From NCBI RefSeq assembly GCF_004116465.1, contig NZ_PDJV01000017.1, positions 1-50,142 on the forward strand: DNA of 50,142 nucleotides, in the 5' to 3' direction. Within the stretch, counting starts at the first letter, position 1; the number at the start of each line of letters is the position of its first letter. This DNA is from Arcobacter sp. F2176 (GTDB lineage Bacteria; Campylobacterota; Campylobacteria; Campylobacterales; Arcobacteraceae). The notes beneath the pieces were generated by a model. The model ran no database searches and was not told the DNA's origin. It worked only from the letters and a program-made list of their open reading frames with translations. Of the stretch, positions 1 to 50,142 are shown piece after piece. Made by a program: the position numbers and the translations under genes.

Positions 1-12
1 TAAAACCGTAGT

Positions 13-25
13 TTGTTAAAGAACA
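13..25 (-). promoter_or_regulatory. boxA antitermination motif of an rRNA operon leader
   Basis: Read on the minus strand the bases are TGTTCTTTAACAA, which matches the classical rRNA boxA (E. coli TGCTCTTTAACA) at all but one position. BoxA RNA binds NusB/NusE and makes rRNA transcription resistant to Rho. It lies about 40 bp downstream of a consensus promoter on the same strand, so the pair reads as an rRNA leader with the 16S gene beyond the left edge. The rRNA gene itself is not visible; its presence is inferred. Confidence 0.75.
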
Positions 26-64
26 TCAACCCTTTGCGACGTTTGTCACTCAAATTGGACGGGA

Positions 65-93
65 ATTATAATAGGTTTTTTTGCCTTTGTCAA
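65..93 (-). promoter_or_regulatory. Consensus sigma-70 promoter of the presumed rRNA operon
   Basis: On the minus strand, TTGACA (88-93) and TATAAT (65-70) are separated by exactly 17 bp: a perfect match to consensus, rare in this phylum where -35 elements are usually weak. The -10 is followed by the GC-rich discriminator TCCCGTCC, typical of stringently controlled stable-RNA promoters. DNA upstream of the -35 (about 100-140) is A/T-rich with T and A runs, compatible with an UP element. Transcription runs leftwards out of the window. Confidence 0.85.
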
Positions 94-195
94 GTGCTGG
101 GAATTAAATTTAGCTTAAATTTTGAAAAAAATTTGTCTTTGTAAATTTTAGTAATATTATATAGAGTTTTTTAATAGTTTTTATTGAGTATAGTA

Positions 196-226
196 GTTAA
201 AATAAGAGTAAACCTCTTATTTTAAC
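196..226 (-). terminator. Hairpin at the 3' end of mtn, probable terminator
   Basis: A perfect 13-bp stem (196-208 with 214-226) closes a 5-base loop and includes the mtn stop codon. The stem is A/T-rich apart from its loop-proximal GAG/CTC, and no long T-run follows, so termination efficiency is uncertain. It separates the fabD-mtn transcript from the rRNA promoter on the same strand. Confidence 0.5.
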
Positions 227-912
227 AATTCATCTACTATTTTTATTAAATAGTCAGCTGAGTTTTTTGCACTTGATTTTAGAAATTCATCAAAATCAAA
301 GCCTGCATCCATATCTGCTGTATCAGATATAGATCTAAGAATAAAGAAAGGAATATTTAAAGCATCACATACAACTGCAACACTTGCACCTTCCATTTCT
401 AAAGCATCTGCATTAAATGTGCTTTGTATAAAGTCTTTTCTTTCAGATGAATGAACAAACTGATCACCTGTAGCAATAGTTCCTTCAATAACTTTCATTC
501 CATTAATTGAAGCTACTTTTTTTGCAATATCATTTATCTCTTTTGTTGTTTCAACAAATACACCACCACCCGGAACATATCCATGAGGATGTCCAAAGGC
601 AGTAATATCTAAATCATGCTGACAAAGTTTATTTGCAATAATTAAATCACCAATATTAAGTTCAGGATTAATTCCACCTGCAACTCCTGAAAAAAGTAAA
701 GTATCACATCCAAACTTTTCTATCATAGTTGTTGCTGTTAAACTTGCAAATACTTTTCCTATCTTAGAATATGCAATTACAATATCTAAACCTTTATAAG
801 ATACCTCATAATATTTATTTTTTGCAAACTCTACTACATTTACACTATCAAAATGAGCTAAAAGAGGTTCAATTTCCTCTTCCATAGCTCCCATTATTGC
901 TAATTTATTCAT
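217..912 (-). CDS. mtn: 5'-methylthioadenosine/S-adenosylhomocysteine nucleosidase
   Basis: Cytoplasmic MTAN enzyme, 231 aa, the usual length. It hydrolyses methylthioadenosine, S-adenosylhomocysteine and 5'-deoxyadenosine to adenine plus the ribose derivative, recycling SAM by-products; in this phylum the enzyme also acts on 6-amino-6-deoxyfutalosine in menaquinone synthesis (family knowledge). The three active-site acids of the E. coli enzyme are in place: Glu12 in the MEEEI segment, Glu174 in the LEMEGAS segment and Asp197 in the ISDTAD segment. The start overlaps the fabD stop by 8 bp, so the two are translationally coupled. A hairpin covers its stop codon. Confidence 0.95.
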   Translation of the reverse strand: MNKLAIMGAMEEEIEPLLAHFDSVNVVEFAKNKYYEVSYKGLDIVIAYSKIGKVFASLTATTMIEKFGCDTLLFSGVAGGINPELNIGDLIIANKLCQHDLDITAFGHPHGYVPGGGVFVETTKEINDIAKKVASINGMKVIEGTIATGDQFVHSSERKDFIQSTFNADALEMEGASVAVVCDALNIPFFILRSISDTADMDAGFDFDEFLKSSAKNSADYLIKIVDELLK

Positions 913-1834
913 TTATTTCTCCAATTACTTTTTCTAGTGAACTCATATCTGATATATTAGATGTAGGCACTTTAACTATTTTTCTATTTAAACCTTTTAA
1001 TACAACACCATTTCCAAATTCAATAAACAAGTCTATTTTAGAAGCAAATTTTTCTATTGATTGTTTATATTTTACTGGGCTTGTAAGTTGAGAGGCTAAT
1101 AATTCTATTGCTTCTTCTTTTGTAGTATATATCTCTGTTGATACATTTGAAACAACGGGTAAGAATTCATCTTTAATATACTCTTCTAAATATGGTCTTA
1201 AATTTTCAACCGCACTTGTAAGCAACTCACAATGACTAGCAACACTCATATCAAGTACTATTGCTCTTTTTGCCCCAGCAGTTGTAAAAGTCTCTACTAA
1301 TGATTCTAAATCAGATTTGATACCTGCAAGAACTAATTGTCCGTCCATATTATAATTTGCTGGCCAAACTTTTTTACCATTTTCTCTTTGTTCAGTACAT
1401 ATAAATTCAACTTTAGAATCTTCTAATCCAACTAATGCCATCATTCCAGCATTTCCACCAAAACAAGCTTCATTCATAAAAAGTCCTCTTTTATGAACTA
1501 ATTCAATTGCATCTAAATAATCAATTGCCCCAGCTGCTACTAAAGCTGAAAATTCACCAAGTGAGTGTCCTAATAAAAACTCTGGTTTAATATCACATTT
1601 ATCTTTGAAAATCTCATATGCAATTGCAGATACTAAAAGTATAGCTGGTTGTGTGTATTCAGTTTTTCCTAGATTTTCATTTTCTTCAAATAAAAGCTCT
1701 TCAAAATTTATTCCTAATCTATCACTAGCTTTTCTAATCATATCTTTTGCAATATCACTATTTTCAAAAAAATCTTTTCCCATACCAATTTTTTGACTTC
1801 CTTGTCCAGGGAATATAAAAGCGACTTTTTTCAT
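905..1834 (-). CDS. fabD: Malonyl-CoA:acyl carrier protein transacylase
   Basis: Moves the malonyl group from CoA to ACP, supplying the extender unit for type II fatty acid synthesis in the cytoplasm. At 309 aa it is full length. Visible: the N-terminal FPGQGSQ oxyanion-hole motif (residues 8-14), the nucleophile Ser91 in GHSLGE, Arg116 that binds the malonyl carboxylate, and the catalytic His201. It is first in a two-gene unit with mtn, downstream of the slyD terminator hairpin at 1908-1943 and a -10-like TATAAT, so it probably has its own promoter. No acpP or fabH is adjacent. Confidence 0.95.
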   Translation of the reverse strand: MKKVAFIFPGQGSQKIGMGKDFFENSDIAKDMIRKASDRLGINFEELLFEENENLGKTEYTQPAILLVSAIAYEIFKDKCDIKPEFLLGHSLGEFSALVAAGAIDYLDAIELVHKRGLFMNEACFGGNAGMMALVGLEDSKVEFICTEQRENGKKVWPANYNMDGQLVLAGIKSDLESLVETFTTAGAKRAIVLDMSVASHCELLTSAVENLRPYLEEYIKDEFLPVVSNVSTEIYTTKEEAIELLASQLTSPVKYKQSIEKFASKIDLFIEFGNGVVLKGLNRKIVKVPTSNISDMSSLEKVIGEINE

Positions 1835-1877
1835 ATATTTTAATCCTTATATCTTTTACTTGGTTTTTAAAAATAAC

Positions 1878-1883
1878 ATTATA
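1878..1883 (-). promoter_or_regulatory. Candidate -10 element of fabD-mtn
   Basis: TATAAT on the minus strand 44 bp before the fabD ATG and just after the slyD terminator. No good -35 hexamer lies 16-18 bp upstream, which is common in this phylum. Position and exact -10 match are the only support. Confidence 0.45.
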
Positions 1884-1907
1884 CTATTTAATATTTGTCA
1901 TAAAAAT

Positions 1908-1943
1908 AAAATGCCCAAAAGCAGATGTGCTTTCGGGCATTTT
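1908..1943 (-). terminator. Rho-independent terminator after slyD
   Basis: The stem pairs AAAATGCCC (1908-1916) with GGGCATTTT (1935-1943), then after one mismatch AAAGCA (1918-1923) with TGCTTT (1928-1933), with a 4-base loop. On the minus strand a T-rich tract follows (revcomp of 1900-1911), so it most likely ends the long tol-pal-cpoB-slyD transcript. Confidence 0.8.
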
Positions 1944-1970
1944 AGAAAATTTTGTAGAATATAATTAGTA

Positions 1971-2546
1971 TTAGTGACTACAACCACAACCACCATGAGA
2001 TTCTTGTTTAGGTTCACTTGAACAACAACCACCTTCAGATGAACCATGATCATGGCTTCCTCCACCACAACAACCGCCACCCATAGCAGCCATTCCACCA
2101 ACAACACCTGTTTGGATCTCTTCTTCAGTTGCAGCTCTTGAGCTTAAAATAGCTACTGAAAACATTAATGTTTTTCCAGCCATTGGATGGTTATAATCAA
2201 TTGTTACTTCATTATCATTAAAACCTGTAACTGTAACTTGAACAGTTTCACCTTGCTCACCAGTACCATAAAGACTCATACCTTCTTTTAACTCAATTCC
2301 TGCGAATTGCTCTTTTGGCAATGTTTGAACAGCTTCAGGGTTTAATTCACCATAAGCATCTTTTGGTTCAACTAAAACATCAGCTTCTTCACTTACATTC
2401 ATTTCAATTAATTTTGACTCTAATCCTGGGATTATTTGACCTTTCCCTGATACAAATTCTAATGGTGCTGCACCAACATTTGAATCTAAATGATCTCCTG
2501 TATTAGCATCTTTTAATGTATATTCTATACCTATAACTTTTGACAT
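1971..2546 (-). CDS. slyD: SlyD-type FKBP peptidyl-prolyl isomerase with Cys/His-rich tail
   Basis: Cytoplasmic chaperone and prolyl isomerase of the SlyD/FkpA family, 191 aa. The N-terminal half carries the FKBP core (GxPLEFVSGKGQIIPGLE-type segment around residues 26-43) interrupted by the insert-in-flap chaperone domain. The last 40 residues are a flexible tail rich in Gly, Ser, Cys and His (six Cys in three pairs, four His), which in SlyD proteins binds nickel and feeds hydrogenase or urease maturation. The tail here is Cys-rich, unlike the His-dominated E. coli tail. It is the last gene of the tol-pal unit, 14 bp after cpoB, and is followed by a strong terminator. Nickel delivery is inference. 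Confidence 0.9.
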   Translation of the reverse strand: MSKVIGIEYTLKDANTGDHLDSNVGAAPLEFVSGKGQIIPGLESKLIEMNVSEEADVLVEPKDAYGELNPEAVQTLPKEQFAGIELKEGMSLYGTGEQGETVQVTVTGFNDNEVTIDYNHPMAGKTLMFSVAILSSRAATEEEIQTGVVGGMAAMGGGCCGGGSHDHGSSEGGCCSSEPKQESHGGCGCSH

Positions 2547-2560
2547 GTTTTTCCTTTTTT

Positions 2561-3556
2561 TTAATTTAATTTTGATAGATTTTTATCTGCACTTTTTGCT
2601 TCTTTTGACTCTGGATAATTTGTCATCAAAGTCTCATAAAAAGAAGCAGCATTTTTAAAATCACCAGTCTTTTCAAATGATATTGCACTATGAAGTAATA
2701 ATGAAGGCATCCAATCAGCCTTATCATATAACAAAGCAGACTTCTTAAAATACGATATTGCTTTATCGTAATCTTTTCTATAATACCAAATCTCTCCCAA
2801 ATAATAGTTCGATTCAGCTGGCTTATAATTGGCAGCAATCAATCCTTCAAACATTGGAATTGCATTTGTAAAATAGTCAATTTTAAAAAGTCTCTTTGCT
2901 TCATCTAAAATAGAAGCATTATCTTCCGTAGAGCTTATCTTTTCCGAATTATTACTTTTTACACTTACATTGGATTGAGTTTTTTTAGTACTTTTAATAT
3001 TTAAGCTTTTTTTCAATGCTTCAAATGCTTTTATAGTTACAAACTGATCCATATTTTTTTTATAATCTTTTTCAGATAAATAATTAGAATCAATTTTATT
3101 TATTTTATCAGTTAATTTTTCAACAGCTTGTTTTAAATTCTTTAAATTTTTTGTATTTTCGTCAGAAATATTTTTTTGTAAAATATTTAATTGATCTATA
3201 GATTTTTTTAATTCTTTTATATCTTCAGTATTTTTATCTGTAAGATTTTGATTTGTTTCAAAATCATTTAAAAGTTTATTTAATGTTAAAACAACGTTAT
3301 TTAATTTTTGTGAATCACCTTCATAAATTGATTCTAAGCCATCAATTCTCTCACTTAATGTATTAACAGTTGTATTCACTGTTTTTACTTTTGTATCGAT
3401 TGAACCTAACTCATTTTTATTCTTTAAAATACGCTTTTCTGTTTTTGTTAGTCCATATGGATTTGCAGAATCCAAATTACCAGCACCAAAAACAGATACC
3501 TCTTCGGCATATGTTAATGTGCTAGTTAATAAAATAATTATAAAAAATTTGTTCAT
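2561..3556 (-). CDS. cpoB: CpoB (YbgF)-like Tol-Pal accessory protein, coiled coil plus TPR
   Basis: Periplasmic protein, 331 aa, with an N-terminal signal peptide (about residues 1-17, ending at TYA). A long predicted coiled coil (about 45-175, heptad-rich with many Asn, Leu and Lys) precedes a C-terminal TPR region (about 215-331) with the Tol-Pal family ESKEAKSADKNLSKL ending. In E. coli, CpoB trimerises through its coiled coil and links the Tol system to peptidoglycan synthesis at division. The coiled coil is much longer than in E. coli CpoB, which is around 260 aa. It lies 3 bp after pal, the conserved place for this gene. Confidence 0.88.
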   Translation of the reverse strand: MNKFFIIILLTSTLTYAEEVSVFGAGNLDSANPYGLTKTEKRILKNKNELGSIDTKVKTVNTTVNTLSERIDGLESIYEGDSQKLNNVVLTLNKLLNDFETNQNLTDKNTEDIKELKKSIDQLNILQKNISDENTKNLKNLKQAVEKLTDKINKIDSNYLSEKDYKKNMDQFVTIKAFEALKKSLNIKSTKKTQSNVSVKSNNSEKISSTEDNASILDEAKRLFKIDYFTNAIPMFEGLIAANYKPAESNYYLGEIWYYRKDYDKAISYFKKSALLYDKADWMPSLLLHSAISFEKTGDFKNAASFYETLMTNYPESKEAKSADKNLSKLN

Positions 3557-3559
3557 ATA

Positions 3560-4102
3560 TTATGGAAGTGGCTTATATTCTGCTCTTCTATTTTTAGACC
3601 AGCACTCTTTGTTTTTTTCTGAACAAACAGGGTTACTTTCTCCAAAACTTACAATTGAAATAGAATTTGAAGCAATTCCATCAGAAACTAATGCATCTTT
3701 TACAACTTTTGCTCTTTTTAAACCTAAAGCATAATTATACTCATCTGTTCCCCATTCATCACAGTTACCTTCAACTTTAACACTTCCTTCTAAACCTTTT
3801 AGTTTTGAAGCATTTTCTGAAGCAACTTTTCTTTGATCTTCAGTTAATTTAAATTTATCAAATCCAAAGTATATTGATTCAACAAATACTTTTTTCCCAT
3901 TAACTACAAAATAGTTACCTTTACCATCAGTAGTCATATTATCAGCAGTCATGCCACTGTTATCAGTAGTTTCAACTGTATTTAAACTAGACTCTGAATT
4001 TGTTGGAGTTGGAGTTGTATTTTCCATTTCAACTGTTTTCTGACTACACCCTGTAAATAGTAATGTAGCTGCTATAAAAGCTAATAAACCATATTTTTTC
4101 AT
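3560..4102 (-). CDS. pal: Peptidoglycan-associated outer-membrane lipoprotein Pal
   Basis: Outer-membrane lipoprotein that holds the outer membrane to peptidoglycan and is mobilised by TolB and the TolQRA motor. 180 aa: the signal peptide ends in the lipobox LFTGC with Cys19 as the lipidated residue, a low-complexity Thr/Ser/Asn linker follows (about 25-60), then an OmpA-like peptidoglycan-binding domain with YFGFDKFKL, the EGNCDEWGTDEYN segment (Asp contact to diaminopimelate) and the closing NRRAEY motif. It is separated from tolB by 70 bp containing a TATAAT, so it may have extra transcription beyond the operon. Confidence 0.95.
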   Translation of the reverse strand: MKKYGLLAFIAATLLFTGCSQKTVEMENTTPTPTNSESSLNTVETTDNSGMTADNMTTDGKGNYFVVNGKKVFVESIYFGFDKFKLTEDQRKVASENASKLKGLEGSVKVEGNCDEWGTDEYNYALGLKRAKVVKDALVSDGIASNSISIVSFGESNPVCSEKNKECWSKNRRAEYKPLP

Positions 4103-4172
4103 TAATTATCCTTATTGTGAATTGTTAAATTCTACTCAAACCAAACTTAACTCATTATTATATAATGACATT

Positions 4173-5441
4173 TTACCAATCTATTGATTGTAATTTACCA
4201 CTAGTTAACGGAAATAAAAATGATTTATTGTAATTTAATCTAATAATACCAACATTACTTTTATTTTGGTAATTTTTTATAAATAAAACAGATTCACCAT
4301 CATTTGAAAATTTTGGAAATTGATTTATACCATTAGTTGTTAATCTTCGAATAAAATCACTTTTCAATGAAATCAAATATAAATTGAATGTATTATCAGT
4401 AAACTCACTTTGTGTTTCTCTACTACTATAAACTACATAATTATCAAAAGTTGTAGCTGAAGAGTTATTTCTACCATGGTATACTAATCGCTCAACTCCT
4501 CTGCCATTAATTTTCTTTGCAAATATATTGGGATGATTTAATCTATCAGATACAAAAACTATTTTTGAGTCATTTTCTGCAAAGTGAGCTCCTACATCAA
4601 TACCCTTATAAGTTGTCAATCTTTCTTTTCTTTTGTTTTTTGTGTCATACAAATATATATCAGGTTGACCTTCAGGAGAGGCTGTGATTAAAAGTTTTGA
4701 ACCATCTTTATTTACATCTGAACAAACTATCATACCCTCTGATTTCATTATATAATCAACTTTTCTATTGTATAAATTGTATTTTATAAGTTGTGGTGAA
4801 GATCCTCTATAAGTAGTATAATAAAAACTATCTTGTTTATCATTAGCCCACTTAGGGAAAATATTTAATCCACCTTTTATAATCGTTTTTTGAAAAGTCA
4901 AAGTATAATCACCAATTACAATGTTAGCTTCTTTTGCATCTTTATATACAGAAAAAATAACAAACTTATCCATCCAATCAATTGATGGTGCATTTAAATG
5001 TTTATTAATAACAATAGCTGCTCTATGTGCTACAAAAGGGAATCTTTCCAATTGAGAAGAAGAGATAGTTTTTTCTAAAATTAATTGCATTAGATTATTA
5101 TCAAAAAGTTTAATGTTTAAATTTAATCCACCAAAACTACTCTCTCTAATTGATAGATTCAAAAATAAATCAACCCCTCTATTCTTAAGACCTAACATAT
5201 TTGGGTTAGATGAAAAACTTATTTTTTCATTACTAGACATTGCTTCAAAATGACCACTAACTAATAAATCTTGAATCAATAATTTTTTTATTTTATTTAT
5301 ATATTCAACATTAACAGTATCACTTGCTATTGATATTTCTATTTTTGGCAAATTATCAGATTTTTTAATAATCTCCATAGATGCATCAACTGCAAATAAA
5401 TTAATACATATTAATGTTAATAAAAAAAATGCTTTTTTCAT
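4173..5441 (-). CDS. tolB: Tol-Pal system periplasmic protein TolB
   Basis: Periplasmic partner of Pal and TolA, 422 aa, close to the usual 410-430. A signal peptide (residues 1-17, ending LFA) is followed by the alpha/beta amino-terminal domain and a six-bladed beta-propeller made of WD40-like PD40 repeats; repeat cores such as DIYLYDT, HFAENDSKIVFVS and QFPKFSNDGESVLF are visible in the C-terminal two thirds. It sits 5 bp after tolA. Divergence from enteric TolB is strong, but order and architecture settle the identity. Confidence 0.92.
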   Translation of the reverse strand: MKKAFFLLTLICINLFAVDASMEIIKKSDNLPKIEISIASDTVNVEYINKIKKLLIQDLLVSGHFEAMSSNEKISFSSNPNMLGLKNRGVDLFLNLSIRESSFGGLNLNIKLFDNNLMQLILEKTISSSQLERFPFVAHRAAIVINKHLNAPSIDWMDKFVIFSVYKDAKEANIVIGDYTLTFQKTIIKGGLNIFPKWANDKQDSFYYTTYRGSSPQLIKYNLYNRKVDYIMKSEGMIVCSDVNKDGSKLLITASPEGQPDIYLYDTKNKRKERLTTYKGIDVGAHFAENDSKIVFVSDRLNHPNIFAKKINGRGVERLVYHGRNNSSATTFDNYVVYSSRETQSEFTDNTFNLYLISLKSDFIRRLTTNGINQFPKFSNDGESVLFIKNYQNKSNVGIIRLNYNKSFLFPLTSGKLQSIDW

Positions 5442-5446
5442 AATTA

Positions 5447-6187
5447 TTACCTTTCTGATTTAAATATTACTTCGATTTTTACTTCAGAACCTTTATCATG
5501 TTCTGGGTATGTAATATTAACTTGTTCATTTAAAAAAGAGGTTAAAGATTTATCAAAAAACTCATTTCCAGAATATTTTAAAAATCTAAAATCAAATTTA
5601 CCATCATTTGTAATAATTACTAGTACTTTTGCAAATAAGTCATCTCCAATTAAACTTGGATTCCATCTTTTAGCTAATAATTCATAAATTTTAGAGTAGT
5701 AAGGATCAATAGAATTTTTTGATTCATTACTTGGCATTACTGAGGCTTTTGATTTAACATTATTTAATAAAGTAGATACTGATAGCTTTTCACTTTTTCT
5801 TTCTTTCTCAAATTTTGCTTTAAATCTACTTGCTACTTCAGATTTAACAACATTATTAACACTATCATCAATAACATTATCACTTGTATCTTTTACATTT
5901 GCAAAAAGAGATTTTACACTATTTTGTTGTTTGGCACTTATTGATTTTGACTTTTCAACAACTTTATCAATTGTTTTACTCTTTTCTTTATGAGACTCTT
6001 TATTTATAATCTTACTATCTTTATCTAGTAAAATACTAAGTTCAATTGTAGTTGTTTTATTAAAAGCATCAAATTTTTTGACATCAGAAGTTTTTAAATA
6101 AAGAAAAAACAGAAATATTATAATAAAGTATGTAAGTAAAGCAATTAAAAGACTATTTTGCTTTGAAATAGAATTTGAAAAAAACAT
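5447..6187 (-). CDS. tolA: TolA/TonB-like energy transducer
   Basis: Inner-membrane protein of 246 aa with one N-terminal membrane helix (about residues 12-30), a Lys/Ser/Asn-rich periplasmic stretch and a C-terminal TonB/TolA-type domain (about 160-246) starting at the DPYYSKIYELLAKRW motif. It transmits proton-motive force from the TolQR motor to TolB-Pal. It is shorter than enteric TolA because the helical domain II is reduced. Location between tolR and tolB favours TolA over TonB. Spacings are 2 bp from tolR and 5 bp to tolB. Confidence 0.85.
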   Translation of the reverse strand: MFFSNSISKQNSLLIALLTYFIIIFLFFLYLKTSDVKKFDAFNKTTTIELSILLDKDSKIINKESHKEKSKTIDKVVEKSKSISAKQQNSVKSLFANVKDTSDNVIDDSVNNVVKSEVASRFKAKFEKERKSEKLSVSTLLNNVKSKASVMPSNESKNSIDPYYSKIYELLAKRWNPSLIGDDLFAKVLVIITNDGKFDFRFLKYSGNEFFDKSLTSFLNEQVNITYPEHDKGSEVKIEVIFKSER

Positions 6188-6189
6188 GA

Positions 6190-6579
6190 TTATCCATCAG
6201 TGATTAAAGAAACTTTGAAAAAACCAGCTTCTTTGACTGTTTTTAACACAAAAATAACATCATCATAAATTAAACTTTTATCTGCTCTAATATGAATAGG
6301 TGTATCTTTATTTTTATTATTTGAATAAAGAATAAAACTATCTGCAAAATTCTTTAATTCATATTTATTTTTTCCAATAATAATTTCTCTATCTTTAGTA
6401 ATTAAAATAGAGATTTTTTTTACATCTTGTAGTTGTCTAGATTTACTACCGTTGGGTAGATTTACTGGTTCTTCAAACTCTATAACAGGAGCAGTAATCA
6501 TTAAAATTGCTAGTAATACTAACATTATATCTACCATAGGAGTAATATTTAAATCAGGCTTTTGATTATAATCATACAT
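6190..6579 (-). CDS. tolR: ExbD/TolR biopolymer transport protein
   Basis: 129 aa, one N-terminal membrane helix (about 13-33) followed by a periplasmic ExbD/TolR domain. The conserved NITPMVDIMLVLLAILM segment carries the membrane Asp (residue 17) that relays protons between TolQ and TolR/ExbD. The C-terminal segment HIRADKSLIYDDVIFVL is the family's dimerisation region. By position next to tolA and tolB it is TolR. It has 5 bp to tolQ upstream and 2 bp to tolA downstream. Confidence 0.92.
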   Translation of the reverse strand: MYDYNQKPDLNITPMVDIMLVLLAILMITAPVIEFEEPVNLPNGSKSRQLQDVKKISILITKDREIIIGKNKYELKNFADSFILYSNNKNKDTPIHIRADKSLIYDDVIFVLKTVKEAGFFKVSLITDG

Positions 6580-6584
6580 ATTTT

Positions 6585-7145
6585 TTATGCCTTAGCAATC
6601 AAAATTTCAGATTGAGCCTTTAAATAGGTATTTAATTCATAAACTTTTCTAGTCAATATTTGATGAAATGTATAAGCAAAAATTGCTACGAAAATTCCAC
6701 CCGCAGTTGCAACTAATGCTTCTGAAATAGCAGGTGCAATAATTGAAAATCCAACTTTTGATTGAGTTGAAAATTTTGCAAATGACTCTAAAATTCCAAC
6801 AACAGTACCAAATAAACCAATAAATGGGGAAGTTGAAGATACTATAGATAACCAAGATAAACCTTCACTGGCATCTTTAATAATTGAAATTTCACAAGCA
6901 TGTAATAAGGGTTTTGATTTAGATGTTTTAGCACATCTACTTAAACCAGACAGTGGACTTAAGATTGAATCTCTAGAAGTAAGTGTTTCTAAAGACTTTT
7001 TTTCATTAGTAATTAGTCCAGAGAGTTGACTATTTTTATATATAAAAAGCCAAAAAATCAAAACAAAATAAACAGATAGTAGAGCTAATACAACAAGTGT
7101 AATAGCGCTACTATTTGTAAAATAATTTAAAATTATATCAATCAT
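6585..7145 (-). CDS. tolQ: MotA/TolQ/ExbB proton channel protein
   Basis: Inner-membrane channel subunit of the Tol motor. At 186 aa it is shorter than enteric TolQ (about 230). It has an N-terminal membrane helix (about 15-35), a cytoplasmic loop, and two C-terminal helices (about 98-125 and 135-165). The TSPFIGLFGTVVGILESF and AISEALVATAGGIFVAI segments are the hallmark channel helices of the family. It starts 5 bp after the atpC stop, so it is read through from the ATP synthase operon. Confidence 0.92.
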   Translation of the reverse strand: MIDIILNYFTNSSAITLVVLALLSVYFVLIFWLFIYKNSQLSGLITNEKKSLETLTSRDSILSPLSGLSRCAKTSKSKPLLHACEISIIKDASEGLSWLSIVSSTSPFIGLFGTVVGILESFAKFSTQSKVGFSIIAPAISEALVATAGGIFVAIFAYTFHQILTRKVYELNTYLKAQSEILIAKA

Positions 7146-7150
7146 TTTGC

Positions 7151-7528
7151 TTAACTAAATGAATTGATTTTTGCTTCAACAGATGCAATTGATACATTAG
7201 CATCAGAAACTGAATTAACAAGTTCTTTAGCAGCATCAATAGCTTTAGCAATATCAGAGTCTCCACCCTGAGTAAGTGCTACAGCACCGTCAGCTAAAAC
7301 ATCAACTGAAGTCTCACTAACATTAACATGACCCCAGTTAATTGCTACTGCCTCAGTTGTATTCTCTTTTTCAATTACAATCACACCAACTGTTAATGAA
7401 GATACCAATGATGAGTGACCTGGTAATACTCCAAACTCTCCCTCTTTTCCAGGAAGAGTTACAGTTTTAACGTCACCATTAAATATTGGTCCATTTGGTG
7501 TAACTATTGATAATTTTAGTGTATCCAT
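7151..7528 (-). CDS. atpC: ATP synthase F1 epsilon subunit
   Basis: Central-stalk subunit, 125 aa. The N-terminal beta-sandwich (about 1-83) has the family segments PGKEGEFGVLPGHSSL and NWGHVNVSETSVDVLA. The C-terminal helical hairpin that inhibits ATP hydrolysis in many bacteria is present but has an unusual composition (KAIDAAKELVNSVSD). Last atp gene of the cluster, 17 bp after atpD and 5 bp before tolQ. Confidence 0.95.
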   Translation of the reverse strand: MDTLKLSIVTPNGPIFNGDVKTVTLPGKEGEFGVLPGHSSLVSSLTVGVIVIEKENTTEAVAINWGHVNVSETSVDVLADGAVALTQGGDSDIAKAIDAAKELVNSVSDANVSIASVEAKINSFS

Positions 7529-7545
7529 AAATTTACCTTAATGGT

Positions 7546-8958
<1,413 letters not shown>

Positions 8959-9843
8959 TTATTTTAATGCTTCAACACCACTGATAATTTCTATCAGCTC
9001 TGTTGTAATCGCAGCTTGTCTAGCTTTATTGTACTCAACTGTTAAACTATCAACTTTTTCTTTTGCATTCTTAGTTGCAGCTTCCATAGCTTGCATTCTT
9101 GCACTATGTTCAGCAGCTAAAGAATCAAGTAAAGAGTAATACATATTAAATTGAATGTATTTCTCAGTTAGTTCATTTAACACTTCTTCATCATCATCTG
9201 GCTCAATATTAAGCATAGATGACTCTTCTTTTAATTCAACATTTTCAAAACTAATTGGTAAGATCTCTCTAACTTTTAACTCTTGAGTTAACATATTAAG
9301 GAATCCATTATATATTAAAACTACTTTATCAGTAACTCCATTTTGAAAATCAGTTACAACTTCTTGAATAAAATCAGAAGCTCTATTATAATCTGGTGTA
9401 GAAGATAAATCGCTAACTTTTTGAGTCAATGTTTCACCTTGGAAAGTAAAGTAATCAACACCTTTTCTTCCAGCAACTCTTAATCTTACAGTTACACCTT
9501 TTGCTCTGTATTCATTCATCATGTGCATTACAGCTTTAATCGTAGCCATGTTGAATCCACCACAAAGACCTTTGTCAGCAGTAACAAAAACAATATCTAC
9601 TGTTTTTGGACTTTCATTTTGAACAAATGCTCTATTGTGCATTCCATCATCTTGAACTTTGCCAACTCTGTGTGCAATCTCAGAAAGAACTTGATTAATC
9701 TTTTCTGCATAACTTTTAGCTTGATCAGACAATTGTCTAGTACGCGTAAGTTTTGCAGAAGATACAAGCTTCATAGCTTTTGTAGTCTTCTGAGTATTTT
9801 TAACACTACCAATTTTTAATTTAATCTCTTTTAAGTTAGCCAT
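8959..9843 (-). CDS. atpG: ATP synthase F1 gamma subunit
   Basis: Rotor shaft, 294 aa. The N-terminal helix (NLKEIKLKIGSVKNTQKTTKAMKL type, residues 3-26) and the C-terminal helix (NKARQAAITTELIEIISG) form the coiled coil that turns in the alpha3beta3 ring. The Rossmann-like middle has the conserved DKGLCGGFN. An acidic EPDDDEEV loop near residue 215 is an insertion relative to E. coli. 10 bp after atpA. Confidence 0.97.
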   Translation of the reverse strand: MANLKEIKLKIGSVKNTQKTTKAMKLVSSAKLTRTRQLSDQAKSYAEKINQVLSEIAHRVGKVQDDGMHNRAFVQNESPKTVDIVFVTADKGLCGGFNMATIKAVMHMMNEYRAKGVTVRLRVAGRKGVDYFTFQGETLTQKVSDLSSTPDYNRASDFIQEVVTDFQNGVTDKVVLIYNGFLNMLTQELKVREILPISFENVELKEESSMLNIEPDDDEEVLNELTEKYIQFNMYYSLLDSLAAEHSARMQAMEAATKNAKEKVDSLTVEYNKARQAAITTELIEIISGVEALK

Positions 9844-9853
9844 TGACTAATCC

Positions 9854-11371
9854 TTATTTTGCACTAAAAACAGTTTTAAACTCTTCTAACGCAGATTTTA
9901 AATTATCTTCAGTATCTTCGTCTAATTTTTTCTTAGATTTAATGTCATCTAAAATATTTGAGTATTTTTGCTCAATAAATGCATGTAATTCATCTTCAAA
10001 TCTAACAACGTCAGAAACTGCGATATCGTTCAAATACCCTTTAGTTCCAGCATAAATAATAACAACTTGTTTTTCAATAACTAAAGGTTTATTAACACCT
10101 TGTTTTAATACTTCTACCATTCTTTGACCAAGTTCAAGTTCTCTTCTTGTACTTTCATCAAGATCAGATGCGAATTGAGCAAATGCTTCAAGTTCTCTAT
10201 ATTGTGCAAGTGATAATTTTAAAGTACCAGCAACTTGCTTAGTAGCTTTAATTTGTGCTGCTCCACCAACTCTTGATACAGAAAGTCCCACATTAATTGC
10301 AGGTCTAATTCCTGAGTTGAAAAGGTTAGTTTCTAGGAAGATTTGTCCATCTGTAATAGAAATAACATTTGTAGGAATATATGCTGCAACATCTCCTGCT
10401 TGTGTTTCGATAATAGGTAAAGCTGTCATTGAACCAGCTCCTCTTTCATCTGACATTTTAGCAGCTCTCTCAAGTAGTCTTGAGTGCAGATAAAATACAT
10501 CCCCTGGATAAGCTTCTCGACCTGGAGGTCTTCTTAAGATTAATGACATTTCTCTATATGCAACTGCATGTTTTGATAAATCATCATAAACTATTAATGC
10601 ATGTTTACCATTATCTCTAAAGTATTCACCAATTGTAACACCAGTATATGGAGCTAAGAATTGTAATGTAGCTGAATCTGCAGCTGAAGCATTAACAACA
10701 ATTGTATATTCCATTGCACCAGATTCTTCTAATGTTCTAACAACAGAAGCTACTGAAGATGATTTTTGACCAATTGCAACATAAATACAAATTACATTCT
10801 CACCTTTTTGGTTAAGAATTGTATCAATAGCAACAGTTGATTTACCAGTTTGTCTATCTCCAATAATAAGCTCTCTTTGCCCTCTTCCGATTGGAACAAG
10901 TGCATCAATTGCTTTAATACCTGTTTGTAATGGTTCATGAACTGATTTTCTAGCCATGATTCCAGGAGCTTTTTCTTCAACAAATCTTGTTTCTGTTGAT
11001 TCAATAGTACCTTTCCCATCAATTGGTTCACCTAATGCATTAACAACTCTTCCAACCATAGCTTCACCAACTGGTGTTTCTAATAATTTTCCAACTCTTT
11101 TACAAGAAGAACCTTCTCTTAATCCATTCCCAGAACCTAAAACAACAACACCTACTGAAGACTCTTCAAGGTTAGAAGCTAACCCTCTTTCGCCGTTTTC
11201 AAATTCTACAATCTCACCAGCCATAACGTTCTTAAGACCGTAAACTTGAGCAATACCATCTGCATAAGAGATAATTTTACCAGTCTCATTTACATCTACA
11301 TTTAATTCAAAGTTATCAATTCTTTCTTTGATGATCGAACTGATTTCATCAGCTTGAATTTTTGCACCCAT
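9854..11371 (-). CDS. atpA: ATP synthase F1 alpha subunit
   Basis: Regulatory nucleotide-binding subunit of F1, 505 aa. Walker A is GDRQTGKS (about 169-176) and the Walker B-like strand is [13 protein letters not shown]; the arginine finger segment lies in the [10 protein letters not shown] region near residue 370. It starts 21 bp after atpH and is preceded by the SD-like AAGGAG. Confidence 0.98.
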
Positions 11372-11392
11372 TCAATTTCTCCTTTATAAGTT

Positions 11393-11923
11393 CTAAACTG
11401 CTTTTAAAATATGATTTATCATTTGTGATTTAAGTCTATCTTTTGAGAAGCTAATCTCAACGCCAAGTCCATCAATATCAACTTTAATACCATCATAATC
11501 ACATACATTTTGAGTTAAAGATAATTTAACATCAAATTTCTTACTAAATTGCTCTGCAATAGAGTTTATATATTGATCAGATAACGCATTGTTAGTATAA
11601 ACAACACCTTCATATGAATTTTCCATTACTGCAATATTAGCTTTTAATTCTGCTAGTATAAATGGAATAATTTCCAATCTTTTTTTACTACCTAACAATT
11701 TTATTAAATTCTTTGTAGTATCAGAAATATTATCAATCAACGAGATTATTAAATCCGTTTTTTGAGATTCTTTTACTTCAATTGAAGATATGATAGAGAT
11801 AAATTTATCATCAGCAAATGCTTTTGAAATTTCACTTAATTCATTACAAATTGAAGCTGCAGTAGCTACATCTTTACCATCTAATAGTGCTTTAACATAT
11901 CTTTTTGCAATTAAATCATTCAT
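11393..11923 (-). CDS. atpH: ATP synthase F1 delta subunit
   Basis: Peripheral-stalk cap joining the b dimer to the top of F1, 176 aa. The sequence is poorly conserved, as usual for delta. The N-terminal six-helix bundle starts with the conserved AKRYVKALLD, and the C-terminal part has the DGIKVDIDGLGVEISFSKD segment, the usual GGxxxxxGxxxxDxS block in altered form. Start and stop codons of atpF and atpH overlap by one base (11923). Confidence 0.92.
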   Translation of the reverse strand: MNDLIAKRYVKALLDGKDVATAASICNELSEISKAFADDKFISIISSIEVKESQKTDLIISLIDNISDTTKNLIKLLGSKKRLEIIPFILAELKANIAVMENSYEGVVYTNNALSDQYINSIAEQFSKKFDVKLSLTQNVCDYDGIKVDIDGLGVEISFSKDRLKSQMINHILKAV

Positions 11924-12435
11924 TACGCCACCTTCTTAAGTATAATACTTGCTAATTCATCTTGCGACAATGCAATATTTTCAGATTTAAGTAGCTCTTC
12001 TAAAATTTGTTCAACAACTTGTCTTTGCACTTTTTTAGTTTCAACTTCGATTTTTTCTGCGAAATTTCTGTTTAATTGAGCAATATCATGATCAACAGCA
12101 TCTGCAACTTTTTGTTTTAATGCACCAACTTCTGATTTTGCAAGTTCAACAGTTTCTGCAGCTAATTTTTTAGCTTCTTCTAGTTTTACTGCTGCTTCAT
12201 CAATTTTTGATTGTGAAGCTTTTAATGTATCTTGTACTTTATCTAATTCAGATTGAATTTCTAAAGTTCTATTTGCAAAAAAAGCTTTAATTTTATCGGC
12301 TAATAAATACCATAAAATTCCAGCAAAGATTACAAAGTTAACGGTTCTTTGAATAATATCAGTTTCCGCACCATCACTATTAGCAAATAACGCTACAGGA
12401 GCTAAAGCTAATAAAGTTAATAATAATTTTTTCAC
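11923..12435 (-). CDS. atpF: ATP synthase Fo b subunit with N-terminal signal-like peptide
   Basis: Peripheral-stalk subunit, 170 aa. The first 18 residues (MKKLLLTLLALAPVALFA) look like a cleavable Sec signal peptide, and a second hydrophobic helix follows (about 31-50, VNFVIFAGILWYLLAD), then a long Ala/Lys/Glu coiled coil to the end. Canonical b subunits have just one membrane helix. If the signal is cleaved, the mature N-terminus faces the periplasm as in normal b. It pairs with the shorter atpF' product encoded 10 bp upstream. Confidence 0.93.
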   Translation of the reverse strand: MKKLLLTLLALAPVALFANSDGAETDIIQRTVNFVIFAGILWYLLADKIKAFFANRTLEIQSELDKVQDTLKASQSKIDEAAVKLEEAKKLAAETVELAKSEVGALKQKVADAVDHDIAQLNRNFAEKIEVETKKVQRQVVEQILEELLKSENIALSQDELASIILKKVA

Positions 12436-12445
12436 TTCTTCTCCC

Positions 12446-12868
12446 TTATATTGAGCTTAACTTAGCTTTTAAGCTCTCATTAAATTGAGGCATTGCAGCG
12501 ATCAATGAATCTTTTAAAGCTTTTGAATCTTTATCTAAAGAATCTTTAAAATCAGAATATTTTGTTTCAATATCAGATTTTGCAAGTTCTAATTTAGAAT
12601 CAGCAACTTTTTTAGCTTCATTAAAAGCTTCTTCTCTAATTACAGCAGCTTCTCTTTTAGCTTTTGCAATAACATCATTCGCTTCAGCTAGCATTCCATC
12701 TACATCAGCAGTATTTGACTTTGCATTCTCTAAATCAGATTTGATAGATTTTGCTCTTTCATCCATATGCTTTAGTAGAGGCGTAAATAGACAACTGTTT
12801 AGTCTGGCAAGTACTAATAAGAAAATAATACCAGAGCTAAGCAACAATACAGGACTTATGTCTAACAT
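12446..12868 (-). CDS. atpF': ATP synthase Fo b' subunit
   Basis: Second b-type stalk protein, 140 aa: one N-terminal membrane helix (about 6-24) and an uninterrupted coiled coil (about 35-130) rich in Ala, Asp and Lys. It is shorter than atpF and has no signal peptide. Such b/b' pairs form heterodimeric stators in photosynthetic bacteria, and the Campylobacterota share the arrangement. First gene of the atp operon, directly behind a good promoter. Confidence 0.92.
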   Translation of the reverse strand: MLDISPVLLLSSGIIFLLVLARLNSCLFTPLLKHMDERAKSIKSDLENAKSNTADVDGMLAEANDVIAKAKREAAVIREEAFNEAKKVADSKLELAKSDIETKYSDFKDSLDKDSKALKDSLIAAMPQFNESLKAKLSSI

Positions 12869-12927
12869 TCATTCCTCCATATTTTTTACAGTTTAGTTTG
12901 ACTAAAACTTATAAATTTTAGCGAAAT

Positions 12928-12956
12928 ATTATATAAAATTTTATTAAATGGGTCAA
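12928..12956 (-). promoter_or_regulatory. Sigma-70 promoter of the atpF'-atpF-atpHAGDC-tol operon
   Basis: On the minus strand TTGACC (12951-12956) and TATAAT (12928-12933) are spaced by exactly 17 bp, 60 bp before the atpF' ATG, in the 103-bp gap after parB. One mismatch to full consensus. A GAGG-type SD lies just before the ATG. Confidence 0.8.
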
Positions 12957-12971
12957 ATTGTTAGATAAATT

Positions 12972-13853
12972 TTATAAAGTGTTACGAAAGTAATTAGATA
13001 TCTTTTCAATATCCTCTTGAGATTTGATTTCTATCTTAAAGCAATTTTTTTCTAACTTAACTTTTAAATTATTTTTTGACAGTTCATCAACTACACTACT
13101 TAACGGTTTTAAATCATAATTTTTAGGTGATGATTTAATTTTTTTAGTTGAAGTTGTTTCAGGTTTCTTAATATCTTTTATTAGTAGTTCTGTTTCTCTT
13201 ACAGACAATTTTTGTCCAATGATACTATCAGTAACTTTTCTTTGTGTCTCTTCATCAAGTCCTACCATTATTTTTGCATGACCTGCTGTTATTTTGTCAT
13301 TAGCTAGCATTTGTTGAACATAAGAAGATAATTGTAAAAGTCTTAATGTATTTGTTATAGATGTCCTACTTTTAAAAACTTTTACAGACAATTCTTCATG
13401 TGTTAAAGAGTGTTCATTTATAAGTTGCGCATATGAATATGCTAATTCAATTACATTTAAGTCATCTCTTTGAATATTTTCTATTAATGCTATTTCTCTT
13501 AGTTTATCACTATCAATATCTAAAATATTTGCTTTAATTTTATCAATATTAGCTAATTTATGAGCTCTTAATCTTCTCTCACCAGCAATTAATATATATT
13601 CACCATATTCAGATGATTCAATTACACTAATAGCTTGAATAAGTCCATGTTCCTTAATAGAATCACTTAATTCTTTTAATTTATCTTCATCAAATATTTT
13701 TCTAGGTTGTGCGGGATTTGGTTTGATACTATTTACATCTAAATAAATATCCATACCTTTTTCTTTAGAAGAAGAATTGTTATTACTTTCATAAGCCGAT
13801 TCTACTTCACCTAATAGTTCACCTAAACCTCTACCTAATGCTGCTTTTGCCAT
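12972..13853 (-). CDS. parB: Chromosome-partitioning protein ParB
   Basis: CTP-dependent DNA clamp that loads at parS and spreads along the origin region, 293 aa. The N-terminal CTPase domain has the ParB signature NPAQPRKIF and the GERRLRAHKLA box (C-motif). The helix-turn-helix region follows (LTHEELSVKVFKSRTSITNTLRLLQL, about residues 152-180) and a short C-terminal dimerisation domain ends the protein. It starts 3 bp after parA. No parS site was recognised by eye in the window. Confidence 0.95.
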   Translation of the reverse strand: MAKAALGRGLGELLGEVESAYESNNNSSSKEKGMDIYLDVNSIKPNPAQPRKIFDEDKLKELSDSIKEHGLIQAISVIESSEYGEYILIAGERRLRAHKLANIDKIKANILDIDSDKLREIALIENIQRDDLNVIELAYSYAQLINEHSLTHEELSVKVFKSRTSITNTLRLLQLSSYVQQMLANDKITAGHAKIMVGLDEETQRKVTDSIIGQKLSVRETELLIKDIKKPETTSTKKIKSSPKNYDLKPLSSVVDELSKNNLKVKLEKNCFKIEIKSQEDIEKISNYFRNTL

Positions 13854-13856
13854 TTT

Positions 13857-14636
13857 TTATCCTGCTATTGCTTTTGCTAAATTTGTATAAGCTTTTGTTC
13901 CAATTGCTGCCGCATCATAAAGCATAATTGGTTTTCCAAAACTTGGGCTTTCTGCTAATTTAATATTTCTTGGTATTACTACATATGAACTACCATCAAT
14001 TTTAAATAATTTACTTTCAAAATGTTGTGCAAGGTCTGCAAATACTTGTTTTGCAAGGTTATTTTGTGCACTATACATAGTAGGAAGGAATCCTCTTATT
14101 TGTAATTGTCTATTAATAGTTTGTTTTACTAATTTTATTGTATTAAGTAATTGTGCTAAACCTTCAAGGGCAAAAAACTCACATTGAATTGGTATTAAAA
14201 CAGAATTAGAGGCACTTAGTGTATTAATTGTAATTGGTCCTAGTGCTGGAGGTGAATCAATAATAATATAATCAAAATCTTTTTTAATAGGATCAATTTT
14301 TCTTTTTAAAATCAATTCCCTATCTTTTGTATTTTTATAGAATTCTCTTTCAATACCAACTAAACCGATATTTGAAGGGGCTACTTTTAAATTATCAATT
14401 TCTGAGTCTAGTATAATCTCATTTAATTCTTTTGTTCCAAGCATAACATGATAAATATTATATTCATAGGTATCTCTGTGAAACCCTAAACTTGTAGTTG
14501 CATTTGCTTGTGGATCTGCATCTATTAATAATACTTTCTTCCCTTGTAAGGCCAAAGCTGCACTTAAATTCACAGCTGTAGTTGTTTTACCAACTCCACC
14601 TTTTTGATTTGCTATTGTTATTACTTCTGCCATCAT
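13857..14636 (-). CDS. parA: Chromosome-partitioning ATPase ParA (Soj)
   Basis: Deviant Walker ATPase, 259 aa, that binds non-specific DNA as an ATP dimer and is displaced by ParB to move origins. The deviant Walker A KGGVGKTT (residues 12-19) has the signature lysine; DYIIIDSPP is the Walker B-like segment. Two Met codons open the frame; the first one (14636) overlaps the birA stop as ATGA, so coupling to birA is likely. Confidence 0.95.
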   Translation of the reverse strand: MMAEVITIANQKGGVGKTTTAVNLSAALALQGKKVLLIDADPQANATTSLGFHRDTYEYNIYHVMLGTKELNEIILDSEIDNLKVAPSNIGLVGIEREFYKNTKDRELILKRKIDPIKKDFDYIIIDSPPALGPITINTLSASNSVLIPIQCEFFALEGLAQLLNTIKLVKQTINRQLQIRGFLPTMYSAQNNLAKQVFADLAQHFESKLFKIDGSSYVVIPRNIKLAESPSFGKPIMLYDAAAIGTKAYTNLAKAIAG

Positions 14637-15268
14637 CTTAGACTAAAAACCTTTTTATTATTAATATTTATCGAACCATCACTATTTAACTGTGCATTGA
14701 TTAAGGGTATTTTTTCATTGTTAATTGTTGCGTGTAAATTTTTACTTCTTTCGAATTCTACCACATATTCTTTTAAAATATCCTCCCATAAAATCTTTTT
14801 TTCAATATTTTGGAAATATAATTTAAATAATTCTTTTATATTTATTTGTATATCTAGTTTTAAGAACTCACTATTAACATTATTTAAATTTAGTCCTATT
14901 CCACAATAGACTAAACCATTAGAAACTGAAGTTATAGTTCCTCCAATTTTATAATTATTAATGTAAAAATCATTGGGCCATTTAAGCCAAACTTCTGAAC
15001 CAAGTTGTTTTAATATATCTTTTAAAACAAAGGAAAAATAAATTGATGCACTTTGTATTTCTAAATCATTTGGCAAATCATATTGTTTAAGTACAAAAGA
15101 AAAAAATAAATTTCCTTTTGTACCTACCCATGAATTACCTCGACTACCTATTCCTGCAGTTTGTTCTTGGGTATAAAAACATAAACTATTGGAAAACCCA
15201 TTATTCTTTATATATTCTTTTAAATATGTGTGTGTAGAATCAACACTTTCTAAATATCTAATTTCCAT
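14633..15268 (-). CDS. birA: Biotin--[acetyl-CoA-carboxylase] ligase, single-domain type
   Basis: Makes biotinyl-AMP and attaches biotin to the carboxyl carrier protein of acetyl-CoA carboxylase. 211 aa, beginning directly with the catalytic domain (YLESVDSTHTYL), so it lacks the N-terminal DNA-binding domain of E. coli BirA and is not expected to regulate transcription. The biotin/AMP loop is GIGSRGNSWVGTKGN (about 55-69) with the substrate-binding VWLKWPNDFYINNYKIGG segment. A 20-bp palindrome lies in the gap to the divergent permease gene. Confidence 0.93.
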   Translation of the reverse strand: MEIRYLESVDSTHTYLKEYIKNNGFSNSLCFYTQEQTAGIGSRGNSWVGTKGNLFFSFVLKQYDLPNDLEIQSASIYFSFVLKDILKQLGSEVWLKWPNDFYINNYKIGGTITSVSNGLVYCGIGLNLNNVNSEFLKLDIQINIKELFKLYFQNIEKKILWEDILKEYVVEFERSKNLHATINNEKIPLINAQLNSDGSININNKKVFSLR

Positions 15269-15294
15269 AAATGCATTGTACTAAATTAATCTAC

Positions 15295-15314
15295 AAGTTC
15301 ATATTAATGAACTT
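15295..15314. promoter_or_regulatory. Palindrome between birA and the AEC permease, possible operator
   Basis: AAGTTCAT (15295-15302) and ATGAACTT (15307-15314) are perfect 8-bp arms around a 4-bp centre, in the 82-bp divergent gap. Immediately to the right an A/T-alternating stretch containing TATAAT (15318-15323) could be the permease -10. The site is placed well for a repressor of the permease, but no regulator is identified. Confidence 0.4.
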
Positions 15315-15350
15315 ATATATATAATATTTACTTTTTAATTTGGAGAGATA

Positions 15351-16244
15351 ATGTTAGATCCAGTTTTACCAATTGCTTTATATTTAATGATAGGATATTT
15401 TTTTAAAATTTTTATAAAAGATAATTCACAAGCTTTAGTTGATTTTGTCATATATTTTTCACTTCCAGCAATGGTTTTTATAAAAATCTATCCACTTACT
15501 TTAGATTTTAAATTTTTAAATATGATATTTATGTTTAATACAATAATTTTAGTAAATCTAGTTTTAACATATTTTGTTGGTAAATTTCTAAAATTTGAGA
15601 AAAAAACCTTAGCAACTTTTATGGCTGTTGGAACTTTTGGAAATACTTCTTTTGTAGGATTTTCATATATTGATGCTTTTTATGGGCAAGATTATGTTGT
15701 ATATGCACTTATATATGATTTATTTGGTTCTTTTTTATTAGTTGTTTCATTAGGATCAGTTATTGTAAACTGGGGAAGTGGTGAACTTATAAGATTTAAA
15801 GCCATGACTAGAAAAGTATTATTTTTTCCACCTATAATTATGTTTTTTGTTACTGTTATTTTAAAATTTTTTACTGTTCCTACTTTTGTAATGAATACAG
15901 CAAGTGCAATAGGTGCAACAGTTGTACCTGTAGCCATGATTGCTATTGGGATGAAATTAGAAGTAAAAAATATTTTCTACAAATTTAAAACTATTAGTTT
16001 ACTACTTGGTATAAAAATGCTTTTAATGCCAATACTTGTGATGATAGGATTTTCAATATTTTATAATCTAGATGACATTTGGGGTAAGGTTACAATATTA
16101 GAAGTTGCAATGCCACCAATGACTATGGCTGTAATTTTAGCCATTCAAGGTGGGTTAGATGAAAGATTAGCTGTAAACGCATTAGTAATAGGTGTTTTAC
16201 TTTCATTATTAAGTGTAACAGGTTTTTATTATTTCTTAGCTTGA
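15351..16244 (+). CDS. AEC-family transporter (auxin efflux carrier fold)
   Basis: Inner-membrane protein, 297 aa, about ten hydrophobic helices over the whole length in the two-bundle AEC layout. The family's GNTSFVGF block (about residues 86-93) and the MPPMTMAV segment (about 251-258) with helix-breaking prolines are present. Bacterial members export or import organic acids such as malate or malonate; the substrate cannot be read from the sequence. GGAGAG precedes the ATG by 5 bp. Its 3' end overlaps that of the convergent histidine kinase by 16 bp. The gene interrupts the fmt-birA neighbourhood. Confidence 0.85.
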   Translation: MLDPVLPIALYLMIGYFFKIFIKDNSQALVDFVIYFSLPAMVFIKIYPLTLDFKFLNMIFMFNTIILVNLVLTYFVGKFLKFEKKTLATFMAVGTFGNTSFVGFSYIDAFYGQDYVVYALIYDLFGSFLLVVSLGSVIVNWGSGELIRFKAMTRKVLFFPPIIMFFVTVILKFFTVPTFVMNTASAIGATVVPVAMIAIGMKLEVKNIFYKFKTISLLLGIKMLLMPILVMIGFSIFYNLDDIWGKVTILEVAMPPMTMAVILAIQGGLDERLAVNALVIGVLLSLLSVTGFYYFLA

Positions 16245-17614
16245 AAGTCTATTTTAAATAAAGCTCCTTTGCATTGAATACCTTTATATTCAAAGGTAGA
16301 ATTTTCAGCTTTTATTTTACCACTAAAGCTTTTTTCAATAATAACCTTTGTCATGTACAAACCTATACCTGTACCTTTGTGTTCATCTTTTGTTGTAAAA
16401 TCTTTTTTAAATATTTTTTCTAGAATATTTTCTTTTATTCCACCTGCATTGTCTTTTATTTTTATTGATATTAAATCATCAATTTTTTCCAAAGTAATAA
16501 AAATAAACCTATTTTTATTATTTTGATTTATATTAATATGAAAAGCATCTTTTGCATTTTGTAAGATATTTAAAGTAGCTTGTTTTAATTCATTTTCTAA
16601 TCCAAAATAATTAATTTTCTCATCTAAATTAAACACTACTTCAATTTCATATTCTGATAAAGTAGCATCAATTATAGCTACACTTTGTTGCAAATTTTTT
16701 GCGAGATTAAAAGGCTTTTCATACTTATCAATTTTATAAAAATTTCTAAAATCATCAATCGTATCAGAGAGATACCTAGTCGTATCTACTATCTTATCCA
16801 AAGTATCAATGGTTTGATTTTTATCAGCATTATTCAATTCAAAATTAAAACTAAGTGCACTAGCTAGAGTACTAATGCCACTCAGGGGCTGTCTCCATTG
16901 ATGGGCAATATTACCAATCATTTCCCCCATTGATGCTAATTTTGATTGATGGAAGATTATTGCTGATTTTTTCTCATTTTCACTTATTTCATATTCAACT
17001 TTTTTTGTCAATTTTTCATTTGCAATTTTAAGTTCGTTGTTTAACTCTTTTAATCTAATAAAATCATCATGAGCTTGGCAAATTGACAAAGCAATCAAAG
17101 AACTTGCCATAGCTAAAGTATCTTTATCTTTTTCATTAAAATCAAAATTATCATCTTTTTCAAGTTTATTTATTAGTTGGATCACCCCTAATTTTTTATT
17201 TTCAATTGGATGAATAATGGGTGCTGTTAATATTGAGTGTGTTTTGTAATTATTTTGATTATCATATTCTTTAACCCCCAAAAACTCATATCTTTTTGTT
17301 TTATAAACATCATTTACAATTATAATTTTCTCACTTAAGAAAGAATCAACGGCAAGATATTTAGAATTTGGATCAAGGGGAAGTTTTACATCTTTTAATT
17401 TTTTGTATTGAAGAAAAATTTCTTCATAAGTCATGGAATCATTTTGAAAAACATTAAAACACAAAGTATTATTATCTACTGTATAGATTGTTCCTGCTTC
17501 TGCATTTATTATCTCTCTTACTTGCTTTAATATTTTGTGTAATAAAATATCAAAATCATCTATTTTGAAAAGTTTCAAGTCGTAAATATTGTAATGATTT
17601 TTATTTTTTTTCAT
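16229..17614 (-). CDS. Orphan sensor histidine kinase with GAF domain
   Basis: Soluble kinase, 461 aa, no membrane helix. A GAF domain occupies about residues 20-180 (AGTIYTVDN, SILTAPIIHP, GVIQLINK), a coiled coil runs about 183-218, then the phosphoacceptor helix has GNIAHQWRQPL with His238, and the HATPase has the N box NILQNAKDAF, the G1 box DNAGGI and the G2 box GTGIGLYMTK. No response regulator gene is near. The ligand is unknown. It is inserted, with the convergent permease, between fmt and birA; whether the two work together is not shown. Confidence 0.9.
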   Translation of the reverse strand: MKKNKNHYNIYDLKLFKIDDFDILLHKILKQVREIINAEAGTIYTVDNNTLCFNVFQNDSMTYEEIFLQYKKLKDVKLPLDPNSKYLAVDSFLSEKIIIVNDVYKTKRYEFLGVKEYDNQNNYKTHSILTAPIIHPIENKKLGVIQLINKLEKDDNFDFNEKDKDTLAMASSLIALSICQAHDDFIRLKELNNELKIANEKLTKKVEYEISENEKKSAIIFHQSKLASMGEMIGNIAHQWRQPLSGISTLASALSFNFELNNADKNQTIDTLDKIVDTTRYLSDTIDDFRNFYKIDKYEKPFNLAKNLQQSVAIIDATLSEYEIEVVFNLDEKINYFGLENELKQATLNILQNAKDAFHININQNNKNRFIFITLEKIDDLISIKIKDNAGGIKENILEKIFKKDFTTKDEHKGTGIGLYMTKVIIEKSFSGKIKAENSTFEYKGIQCKGALFKIDFQAKK

Positions 17615-17656
17615 AATTATTACTTCTATTAAAAATATAAGTAATGATATAATAAA

Positions 17657-18577
17657 TTAAGTTAAAAGACTCCCTATAGAAATTCTTTGACCTCGAATAT
17701 ACTCAATTGATTTAACTTCTTTTTTTGAAGGTGCCTGTAATACAGCAATTTTCAAACTACCTTTTTGACAAGCAATGATTATACCATCATCTTCAATAGC
17801 TAATATTTCACCTGCATTATTTAAAGATTTTTTTTCTACAAGAGAAATTTTCTTTAATTTAAGCCCTGATTTTAAATAAACTCCAGGCCAGTAAGAATAA
17901 GCTTTGTATTTTTTATAAAGAGCTTCTGCATTTTCAAAACTCACTTCTCCATGCTCTTTTTTTATCTTTTTACAATAACTTACATTTATCTCATTTTGAA
18001 CTTTTGGACTTATTCTTTCAAAATTGTCTAAAGTCTCAATTGTAAGTTTAGAAGCTAATTGCGAGAGTTTGGAAAATAGTTCTGCTACTTCCATAGTTTT
18101 GGGGATTTTAAAATATTTCAATCCCAAGATATCACCACTATCAAGTCCCTCTGCCATTAACATAGAAGTTACACCTGTATAAGTATCTCCATTTAAAAGT
18201 GATTCTTGTATAGGACTTGCTCCTCTATACTTTGGTAATAATGAAGCATGTAAATTAATACATGGAGCAATATCTAAAATATCTTTTGGTAAAATCTGTC
18301 CATAAGCAGCAACTATTATAAAATCTGGATTTAAGGCTTCTATTTGTCGTTTTGCATCTTGATTATTTCTTAATTTTTCAGGTTGATAAATGGGAATATT
18401 TAAATTATTATCTATGCAAAATTGTTTAATATGAGGAGCAGTTATAACTTGCTTTCTACCAATAGGTTTATCTGGTTGGGTAAAAAGCCCTACTATTTCA
18501 TAAGAACTATTTAAAATCTCTTCAAAGATTTTTGTAGCATAATCTGGTGTTCCCATAAATAGTACTTTTTTACCCAT
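17657..18577 (-). CDS. fmt: Methionyl-tRNA formyltransferase
   Basis: Formylates initiator Met-tRNA using 10-formyltetrahydrofolate. 306 aa. The N-terminal catalytic domain starts with the VLFMGTPDYA loop and has the family block INLHASLLPKYRGASPIQ (about 104-121) with the catalytic Asn/His, and EGLDSGDIL with the catalytic Asp. The C-terminal OB-like tRNA-binding domain (about 205-306) is complete. 30 bp after proB; it ends the obgE-proB-fmt unit. No def gene is adjacent. Confidence 0.95.
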   Translation of the reverse strand: MGKKVLFMGTPDYATKIFEEILNSSYEIVGLFTQPDKPIGRKQVITAPHIKQFCIDNNLNIPIYQPEKLRNNQDAKRQIEALNPDFIIVAAYGQILPKDILDIAPCINLHASLLPKYRGASPIQESLLNGDTYTGVTSMLMAEGLDSGDILGLKYFKIPKTMEVAELFSKLSQLASKLTIETLDNFERISPKVQNEINVSYCKKIKKEHGEVSFENAEALYKKYKAYSYWPGVYLKSGLKLKKISLVEKKSLNNAGEILAIEDDGIIIACQKGSLKIAVLQAPSKKEVKSIEYIRGQRISIGSLLT

Positions 18578-18607
18578 CTTAATCCTTTTTAACTATCCTA
18601 AATTATT

Positions 18608-19378
18608 CTAATTTTGTTTAATAAATAGTGTTCCACTTTTATGATTCTCATTCAATAAAAAATCATATGCATTTGTCAAATCAAATCCCGAAGTTAGATA
18701 CATCATTTTGTCATTTTTTAATAAAAGGTTTGCAGCTTTTAGTTTTGTTACAATCCCACCCGTTGCAAACTCCGAATTTGGACTATGTTTCATTTCCAAT
18801 TCGTCTTCTTTTAAAAAGCTAACTATTTTTCTCATTTTTGCTTCTGGATTTTCATGTGGATTACAATCATATAGTCCATCAATATCAGAAAGAATTACTA
18901 ATATATCAGCATCAAAGAAAATTGCAGCATGAGCACCTAATTGGTCATTGTCACCAATTAAAAGTTCTTCATTTGCAATTACATCATTTTCATTTAAAAT
19001 AGGAATAATATTATTTTCTAATAAAATTTCCATTACCCCTTTTGCATTTTTTGATCTTTTTCTAGAATCAAAATCATTAGCAACAAGAAGCATTTGAGCA
19101 CAAGTAAATCCATGTTCTCTAAATCTTTTTTTGTAATGTTTCATCAATAAGGGTTGACCAATAGCTGCTAATGCTTGCCTATTTAAAACCTTTGTTCTAT
19201 CTAATTCTAAAGTTATATTTCCAGCAGCAACTGCACCAGAAGAGACTAAAATAATCTCATACTTTTTTTCTAATTTTAATTTTGCTATTAAGTCAACTAA
19301 ATTATTTAGTCGTTCTACTGCTAGAACATTGCCCTCTCGTAAAACGGCACTTCCAACTTTAATAACTATTCGTTTCAT
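18608..19378 (-). CDS. proB: Glutamate 5-kinase
   Basis: First step of proline synthesis: ATP-dependent phosphorylation of glutamate to gamma-glutamyl phosphate. 256 aa, consisting only of the amino-acid kinase domain, so it lacks the C-terminal PUA domain of the E. coli enzyme (367 aa). Motifs: VIKVGSAVL at the start, VSSGAVAAG, NENDVIANEELLIGDNDQLGA and the FATGGIVTKLKAA nucleotide-binding segment. The ATG immediately follows the obgE stop. proA is not in the window. Confidence 0.94.
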   Translation of the reverse strand: MKRIVIKVGSAVLREGNVLAVERLNNLVDLIAKLKLEKKYEIILVSSGAVAAGNITLELDRTKVLNRQALAAIGQPLLMKHYKKRFREHGFTCAQMLLVANDFDSRKRSKNAKGVMEILLENNIIPILNENDVIANEELLIGDNDQLGAHAAIFFDADILVILSDIDGLYDCNPHENPEAKMRKIVSFLKEDELEMKHSPNSEFATGGIVTKLKAANLLLKNDKMMYLTSGFDLTNAYDFLLNENHKSGTLFIKQN

Positions 19379-20470
19379 TTATTTACCTTGAGTAATCAAA
19401 TTATGTAAAGCAAATTTTAAAGCACCTATATTATGGTGAGTTACAGATGAAATTGGTAAAATGAAAAAAGGCTTACTTTTATCAAATTTTTCATAAACTG
19501 TATCTTGAATATAATAAGGTAATTTTTTATCAAAACCAAATTCATTTGATTTTGTAACTTCTAAACCTAATTCATTAATAAATTTAGTTATATCAGCACT
19601 TAAATCTTCACCATAATAAGCATCAGTTTTTGTTAATGCTATTGCAAAATTTCTTTTACTTAAATCACTCGAAAATTTTTCTAACTCTTCTTTTAAAACA
19701 TTGAATTGATCAAGTGTATTTCTATAATTAGTAATATCAATAGTAAAAAGTAAAGTTTTTGTTCGCTCAATATGTCTCAAAAACTCCAAGCCTAATCCTT
19801 TACCTTCACTTGCACCATCAATAATTCCAGGAATATCTGCCATAACAAAAGAATTGAAATCACCAACTTCTACAACACCTAGTTTTGGTGTTAATGTAGT
19901 AAATTCATAATTTGCAACTTCAGGAGTTGCATTTGATGTAGTTGATATTAGTGTTGATTTTCCAACATTTGGATAACCTACAAGTCCAACATCTGCTATT
20001 AATTTCAGTTCTAATCTTATGTTCATAGTCTCACCAGGAAGTCCTGGTTGAAAATATGTTGGTCTTTGATTTCTTGAATTTTTAAAGTGAGTATTACCTA
20101 ATCCACCTTTTCCACCTTCAAGCAAAAGTTTTTTATCACCCTCTTCTAATAAATCTGCGATAACTTCATCTGTATCATCATTAATTATTTGAGTCCCAGG
20201 AGGAACAACTAAAACTAAAGTTTCTCCACTTTTCCCAGTACATCTACTACCTAATCCTGGTTTCCCATTATCAGCTTTTAATTTGTGCTTACCTTTGTAC
20301 CAAGATAAAGTATCAGTGTTATTATCTACTGTAAAGCAAACATCTCCACCTTTCCCTCCATCTCCACCATCAGGTCCACCTTTTACTACGAATTTTTCTC
20401 TTCTAAATGCGGCACAACCTTGTCCACCTTTTCCAGAAGAGATACTAAATTTTACGCTATCTATAAACAT
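19379..20470 (-). CDS. obgE: Obg-family ribosome-assembly GTPase
   Basis: GTPase acting in 50S maturation and stress signalling, 363 aa. The glycine-rich Obg fold (1-155) begins [18 protein letters not shown] and contains many GG turns; the G domain has G1 GYPNVGKST (about 166-174), G2 in [10 protein letters not shown]3 DIPGI and G4 TKTD. The variable C-terminal extension of enteric ObgE is missing. It sits after rplU-rpmA as in most bacteria, but a strong terminator after rpmA separates it from them. Confidence 0.96.
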
Positions 20471-20498
20471 TACAAACCTTTAATATATTAATTATGTA

Positions 20499-20504
20499 AT
20501 TATA
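20499..20504 (-). promoter_or_regulatory. Candidate -10 element of obgE-proB-fmt
   Basis: TATAAT on the minus strand, 29 bp before the obgE ATG and downstream of the rpmA terminator. No clear -35 hexamer. An independent promoter is needed here if the terminator is effective. Confidence 0.45.
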
Positions 20505-20550
20505 ACTATTATTAAGTACAACTGCTTGTATTTAACAATAATTATAAACT

Positions 20551-20586
20551 AAAAAAAAGGGTGTAGGCAAATGCACTACACCCTTT
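20551..20586 (-). terminator. Rho-independent terminator after rpmA
   Basis: GGGTGTAG (20559-20566) pairs with CTACACCC (20576-20583) around a 9-base loop; on the minus strand the stem is followed by eight T (revcomp of 20551-20558). It lies 22 bp after the rpmA stop codon and ends the ribosomal-protein transcript before obgE. Confidence 0.9.
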
Positions 20587-20607
20587 TAAAACAAAAAGAA
20601 GTTTAAC

Positions 20608-20862
20608 TTACGAAGCGTAAACTGAAACTTTTTTTCTATCTTTATCTTTAACTTCGAATTTTACAACTCCGTCAATTAAAGCAAAAATTGTGTGGTCTTT
20701 ACCAATACCAACATTGTTACCAACATGTACTTTCGTACCTCTTTGTCTGATGATGATATTTCCAGCTTTTACAGCTTCCCCACCATATTTTTTAACTCCA
20801 AGTCTTCTACCAGCTGAGTCTCTATTATTCTGTGTACTACCTTGTCCCTTTTTATGAGCCAT
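20608..20862 (-). CDS. rpmA: 50S ribosomal protein bL27
   Basis: 84 aa. The N-terminus is [16 protein letters not shown], the ordinary bL27 form whose tail reaches the peptidyl-transferase centre; there is no Firmicute-type cleavable extension. The [12 protein letters not shown] segment and the [22 protein letters not shown] core are intact. 11 bp after rplU. Confidence 0.98.
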
Positions 20863-20873
20863 AGTCTATCTCC

Positions 20874-21191
20874 TTATGCAGCTATTTTAGTAATTCTAAT
20901 TTTTGTAAAGCTTCTTCTGAAACCTTTTTTTAATTTAGAATCTTTTCTTCTTCTTTTTTTGTAAATAAGAACTTTTCTGTCTCTATTTGCACCAGTACCG
21001 TCTAATACCACTACAGCTTCTACTTTTGCAGAAGAAATAGCATCACCACATTTTAATTCTCCATCGTTTACTGCTAATACATCAGTAATCTCTAAAGATT
21101 CTTTCGCAGCTTTTCCAGTATAGTCGATATCGATCATATCGCCTTCTGAAACCTTATACTGCTTACCACCACACTTTATAATTGCATACAT
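20874..21191 (-). CDS. rplU: 50S ribosomal protein bL21
   Basis: 105 aa, full length. It begins [14 protein letters not shown] and has the basic [18 protein letters not shown]-type segment followed by RRSFTKIRI that binds 23S rRNA. First gene of the rplU-rpmA pair. Upstream, on the minus strand, a TAACAT-like -10 followed by a GC-rich TCCGTCCCG stretch (about 21238-21252) suggests a growth-rate controlled promoter, though the -35 is weak. Confidence 0.98.
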
Positions 21192-21290
21192 ATCTTTTCC
21201 TCTAACTTATCAATTCTTTAGTAACTTTCTTATTTAACGGGACGGAATGTTACCAAATGTTAGTTTAAATTAACTTTAAGCGAAAAATCA

Positions 21291-21680
21291 TTATAGGTTT
21301 ATTACATCATCACAAATGGCAATTGTATCCATTTCAACTAAAACATTTTTTGGTAAAGTTTTTACAGCAACTGTACTTCGTGCAGGCTTATGATCACCAA
21401 AATACTCACCATAGATAACATTTACAATACCAAAATCTTCCATGTTTTCTAAATAAATTGTAACTTTTAAAACTTTTTCTAAAGAACTATTTGCTTCTGC
21501 CAATACATTTTGCAGATTTGTTAAAACTTGATGTGTTTGCTTTTTTATATCTCTCTCAACTAACTCACCTTCAGGAGTAAGAGCAATTTGACCAGAAGTA
21601 TAAACTAATCCATTATATTTAACTGCTTGAGAATAAGGTCCTATTGCAGCTGGTGCACTTTCTGTTTTAATTATTTCCAT
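21291..21680 (-). CDS. ridA: RidA family enamine/imine deaminase
   Basis: 129 aa trimeric enzyme that hydrolyses reactive enamines such as 2-aminoacrylate produced by PLP enzymes. Characteristic segments: APAAIGPYSQAVK (8-20), YTSGQIALTPEGEL, the active-site Arg in the HKPARSTVAV segment and LVEMDTIAI near the end. It stands alone between rplU and dnaG. Confidence 0.94.
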   Translation of the reverse strand: MEIIKTESAPAAIGPYSQAVKYNGLVYTSGQIALTPEGELVERDIKKQTHQVLTNLQNVLAEANSSLEKVLKVTIYLENMEDFGIVNVIYGEYFGDHKPARSTVAVKTLPKNVLVEMDTIAICDDVINL

Positions 21681-21737
21681 TATATTTCCTTGATTTTTTG
21701 TAATTTTACTTTAAAAAAAGTTTTATGACTATTAAAT

Positions 21738-23375
21738 TTATAAATTATAAGTTATTAATTTACCTTTTTTTAACATTGATATATTATCTCTTATTTTTCG
21801 TATCAAAGAACTTTTTTCATTAAAAGTATAATTCTTATCATATAAAACTTCATTTAATTTATTTGTATAGAATTTTCCTAATAAAATCAATAACTCTGCA
21901 TTTAATCTTTCATCATCATAATCTTCTAATCTCTCATTTAGAAGTACTGAATTTAATCTTTCATCATCTATATTTGCTAATAATATTTCAAACTCATTTT
22001 TATGATAATCAAACATAGATGCATCTATTATATCTAACACACTTGATAATCTTTTTTTATCATTTAAAATTGCTTTTATGATACAAAGTTCACCTATATC
22101 CACTTTTGATAGTTGTACATTATTATTTCTATTTATTGTACTCTTAGTTATTTTTATTAAATTCTCTCTGATATTTAACTTTTGAGCAATATATCTTGAG
22201 TATTCATCATGATATATTGCATTTAAAGTATTTAAAAACTCATTTACTTCCTGCAAAGCTTTTTGTTTATTTTGTGGATCACTTAAATCAAATTGTGAGA
22301 TAATATGATCAATGGCAAAAGGTATAAAAGGTTTTGGTTTAGAAAATATTTTGTTTAGTTCTTCAACTTTTCCATCTTTTACCATATCTGCGGGGTCAAA
22401 GCCTTTTTCAAAAATAATAACTCCACCTTCAAAGTCATTGTGTGCCATTAGAAGTGAAGCTTTAAAAGCAGCATTTAGTCCTGCATTATCTCCATCATAG
22501 GCCACAATTACACGCGGTTCTCCTCTTTTTAATATGGGTAAGTGATCTTTTGTTAGTGCAGTTCCCAAGGTTGCAACTGCATTGTCAAAACCTGCTTGAT
22601 GTAACATTATTACATCCAAATAACCTTCTGTGATTATTATCTCTTTTTTCTTATAGATTTTCTCTTTTGAAAGATTGTAACCATATAAAAGTCTTGATTT
22701 ATTGAAGATTTTAGTTTGAGGCGAATTTACATATTTTGCATTGTGTCCAGTGATTGTTCGACCACCAAAACCAACTAAGCCCCCATTTAATGAATAAATA
22801 GGAAAAGTAATTCTTTCTATAAATCTTGCATATAAACCATTTGCCCCTGTATCAATAATCCCTAATTCTTTTGCATCATTAAGATTTAAAAAATTTGATT
22901 TTAAATAATTTATAGTCTCACCTGAACTTGGAGCATAACCTATTTCAAACTTTTCTATTGAAGATTCGTAAATCCCCCTGCTTTTTATATACTCTTTTGC
23001 AGTATCATTAGTTACAAAATTTTTCTTATAATATTTATTAATCTCTTCAATTGCTTTTGTATCTTGTTTTTTCTGATTTGTGTCATCATAAACTAAAGTA
23101 AAATTATTCATACTAGCTAATTTTTCAATAGCTTCTGGATATGAAAGTTTTTCATACTCCATAACAAACTTAATGGAATCACCACCTGCTCCACACCCAA
23201 AACAATGATATATCTGCTTAGCTGGACTAACGACAAAAGAAGGAGTACTTTCTCCATGAAAAGGACAACACGCTTTAAAATTAGCACCTGATTTTTTTAA
23301 TTGTAAGAATTGTGAGATTGTATCAACTATGTCAATATTGTTTTTTAAATTTTCTATAGAATCTTTGTTTATCAT
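21738..23375 (-). CDS. dnaG: DNA primase
   Basis: Synthesises RNA primers at the replication fork. 545 aa. The zinc-binding domain has the CHC2 ligands Cys37, His40, Cys58 and Cys61 (CCPFH, HCFGCG). The RNA polymerase/TOPRIM core shows ITEGYLDVIMLHQAGF and the metal-binding VIVAYDGDNAG. The C-terminal quarter, which docks on DnaB, is poorly conserved, as is normal. Divergent from the lapB-rnhA-rnc-aroC operon. rpoD is not next to it. Confidence 0.96.
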   Translation of the reverse strand: MINKDSIENLKNNIDIVDTISQFLQLKKSGANFKACCPFHGESTPSFVVSPAKQIYHCFGCGAGGDSIKFVMEYEKLSYPEAIEKLASMNNFTLVYDDTNQKKQDTKAIEEINKYYKKNFVTNDTAKEYIKSRGIYESSIEKFEIGYAPSSGETINYLKSNFLNLNDAKELGIIDTGANGLYARFIERITFPIYSLNGGLVGFGGRTITGHNAKYVNSPQTKIFNKSRLLYGYNLSKEKIYKKKEIIITEGYLDVIMLHQAGFDNAVATLGTALTKDHLPILKRGEPRVIVAYDGDNAGLNAAFKASLLMAHNDFEGGVIIFEKGFDPADMVKDGKVEELNKIFSKPKPFIPFAIDHIISQFDLSDPQNKQKALQEVNEFLNTLNAIYHDEYSRYIAQKLNIRENLIKITKSTINRNNNVQLSKVDIGELCIIKAILNDKKRLSSVLDIIDASMFDYHKNEFEILLANIDDERLNSVLLNERLEDYDDERLNAELLILLGKFYTNKLNEVLYDKNYTFNEKSSLIRKIRDNISMLKKGKLITYNL

Positions 23376-23476
23376 AAAAAAGATTATACAATTTAATCTC
23401 TTTAATTAAACAATTTAGATTTTTATATGTTCAATTATGATAATATTAATATCAAAATAAAAACAAGGTTTAATAA

Positions 23477-24523
23477 TTGCAATCAGCATTTGAGTATAGG
23501 GATCCACTTTTTGGAATCTTAGTACTTCTATTACTTATATTCGTAATTTCATTTTTAACTTATACTTTTGGTGTTTATAAAGAAAAACTTGCCAGAAAAG
23601 AGTACAGAAAACTTCTTAAGCGTTTTGAATTGGGAAAGCTAAAAGAAGAGGATTATGTACACCTATATAAAACTTATAATTTACCTTTTGATTCTATTTT
23701 ACTTTTAGCATCTACTTTTTTACATAAAGGTGATTATACAAAAGCTATTAGTGTTTATTTAGCGCTTTTAGAGCATGTAAAAGATAGAGTAAAAAAAGAA
23801 GAACTCCTTGAACTTTTGGGATCTACTTACTTTAAAGGTGGTTTTTTACAAAGGTCAAGGGAGATATTTTTAAAGATTTTAAAATTTTCTCCAAGAAATA
23901 ATGAAGCACTAAAATATTTACTCTTGATTAATGAAAGACTAAAAGAGTATGACAAAGCTATTGATGTTTTAAATTCATTAGAAGAAATAGATGTAGATAC
24001 AGTAAGAGATAGAATTTATATAGAAACACTAATAATACTAAATGATCCAATTATTTCATTTGACAAAAAAACAGAAAAACTTTATAGCTTTTTTAAATTA
24101 AATAAAATCATTGAAAGAATGTTCTTAGAGTATTTATTACAATTCAATAAGGAATTCTTTTGGGAAAATATTGATAAGTTTGATTTAACAAAAATTATTG
24201 ATTTGCTTTGGTACTTAGATTTTAATGATATAGATTTTGATAAAGTTGATAGTAATGAAGTATTAAAAGAGTTATATAATGCAAAAGGTTATCTAAATAA
24301 TTTAGAAAAAAGTGAAGATTTTAGTTTTCAAATTTTGATGTTAATAAAAAGAAATAATGCTGACATAAATGCTGATTTAAATTTTGACTTTTTATGTACA
24401 ACTTGTAAAAAAACTCTTCCAATATATTCTACAAGATGTCCACATTGTCACAATACCTTAACATTTAAAGTAAAACATAGTTTAATCAAGGGAATAAGTG
24501 AAAAAAATCAATCTTTACAGTGA
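23477..24523 (+). CDS. LapB (YciM)-like membrane-anchored TPR protein with C-terminal zinc ribbon
   Basis: 348 aa: one N-terminal membrane helix (about 11-32), TPR-type helical repeats (about 55-200), a helical stretch, and a C-terminal rubredoxin-like zinc ribbon with CTTC (about 309-312) and CPHC (about 322-325). This order is that of LapB, which in E. coli adjusts LPS synthesis by presenting LpxC to FtsH. Role here is inferred from architecture. The start is TTG at 23477, supported by AAGG 8 bp upstream; no in-frame ATG precedes the membrane helix. It overlaps rnhA by 26 bp. Confidence 0.75.
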   Translation: MQSAFEYRDPLFGILVLLLLIFVISFLTYTFGVYKEKLARKEYRKLLKRFELGKLKEEDYVHLYKTYNLPFDSILLLASTFLHKGDYTKAISVYLALLEHVKDRVKKEELLELLGSTYFKGGFLQRSREIFLKILKFSPRNNEALKYLLLINERLKEYDKAIDVLNSLEEIDVDTVRDRIYIETLIILNDPIISFDKKTEKLYSFFKLNKIIERMFLEYLLQFNKEFFWENIDKFDLTKIIDLLWYLDFNDIDFDKVDSNEVLKELYNAKGYLNNLEKSEDFSFQILMLIKRNNADINADLNFDFLCTTCKKTLPIYSTRCPHCHNTLTFKVKHSLIKGISEKNQSLQ

Positions 24524-24944
24524 TGGTTCATCTTTAGGCAATCCAGGTCCGGGTGGATATGGAACAATTTTAGAGTTTAATGGAAAACAAAAAGAGCTAA
24601 GTGGTGGTGAAGATAATACTACAAATAATAGAATGGAATTAAAAGGTGTTATTGAGGGATTAAAAGCTTTAAAAGAGCCTTGTGATGTACATATTACTTC
24701 TGATTCTACTTATGTAGTAAAAGGAATAAATGAATGGTTAAGTTCATGGATTAAAAATGATTGGAAATCATCAACAAAAAAACCTGTAAAAAATGATGAT
24801 TTATGGAAAGAGTACGTAGAAGTATCAAAAAGTCACAAAATTTTAGCTTCATGGGTAAAAGGTCATGCAGGACATGAAGAAAATGAAAGATGTGATATAC
24901 TTGCAAAAGATTTTGCACAAAATATAAAGGAAAAAAATGAGTGA
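24498..24944 (+). CDS. rnhA: Ribonuclease HI
   Basis: Cuts the RNA strand of RNA-DNA hybrids. 148 aa. Catalytic acids are in place: Asp9 ([14 protein letters not shown]), Glu47 (NNRMELKG), Asp69 (TSDSTYV) and Asp133 (ENERCD), with the loop His123 in VKGHAGH. The start lies 26 bp inside the end of the upstream gene and the stop overlaps rnc by 8 bp, which suggests translational coupling through the operon. Confidence 0.96.
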
Positions 24945-25608
24945 TTATGCAAATTTAGAAAAGTGCCTGGATTATCAGTTTAAAAATAAAGATCTGATAG
25001 TCGAAGCACTTACCCACAAAAGTTTTAAGAAACCGTACAATAATGAACGACTAGAATTTTTAGGTGATGCAGTTTTAAACTTAATAGTTGGTGAGTATTT
25101 ATACAAAAAGTTTCCCGAATCAAATGAGGGAGATTTATCAAAAATAAGAGCATCTTTAGTAAATGAAACTGGCTTTACTAAATTAGCAAATGAGATAAAA
25201 CTTGGTGATTATATCTATTTATCAATAGCAGAAGAGAGAAATAAAGGAAGAACAAAAGCTTCTATTTTATCCGATGCCTTTGAATCAATAATGGGTGCTA
25301 TTTATTTAGAATCTGGATTAGAAGTTTTAAAACCTATAATTCTAAATTTATTAGAAAAATCATATGATAAAATAAATTTAGATGTACTATTTAGTGACTA
25401 CAAAACAGCTCTTCAAGAGATAACACAAGCTGAATTTGGCTCAATTCCAGAATATAAAATTGAAGGTTCTTATGGACCTGATCATAAAAAAGAATTTGAA
25501 GTCTCAATTTGGATAAATAACCAATGTTATGGACAAGCTATAGGGAAAAGTAAAAAATTAGCACAACAATCTGTTGCTAAAATTGCTTTAGATAAATTAA
25601 AAGGTTAA
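24937..25608 (+). CDS. rnc: Ribonuclease III
   Basis: Double-strand specific endoribonuclease for rRNA and mRNA processing. 223 aa. The signature [11 protein letters not shown] (about 38-48) with the catalytic Glu and Asp, and [16 protein letters not shown] with the second metal-binding pair, are intact. A dsRNA-binding domain fills about 150-223 ([11 protein letters not shown] to [13 protein letters not shown]). AAGGAAAAAA precedes the ATG. In the same transcript as RNase HI. Confidence 0.96.
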
Positions 25609-25615
25609 TAAAAGA

Positions 25616-26689
25616 ATGAATAGTTTTGGGCAGAAGTTTAGATTTTCAACATTTGGAGAAAGTCATGGAAATGCACTAGGTTGCATTGTTGATGGAGTTC
25701 CTGCAGGAATAAAAATCGATGAGAAATTTATACAAGCAGAGATGGATAGAAGAAGACCTGGTAAAAATGAATTTGCCACAGCAAGAAAAGAAGGTGATAA
25801 AGTAGAAATACTTTCAGGAGTATTTGAAGGTAAAACAACTGGTTCACCTATTGCAATGGTTATATTCAATGAAAACCAAAAAAGTAAAGACTATACAAAT
25901 ATAAAAGACCTTTTTAGACCAGGACATGCAGACTTTACATATTTTCATAAATATGGACTAAGAGATTATAGAGGTGGAGGAAGAAGTAGTGCAAGAGAAA
26001 CAGCTGCAAGAGTAGCAGCAGGAGCTATTGCTAAACTTCTTATTGCAGAAGTTGGTATTGAGATAAGAAGTGGAATCTTTGCAATTGATGGAATTGAAAG
26101 TTCTAGTTTTGATTTTGATTATGCAAAAACTTCTGCAATATATTCACTAGATAAAAATAAAGAAGAGTTTCAAAAAGAAGCAATTTTAGCTGCTAAAAAC
26201 TCACATAATAGTGTGGGTGGAGTGGCTTTAGTAAATGTAAAAAATGCACCAATTGGTTTAGGTGAACCACTATATTATAGACTAGATGCTCAAATAGCAG
26301 CTGCTATGATGGGAATCAATGCAGTTAAAGCTGTAGAAATTGGTGATGGAATAGAAGCTAGTAAAGTAAAAGGTTATGATAATAATGACCAAATAGATAA
26401 AAATGGATTTAAGACAAATCACTCAGGTGGAATCTTAGGTGGAATATCAAATGGTGATGACATCAATGTAAAAGTATACTTTAAAGCAACACCATCGGTG
26501 TTTATCAAACAAGAGAGTATTGATATTCATAATAATGAAGTTTCATGTGAGTTAAAAGGAAGACATGATCCTTGTGTTGCTGTTAGAGGTTCAATTGTTG
26601 CTGAGTCTATGATGGCAATAGTTATTGCTGATATGTTACTTTTAAACATGAGTAGCAATATAAATAGTATAAAAAAAGTTTATAGTTAA
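25616..26689 (+). CDS. aroC: Chorismate synthase
   Basis: Last common step of aromatic amino acid synthesis: converts EPSP to chorismate with reduced FMN. 357 aa. Motifs: GESHGNALGCIVDGVPAG at the start, RPGHADFTYFHKYG, DYRGGGRSSARETAARVAAGA and the C-terminal GRHDPCVAVRGSIVAESM. 7 bp after rnc, last gene of the plus-strand operon, and convergent with the AraC regulator 13 bp away. Confidence 0.97.
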   Translation: MNSFGQKFRFSTFGESHGNALGCIVDGVPAGIKIDEKFIQAEMDRRRPGKNEFATARKEGDKVEILSGVFEGKTTGSPIAMVIFNENQKSKDYTNIKDLFRPGHADFTYFHKYGLRDYRGGGRSSARETAARVAAGAIAKLLIAEVGIEIRSGIFAIDGIESSSFDFDYAKTSAIYSLDKNKEEFQKEAILAAKNSHNSVGGVALVNVKNAPIGLGEPLYYRLDAQIAAAMMGINAVKAVEIGDGIEASKVKGYDNNDQIDKNGFKTNHSGGILGGISNGDDINVKVYFKATPSVFIKQESIDIHNNEVSCELKGRHDPCVAVRGSIVAESMMAIVIADMLLLNMSSNINSIKKVYS

Positions 26690-26702
26690 CTAAAAAGTTA
26701 TA

Positions 26703-27641
26703 TTAATAAATCTTTCTGTTTTTCATACTATCTTTAGGTTTTATATTAAACTCTTTAAAAAAAGCATTAGTGAAGTTGTTGGCATATTTATATCCAGTTA
26801 AATATGCAACTTCATTTATATTATATTCTCCTGATTCTAACATCTTTTTTGCTTTTGTTAATTTGTATTTTGATAAAAGTTTATGTGGACTTTCATTAAA
26901 TACTTGTCTAAATCCTTTTTTTAGTTTAAATTCATTTAAGCATACTTTTTTTGCAAGTTCAACAATAGATGGAGGATTTTGAATATTTTCAAATAATATT
27001 TCTTTTGCTTTATAAATTTGCTTTTTATCATAAGTATTAAGACTTATTATTTCTTTTTTTTCAGAAATTTTATTTATTTCAAGATAAAGTAATTCTAATA
27101 TTTTACTTTGTAAAAATAAGCTACTTAATTCATTAGTATAAGAATGTGTATATATATCACTTAAAATATATTTTGTTTCTATTCGTGTAGGAGAAAAATC
27201 AATTAAAGTTAGATTTTGATTATTTTTATATTTTTTCAAAATTGTCTCTTCAAAATTTCTTTCTAAAAAATCTTCATTTATTATTAATCTTATTTGTTCA
27301 ACTTTTTCATTATTAAATTCACGAACTCCTTCTGTCTTATTAAAAAGTGAGATAGTAGTAAATCCCTCATTAAAGTGAATTTTTTCTTTTTTATCATAAC
27401 TTTTATACCTTGAATTACCTTTCAATGAAAAAGTAATAACAAACTTTTTTTCATCTTGCTTTGTTTCTATTTGAGTTGGTTTAAAAAAATCAAAATCAGT
27501 TTTTAATAATAAAATACCATCTTGAATACATAGTTTTTCCATATAGTCTTTTCCTATTTCACGGGGAAATGTATTTTTTAAGATTTTATCATTTGAACAA
27601 AGATTATTAAATAATAAGTCTTTTAAACTTAATTTATGCAT
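26703..27641 (-). CDS. AraC-family regulator of siderophore uptake (PchR/YbtA-like)
   Basis: Transcription regulator, 312 aa. The N-terminal 200 residues are a divergent ligand-sensing region; the C-terminal 100 carry the two AraC helix-turn-helix units, with PSIVELAKKVCLNEFKLKKGF (first) and INEVAYLTGYKYANNFTNAF (second), the latter a good match to the AraC signature. It is divergent from the receptor operon, the arrangement of PchR-fptA and YbtA-fyuA, in which the regulator senses the ferric siderophore. AAGGAG lies 6 bp before the ATG. A Fur box lies in the shared 113-bp gap and may control this gene too. Confidence 0.88.
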   Translation of the reverse strand: MHKLSLKDLLFNNLCSNDKILKNTFPREIGKDYMEKLCIQDGILLLKTDFDFFKPTQIETKQDEKKFVITFSLKGNSRYKSYDKKEKIHFNEGFTTISLFNKTEGVREFNNEKVEQIRLIINEDFLERNFEETILKKYKNNQNLTLIDFSPTRIETKYILSDIYTHSYTNELSSLFLQSKILELLYLEINKISEKKEIISLNTYDKKQIYKAKEILFENIQNPPSIVELAKKVCLNEFKLKKGFRQVFNESPHKLLSKYKLTKAKKMLESGEYNINEVAYLTGYKYANNFTNAFFKEFNIKPKDSMKNRKIY

Positions 27642-27676
27642 ATTGCTCCTTTATGAATAGAAATAAAACCTTCCAC

Positions 27677-27718
27677 AATAAAAATGATATTGAATATCAT
27701 TTTTATTAAAGTTATAAT
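27677..27718 (+). promoter_or_regulatory. Fur box over the promoter of the siderophore receptor operon
   Basis: Bases 27677-27707 are a perfect 31-bp palindrome centred on G27692. Its core TGATATTGAATATCA (27685-27699) has the 7-1-7 Fur-box form. It covers the -35 element TTGAAT (27690-27695), which is spaced 17 bp from a perfect -10 TATAAT (27713-27718). Fur-Fe2+ bound here would block RNA polymerase. Iron repression is inference from the site; the sequence match is seen directly. Confidence 0.85.
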
Positions 27719-27754
27719 AATTTCAATTAATTTTTAATTAAAGGAAAAGGAATA

Positions 27755-29752
27755 ATGTTAAATTTAAAGAATAAAACATTTTTAACAATTGTAAGTAGTA
27801 TTTTATTTACAAACTTATATGCAAATGATACACAAAAATTGGAAGAAATAACTGTTACAGCACAAAAGAGTGAAGAAGATGTTCAAAAAGTACCTATGAG
27901 TGTCTTTGTATTAAATAAAGAACGATTAAATGATAGTTCTATTACAAAATTAGATGAGATAGGTCTTTACACTCCTAATTTACTTCTATTTAATACAGGG
28001 GAAGAAGGATTAGTAACTCCATCAATAAGAGGAATATCTGGTGATATTAGTTCTTTTTCTACTCCTGTTAGTCTATATGTAGATGGTGTTCCAATAATGA
28101 ACAGCTTCGGGTACACAAGTGCTTTACTTGATGTTGATAGAATAGAAGTTCTGAAAGGTCCACAAGGAACTTTATATGGAAAGAATTCTGAAGTTGGAGT
28201 AATAAATGTAATAACAAATAAGCCCAATAATATATTTAGAGGAAAACTTTCTACAACAATTGCAAATGAAGGAAAAAGAGAATATAAAGCTATAGTATCA
28301 GGACCAATAATAAAAGATAAATTCTATATTGGACTTGCATATAAACATGATGAGAGAGATGGCTTTATAAAAAATAAAAATAAAAATAAAAAAGAAAATA
28401 ATAAAGAAGGTGACTATGGAAAAATAAATCTAAGATTTACACCTACTGATAATTTAGACATTTCTCTAATTGCGACAAAAAGTAAAAGAGATGATGGTTC
28501 TTTAGATTGGGCAAAAGCAGGACAAAATAACAATATAGAAGTTTCATCAAATCTCATAGGATATTCTAAGCCAAAAGAGACTTCTTATTCTTTAAATGTA
28601 CAATACGATATAGATGATAATACAAAATTTACATCAACAAGTGCAAAAAGAAATTATAAAGAAAATGTTGCACTAGACATTGATTTAACACCTTTTACAA
28701 TTTCTCACATTTATAGGGATTATGAGTTTGACAGTTTTTCACAAGAATTTAAACTAGAAAATGATTTTAAGAATACAAAATTAACTACAGGAATTTTTTT
28801 TAGTAAAGAAGATGACGATATAGCCTTTAAACAAATAATGTTCTTAAATCCATTAGGCAATAGTTCATTACAAAACTTAAACTCAAAAACATATAGTTTT
28901 TATACAAATATTGATACTGGAATAACTGAAAATTTTAGGATAAATGCAGGAATAAGATATGAGTATGAGAAGAAAAATTTAAAAGTAAACTCAAGTAATA
29001 TATATCTTGAAAAAAACTTTGAAAATATCTTGCCAAAGTTATCTTTAATATATAATTTTAATGAAGATACTATGATGTATTTTACAGTAGCTAAAGGAAA
29101 TAGAAGTGGAGGTTTTAATCCATTTATATCTTTAGAAAATAGTAAAAAATACACTAACGAAGAGTTAATATCCTATGAATTAGGTTATAAGACATATTTA
29201 TTTAATAATAGTATATTATTTAACTCTTCAATTTATTATATGAATATTGATAATATGCAAGTTCAATTAAGAGATAGTACTTCCAATCCATATATGGCAA
29301 ATGCCGCAAAAGCAACTTCAAAGGGAATAGAAGTAGAAATACAAGCATTTCTAACAAATAATCTTGTTTTATTTGCAAATGGAGCATTAAATCATACTAC
29401 ATTTGATGAATATAACGATAGCGAAGATTATAGTGGAAATAAGAACCCTTTTTCTCCAAAATACAATTTTAACCTTGGTCTTCAATATGAAAATGAAAAT
29501 GGATACTTAGGAAAAATTGATTTATCAGGATATGGGAAAACATATTTTGATCCAGCAAATAAATACTCTCAAAAAGCATATCAGTTAGTGAATACTAAGA
29601 TTGGGTATAAAACAAAAGAATATGAAATCTATCTATATGGAAAAAATATATTTGATAAAAAACATATAGCTACAAATGCATATATGAATGGTAATACATC
29701 TGTATATTATGATGATAAAGAGTTTGGTATTCAACTAACATATAAATTTTAA
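27755..29752 (+). CDS. TonB-dependent siderophore receptor, FyuA-like
   Basis: Outer-membrane gated channel, 665 aa. Signal peptide about 1-23 (ending LYA), TonB box EEITVTAQ just after it, plug domain (about 40-160) with VDRIEVLKGPQGTLYGKNSEVGVINVIT-type residues, then a 22-strand barrel ending in Phe (LTYKF). The segments SLYVDGVP, GPQGTLYGK, NIFDKKHIATNAYMNGN and the C-terminus resemble the yersiniabactin/pesticin receptor FyuA as I recall it. It probably imports a ferric siderophore; no siderophore synthesis genes are in the window, so the ligand is likely foreign. First gene of a three-gene operon behind a Fur-box promoter. Confidence 0.9.
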   Translation: MLNLKNKTFLTIVSSILFTNLYANDTQKLEEITVTAQKSEEDVQKVPMSVFVLNKERLNDSSITKLDEIGLYTPNLLLFNTGEEGLVTPSIRGISGDISSFSTPVSLYVDGVPIMNSFGYTSALLDVDRIEVLKGPQGTLYGKNSEVGVINVITNKPNNIFRGKLSTTIANEGKREYKAIVSGPIIKDKFYIGLAYKHDERDGFIKNKNKNKKENNKEGDYGKINLRFTPTDNLDISLIATKSKRDDGSLDWAKAGQNNNIEVSSNLIGYSKPKETSYSLNVQYDIDDNTKFTSTSAKRNYKENVALDIDLTPFTISHIYRDYEFDSFSQEFKLENDFKNTKLTTGIFFSKEDDDIAFKQIMFLNPLGNSSLQNLNSKTYSFYTNIDTGITENFRINAGIRYEYEKKNLKVNSSNIYLEKNFENILPKLSLIYNFNEDTMMYFTVAKGNRSGGFNPFISLENSKKYTNEELISYELGYKTYLFNNSILFNSSIYYMNIDNMQVQLRDSTSNPYMANAAKATSKGIEVEIQAFLTNNLVLFANGALNHTTFDEYNDSEDYSGNKNPFSPKYNFNLGLQYENENGYLGKIDLSGYGKTYFDPANKYSQKAYQLVNTKIGYKTKEYEIYLYGKNIFDKKHIATNAYMNGNTSVYYDDKEFGIQLTYKF

Positions 29753-29761
29753 GGAAAAGAA

Positions 29762-30757
29762 ATGTCAAAAAATATAAATAAATATCTTAATATGCTTTTA
29801 GTTCAGCAAAAAGTAGAACTACTGTCAATAGCATTAGATTTAGAAATTTTTAAACTATTAGAAGAAGAGAAACACACTTCTCTTAGCTTAGCAAGAAAAA
29901 TAAATACTCATGAAGAAAACACAGAAATTTTACTTGATTCATTAATCTTTTTAGAACTTGTTACAAAAGTTCAAGAAATATATGTGAATACACAAATTAC
30001 AAGAAAGTTCTTTATTATAGGTAAGGAAAGTTATTGTGGAGATGTTTTCTTACATAGAAAAGAATTATTAAATAAAGCAAATAAAATGTTAAGTTTATTA
30101 ATCAAAGAGGGCAATGACTTAATTAAAGATTCAACGCATCCTGAAAAATGGGCAGAAGCAGCAAAGGAAAATTTGAAGCAAGAACAAAAGAATCTTATTG
30201 CTCCTTTTGCACTAAATATTGTAAAAGAGTTAAAAGAATTCAAAAACTTTAATAAAATGTTAGATTTAGGTTGTTCCTCTGGAATCGTTGCATTAGAATT
30301 TGTGAAAAATTACCCTTCATTAAATGCAGTATGTTTTGATTATAAAGAAGTAACAGATGTAGTTAAAACCCATATAAAAGAATATAAACTTGAAAATAAA
30401 GTTAATGTACTTAGTGGTGACATTGAGGAAGATGATATAGGTAATAAGTATGATTTAATTTGGTGCAGTAATGTTTTCTATTTTTTAAAAGATAGAGATC
30501 AATTGATAAAGAAACTCTATGATGCATTAAATCCAAATGGAGTTTTAGTTACTTGTCATATTGAAAAAAATGACAAAAATATAATTTGTGAAAATAGTTT
30601 TTTTTATTTCTTATTTTTAAATTTACAAGGTAAAAAATATTTAAAAGAAGACCACTTAATAAGTACTTTTAAAAGAGTCGGATTTAAAAATATAGAGTCA
30701 TTTGAAAATAAAGATTTTCCAATGACTCCCATACAAATACATATTTTAAAGAAATAA
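29762..30757 (+). CDS. SAM-dependent methyltransferase (class I, O-methyltransferase-like with N-terminal winged helix)
   Basis: 331 aa. The N-terminal 90 residues form a helical/winged-helix dimerisation-like region (AIDLEIFKLLEEE, LLDSLIFLELVTK) as in small-molecule O-methyltransferases. The SAM-binding domain has motif I LDLGCSSG (167-174), the acidic residue at the end of strand beta2 (CFDYKE, Asp193), a GDIEEDD segment, and DLIWCSNVFYF as motif IV. Soluble and cytoplasmic. Encoded 9 bp after the receptor with an AAGGAAAAGA ribosome site and 3 bp before the permease, so it belongs to the uptake operon. The substrate is unknown; a siderophore or its breakdown product is the obvious guess. 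Confidence 0.82.
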   Translation: MSKNINKYLNMLLVQQKVELLSIALDLEIFKLLEEEKHTSLSLARKINTHEENTEILLDSLIFLELVTKVQEIYVNTQITRKFFIIGKESYCGDVFLHRKELLNKANKMLSLLIKEGNDLIKDSTHPEKWAEAAKENLKQEQKNLIAPFALNIVKELKEFKNFNKMLDLGCSSGIVALEFVKNYPSLNAVCFDYKEVTDVVKTHIKEYKLENKVNVLSGDIEEDDIGNKYDLIWCSNVFYFLKDRDQLIKKLYDALNPNGVLVTCHIEKNDKNIICENSFFYFLFLNLQGKKYLKEDHLISTFKRVGFKNIESFENKDFPMTPIQIHILKK

Positions 30758-30760
30758 TAT

Positions 30761-31939
30761 ATGAATCAATTAACTAAAAACAATCTACTCTTTGCTTCTT
30801 TGTTTACTGCGATATTAACTCCCATGATATATTTTGTAATGGGTATTCCAATGATATTGCAAATGAAAGGCTATGATTCAACAATTATTGGGATTTTTCA
30901 ATTGATTGGTTTACCAATGGTATTCAAATTTTTAATGTCAACACCAATTGATAAATTTGTTTTTAAAAAAAGACATTATAAGAAGTGGACTTTTTATAGT
31001 GGAGTTATATATGCTTTGCTATTGTTTTCAATTAGTTTTTTATCCTTAGAAAAAAATATATATTTAGTTTTCATAGCAATATTTATAACTGCTTTGTTTT
31101 CTACTTTTATTGATATTCCTCTGAATGCCCTTGCAATAAAATTATTTAAAAAAGAAGAGAGGATTAGTGCAGGAAGTTATAAAGTTAGTGCATTTTGCAT
31201 TGCTGCAATGCTAGGAAGTGGGGTGTTCCTACTCTTCTTTAATCATTTAGGTTGGAAAACAACATTTATTATAATGGCTTCAATGTTATTATTTTCATTA
31301 ATTTCATTAAGTTTTATTAAAGAAAATGATGAGATTATAAAAGAAAAAAAAGCCTCATTAAAAGATATAGTCACTTTCTTTAAACAAAAAAATATTGGAA
31401 TATGGGTTATTATTTTATGTTTTTATTTTGCATTTATAAGTGCAATTTGGGTTTTTTTCAAACCATACTTAATTAATAAAGGAATAAAGCCAGATGACAT
31501 AGCAATTTATGTTGGTATATATGGAAGTATTATTGGATTTTTAGGTGGTCTATTAACTAATAAAATAGGTAATATTTTTTCAAAAAAAACATTACTAATT
31601 ACATTTATGATTTTTAACATCTTTAGTACAATAGTGTTAATATATATAGAACAAGCAAATCTAACATATCCTTATTTATTATTTAGTATCACATTTATCG
31701 CCCTATCAATATCGCTATCTTCTGCAATTATATTTTCAATGATTATGGATTATAGTAGAAAGGGATCAAGAGCCATTGATTATTCTATTCAGTCAAGTAT
31801 TTTTTCTTTTACTCGGATTATTTCAGCAATTATAGCAGGAATTCTAATCTCAAATTTTAGGTTTCAAGGAATGTTTATATTTGAATTATTTGGTATGCTC
31901 ATACTGACTTTATTTATATATAAATTTTATAAGGAATAG
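30761..31939 (+). CDS. MFS permease, RhtX/FptX siderophore-transporter type
   Basis: Inner-membrane protein, 392 aa, with twelve hydrophobic helices across the length. The start (FTAILTPMIYFVMGIPMILQMKGYDSTIIGIFQLIGLPMVFKF region) resembles the AmpG-like RhtX/FptX group, single-subunit permeases that carry ferric rhizobactin or pyochelin into the cytoplasm without an ABC transporter. Third gene of the Fur-box operon, 3 bp after the methyltransferase. With the receptor it completes a path across both membranes. A drug or metabolite exporter cannot be excluded from sequence alone. Confidence 0.82.
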   Translation: MNQLTKNNLLFASLFTAILTPMIYFVMGIPMILQMKGYDSTIIGIFQLIGLPMVFKFLMSTPIDKFVFKKRHYKKWTFYSGVIYALLLFSISFLSLEKNIYLVFIAIFITALFSTFIDIPLNALAIKLFKKEERISAGSYKVSAFCIAAMLGSGVFLLFFNHLGWKTTFIIMASMLLFSLISLSFIKENDEIIKEKKASLKDIVTFFKQKNIGIWVIILCFYFAFISAIWVFFKPYLINKGIKPDDIAIYVGIYGSIIGFLGGLLTNKIGNIFSKKTLLITFMIFNIFSTIVLIYIEQANLTYPYLLFSITFIALSISLSSAIIFSMIMDYSRKGSRAIDYSIQSSIFSFTRIISAIIAGILISNFRFQGMFIFELFGMLILTLFIYKFYKE

Positions 31940-31950
31940 AATCAAAAGTC

Positions 31951-32051
31951 TATAATTAAAAGATATTAAAGCAAAGATTATGTAATATTTACTTGATCTT
32001 TACTTTGGTTAAGTTGAAAGATCGAAAGCTGGTTTATTCCAGCTTTTTTTT
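31951..32051 (+). ncRNA. Candidate small RNA downstream of the siderophore operon
   Basis: TATAAT (31951-31956) starts 12 bp after the permease stop. About 85 nt of non-coding sequence follow, ending in a perfect terminator. It can fold a first hairpin: GATCTTT (31995-32001) with AAAGATC (32017-32023), extended inward by ACTT/AAGT around a 5-base loop with a 2-base bulge, then the terminator hairpin. Such a two-hairpin layout is typical of trans-acting sRNAs. No good -35 is seen, so this could instead be the structured 3' UTR of the permease mRNA. Confidence 0.45.
32025..32051 (+). terminator. Strong rho-independent terminator
   Basis: AAGCTGG (32026-32032) pairs with CCAGCTT (32039-32045) over a 6-base TTTATT loop; an unbroken run of nine T follows from 32044. 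It ends the receptor-methyltransferase-permease transcript and, if real, the small RNA. Confidence 0.92.
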
Positions 32052-32082
32052 TGATTTATTTTTATTGATTTTAAATTGAAAA

Positions 32083-32137
32083 ATTTTGTAAAAACCGAAA
32101 AAAGAATTAAAATATATTAAAATGGTTTTTACAAAAT
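32083..32137. repeat. 14-bp perfect inverted repeat with 27-bp spacer
   Basis: Arms 32083-32096 (ATTTTGTAAAAACC) and 32124-32137 (GGTTTTTACAAAAT) are exact reverse complements. The spacer is pure A/T apart from two G. It may be a protein-binding site, the ends of a small mobile relic, or an RNA hairpin. No target duplication was seen. Confidence 0.6.
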
Positions 32138-32168
32138 GAAGGGGCGCTTATTAAACTTATTCCTTGAA

Positions 32169-32178
32169 GGGGGGGGGG
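32169..32178. repeat. Homopolymeric run of ten G
   Basis: Ten G in a row within very A/T-rich intergenic DNA. A run of this length is expected to slip during replication, and G/C tracts of 8-12 are the usual switch of phase-variable loci in this phylum. It lies inside a 29-codon open frame on the plus strand (from ATG 32136) and a 69-codon frame on the minus strand, neither of which looks like a gene. It sits about 200 bp before the DUF134 gene. Confidence 0.9.
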
Positions 32179-32293
32179 AAGGGAACAAGAATAATAATGT
32201 ATGTTTTAAGTTAGATTTCAAATAGATAACAAAGGAGTAAAAGATTTTAAATACTGTAAAAATATTTAGATAAATTTTACTTTCTAACGTTAA

Positions 32294-32337
32294 TGAACAT
32301 ATGACAGGAATTATAACAGCATTTTGAACATATGTCA
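32294..32337 (+). promoter_or_regulatory. Two direct repeats in front of the DUF134 gene, probable operators
   Basis: TGAACATATGACA (32294-32306) and TGAACATATGTCA (32325-32337) differ at one base and start 31 bp apart, close to three helical turns. Each contains the palindromic core CATATG. The second overlaps the region where the -35 of the DUF134 promoter should be, upstream of a TAGAAT -10 (32350-32355). The geometry suggests cooperative binding of a regulator, perhaps the DUF134 protein itself. Confidence 0.55.
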
Positions 32338-32377
32338 AGTATATTATGGTAGAATGTTAAATAAATTAAGGTAATCA

Positions 32378-32968
32378 ATGGCAAGAGACAAATTAAAACG
32401 GAAATTAGAACTTGTACCAGTATGCAAATACTTTGGTCCAAAAGATATTGAAGCAAAAGAAGACATAGTATTATTACACGAAGAATTAGAGGCTATCCAT
32501 CTAATGGATTCTTTTTGTATGTACCAAGAAGATGCTGCTAAGAAGATGAATGTATCAAGAGCAACCTTTGCAAGAATTGTAAAAAGTGCAAGAAAAAAAA
32601 TCTCACTAGCACTAGTAACTGGAAGTAATATTAAAGTTCATGAAATAAATAATGAATTTCATTTAGCTGTTTGTTCTAATTCAAATACGCAAATAGATTA
32701 TGCAGATGAAAACGCCCAATATATCTGGATATATTTTATAAAAGATTATAAACTGAAATCTCAAAATTGCATAATAAATCCAGTCTATAACAATGAAGAT
32801 GAGATAGCATGTAATTTACTCCCTGACCTTTTACATGACTATGGAGTAAACTACTTTTTAATTAAAGATATTGATTATGATTTAAAAATTTCACTTATTG
32901 CAAAAGGTGTTTATCCTATTTTACAAGACTGTGTTGACGTAGATTCAATGATAGGTATTTTTCAATAG
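32378..32968 (+). CDS. DUF134 HTH protein fused to a NifX/NifB-like metal-cluster domain
   Basis: 196 aa. The N-terminal 95 residues are a DUF134 helix-turn-helix domain: a conserved lead (ELVPVCKYFGPK), an acidic helix, then a sigma-region-4-like HTH (YQEDAAKKMNVSRATFARIVKSARKK, about 49-74). The C-terminal 100 residues resemble the dinitrogenase iron-molybdenum cofactor (NifX/NifY) fold (HLAVCSN start, LLPDLLHDYGVNYFLIKDID). No nif genes are in the window. Probably a DNA-binding regulator with a metal or cluster sensor. AAGG lies 7 bp before the ATG. Its stop is 2 bp from the convergent htpX stop. Confidence 0.8.
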   Translation: MARDKLKRKLELVPVCKYFGPKDIEAKEDIVLLHEELEAIHLMDSFCMYQEDAAKKMNVSRATFARIVKSARKKISLALVTGSNIKVHEINNEFHLAVCSNSNTQIDYADENAQYIWIYFIKDYKLKSQNCIINPVYNNEDEIACNLLPDLLHDYGVNYFLIKDIDYDLKISLIAKGVYPILQDCVDVDSMIGIFQ

Positions 32969-32970
32969 AA

Positions 32971-33825
32971 CTACTTTTTTAATTCAAATTTTAATTCTTC
33001 TAATCTTGCAATTCTATCCTCTGTTGTAGGATGAGTTCTAAATAGATTGCCGAATTTTATATCTCTTGTTGAAAATGGATTTACTATAAACATGTGAGCT
33101 GTCTCTTCCGTGGCATCTCGCATCTGTCCTCTTTTTGCATAATTCTCAAGTTTTGATAAAGCACTTTGTAATCCAGCTGGATTATTTGTAAGTCTTGCAG
33201 ATCCTTCATCTGCTAAAAATTCCCTACTTCTACTTACTGTCATTTGTATAATAGATGCAGCTATTGGTAAAATAATAGCCATTAAAAGCATAACAATGGG
33301 ATGAACTCCTTGTCTATTGTTATTTCCACCAAAGATAGATGAAAACTGCATAAAATTTGCAATCATAGCAATAGCTCCTGCAAATACTGCAGCAATAGTA
33401 CCTATTAATATATCATAATGCCTTATATGAGATAATTCATGGGCAATAACTCCCTCTATCTCTTCATCATTTAACAAATCAACTAAACCTTGTGTAACAG
33501 CCACTGCTGAGTTTTCATAGTTTCTACCCGTTGCAAAAGCATTTGGTACATTATCCACTACCAAATACACTTTTGGCATAGGAAGATTTGCTTTATATGC
33601 AAGATTTTCAACTATTTTATAAATATGATTTCTTCTATCTTCTATTAAAACAGCATTATAATGATTTAACACTTGTTTATCAGAGTAATAGTATGCATAA
33701 AAATTCATTCCAGCAGCTATTAGAAATGCTATTAAGGCACCATTTGCACCTCCAAATGAAAAACCAATAAAAACAAATAATACAGTTAACAGTGTCAAAA
33801 AAAAGATTGTCTTTACTTGTTCCAT
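32971..33825 (-). CDS. htpX: Membrane zinc metalloprotease HtpX
   Basis: Inner-membrane quality-control protease, 284 aa. Two N-terminal helices (about 5-25 and 28-46), the zinc motif HELSH (about 129-133), two further hydrophobic segments (about 143-165 and 179-200), and the downstream zinc ligand Glu in [13 protein letters not shown]. It degrades misfolded membrane proteins together with FtsH. AAGGAG precedes the ATG. Divergent from sixA. Confidence 0.95.
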
Positions 33826-33964
33826 ATTTTTCTCCTTGATAAATTATTAAGTATATTCTATAACAATTTTTCAAATAAAAAATTTAAAAAATAAATTATT
33901 CATTTTATTTTCTTTCTAGGTAAATTTACTTAAAATAATCTATTTATTAAAATTGGAAAAAGAA

Positions 33965-34441
33965 ATGAAAACACTATATATAATGAGACATGCACATAAA
34001 GATTTGCCTTTAGAAAATGAAGATGATTATGATATTAAATTATCTAAAGATGGAGAAAAAGAAGCACAAATAATTGGCGAAAAACTAAAACAATTGGGTG
34101 TAAAGCTAGATTTAATAACAGCTAGCCCATCTGAGCGTACAAAACAAACAGCAGAAATAATTTCTGAAATTTTAGAATATGATAAAACAATAATGTACAA
34201 TGGTAATATTTACAATGCCTTTGTAAATGAATTAGTAGAGATGTTATCATATACTTATGATACAGCTGATAATTTACTATTAGTAGGTCATAACCCAGCC
34301 CTTACTGCACTTGGGATAACCTTAGGCGTTTATAGGGAGAAACTCAAACCAGCAGAAGTTTTAAAAGTAGAATTTGATACAAATTCTTGGTTAGATATTT
34401 CTAAAGAAAATGCAAGGTTTATCTGGATAGAAAAACCTTAA
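33965..34441 (+). CDS. sixA: SixA-type phosphohistidine phosphatase
   Basis: Histidine-phosphatase superfamily protein, 158 aa. The catalytic RHA motif is at Arg8-His9 (LYIMRHAHKD), the second Arg in SPSERTKQTAE, and the second His in LLVGHNPAL. SixA removes phosphate from histidine phosphotransfer domains or from PtsO/NPr. I chose the ATG at 33965, which is preceded by GGAAAAAG, over an in-frame TTG four codons upstream that has no ribosome site. It ends 4 bp before the convergent flavoprotein gene. Confidence 0.87.
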   Translation: MKTLYIMRHAHKDLPLENEDDYDIKLSKDGEKEAQIIGEKLKQLGVKLDLITASPSERTKQTAEIISEILEYDKTIMYNGNIYNAFVNELVEMLSYTYDTADNLLLVGHNPALTALGITLGVYREKLKPAEVLKVEFDTNSWLDISKENARFIWIEKP

Positions 34442-34445
34442 TAAA

Positions 34446-35684
34446 TCAAAACTCTAAAAGCTGACCAGCTAAGTTTCCACTTGAAAAAGACCACTGGAGG
34501 TTATACCCTCCACAAGGTCCATCTAAATCTACAACTTCCCCACAAAAATATAAACCTTTTATAATCTTGCTTTGCATAGTTTTTGGATTTATCTCTTTTA
34601 AACTTACTCCACCTCTTGTAATCATGGCTTGTTTAAATCCCACATGATCTGTTATGGTTAAAGGAGTTGAGACAAGATATTTGATAAGTTTATCTCTGTT
34701 TTGTCCATTTATATCTTTAAATTTTTTACTAGTATCCACATCACATAAAATACAAAGTTCATTTGCAACAGACTCGGGAACTAATGAAGAAATATTTTCT
34801 AAAATAGTTGAATCATCATTAGCTTTAATCTCGCTATTTATATGTGCCCTAACCTCTTCTTCATTTTTCCCTCTAATCATATTTATTAAAATAGGAACTT
34901 CTCCATACTTTTCTAAATAAGGAGTAATCTCCCGAGAAAAATCTAAAACAACAGGACCTCGAACACCTTTTGAAGTAAAAATTAAATCACCCACAGCTTT
35001 TAGTTTTTTTGCCTTTGGCAAATCTATTCGAAGTTCTGCTTTTGCAATAGTATCAGCCTTACAAGAAGCAACCCATTTTTCTTTTGAAATAAGTGGCAAC
35101 ATAGCTGGATACAAATCAGTAACCTTATGACCTAACTCTTTTGCAAAAATAAAGCCATCACCATTTGCTCCTAGCATTGGATAACCTAATCCTCCAGTTG
35201 CTACAACAACATTAGGACTTAAGAATTTTTCATCTAAAGTTTGAACACCAACAATAGCTTCATCTTCGAATAATAAAGTCTCAGCCTTTGTATTACATCT
35301 AACTTCTACTCCTACCCGAATAAGTTCATCTTCCAAAGCTTTTATAATAGTAGAAGAACTATGAGTAATAGGAAAAACCCTAAACCCATCAGGAATATGA
35401 GTCTCAACACCAATCTCTTTAAAAAAGCCCATCAAGTCTTTATAATCAAAAGCAGTAATAGCTTCCATCATAAAACGACCATTGCGACCAAAAGAGTTCA
35501 TAAAATCAGAATTATCAAGTGTATTTGTAAGGTTACACCGTCCACCACCTGTAGCTTTTAGTTTAGGACCTAGTTTTTCTTGTTGTTCAAGTAATAATAC
35601 GCTCTTGCCATTTCTAGCAGCTTTTATACCAGCAATCATTCCCGCGGCACCAGAACCTATTACTATCAAATCATAAGTTTTCAT
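34446..35684 (-). CDS. BaiN/RdsA-family (HI0933-like) NAD(P)/FAD-dependent oxidoreductase
   Basis: Flavoprotein of 412 aa. N-terminal Rossmann FAD-binding motif DLIVIGSGAAGMIAG (5-19), followed by GGGRCNLTN, a second nucleotide-binding block VVATGGLGYPMLG (about 160-172), and the C-terminal FAD-contact block GLYFCGEVVDLDGPCGGYNLQW. The family includes the bile-acid reductase BaiN and YhiN proteins of unknown role; the substrate here is unknown. No operon partner. Confidence 0.88.
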   Translation of the reverse strand: MKTYDLIVIGSGAAGMIAGIKAARNGKSVLLLEQQEKLGPKLKATGGGRCNLTNTLDNSDFMNSFGRNGRFMMEAITAFDYKDLMGFFKEIGVETHIPDGFRVFPITHSSSTIIKALEDELIRVGVEVRCNTKAETLLFEDEAIVGVQTLDEKFLSPNVVVATGGLGYPMLGANGDGFIFAKELGHKVTDLYPAMLPLISKEKWVASCKADTIAKAELRIDLPKAKKLKAVGDLIFTSKGVRGPVVLDFSREITPYLEKYGEVPILINMIRGKNEEEVRAHINSEIKANDDSTILENISSLVPESVANELCILCDVDTSKKFKDINGQNRDKLIKYLVSTPLTITDHVGFKQAMITRGGVSLKEINPKTMQSKIIKGLYFCGEVVDLDGPCGGYNLQWSFSSGNLAGQLLEF

Positions 35685-35782
35685 TAATTTCCTATTATCT
35701 TAACTATCCAAAATAGTTGTAGTGGTCAAGATCTATTTTTGTATTATAAGTTATTATTTTAAAGCTTTCGTTATCAATAATT

Positions 35783-37615
35783 TTACATAAAATCAAGTAA
35801 AGTACTTTGTTTGTTTCTTTCTTTAATTTCATTATCAACAACTAACTCTTTTTCTATATCCAAATTTATTTCTATTTTATCTATAAACAATTTTTGTTTT
35901 AAGAAATCAATTATTAAATTAGTATTCCTTGCTAATTCTGATGTTTTTCTATTTTTTAAATCTAAACTGAGTTCATCACTTTCTAAAATTGATATTGATT
36001 GAATAAACAATTGTAGCACTTTTTTTTCATTCAATAAAACATCTAATATTTTTTTACAATATTTATCAGTTTGCTTTTTAATTGTAAAATCTGGTAATTT
36101 TGATGTTGTTATTATATACCTAGATATCATAAGAATATGAAACCTATATTTTTTATATTTACTATTAATTTTGTGAGTAAGAAATAAACTTTCTAAAATT
36201 GAATATGCCAAACCACTTAAATAATAAGGGAATGATTCATGATTTAAGTTAAAAATAGAGTCTCCTAAGTTTTGTAACAATTTCCCATGATGTCCAGATG
36301 CATTATGAGGTAAATTAAGAAACATTGAAGAATATGCTTTTACTTGGTGCTCAATATTTATTATCTTATGCAAACTATAATCATTTTGCTTATATTGATT
36401 TGTTCTTCTCTCATAATATAATTCTATTCCATTAGTATCATAACATGCAATATAAAATTCTTCTAATGTTCTTTGAAAATTAGTTAATGCCTCTAATTCT
36501 TGCTTAGTTACTGCTGTTTGATTATTTGTAGCTCTAGTAATATCACTTTTTATATTAATATCTTTAGTTTCAATTATCTTTACTGGTATTTGTAAGGAAT
36601 TTATACCTTTTACATCTTTATTTTCATACAAAACATGACTTGTCTGACAACCATTTACTATTTGATAGTTTTCTAGAGTAAAAGAATCGCCAGCACTGAT
36701 TACTTTTTCAGCAACAATTGTAATTCCATTATTTAGAATACTAAAGTATTCAAACCTATTTTCTTTTATTGTATCATCAATATCTTTATTTACAATATTA
36801 TTAGAAGTTTCAAGATAATCACGAATATTATCATCAAAAACAGACTTTATATTACCATTTTCATCAAGAATAATTTTTCTAAATTCTGAAAATGGTAATA
36901 CTCCTGAATATGCAGATTCAACATTATCTATTTTAGGTAATGAAACTTTCTTTTCAAATATTATATTTGTTTTTACAATTTCTTTAGATTTTCTATATAA
37001 ATGCTGAACTTCTTTTGAACCACATGGATAAAAATCTACAATATCCTCACAAAACATCGATAAGTTTTGTAATTCTGATTTACCATCTTCAATAATACTA
37101 GTTAAATTTGCATCATCATTCCAAATTCCAGTATTTAAGAAATACAACTTACAATAAGGAGTATGCCTTTTCATAGAATCTACATTAGCATATATAAATT
37201 CTTTCATTTCAACAAAATTTTTCATACTATCAGTTGAAAATAAATTACCTTTTTCCATAAAGAATTTTTTGCTCCATGTAAAAAAAGCACCTAATTCTTC
37301 ACCACTAAACTTATCCGAAGTTTTTGTTTGTATTAATATAAATTTAACATCTAAGTAACCTGTAGTATCAATTAAATCTTTAATTTCTTGAACCGATGTG
37401 CAGAACTTTCCATTAACAATTATACCAATTCCATCAATACCTTGTGTGGCTTTTCCAGTATGTACATCAGAAAAATCAAACGACATAGAATTATATTCAT
37501 TATATACTACAAGAAAATTACAAAGATGTTCAAATTTTGCTGTAATATCATATGTGTCTAAATTATTTTGAATACTAAACTTATTTAAAAATGAACTAAT
37601 AATTGGATTATTCAT
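35783..37615 (-). CDS. AIPR-family protein (abortive infection phage resistance) with Mrr-like nuclease N-terminus
   Basis: 610 aa. The N-terminal part has a putative PD-(D/E)xK nuclease core: Asp61 in GIDGIGI, then the strand FILIQTK with Gln96 and Lys98 as a QxK variant. The AIPR domain follows with its recurring blocks FEYFSILNNGITIVA (288-302), YQIVNGCQTSHVL (317-329), RATNNQTAVTKQELEAL (361-377) and LYYERRTNQY (399-408). Members are linked to phage resistance, mostly by association. Single gene, SD AAGGA, TATAAT at 37637-37642, no methylase or toxin partner. Lies between a flavoprotein gene and mnmE, bounded by a 121-bp palindrome. Confidence 0.8.
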   Translation of the reverse strand: MNNPIISSFLNKFSIQNNLDTYDITAKFEHLCNFLVVYNEYNSMSFDFSDVHTGKATQGIDGIGIIVNGKFCTSVQEIKDLIDTTGYLDVKFILIQTKTSDKFSGEELGAFFTWSKKFFMEKGNLFSTDSMKNFVEMKEFIYANVDSMKRHTPYCKLYFLNTGIWNDDANLTSIIEDGKSELQNLSMFCEDIVDFYPCGSKEVQHLYRKSKEIVKTNIIFEKKVSLPKIDNVESAYSGVLPFSEFRKIILDENGNIKSVFDDNIRDYLETSNNIVNKDIDDTIKENRFEYFSILNNGITIVAEKVISAGDSFTLENYQIVNGCQTSHVLYENKDVKGINSLQIPVKIIETKDINIKSDITRATNNQTAVTKQELEALTNFQRTLEEFYIACYDTNGIELYYERRTNQYKQNDYSLHKIINIEHQVKAYSSMFLNLPHNASGHHGKLLQNLGDSIFNLNHESFPYYLSGLAYSILESLFLTHKINSKYKKYRFHILMISRYIITTSKLPDFTIKKQTDKYCKKILDVLLNEKKVLQLFIQSISILESDELSLDLKNRKTSELARNTNLIIDFLKQKLFIDKIEINLDIEKELVVDNEIKERNKQSTLLDFM

Positions 37616-37689
37616 TAAATATCCTTATAAGTATCAATTATACATATAAAAATCTTAAATTTAATATAGTCTCATATTTAAAAACTCTA

Positions 37690-37810
37690 GAGGTATAGAT
37701 TTTTAGTGCAATTCAAGGCAGAGTAATTTTTTTACGATTGAGCGTACAACTAGTACGTGATTGAGTAAAAAAATTACTCTAACGCAGAAGTGTGCAAAAA
37801 GCTATACCTC
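37690..37810. repeat. 121-bp palindromic element between mnmE and the AIPR gene
   Basis: The element is symmetric about C37750. Perfectly paired parts are the outer 9-bp arms (37690-37698 with 37802-37810), 16-bp arms (37720-37735 with 37765-37780) and the inner CGTAC/GTACG (37743-37747 with 37753-37757). GATTGAG occurs as a direct repeat (37736-37742 and 37759-37765) inside the palindrome. The right end overlaps the mnmE stop codon. It could be a REP/MITE-like dispersed element and also act as a terminator for mnmE. Confidence 0.8.
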
Positions 37811-39152
37811 ACTTACCTAAGCAGAAAGCTCCGAACATCACATCCAACATCTGGTCATTTTCATATGGTCTTGTTATCAATGAAATATTCTCAATAGCTT
37901 CATGTATATTGTGAGCAAAAAATTCTAACTCACCAGTCATCAAGGGAGTTTTTGCTTCTTGTACATGGTATAAAGTTTGCTCTACTGCATCTACTTGTCT
38001 TTTTGAGATCAAAGTCATATTATCATCATGGGAATTGTTATCTAAAATTGTTTCTATTTTTTTTATTAATGTACTAATACTGTTTTTTGTACTTAATTCT
38101 ATGTATTCATTTTTTAATTGTGTTTTATCAAATTTTGATTCTAAATCAATTTTATTTAATACTACTATTTTTTCTTTATTTTCTATCTCATCTAAAATAT
38201 TTAAAATCTTTTTATCTTCATCATCACAAACTTTTGAATTATCAAATAATGAAATAATGATATCTGCTTCATTTACAGCACTTAAAGACTTCTCAATTCC
38301 AATTCGCTCAATAGTATCACTAGCTTCTCTAATACCTGCTGTATCAACTATCTTGATAATATGCGTACCAATCTTAACAGACTCTTCTATTGTATCTCTG
38401 GTTGTTCCTGCTATGTCACTTATGATTGCTCTATCAAAATTTAAAAGTTTATTTAAAAGCGAAGATTTTCCAACATTTGGTTTTCCTATAATTGCTACTT
38501 TGAAACCTTCGATTAGACCTTCTCTTCTTTTACTTGATTCTAATGTATTTGATAATTTAACTACTATTTTTTCTATTTTCTTTTCTATTTGCTCAAAAAT
38601 ATCAGCTGGCAAATCATCTTCAGCATAATCAATACTAACTTCAGTGTAAGCTAACATAAAAAGTAGATCTTCTCTAATATCATTTACGAAATTAGTTAGT
38701 TCACCTTTTAGTTGTCGTGCTAATAATTTAACAGCATCTTCACTTCTAGCTTCTATAAGTTTTGCTATTGCTTCTGCTTTTGAAAGGTCAATTTTATTAT
38801 TTAAAAAAGCTCTTTTTGAAAATTCACCTGGATTTGCTAATCTTGCACCTAATTTTATAAGTTCATTTAAAATTATGTTTGAAATAGCGATTCCACCATG
38901 ACATTGAAACTCAACAATATCTTCGCCTGTAAAAGAGTTTGGATTTTTAAAATAAATTAAAAGTGCTTCATCTATAATTTCATCTTCACTATTGTATATA
39001 CTAGATAGGGTTGCTAATCTTGGATTTAAATTAGTTCTTTTTGAAAGAGTTAAGGCAAGTGGCAACGAATCTTTACCACTTAATCTTATAATTGAGATTG
39101 AGCCAATTCCATTGGCTGTTGCAATTGCTGCAATTGTATCAAATGAGTCCAT
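37809..39152 (-). CDS. mnmE: tRNA modification GTPase MnmE (TrmE)
   Basis: With MnmG it makes carboxymethylaminomethyl uridine at the wobble position of several tRNAs. 447 aa. N-terminal folate-binding domain (DTIAAIATANGIGSISIIRLSG start and GGIAISNIILNELIKLGARLANPGEFSKRAFLNNKIDL region), helical domain, and an inserted G domain with G1 GKPNVGKSS (about 218-226), G2 and G3 in DIAGTTRDT and DTAGI, and G4 NKID. The C-terminal FGAFCLGK has the catalytic Cys. It starts 3 bp after jag. Confidence 0.96.
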   Translation of the reverse strand: MDSFDTIAAIATANGIGSISIIRLSGKDSLPLALTLSKRTNLNPRLATLSSIYNSEDEIIDEALLIYFKNPNSFTGEDIVEFQCHGGIAISNIILNELIKLGARLANPGEFSKRAFLNNKIDLSKAEAIAKLIEARSEDAVKLLARQLKGELTNFVNDIREDLLFMLAYTEVSIDYAEDDLPADIFEQIEKKIEKIVVKLSNTLESSKRREGLIEGFKVAIIGKPNVGKSSLLNKLLNFDRAIISDIAGTTRDTIEESVKIGTHIIKIVDTAGIREASDTIERIGIEKSLSAVNEADIIISLFDNSKVCDDEDKKILNILDEIENKEKIVVLNKIDLESKFDKTQLKNEYIELSTKNSISTLIKKIETILDNNSHDDNMTLISKRQVDAVEQTLYHVQEAKTPLMTGELEFFAHNIHEAIENISLITRPYENDQMLDVMFGAFCLGK

Positions 39153-39155
39153 TAT

Positions 39156-40016
39156 TTATTGATTACTTCTATACTCATTTACTAATACATATTTGTCGCC
39201 TCTTACATTTGTTTTAACAGCAACATATTTATTAGGGAACTCTTCTCTTAATCTTTTAAGCGCAATATGTACTAAAATACCATCTAATGGTTTAGTTTTA
39301 TATGTACCAGTTTCTTTTATAGTTTCAATAACGGGAGATAGATAATTATAAATTGCTTCTTCTTGATTCTTCAAAAATTCTGCAACTTCAAGTCTTAACA
39401 TTAAACCATATTTTTCATTTATCCAATTAAATAAAATATAAGACAAGGCTTTATATCTATAACCTTCTTTACCTATTAATAAAGCTGAATCTTTTCCATT
39501 AAATTCGATGTATAATGTTTCTTCATCATAAAAATCAACTTCAATTTCATCTATTTCATAACAAGTATTTTGAAATAAAGTATTCACATCTTTTTTAACT
39601 TCTAAGATAATTTCTTCTTTATCTTTTTTTATAACTATTTTAGATATCTCATCTTTTTGATTAACTTCTGTATAAAAGTTATTAAATATCTGTTCTTTAC
39701 CTTCTACATTAGGAACTTTAGAAGTTGGGATTCTTTCTGTTTTTATTTCATTTGTATTGCTATTAGCAATTTTTTCTGATAAATCTTCAATATTTATATT
39801 ATTTTTTCTATATTTTGTTTCTTTATATTTTCTATTGTCTTTTTTTTGTTTTCTTTTTAACTGAGCTGTTATAATTGCAGTTTTTTTCCCAATGCCAAGA
39901 AAACCTTTACTTGGCTGTTGGGTTATTACTATTTCTAAATCTATTATGGAACAATTAAATTCATTTGATGCTACTTCATATACTTCTTCTAATGTTTTTG
40001 CTTCAAATTTTTTCAT
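39156..40016 (-). CDS. jag: Jag (KhpB-like) RNA-binding protein
   Basis: 286 aa, with the three-part Jag layout: N-terminal Jag domain (about 1-52, KKFEAKTLEEVYEVASNEF start, KGFLGIGKK), a variable Lys/Asn/Glu-rich linker, a KH domain with the GKEGYRYKALSYIL helix (about 187-200), and a C-terminal R3H domain (RLREEFPNKYVAV). KhpB binds many RNAs in Gram-positive bacteria; in this phylum its place between yidC and mnmE is conserved. 9 bp after yidC. Confidence 0.92.
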   Translation of the reverse strand: MKKFEAKTLEEVYEVASNEFNCSIIDLEIVITQQPSKGFLGIGKKTAIITAQLKRKQKKDNRKYKETKYRKNNINIEDLSEKIANSNTNEIKTERIPTSKVPNVEGKEQIFNNFYTEVNQKDEISKIVIKKDKEEIILEVKKDVNTLFQNTCYEIDEIEVDFYDEETLYIEFNGKDSALLIGKEGYRYKALSYILFNWINEKYGLMLRLEVAEFLKNQEEAIYNYLSPVIETIKETGTYKTKPLDGILVHIALKRLREEFPNKYVAVKTNVRGDKYVLVNEYRSNQ

Positions 40017-40025
40017 ATTTATTTC

Positions 40026-41672
40026 CTATTTTTTAGATGCTTTTTTCTCTTCTATTTCAACTAACTTCTTTTTTTCAAACATTTTATTAATAAAGAATTG
40101 TTGACAAATTGTAAATAAGTTATTTATAAACCAATAAAGTGTTAACCCTGCTGGGAACCACAAGAAGAAGAATGTAAATACTACTGGTAAAAATTGGAAA
40201 ATTTTCTTTTGTGTCTCATCTTGCATTGTATTTGGAGTAAGTTTTTGTTGTATAAACATTGAAATACCCATTAAAATTGGTAACACATAATATGGATCCA
40301 TTAAAGCTAAATCGTGAATCCAAAGAATCCATGGAGAACCTTTTAACTCAATTGCATTTAAAATAACTCTATAAAGAGCAAAAAACACTGGAATTTGTAA
40401 AATCAAAGGTAAACATCCACCCATTGGATTTGCACCATGTTTTTTATATAATTCCATCATATGAGCTGATTGTTTTTGCTTATCACCCTTATATTTCTCT
40501 TGAAGTTCTTTAATCTTTGGAGCTAAATCTTTTAGCTTCTGCATTGACATCATACCTTTGTATGATAAAGGAAAAAGAATAAGTTTAATTATAATTGTTG
40601 CAAATACAATTGTCCAACCCCAGTTACCCACATAACTTTGAAGAAATTGTAAAAATAAAAACATAGGGTTTGCGATAAATGTAAACCAACCATATTCAAT
40701 AACACCTGTTAATTGAGGATTTAAAGCTTTAAGTGCTTTATGCTCTTTTGGCCCGATATATCCACTAAAATCAACAGAAGCATTTTCAGAGTGAACAAAA
40801 CCTTGTGGATTTGAATCTTTGTCTGGCATAAGAGAAACTTGCATTGTTTTTTTGAAATTATATACAACAGTAGTATAATATCTATCAAAGAAGCTTAGAA
40901 ATTTAACTGCTTGATAAGTTTTAGTTTTATCATTTTTACCATCAACTGTTACATCTAAAGTATTGTCAGCTAACTTTACAATTGCACCATGATCAGCATA
41001 CATATCAGCTAATACATTTGGTCTATAACCTGGAGTAATAAAAAATTGTTTGTTATTAGTAGCTTTTACATCTAAATCATAATGACCATCAGTGTAAATA
41101 GTTAATATTTTAGTTAAAACTGTCTCTTTTAATGTTTGAGTAATAATAAGTTTTTGTGTTTGTTTTGTAGCATCAATAACTGGTGAGTTAACAGTAACTT
41201 CTACATTAAAAGCTTCATTATTAATATTTTTATCTGCAAATCTTACTTCTAAAGGTCTTAATTGATTTGGTTCAAAAAGTTTTATATGAGAATTATCTTC
41301 ATTTATATATTGTCTCTCTAAAAGAGTAACTTGAGCGATTCTACCTAATTTATCAATTTGAATGATATTTTTATCAGTAGTAATAGTTGAAACTATATCA
41401 TTTGTTGCAATTGTTTTTGATGATATAGCATCAGCAACATTTGAAGGTGTTGACATGTTGGAAACTGGAGCAGATGCAGGATTTGTGCTGTCTTGTGCCA
41501 CTTGTGGAGCATTATTTGCGTTTACTACTTTCTCTTGTGCTATTTTAGCAGCTTGTGCCTCTTTTTGAGGCTTTAAAACCAAAAACTCATAAGCAACAAA
41601 AAATACAAAAACAATTAATGTCATGATTAACATTCGCTTTTGCATACCCTGATTATTATTTAAATTATTCAT
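40026..41672 (-). CDS. yidC: Membrane protein insertase YidC
   Basis: Inserts and folds inner-membrane proteins alone or with SecYEG. 548 aa, the Gram-negative type: an N-terminal signal anchor (about 13-30), a large periplasmic beta-sandwich (about 60-330) and five C-terminal helices. The conserved core begins FLQFLQSYVGNWGWTIVFATIIIKLILFPLSYKG, with the hydrophilic-groove Arg replaced or shifted as in other Gram-negative forms, and has GGCLPLILQIPVFFALYRV. It ends in a Lys-rich tail. The start overlaps the yidD stop by 8 bp. Confidence 0.96.
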   Translation of the reverse strand: MNNLNNNQGMQKRMLIMTLIVFVFFVAYEFLVLKPQKEAQAAKIAQEKVVNANNAPQVAQDSTNPASAPVSNMSTPSNVADAISSKTIATNDIVSTITTDKNIIQIDKLGRIAQVTLLERQYINEDNSHIKLFEPNQLRPLEVRFADKNINNEAFNVEVTVNSPVIDATKQTQKLIITQTLKETVLTKILTIYTDGHYDLDVKATNNKQFFITPGYRPNVLADMYADHGAIVKLADNTLDVTVDGKNDKTKTYQAVKFLSFFDRYYTTVVYNFKKTMQVSLMPDKDSNPQGFVHSENASVDFSGYIGPKEHKALKALNPQLTGVIEYGWFTFIANPMFLFLQFLQSYVGNWGWTIVFATIIIKLILFPLSYKGMMSMQKLKDLAPKIKELQEKYKGDKQKQSAHMMELYKKHGANPMGGCLPLILQIPVFFALYRVILNAIELKGSPWILWIHDLALMDPYYVLPILMGISMFIQQKLTPNTMQDETQKKIFQFLPVVFTFFFLWFPAGLTLYWFINNLFTICQQFFINKMFEKKKLVEIEEKKASKK

Positions 41673-41997
41673 TATTCTTATTTCTCTCCCAATTCTTTAC
41701 TACAAAGTATTTATTATCTTCAGTTGGTACAAACCAATATATTACTTTGATTTTTTTATGTATGATACTTTTATTCGGGATTTTATTGACTATTGGATAA
41801 TCAATTCCACCTCTAAAAAGTTGGTTACATTTTAATATCCGTGTTATTGTAAAATAAATAGCCTTAAAAAAAGAGTTATTTTCCATTTGCCATACTCCAT
41901 ATTCGGAACAAGTTGGATAAAATCTACAACTTGGAGAGGTATAACGAGAAATAAATTTTTGATAAAACTTAATTAGATATTTAAATACAAAGTTCAT
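41665..41997 (-). CDS. yidD: Membrane protein insertion efficiency factor YidD
   Basis: Small membrane-associated protein, 110 aa. It has the family block FISRYTSPSCRFYPTCSEYG with three conserved Cys, then a hydrophobic/amphipathic stretch and FRGGIDYP. It helps YidC-dependent insertion. The ATG overlaps the rnpA stop codon (ATGA), and the 3' end overlaps yidC. Confidence 0.94.
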   Translation of the reverse strand: MNFVFKYLIKFYQKFISRYTSPSCRFYPTCSEYGVWQMENNSFFKAIYFTITRILKCNQLFRGGIDYPIVNKIPNKSIIHKKIKVIYWFVPTEDNKYFVVKNWERNKNNE

Positions 41998-42329
41998 TTG
42001 TATAAATTTAGTCGTTTAAATGCAAAATTAAAATCTTTTTGTAACTCAGTATGTGATTTATTAAATAATTCATCTTTTGCTACAAAAACATATTTACCAG
42101 TAATAATTTTATTTTCATTTTCTAAAACTATAGCTCGTAATCTTCTTCTTGCTTTATTTCTAAAAACAGCATTTCCTACTTTTTTAGAAGTAACAAAACC
42201 TATTTCTAACTTTTCACTAGACCTAAAAAAAGCGACAAAAGATGGCGTGTGCCATTTTTTGCCGCTTTGATAGATTTGTCTAAAATCTCTTGAGCTATTT
42301 AGTCTGTATTCTTTGCTTAAACAGCTAAT
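41994..42329 (-). CDS. rnpA: Ribonuclease P protein component, apparent AUU start
   Basis: Protein cofactor of RNase P, 111 aa, binding the pre-tRNA 5' leader. Conserved blocks: [13 protein letters not shown] (14-26), the RNR-type motif [19 protein letters not shown] (47-65) and the tail [14 protein letters not shown]. The frame has no ATG, GTG or TTG between the preceding in-frame stop and the conserved region. The best start is ATT at 42329, with AAAGG 9 bp upstream; it lies 13 bases inside rpmH. The stop overlaps the yidD start. Identity is certain; the start codon is inferred. Confidence 0.92.
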
Positions 42330-42451
42330 CTTTTTCTACCTTTTGCTCTTCTTCTTGCAATAACTTTTCTACCATTTTTTGTAGACATTCTTACTCTAAA
42401 ACCGTGAGTTCTCTTTTTTGGCGTGTTATGCGGTTGGTATGTTCTTTTCAT
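42317..42451 (-). CDS. rpmH: 50S ribosomal protein bL34
   Basis: 44 aa, the normal length for this very short protein. It starts [18 protein letters not shown] and ends [12 protein letters not shown], the invariant bL34 pattern. First gene of the rpmH-rnpA-yidD-yidC-jag-mnmE operon. Promoter element TATAAT lies about 35 bp upstream. Confidence 0.98.
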
Positions 42452-42484
42452 AGTGTCATTCCCTTTTTAAAATTCAAGTTGCGG

Positions 42485-42490
42485 ATTATA
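42485..42490 (-). promoter_or_regulatory. -10 element of the rpmH operon
   Basis: TATAAT on the minus strand followed by CCGC, a GC-rich discriminator typical of growth-regulated promoters. The upstream DNA is A/T-rich and contains AAGTTAACTT, but no good -35 hexamer. 34 bp before the rpmH ATG. Confidence 0.6.
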
Positions 42491-42545
42491 GTTAAAGTTA
42501 ACTTAAAATTTCTTTATATTAAGCTAAGTTAAAACTTTCTAAAAA

Positions 42546-45119
42546 CTATATTTTTGCGATTACCTCATCATTTTGCACATCAAAAACAACCTTACTTCCT
42601 GCACCAATTTTGTCTTCTAAAATCAAATCAGCAAGCTTATCTTCTACTATTTCATAGATTGCTCTTTTTAGTGGTCTAGCACCATATACTGGGTCAAATC
42701 CAACTTTTGCAATAAACTCTTTTGCACTTTGAGTCAACTCAATTTGGATATCTTTATCTTCAACTTTTTTCTTAATATCTTCAAACAATATTGAAACAAT
42801 ATTTGTAATTGAGTCTAATCCTAATTGTTCAAAAATAATTATATCATCTAATCTATTTAAAAATTCTGGTCTAAAATAGTTTTTAATTTCTAAAAATACT
42901 TCTTCTCTTCTTTTATCTTTATCAGCTATTTCTATAATCTTGCTACTTCCAATATTTGAAGTTAATATGATAATTGTATTTTTAAAATCAATAGTAACAC
43001 CTTTATTATCTGTCAATCTTCCATCATCAAGAACTTGAAGTAAGATATTAAATACATCAGGATGTGCTTTTTCAATTTCATCAAATAAAATCACACTATA
43101 AGGTTTTCTTCTAACAGCTTCAGTTAACTGCCCTCCTTCTTCATAACCCACATATCCAGGAGCAGCACCAATTAATCTTGATACTGCATGTTTTTCCATA
43201 TATTCACTCATATCAAATCTTATAAGTGATTTTTCATCATCAAATAAAAACTTCGCTAAACTTTTTGCACTCTCTGTTTTACCAACACCTGTTGGTCCTA
43301 AGAACATAAAAGAGCCTATTGGTTTACTATCATCACTTAGCCCTGCTTTATTTCTTTTAATTGCACGACTTATTGCTTTTAGTGCTTCATCTTGCCCTTT
43401 TACATCATTTTTTAAAACACTTTCTATTTCTAAGATTTTTTGTTTATCACTACTTAACATCTTATTTACAGGAATTCCAGTCCATCTTGAAACAATACTT
43501 GCAATTGCATCTTCATCAACACTATTTCTTAATAATGTTCCTGCTTCTTGCATTTTGTCCCATTTTTCTTCATTTTCTTTTACTTGTTTTTCTAATTCTG
43601 GTATTTCCCCATATTCTATAGATGCGGCTTCTTCAAATCTTGATTCTCTTTTAGCAGCTAGTGCTTTTGTTTTTAATTCATCAATTTTTACTTTTAAAGT
43701 AGATGCTTTATTAAATGTCTCTTTTTCATTTAAAAATCTAGTTTCCAAAGCTCTTTGTTCTTCATTTAAATCGGCTAATTCTTTTTCTATAGCTTCAATT
43801 CTTTCACTATTTTTTTTAGATTTTTCCATCTTTAAAGCTTCTTTTTCCACCATCAAAGTTTGAATTGCTCTTTTTACAGTTGATAAAACAATTGGTTCAC
43901 TCTCTATTTGCATTTTAAGCTCTGCTGCTGCTTCATCTATTAGGTCAATAGCTTTATCTGGTAAAAATCTATCAGAGATATATCTATCACTTAATTTGGC
44001 AGCTGCTACTAAGGCACTATCATTGATAGTTACACTATGGAAAGTTTCTAGTTTCTCTTTTATACCTCTTAGTATTTGCAAGGCTTCATTTACACTTGGC
44101 TCATCTACCGTAATTGGTTGAAATCTTCTTTGCATAGCTGTATCTTTTTCAAAATACTTTCTATACTCTTTAAGTGTTGTTGCTCCTATTGTATGTAATT
44201 CACCCCTTGCAAGAGCTGGTTTTAAGATATTTGCAGCATCCATACTTCCTTCACTTGCCCCTGCTCCAATTATTGTATGAATTTCATCAATAAATAAAAT
44301 TACATTTCCAGCTTTTTTAACTTCATCAATTACAGATTTTAATCTATCTTCAAATTCACCTCTATATTTTGCACCTGCAATTAAAGCACTCATATCAAGT
44401 GTTACCACTCTTTTATTTTGTAAAGATAGTGGAACATCCTTTGCCACTATTCTTTGGGCTAGTCCTTCTGCAATAGCTGTTTTACCAGTTCCTGGTTCTC
44501 CTAAAAGTATAGGGTTGTTTTTTGTTTTTCTTATAAGAATTTGCATCATTCTTTGAATTTGTTCATCTCTTCCAATTACTGGGTCTAGTTTTCCCTCAAT
44601 TGCTTGTTGGTTTAGGTCAATTCCATATTTTCCTAAAGCTTCTAAGTTCTCATCTCCTGAAGCTGAGTCAATAACACTTCCACCTCTTATGGCTTCTAGC
44701 TCTTTTTTTGCTTCTCGTAAATCTATATATTTGCCTAATACATCTTTAAATACTTTATTATCAAAGTTTGCTATTAACCATGAGTCAATAGCTATAAATT
44801 TATCGCCAAGTGTTGCCATCTGACCTTCTGCTTTTTGCAAAGAATCTATAAAGCCCCTACTTAGTTTTATATTCTCTTTTGTAACTGTTGATACAGTTGG
44901 CAAAGATGATGTATGAGATTTTGCTTCTAGTACTAAGGCTGTTTTGTCTATATTCATTTTATTTAATAATTGGTTTAGTACTGAGTTGGTATTTGTTAAT
45001 AATGCCCAAAGCATATGTATAACTTCTACTTCTTGGTTTTTATTATGTAATGCTAAAGCAACAGACGAATCTATGCTTTCATTCATTTGGTTTGTTAGTT
45101 TTTCAAAAATTTTATTCAT
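42546..45119 (-). CDS. clpB: ClpB protein disaggregase
   Basis: Hexameric AAA+ chaperone that pulls polypeptides from aggregates with DnaK. 857 aa. N-terminal domain (about 1-145), first ATPase with Walker A GEPGTGKT and Walker [10 protein letters not shown], the coiled-coil M domain (about 400-520), second ATPase with Walker A GPTGVGKT and [17 protein letters not shown] place the start at the ATG 45119, preceded by AAGGAG at 8 bp; an upstream in-frame GTG (45128) touches the ribosome site and is unlikely. A CIRCE element overlaps the start region. Confidence 0.96.
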
Positions 45120-45121
45120 AA

Positions 45122-45148
45122 TTAGCACTCCTTTAATTTAACTGCTAA
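45122..45148. promoter_or_regulatory. CIRCE operator (HrcA site) before clpB
   Basis: TTAGCACTC (45122-45130), nine bases, then AACTGCTAA (45140-45148). The left arm equals the consensus TTAGCACTC-N9-GAGTGCTAA and the right arm matches 7 of 9. The site lies in the 5' untranslated region, overlapping the ribosome binding site. HrcA repression of clpB under non-stress conditions is inferred. Confidence 0.82.
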
Positions 45149-45152
45149 AAAA

Positions 45153-45182
45153 ATTATAGCACCTTGAGTGGACTTTTGTCAA
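45153..45182 (-). promoter_or_regulatory. Sigma-70 promoter of clpB
   Basis: TTGACA (45177-45182) and TATAAT (45153-45158) on the minus strand, 18 bp apart: both hexamers match consensus. The CIRCE element begins 4 bp downstream of the -10, so bound HrcA would cover the start site. Confidence 0.85.
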
Positions 45183-45244
45183 GTTATAATTTTGTTTTCT
45201 TTCATAATTTTTACAATATAATTAGCAAAACAAAAAGGAAATAG

Positions 45245-45781
45245 ATGTTATGTGGTATAGATGAAGCTGGAAGAGGACCATTAGCTGGGCCAATGGTTGT
45301 AGCTGGAGTTGTTTTAAAAAATTCAATAGAAGGATTAAATGATTCTAAAAAACTAAGTGAAAAAAAAAGAGAAAAACTTTTTGATGAAATAATAGCTAAC
45401 TCTTTTTATCATATAGTATTCACTGATGCAAAGACTTTAGATAGCCTTGGATTATCTTTGTGTTTAAAAAACTCTATAGAAGAGATTATGCAAAATGTTA
45501 AAGCAAATGAATATTTAATGGATGGAAATACTTCTTTTGGAATAGAAGGTCTAAAACATGAAATAAAAGCAGATGCCAATTATGAGCAAGTAAGTGCGGC
45601 ATCAATACTAGCAAAAGTTAGCCGAGATAGATATATGGTAAAAATTTCAAATAAATACCCAAACTATATGTTTGAAAAACATAAAGGTTATGGAACAAAA
45701 GTTCATATAGATATGATAAAAGAGTTTGGAAGAAGTGAAGAGCACAGATATAGTTTTAAAACTAAAGGTATTGATTATTAA
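45245..45781 (+). CDS. rnhB: Ribonuclease HII
   Basis: Removes misincorporated ribonucleotides and RNA primers, 178 aa. The catalytic start CGIDEAGRGPLAGPMVVAGVVL carries Asp5 and Glu6, the second Asp is in the YLMDGNTSF segment, and the fourth acid near KADANYEQVSAASILAKVSRD. Shorter than E. coli RNase HII but complete. SD AAGGAAAT precedes the ATG. Divergent from clpB. Confidence 0.95.
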   Translation: MLCGIDEAGRGPLAGPMVVAGVVLKNSIEGLNDSKKLSEKKREKLFDEIIANSFYHIVFTDAKTLDSLGLSLCLKNSIEEIMQNVKANEYLMDGNTSFGIEGLKHEIKADANYEQVSAASILAKVSRDRYMVKISNKYPNYMFEKHKGYGTKVHIDMIKEFGRSEEHRYSFKTKGIDY

Positions 45782-45820
45782 AAAAAGTGCTATAATTCCA
45801 TAAAAAATTTAGTAGGTTAT

Positions 45821-46573
45821 ATGACTGCACCTTTTGATATAAAACAACTTGAACTAACACAATTTGGTAATAATATTTTCTCACCAAAACAATGGCTTGA
45901 TACTATAGTTCCAGAGAGTATGAAAATACTTCCAAATCCTTATCATGAAGCCCCTTTTATATATGAGAATATCAACTTTGATTTTTCAGATATGAAGAGC
46001 TTTATTAAAAATCATGAAGATGAATCTAAAAAAATAGGAATCATCAGTACTGATGATGGAGTTGTACTTCCTAAAAAAAATATAGATATACGAAATACTT
46101 ACAATATCATTCCAAATGATACTTTTCTAAAAGAGTACAATATATTTTTTGAATCACAAAAAAGTAAAATAGAAGAATTTTTTAATGTTTCACTTATGCA
46201 ATCAATTGATCCTCAAATACTTATTTATAAAAATGGCTGTTTTTATAAAAGACACTCTGATAACTGTAGTGAAATAGTTGATTTAAATAAAAATATTATT
46301 GAATATAAGCCAGTAGCTCCTGCTAGAATTATTACAACTGTTTTATTTATCACAACACAAGTAAAAGATCCAAAAGATGAGTTTGAGTTTAGTGGAGGTG
46401 AATTGGTTTTTGATTTTTTATATGATGATAAATTTAGAAAAATATCAATCAAACCTAAAGAGGGAGATTTTGTTGCCTTTTTAAGTAATCCATACTTTTC
46501 TCATAGCGTGAAAAAAATAAAAGATGGAATGAGAGTCTCTGTTGTACAATGGCATAACGCCATTGTGCACTAA
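45821..46573 (+). CDS. 2-oxoglutarate/Fe(II)-dependent oxygenase (prolyl 4-hydroxylase-like)
   Basis: 250 aa, soluble. The C-terminal half carries the double-stranded beta-helix ligands in order: His145 and Asp147 (YKRHSDN), the SGGELVF strand (191-197), His228 (YFSHSVKKI) and Arg238 for 2-oxoglutarate (GMRVSVVQWHN). This is the HxD...H...R pattern of prolyl 4-hydroxylase-type enzymes. The substrate is unknown; bacterial relatives hydroxylate proteins or peptides. 39 bp after rnhB, no other partner; its 3' end overlaps the convergent small gene by 4 bp. Confidence 0.8.
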   Translation: MTAPFDIKQLELTQFGNNIFSPKQWLDTIVPESMKILPNPYHEAPFIYENINFDFSDMKSFIKNHEDESKKIGIISTDDGVVLPKKNIDIRNTYNIIPNDTFLKEYNIFFESQKSKIEEFFNVSLMQSIDPQILIYKNGCFYKRHSDNCSEIVDLNKNIIEYKPVAPARIITTVLFITTQVKDPKDEFEFSGGELVFDFLYDDKFRKISIKPKEGDFVAFLSNPYFSHSVKKIKDGMRVSVVQWHNAIVH

Positions 46574-46815
46574 TTAAGATCTTTAGGAAGTTTTTTTAGA
46601 TTTTTCAAAAACTTATATTTATCAGATTCTGTGTAAAGGACTCTTAGTCCTTTTACATCTCTCTTTGAAGTTGATTCATATTCAATATAATATTCCCCAT
46701 GTATACAAGTAAATATAACTGATGTTTTTGAAACTGGTGATTGAACACACTCTTGCAAATTTTGTTCAGCAAATAGTGAACTTACTAATAGCGCTAATAC
46801 AATTAAATATTTCAT
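46570..46815 (-). CDS. Small secreted or periplasmic protein of unknown function
   Basis: 81 aa. A clear signal peptide (residues 1-16, LIVLALLVSSLFA) leaves a mature protein of about 65 residues with two Cys (residues 23 and 37) that could form a disulfide, a CIHGEYYIEY strand region and a Lys-rich C-terminus. No family recognised. The ATG overlaps the stop of the thiamine-binding protein gene by 4 bp, so they are co-translated. Confidence 0.7.
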   Translation of the reverse strand: MKYLIVLALLVSSLFAEQNLQECVQSPVSKTSVIFTCIHGEYYIEYESTSKRDVKGLRVLYTESDKYKFLKNLKKLPKDLN

Positions 46816-47126
46816 TTTGATACTTCTCCTATTTGTTTTTCTATAGATTCAACTTTCGTTTTTAATCTATTGCTATGACCTTTTCTAATGTCAAAGGTTA
46901 ATGTAGCATAAACTCTATTACAATCAAGTGATTCTAAAACTTTATAACAATCCTCTATAAGCTTCAAAGCTTGCCCTATCTCTTCTGTTTCAATAATAGT
47001 ACACATAGATGTTAGTTGATAAGAATAACCACTTTTTCTAATAGTATCAATCACCTTAGCCACATGTGCACTCTTGCTTTCACCATAATCAGTTGTAAAC
47101 ATCGCCATTTCTAATAATACACTCAT
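46812..47126 (-). CDS. MTH1187/YkoF-type thiamine-binding protein
   Basis: 104 aa, the size and pattern of the DUF77 / thiamine-binding family: MSVLLEMAMFTTD start, GYSYQLTSMCTIIE, and the C-terminal RVYATLTFDIRKG followed by KVESIEKQIG. These ferredoxin-like proteins bind thiamine or its pyrimidine moiety (YkoF, MTH1187) and form tetramers. It lies 8 bp after the diguanylate cyclase and overlaps the next small gene. The physiological ligand here is not known. Confidence 0.85.
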   Translation of the reverse strand: MSVLLEMAMFTTDYGESKSAHVAKVIDTIRKSGYSYQLTSMCTIIETEEIGQALKLIEDCYKVLESLDCNRVYATLTFDIRKGHSNRLKTKVESIEKQIGEVSK

Positions 47127-47134
47127 CTAAACTC

Positions 47135-48571
47135 CTAAACTTCTTTTTCTACTCTATTTTTACCACTATTCTTTACTTTATATAAGGTTTCATCTGCCCT
47201 TGAGATGATTTTTTCTATTGTATCATCCTCTTTAAAAGTACTTACACCAAAACTTGCTGTAATCCCCTCTTTTACTAGATTATTTAATTCTATATCATTC
47301 TCAAAACAATTCTTTAACTTTTGGGCTATGTCAAAAGTTTGTTCCAAATTTGAATTATTTAAAAGAATCAAGAACTCTTCTCCACCCCACCTTGATATGC
47401 TATCACTATCTCTAATTTGTAATTTTAAAATAGCAGCAATTCTTTTTAAAACATCATCTCCAACTAAATGCCCATAGTTATCATTTACAAGTTTAAAATC
47501 ATCTAAGTCTAAGAATATGATTGATTTAGGTATTTTATCCCTTTTAAATTGTTTTAAAGACTTCTCAAAATAATCATTGAAGGTTCTTCTATTATGTAAG
47601 TTTGTTAAGCTATCATAAGCAGCTAAACTTTCCAATTTTTTATTATATATCTTTATTGTATACAAAATTATAATTATGATAAGAATAGTTACAAATAAAG
47701 AAATAATAAGATTTAAAATAAAAGTCTTCCTAACTTCTCCCGTAAAGGTATCAAGCTTGGCTTCAACAAATAAATATAGATTTAACTCTTTTACAAATTT
47801 ACCATTTAAGATATATGTTTTGTCATTTTTTTTATATTCAAAAAGCTGTGGGCTTTCAAATTCTAAATCTTTATTTGCCAAATCTAATTCTTTTATTGTT
47901 ATTAGTTTATCAGGATTATTAAATTCATTTTCACTTAAAACAACTTCACCATTTTTATCTGTAAAGAATACATTAAAATTATATTTGAGCCTAAAGTGTT
48001 TTAACATTTCATTTATATATGAAATCTTTATTCCTATTCCTGTAGCCCCTAAATAATGGAACTTATCATCAAAAATTTTATAATTTATAAACATGATTAA
48101 AGAATCAGCTAGTTTTTTATTAAAGTCTAAATTTATCTCATGATTTTCTGGGGTTTCTTTAAATTTAAAATACCAAGCATTTTCAGGATTGGATTTTTTA
48201 ACTTTATCTATTAGGCCTTTAGAAGTATAATAATTACCCGTTTGATTAGAAACCAAAAAAGTACTAAACATATTGTATCTATTTTTTATACTCTCCAAAT
48301 ATCTACTTATTTTTTCAGTTTGATTTTCTTCATGAAGAATCCAATCTTTTAAAAAAGTATCATTTGCCATCATTGAAGATACTAAGGTAGGCTCTATAAT
48401 ATTTTTTTGCACTTCTGAGTAAATATTATCAATAGACAAAGGAAGTGATCTTTCTTTAAGATTTATTTCCATTTCTTTTAATGCTTTTTCATAGTTCATT
48501 ACAGAAGAACCAATAGTAAAAGTAAGCAACAGAAATGTCACTGTAATTACTACATAATTTTTAATATTCAT
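47135..48571 (-). CDS. Membrane-bound diguanylate cyclase with periplasmic Cache-type sensor
   Basis: 478 aa: an N-terminal helix (about 5-22), a periplasmic sensor (about 25-280) with a Cache-like YLGATGIGIKI segment, a second helix (about 283-305) and a GGDEF domain (about 318-478). The active-site signature is GGEEF (396-400), a functional variant. The inhibitory RxxD site is present as RDSD (387-390), five residues before it. It makes cyclic di-GMP. It follows the histidine kinase by 14 bp; a shared operon suggests joint output, which is inference. Confidence 0.92.
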   Translation of the reverse strand: MNIKNYVVITVTFLLLTFTIGSSVMNYEKALKEMEINLKERSLPLSIDNIYSEVQKNIIEPTLVSSMMANDTFLKDWILHEENQTEKISRYLESIKNRYNMFSTFLVSNQTGNYYTSKGLIDKVKKSNPENAWYFKFKETPENHEINLDFNKKLADSLIMFINYKIFDDKFHYLGATGIGIKISYINEMLKHFRLKYNFNVFFTDKNGEVVLSENEFNNPDKLITIKELDLANKDLEFESPQLFEYKKNDKTYILNGKFVKELNLYLFVEAKLDTFTGEVRKTFILNLIISLFVTILIIIIILYTIKIYNKKLESLAAYDSLTNLHNRRTFNDYFEKSLKQFKRDKIPKSIIFLDLDDFKLVNDNYGHLVGDDVLKRIAAILKLQIRDSDSISRWGGEEFLILLNNSNLEQTFDIAQKLKNCFENDIELNNLVKEGITASFGVSTFKEDDTIEKIISRADETLYKVKNSGKNRVEKEV

Positions 48572-48585
48572 TTCTTTTCCTAATT

Positions 48586-50142
48586 TTATTTTTTCAACTC
48601 TTGAGGTAACGAAATCTTAAAACTAGCACCTTTGTACATTTTTTTATCAATTTCATATTTTACATTTTCAACTTTTATAAAACCCTTTAAATGTTTAGTA
48701 ATTATTTCTTGTGTCATATAAAGTCCTATTCCAGTGCCTTGACTTTTATGTTTAGTGGTAAAATAAGGTTCAAATATTTTTTGAATAATATTATCATCTA
48801 TTCCACCTGCATTATCTCTAATGTCAATAATTATATTGTCATATTTTTTAGAGATTTTTATAATTATAAATTTTTTTTCTGATTTATTTTTCATAAGTGC
48901 ATCATGTGCATTATTAAAAATATTCATTAAACATTGAACTAGTTCATTTTCTAATGTATAAGTAAATAAATCTTCGCATTCATCTTTTATTTCAATATTT
49001 AATGTATCAAATTTTGGTTTTAAAAGTTTTATTGTATTTTTATAAACTTCTTTTATATTGCATCTTACTATATTTTTATCTTTTGCAAAATATTTTCTAA
49101 AATCTTCAATTGTATTTGATAAGTATTTAGTATTATCAATGATATTACTCAAACCCTCTTCAATTTTTTCTTTATTTAAAATCTTATATTCACTTTCAAG
49201 TTTAAGACCACTTGCACTTATTGAAATAGCTGAGAGTGGTTGTCTCCATTGATGAGCAATATTTTCAATCATTTCTCCCATTGCTGCCATTTTGGACTGA
49301 TTAAACAACAGTTGAGATTGTTCTTCGATTTTTTTATCTTTCTCATATTTTTCTGTAATATCTTGAAGTGTTCCTACTATTATCACAGCATTATTTTCAA
49401 TAAAAACTTCACATTGATTATTGACCCATTTAATTTTTTTATTTATTACAAGTCTATGAATGATCTCATAAGGTTTTTTTTCTTTAACAAGTCTATCAAG
49501 AAGTACATTTACCCTTCTTTTATCATCACTATGTACAAAAGACAAAAGATATTTTGAAGAAATTCTTCTTTTACCTTTTTCTATTCCAAAAAGCTCATAT
49601 GTCTCATCGGAAAGGACTAAATCTTCTGTTTCATATGAATAACTCCATGATCCTATTTTTGATATTTTTTGTGCTTTTTTCAAGTTTTCTTGACTTTTCA
49701 AAAGACTTACTTGATTATTCTTTATTCTTTTTCGAATTTTATAAAAAATAGTAATTGATATAGAAATCATTACTAAAGAAAAAATTATTCCCCAAATTAA
49801 CGAATTTTTTATTAATTCTTTTAAATAAACATCTGTCTCATTTTTTAGTTTATCAATTTGTTCATTTAAATCTTCAAAATAAAATCCAGATGTTATAATC
49901 CAATTCCACTGTTTATTCCAATAAAAGTATGCATATCTTTCTTTTTCAATATCAAAGCCTGGTTTTTTAAACCAATATTTATGATAACCTTCCCCTTTTT
50001 CCTTTAAAAGTTTCAATACTTCTTTTCTATAAAAATTTCCTGTTTTATCTTTAACATTATCATCAATTTTTCTTTTTAAAACTTCTTCTTTATTATTGCT
50101 TACAATTAATTGAGCAAAATCTTTACCACCATTTATATCAGA
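48586..50142 (-). CDS. Sensor histidine kinase with Cache and PAS domains (5' end beyond the window)
   Basis: Partial: the frame is open to the last base (518 codons plus stop in view). The upstream part reads DINGGKDFAQLIVSN, typical of a Cache periplasmic domain, followed by NFYRKEVLK, KKPGFDIEKERYAYFYW and NWIITSGFYFED. A membrane helix comes next (about 49795-49730), then a PAS domain (DETYELFGIEKG, VNNQCEVF, VGTLQDITEKYE), the phosphoacceptor block ENIAHQWRQPL, and an HATPase with NIFNNAHDAL, DNAGGID and GTGIGLYMTQ. A TTG at 50016 is an internal Leu codon and not the start. No response regulator is visible. Confidence 0.9.
   Translation of the reverse strand, partial: SDINGGKDFAQLIVSNNKEEVLKRKIDDNVKDKTGNFYRKEVLKLLKEKGEGYHKYWFKKPGFDIEKERYAYFYWNKQWNWIITSGFYFEDLNEQIDKLKNETDVYLKELIKNSLIWGIIFSLVMISISITIFYKIRKRIKNNQVSLLKSQENLKKAQKISKIGSWSYSYETEDLVLSDETYELFGIEKGKRRISSKYLLSFVHSDDKRRVNVLLDRLVKEKKPYEIIHRLVINKKIKWVNNQCEVFIENNAVIIVGTLQDITEKYEKDKKIEEQSQLLFNQSKMAAMGEMIENIAHQWRQPLSAISISASGLKLESEYKILNKEKIEEGLSNIIDNTKYLSNTIEDFRKYFAKDKNIVRCNIKEVYKNTIKLLKPKFDTLNIEIKDECEDLFTYTLENELVQCLMNIFNNAHDALMKNKSEKKFIIIKISKKYDNIIIDIRDNAGGIDDNIIQKIFEPYFTTKHKSQGTGIGLYMTQEIITKHLKGFIKVENVKYEIDKKMYKGASFKISLPQELKK

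Follow-up and report, generated by a model that had tools for sequence, protein, structure and literature searches.

The 3' end of mnmE in Arcobacter sp. F2176 raises the question of what a long near-palindrome is, and what it does, at the junction between a core gene and an abortive-infection gene in the window (the whole 50,142-nt stretch of DNA that was analyzed). An earlier note on this stretch had described a 121-bp dyad with three paired blocks that overlaps the mnmE stop codon, carries a GATTGAG direct repeat and is far longer than a terminator, and this description holds: the outer arms pair at 14 of 15 positions, the 16-bp inner arms are perfect, the stop codon (a TGA on the minus strand at 37809-37811) shares 2 nt with the outer arm, and the two GATTGAG copies (37736-37742 and 37759-37765) face each other across a conserved internal loop (Table 1). 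Folded as DNA, the hairpin reaches -29.2 kcal/mol, compared with -8.8 +/- 2.3 kcal/mol for 200 shuffled sequences, none of which was as stable (z = -8.8). On the plus strand, antisense to mnmE, internal loop 2 can, to judge from its letters, form two tandem G.A pairs with one or two pairs between them. The TA dinucleotide stands directly at one end only of the window copy.

Table 1. Coordinates of the hairpin element and its neighboring genes in the window
Feature	Position	Strand	Remarks
HI0933-like oxidoreductase	34446..35684	-	directly follows mnmE and the element in G001 and G002
AIPR / AbiU abortive-infection gene	35783..37615	-	PADLOC AbiU, E 5e-102; between the element and the HI0933-like gene
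ERIC-type hairpin element	37690..37810	-	direction of mnmE, CTGCGTT side first; model R1, 122.1 bits, E 5e-24
Outer helix, one arm (GAGGTATAGATTTTT)	37690..37704		pairs with 37796-37810, 14/15
Internal loop 1, GCCTTGAA side on minus (TTCAAGGC on plus), conserved	37712..37719	-	alignment
Inner helix, one arm (AGAGTAATTTTTTTAC)	37720..37735		16 bp, perfect; dyad analysis
Internal loop 2, GATTGAG side	37736..37742	+	sequence reading
Apical hairpin CGTAC-AACTA-GTACG	37743..37757		37743-37747 pairs with 37753-37757; fold; 99.8% of cells paired over 97 copies
Internal loop 2, TGATTGA side	37758..37764	+	sequence reading
Inner helix, other arm	37765..37780		16 bp, perfect; dyad analysis
Internal loop 1, CTGCGTT side on minus (AACGCAG on plus), conserved	37781..37787	-	alignment
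Outer helix, other arm (AAAAAGCTATACCTC)	37796..37810		2-nt overlap with the mnmE stop codon
mnmE, upstream core gene	37809..39152	-	3' copy in G000 (this genome), G001, G002, G011 and G020

The element is one of many. A BLAST search with a 141-bp query recovered three diverged relatives in the same genome, lying 3' of dxs, htpG and an HI0933-like gene, and more in related genomes; the arms of these relatives differ in letters yet remain complementary, the internal loops are constant (CTGCGTT / GCCTTGA and ACTCA-TCA / GCTCC), and nearly every helix pair covaries. Across 18 copies aligned with MAFFT, 33 pairs of the 40-pair structure change on both sides, and covariation is 0.421 compared with 0.149 after shuffling. 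The covariance model R1, which was trained on this 18-copy set of Campylobacterota copies only, finds 22 full-length copies in the Arcobacter sp. F2176 genome and, among relatives, copies in 31 of 60 genomes, with a range of 0 to 42 per genome and hundreds in total. The earlier note had suggested that AACGCAG-type repeats may be dispersed through genomes of this phylum and had named a single copy as the alternative; such repeats are indeed dispersed through this genome and the phylum, and their AAGGC...AACGCAG motif is the conserved loop pair. With 97 distinct copies, in an alignment that was fitted to the model and so favors the structure, covariation is 0.566 compared with 0.145 shuffled, and 39 of the 40 pairs change on both sides, while the Campylobacterota copies are mostly only ~50-65% alike. 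A second covariance model, R2, built from mixed phyla, hits 75 of the 298 Campylobacterota genomes. A search of Rfam gave no family at the gathering score and nothing relevant at lax thresholds, which rules out a known RNA family, and a plasmid-borne element is ruled out by the window copy having no plasmid match.

When the loop pattern was scanned over 84,980 species genomes, the matches lay mostly in Enterobacterales, which identifies the conserved core as that of ERIC. Published accounts place the ERIC family in Enterobacteriaceae and Vibrionaceae (PMC10969869) and describe it as stem-loops (PMC2267715) with TIRs, a TSD and TA at the termini (PMC2229807), and the typing primers quoted for it are ERIC1R, ATGTAAGCTCCTGGGGATTCAC, and ERIC2, AAGTAAGTGACTGGGGTGAGCG (PMC7075591). 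The E. coli match of the mixed-phyla model contains the ERIC1R primer exactly, and R1, with no enterobacterial sequence in its training, gave full-length matches to ~50 enterobacterial copies (from Salmonella, Citrobacter and Rahnella, among others) with scores in Enterobacterales of up to 64.8 bits, although the E. coli ERIC at L340 was not found by R1 at E 0.001. R1 also matches Lysobacterales, Deltaproteobacteria, Clostridia, Selenomonadales, Bacteroidales, Scalindua and Alicyclobacillus; similar elements occur in Desulfobacterota, Bacteroidota, Chlorobi, Planctomycetes, Firmicutes and other Gammaproteobacteria, several matching MAGs outside Enterobacterales have hits on more than one contig each, and covariation across phyla under R2 is 0.770 compared with 0.172 shuffled. 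Identity over the full length of ERIC1R and ERIC2 is absent from the copies of this genome, which match on average 11-12 of 22 bases, mostly in the 5' halves.

The assignment of the window element to the ERIC/IRU kind, as a Campylobacterota branch, is well supported. The element has the imperfect palindrome of ~127 bp in one long stem-loop that is a feature of ERIC/IRU (~120-130 bp in ERIC/IRU/RU-1 at large), it has several dispersed intergenic copies (22 in this genome and up to 42 in relatives), the loops CTGCGTT, TCAC-TACT, GTA-GCTCC and GCCTTG are common to both, and TA at both ends is seen here in the one fresh copy that is described below. What differs is the host phylum, the arm sequences, which are totally unlike, and the age of the Campylobacterota copies, which are old, diverged and kept at orthologous core genes. 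Copies in Campylobacterota and other phyla lie outside the published range of Enterobacteriaceae and Vibrionaceae, though that range is no structural feature, and our literature search, mainly of freely accessible papers, turned up no account of ERIC beyond the Gammaproteobacteria.

A long frame lies upstream of 169 copies; in about 150 of these its stop codon falls from -10 to +13 relative to the start of the model, with copy and gene in the same orientation, and TGA stops are rare before copies (3/153, compared with 30/225 in controls, p 6e-5). Nearly all copies in this genome follow core genes, and the same genes hold copies in several genomes (fabI in 12, nrdB in 10, gyrB and htpG in 7 each), with further orthologous sites across genera at guaB, uvrB, secF, rho, mnmE and others, where mnmE was named from Pfam and the other genes from reading their proteins. 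In Campylobacter-like genomes copies lie ~25 nt after the 3' end of the 23S gene and before the 5S gene, and in G055 a copy directly follows a tRNA in the rRNA spacer. The rRNA-operon copies of Campylobacter-like and other Campylobacterota (L356-L363, L369 and L370) have equal scores in several operons of a single genome. Orientation with replication was rejected as the cause of the fixed direction: in G001, with the origin assumed near 0 (skew agrees only roughly), 19 of 22 copies are co-oriented compared with 164 of 298 genes, but the other three follow the gene and not the fork.

The mismatches within the helices reveal which strand folds. On the gene strand, A.C mismatches outnumber G.T (404 to 96), C.T outnumber A.G (313 to 73) and C.C outnumber G.G (50 to 3), and this excess means that it is the complementary strand which has tolerated G.T, G.A and G.G. 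In agreement, the strand antisense to the upstream gene is the more stable in 174 of 175 copies with RNA parameters and in 172 of 175 with DNA parameters, and the same is seen in Enterobacterales (49/50 RNA, 48/50 DNA), where many copies are also at stop codons, and in the remaining phyla (19/23 RNA, 21/23 DNA). These data support a fold of the antisense strand at gene 3' ends that is kept by selection.

Regarding the evolution of the element, copies at the same gene in congeners have helices that are either near-identical or strongly changed, with 225 compensated and 278 broken pairs. In G001 the copies at mnmE and nrdB have inner hairpins that are 89% alike and outer arms that are unrelated, which shows that hairpin modules, inner and outer, are at times swapped. 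Mobility, which the earlier note had suspected, is seen in one recent copying event to a TA site: on contig C2 of this genome, at ~170.6-172.4 kb, the copies behind rho and behind the next, hipA-like gene (L057 and L058) are identical at 132 of 137 positions; each has TA at its two ends, and their flanks are unrelated. In G020 the order is rho, element, hipA-like gene. The transfer of the whole hairpin between unrelated flanks rules out that the arms are made anew from the target at each insertion. The earlier note had also proposed a search for a TnpA-REP transposase, and the link is not supported: Y1 transposases are absent from four genomes with many copies (G000, G018, G027 and G010), while G023, with 17 matches to IS200-like Y1 transposases, the most among the genomes compared, has no ERIC-like copy, a distribution on which TnpA-REP was rejected. 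The REP/BIME/REPIN elements that go with TnpA-REP are likewise dispersed intergenic hairpins, but the present element is much longer, has conserved loops unlike those of REPs and has no link to Y1. We know of no loops that Correia/NEMIS and other MITEs have in common with it. Those families resemble it in size (~100-150 bp), in TA at the ends and in hairpin transcripts of their own (PMC2229807), and differ in that the literature searched describes no long-term covariation at fixed genes for them.

The DNA behind the element is where the congeners diverge. The AIPR gene is not at this locus in G001 and G002; it is inserted at the foot of the element. The earlier note had reasoned that the element, by bordering the AIPR gene, might have helped it in, and the border does coincide with the insertion, but the element predates this insertion and persists at orthologous genes in different genera, so it was not brought in with the AIPR gene. 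In general, the downstream neighbor of a copy differs in 42 of 49 congener comparisons while the upstream gene and the element are conserved, whereas for genes without an element the 3' neighbor differs in 40 of 279 and is kept in 239 (Fisher p 6e-23), although genes were called in a simpler way for the 42/49 count than for the 279 comparisons, which come from three homologous regions. Within those same three regions the genes with an element keep their 3' neighbor in 4 of 12 cases (p 9e-5), and genes without an element but with a gap of at least 60 nt keep it in 47 of 53. At the level of DNA, 20 of 46 pairs have less than 150 bp alignable in the 1.4 kb downstream, and the 1.2 kb upstream always aligns; at mnmE, htpG, porB, an HD-domain gene, gyrB and a metH-like gene homology breaks off where the element has its right foot, and at mfs and secF it continues beyond. 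The association of the elements with variable junctions is strong, and the element is supported as a marker of such junctions by measurements in one genus; the hypervariability could reflect tolerance or target preference and not an effect of the element.

Behind other copies lie, among others, KAP NTPases (PDC-S20), PDC-M62A, a TIR effector (PDC-S35), an OLD-like ATPase, a type I methylase, putAbiC, HipA and a HigB-like toxin. PADLOC has matches at E 1e-15 for at least 9 of the 46 proteins encoded downstream, compared with at most ~3 of 71 random G001 proteins (p 0.01; counts taken from summary tables), and in other genera the enrichment is weaker, with defense genes mixed with housekeeping genes. 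The literature search, again mainly of freely accessible papers, found no report linking ERIC to defense genes, and it is in the Campylobacterota copies only that the link to hypervariable junctions and defense genes was tested.

We infer a mobile-element origin and a present role as the 3' boundary of the gene, and we put the probability that the window copy belongs to a Campylobacterota branch of ERIC/IRU-kind miniature hairpins, once mobile with TA as target and now kept as a gene boundary, at roughly 0.55. The element would have spread at first as a TA-targeting miniature mobile element and would later have been retained as the 3' boundary of a core gene. Its hairpin would most likely form on the antisense strand, either in RNA, when transcription runs in from the unstable DNA behind the gene, or in single-stranded DNA, and could thereby shield the core gene, which might let new genes settle directly behind it. 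The loop sequences, being conserved across phyla, suggest a bound protein. The patchy copy number, from none to 42 per genome, would be odd for an essential function and counts against a boundary role.

That patchiness would be expected of a purely selfish MITE, whose structure would be needed only for mobilization by a TA-targeting transposase, whose copies at stop codons would be the survivors of insertion and whose variable downstream DNA would mark safe sites. The recent copy with TA at both ends and the depletion of TGA, as expected if insertion at TA supplies or uses the stop, agree with this, as does the listing of ERIC as TA-flanked with a target duplication (PMC2229807). However, the same core genes hold copies across genera, the balance of compensated and broken pairs in congener orthologues is far from neutral decay, and the fixed orientation is left unexplained, so a selfish element is possible but in our estimate doubtful. 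It is very unlikely that the hairpin serves as a terminator or mRNA 3'-end stabilizer on the transcript of the gene itself. Its strength, its place directly 3' of genes and its sense orientation would suit such a role, and in Yersinia ERIC at 3' ends alters mRNA levels via an RNase E site (PMC10969869), but of the two strands the sense strand folds less well, and G.U pairs are avoided on it. A T-rich run after the hairpin is no more frequent than background (6/174 with at least 6 T in 8, against 5.5%), and no general U-tract was found on either strand, so simple intrinsic termination does not explain the element and an intrinsic terminator is ruled out.

An attC-like site, in which single-stranded antisense DNA would fold and a recombinase would insert genes beside it, would account for the antisense fold, for the position at gene 3' ends in the orientation of the gene, for variable arms around conserved loops and for the accessory and defense genes inserted at the foot. 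We take the folded antisense strand, structure kept over sequence, position directly 3' of genes and nearby accessory genes to be what integron attC sites and the element have in common. The conserved letters of attC are at its ends, whereas those of the element are inside the hairpin, in the internal loops; there are no cassette arrays, and the inserted genes usually have no copy of their own, as with the AIPR gene of the window, nearly all copies in this genome being behind core genes. A cassette model, in which each inserted gene would bring its own copy, was not borne out, and no recombinase was identified in the searches made. We consider an attC-like site quite unlikely, and we favor a boundary hairpin over it and over a selfish element. 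The wider claim, that ERIC elements are bacteria-wide folded-strand sites at gene 3' ends which capture accessory genes, above all single-gene defense systems, as an integron-like platform without arrays, strikes us as unlikely.

ERIC has been known for more than 30 years without an agreed function or mobilizing enzyme. The same loops and strong covariation across phyla allow its structure to be defined, its folded strand to be shown and a tie to gene 3' ends to be drawn, and they offer a testable link between ERIC-type elements and the places where accessory and defense genes settle. For ERIC-PCR typing of Arcobacter, the present results mean that real ERIC-like elements are there, which the primers match only in part. 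In several Enterobacterales, including Pantoea and Rouxiella, tandem ERIC copies lie ~120-260 bp apart (L237, L283 and L321). Finally, ten viral contigs (L346-L355) hold the ERIC core pattern and may be prophage edges.
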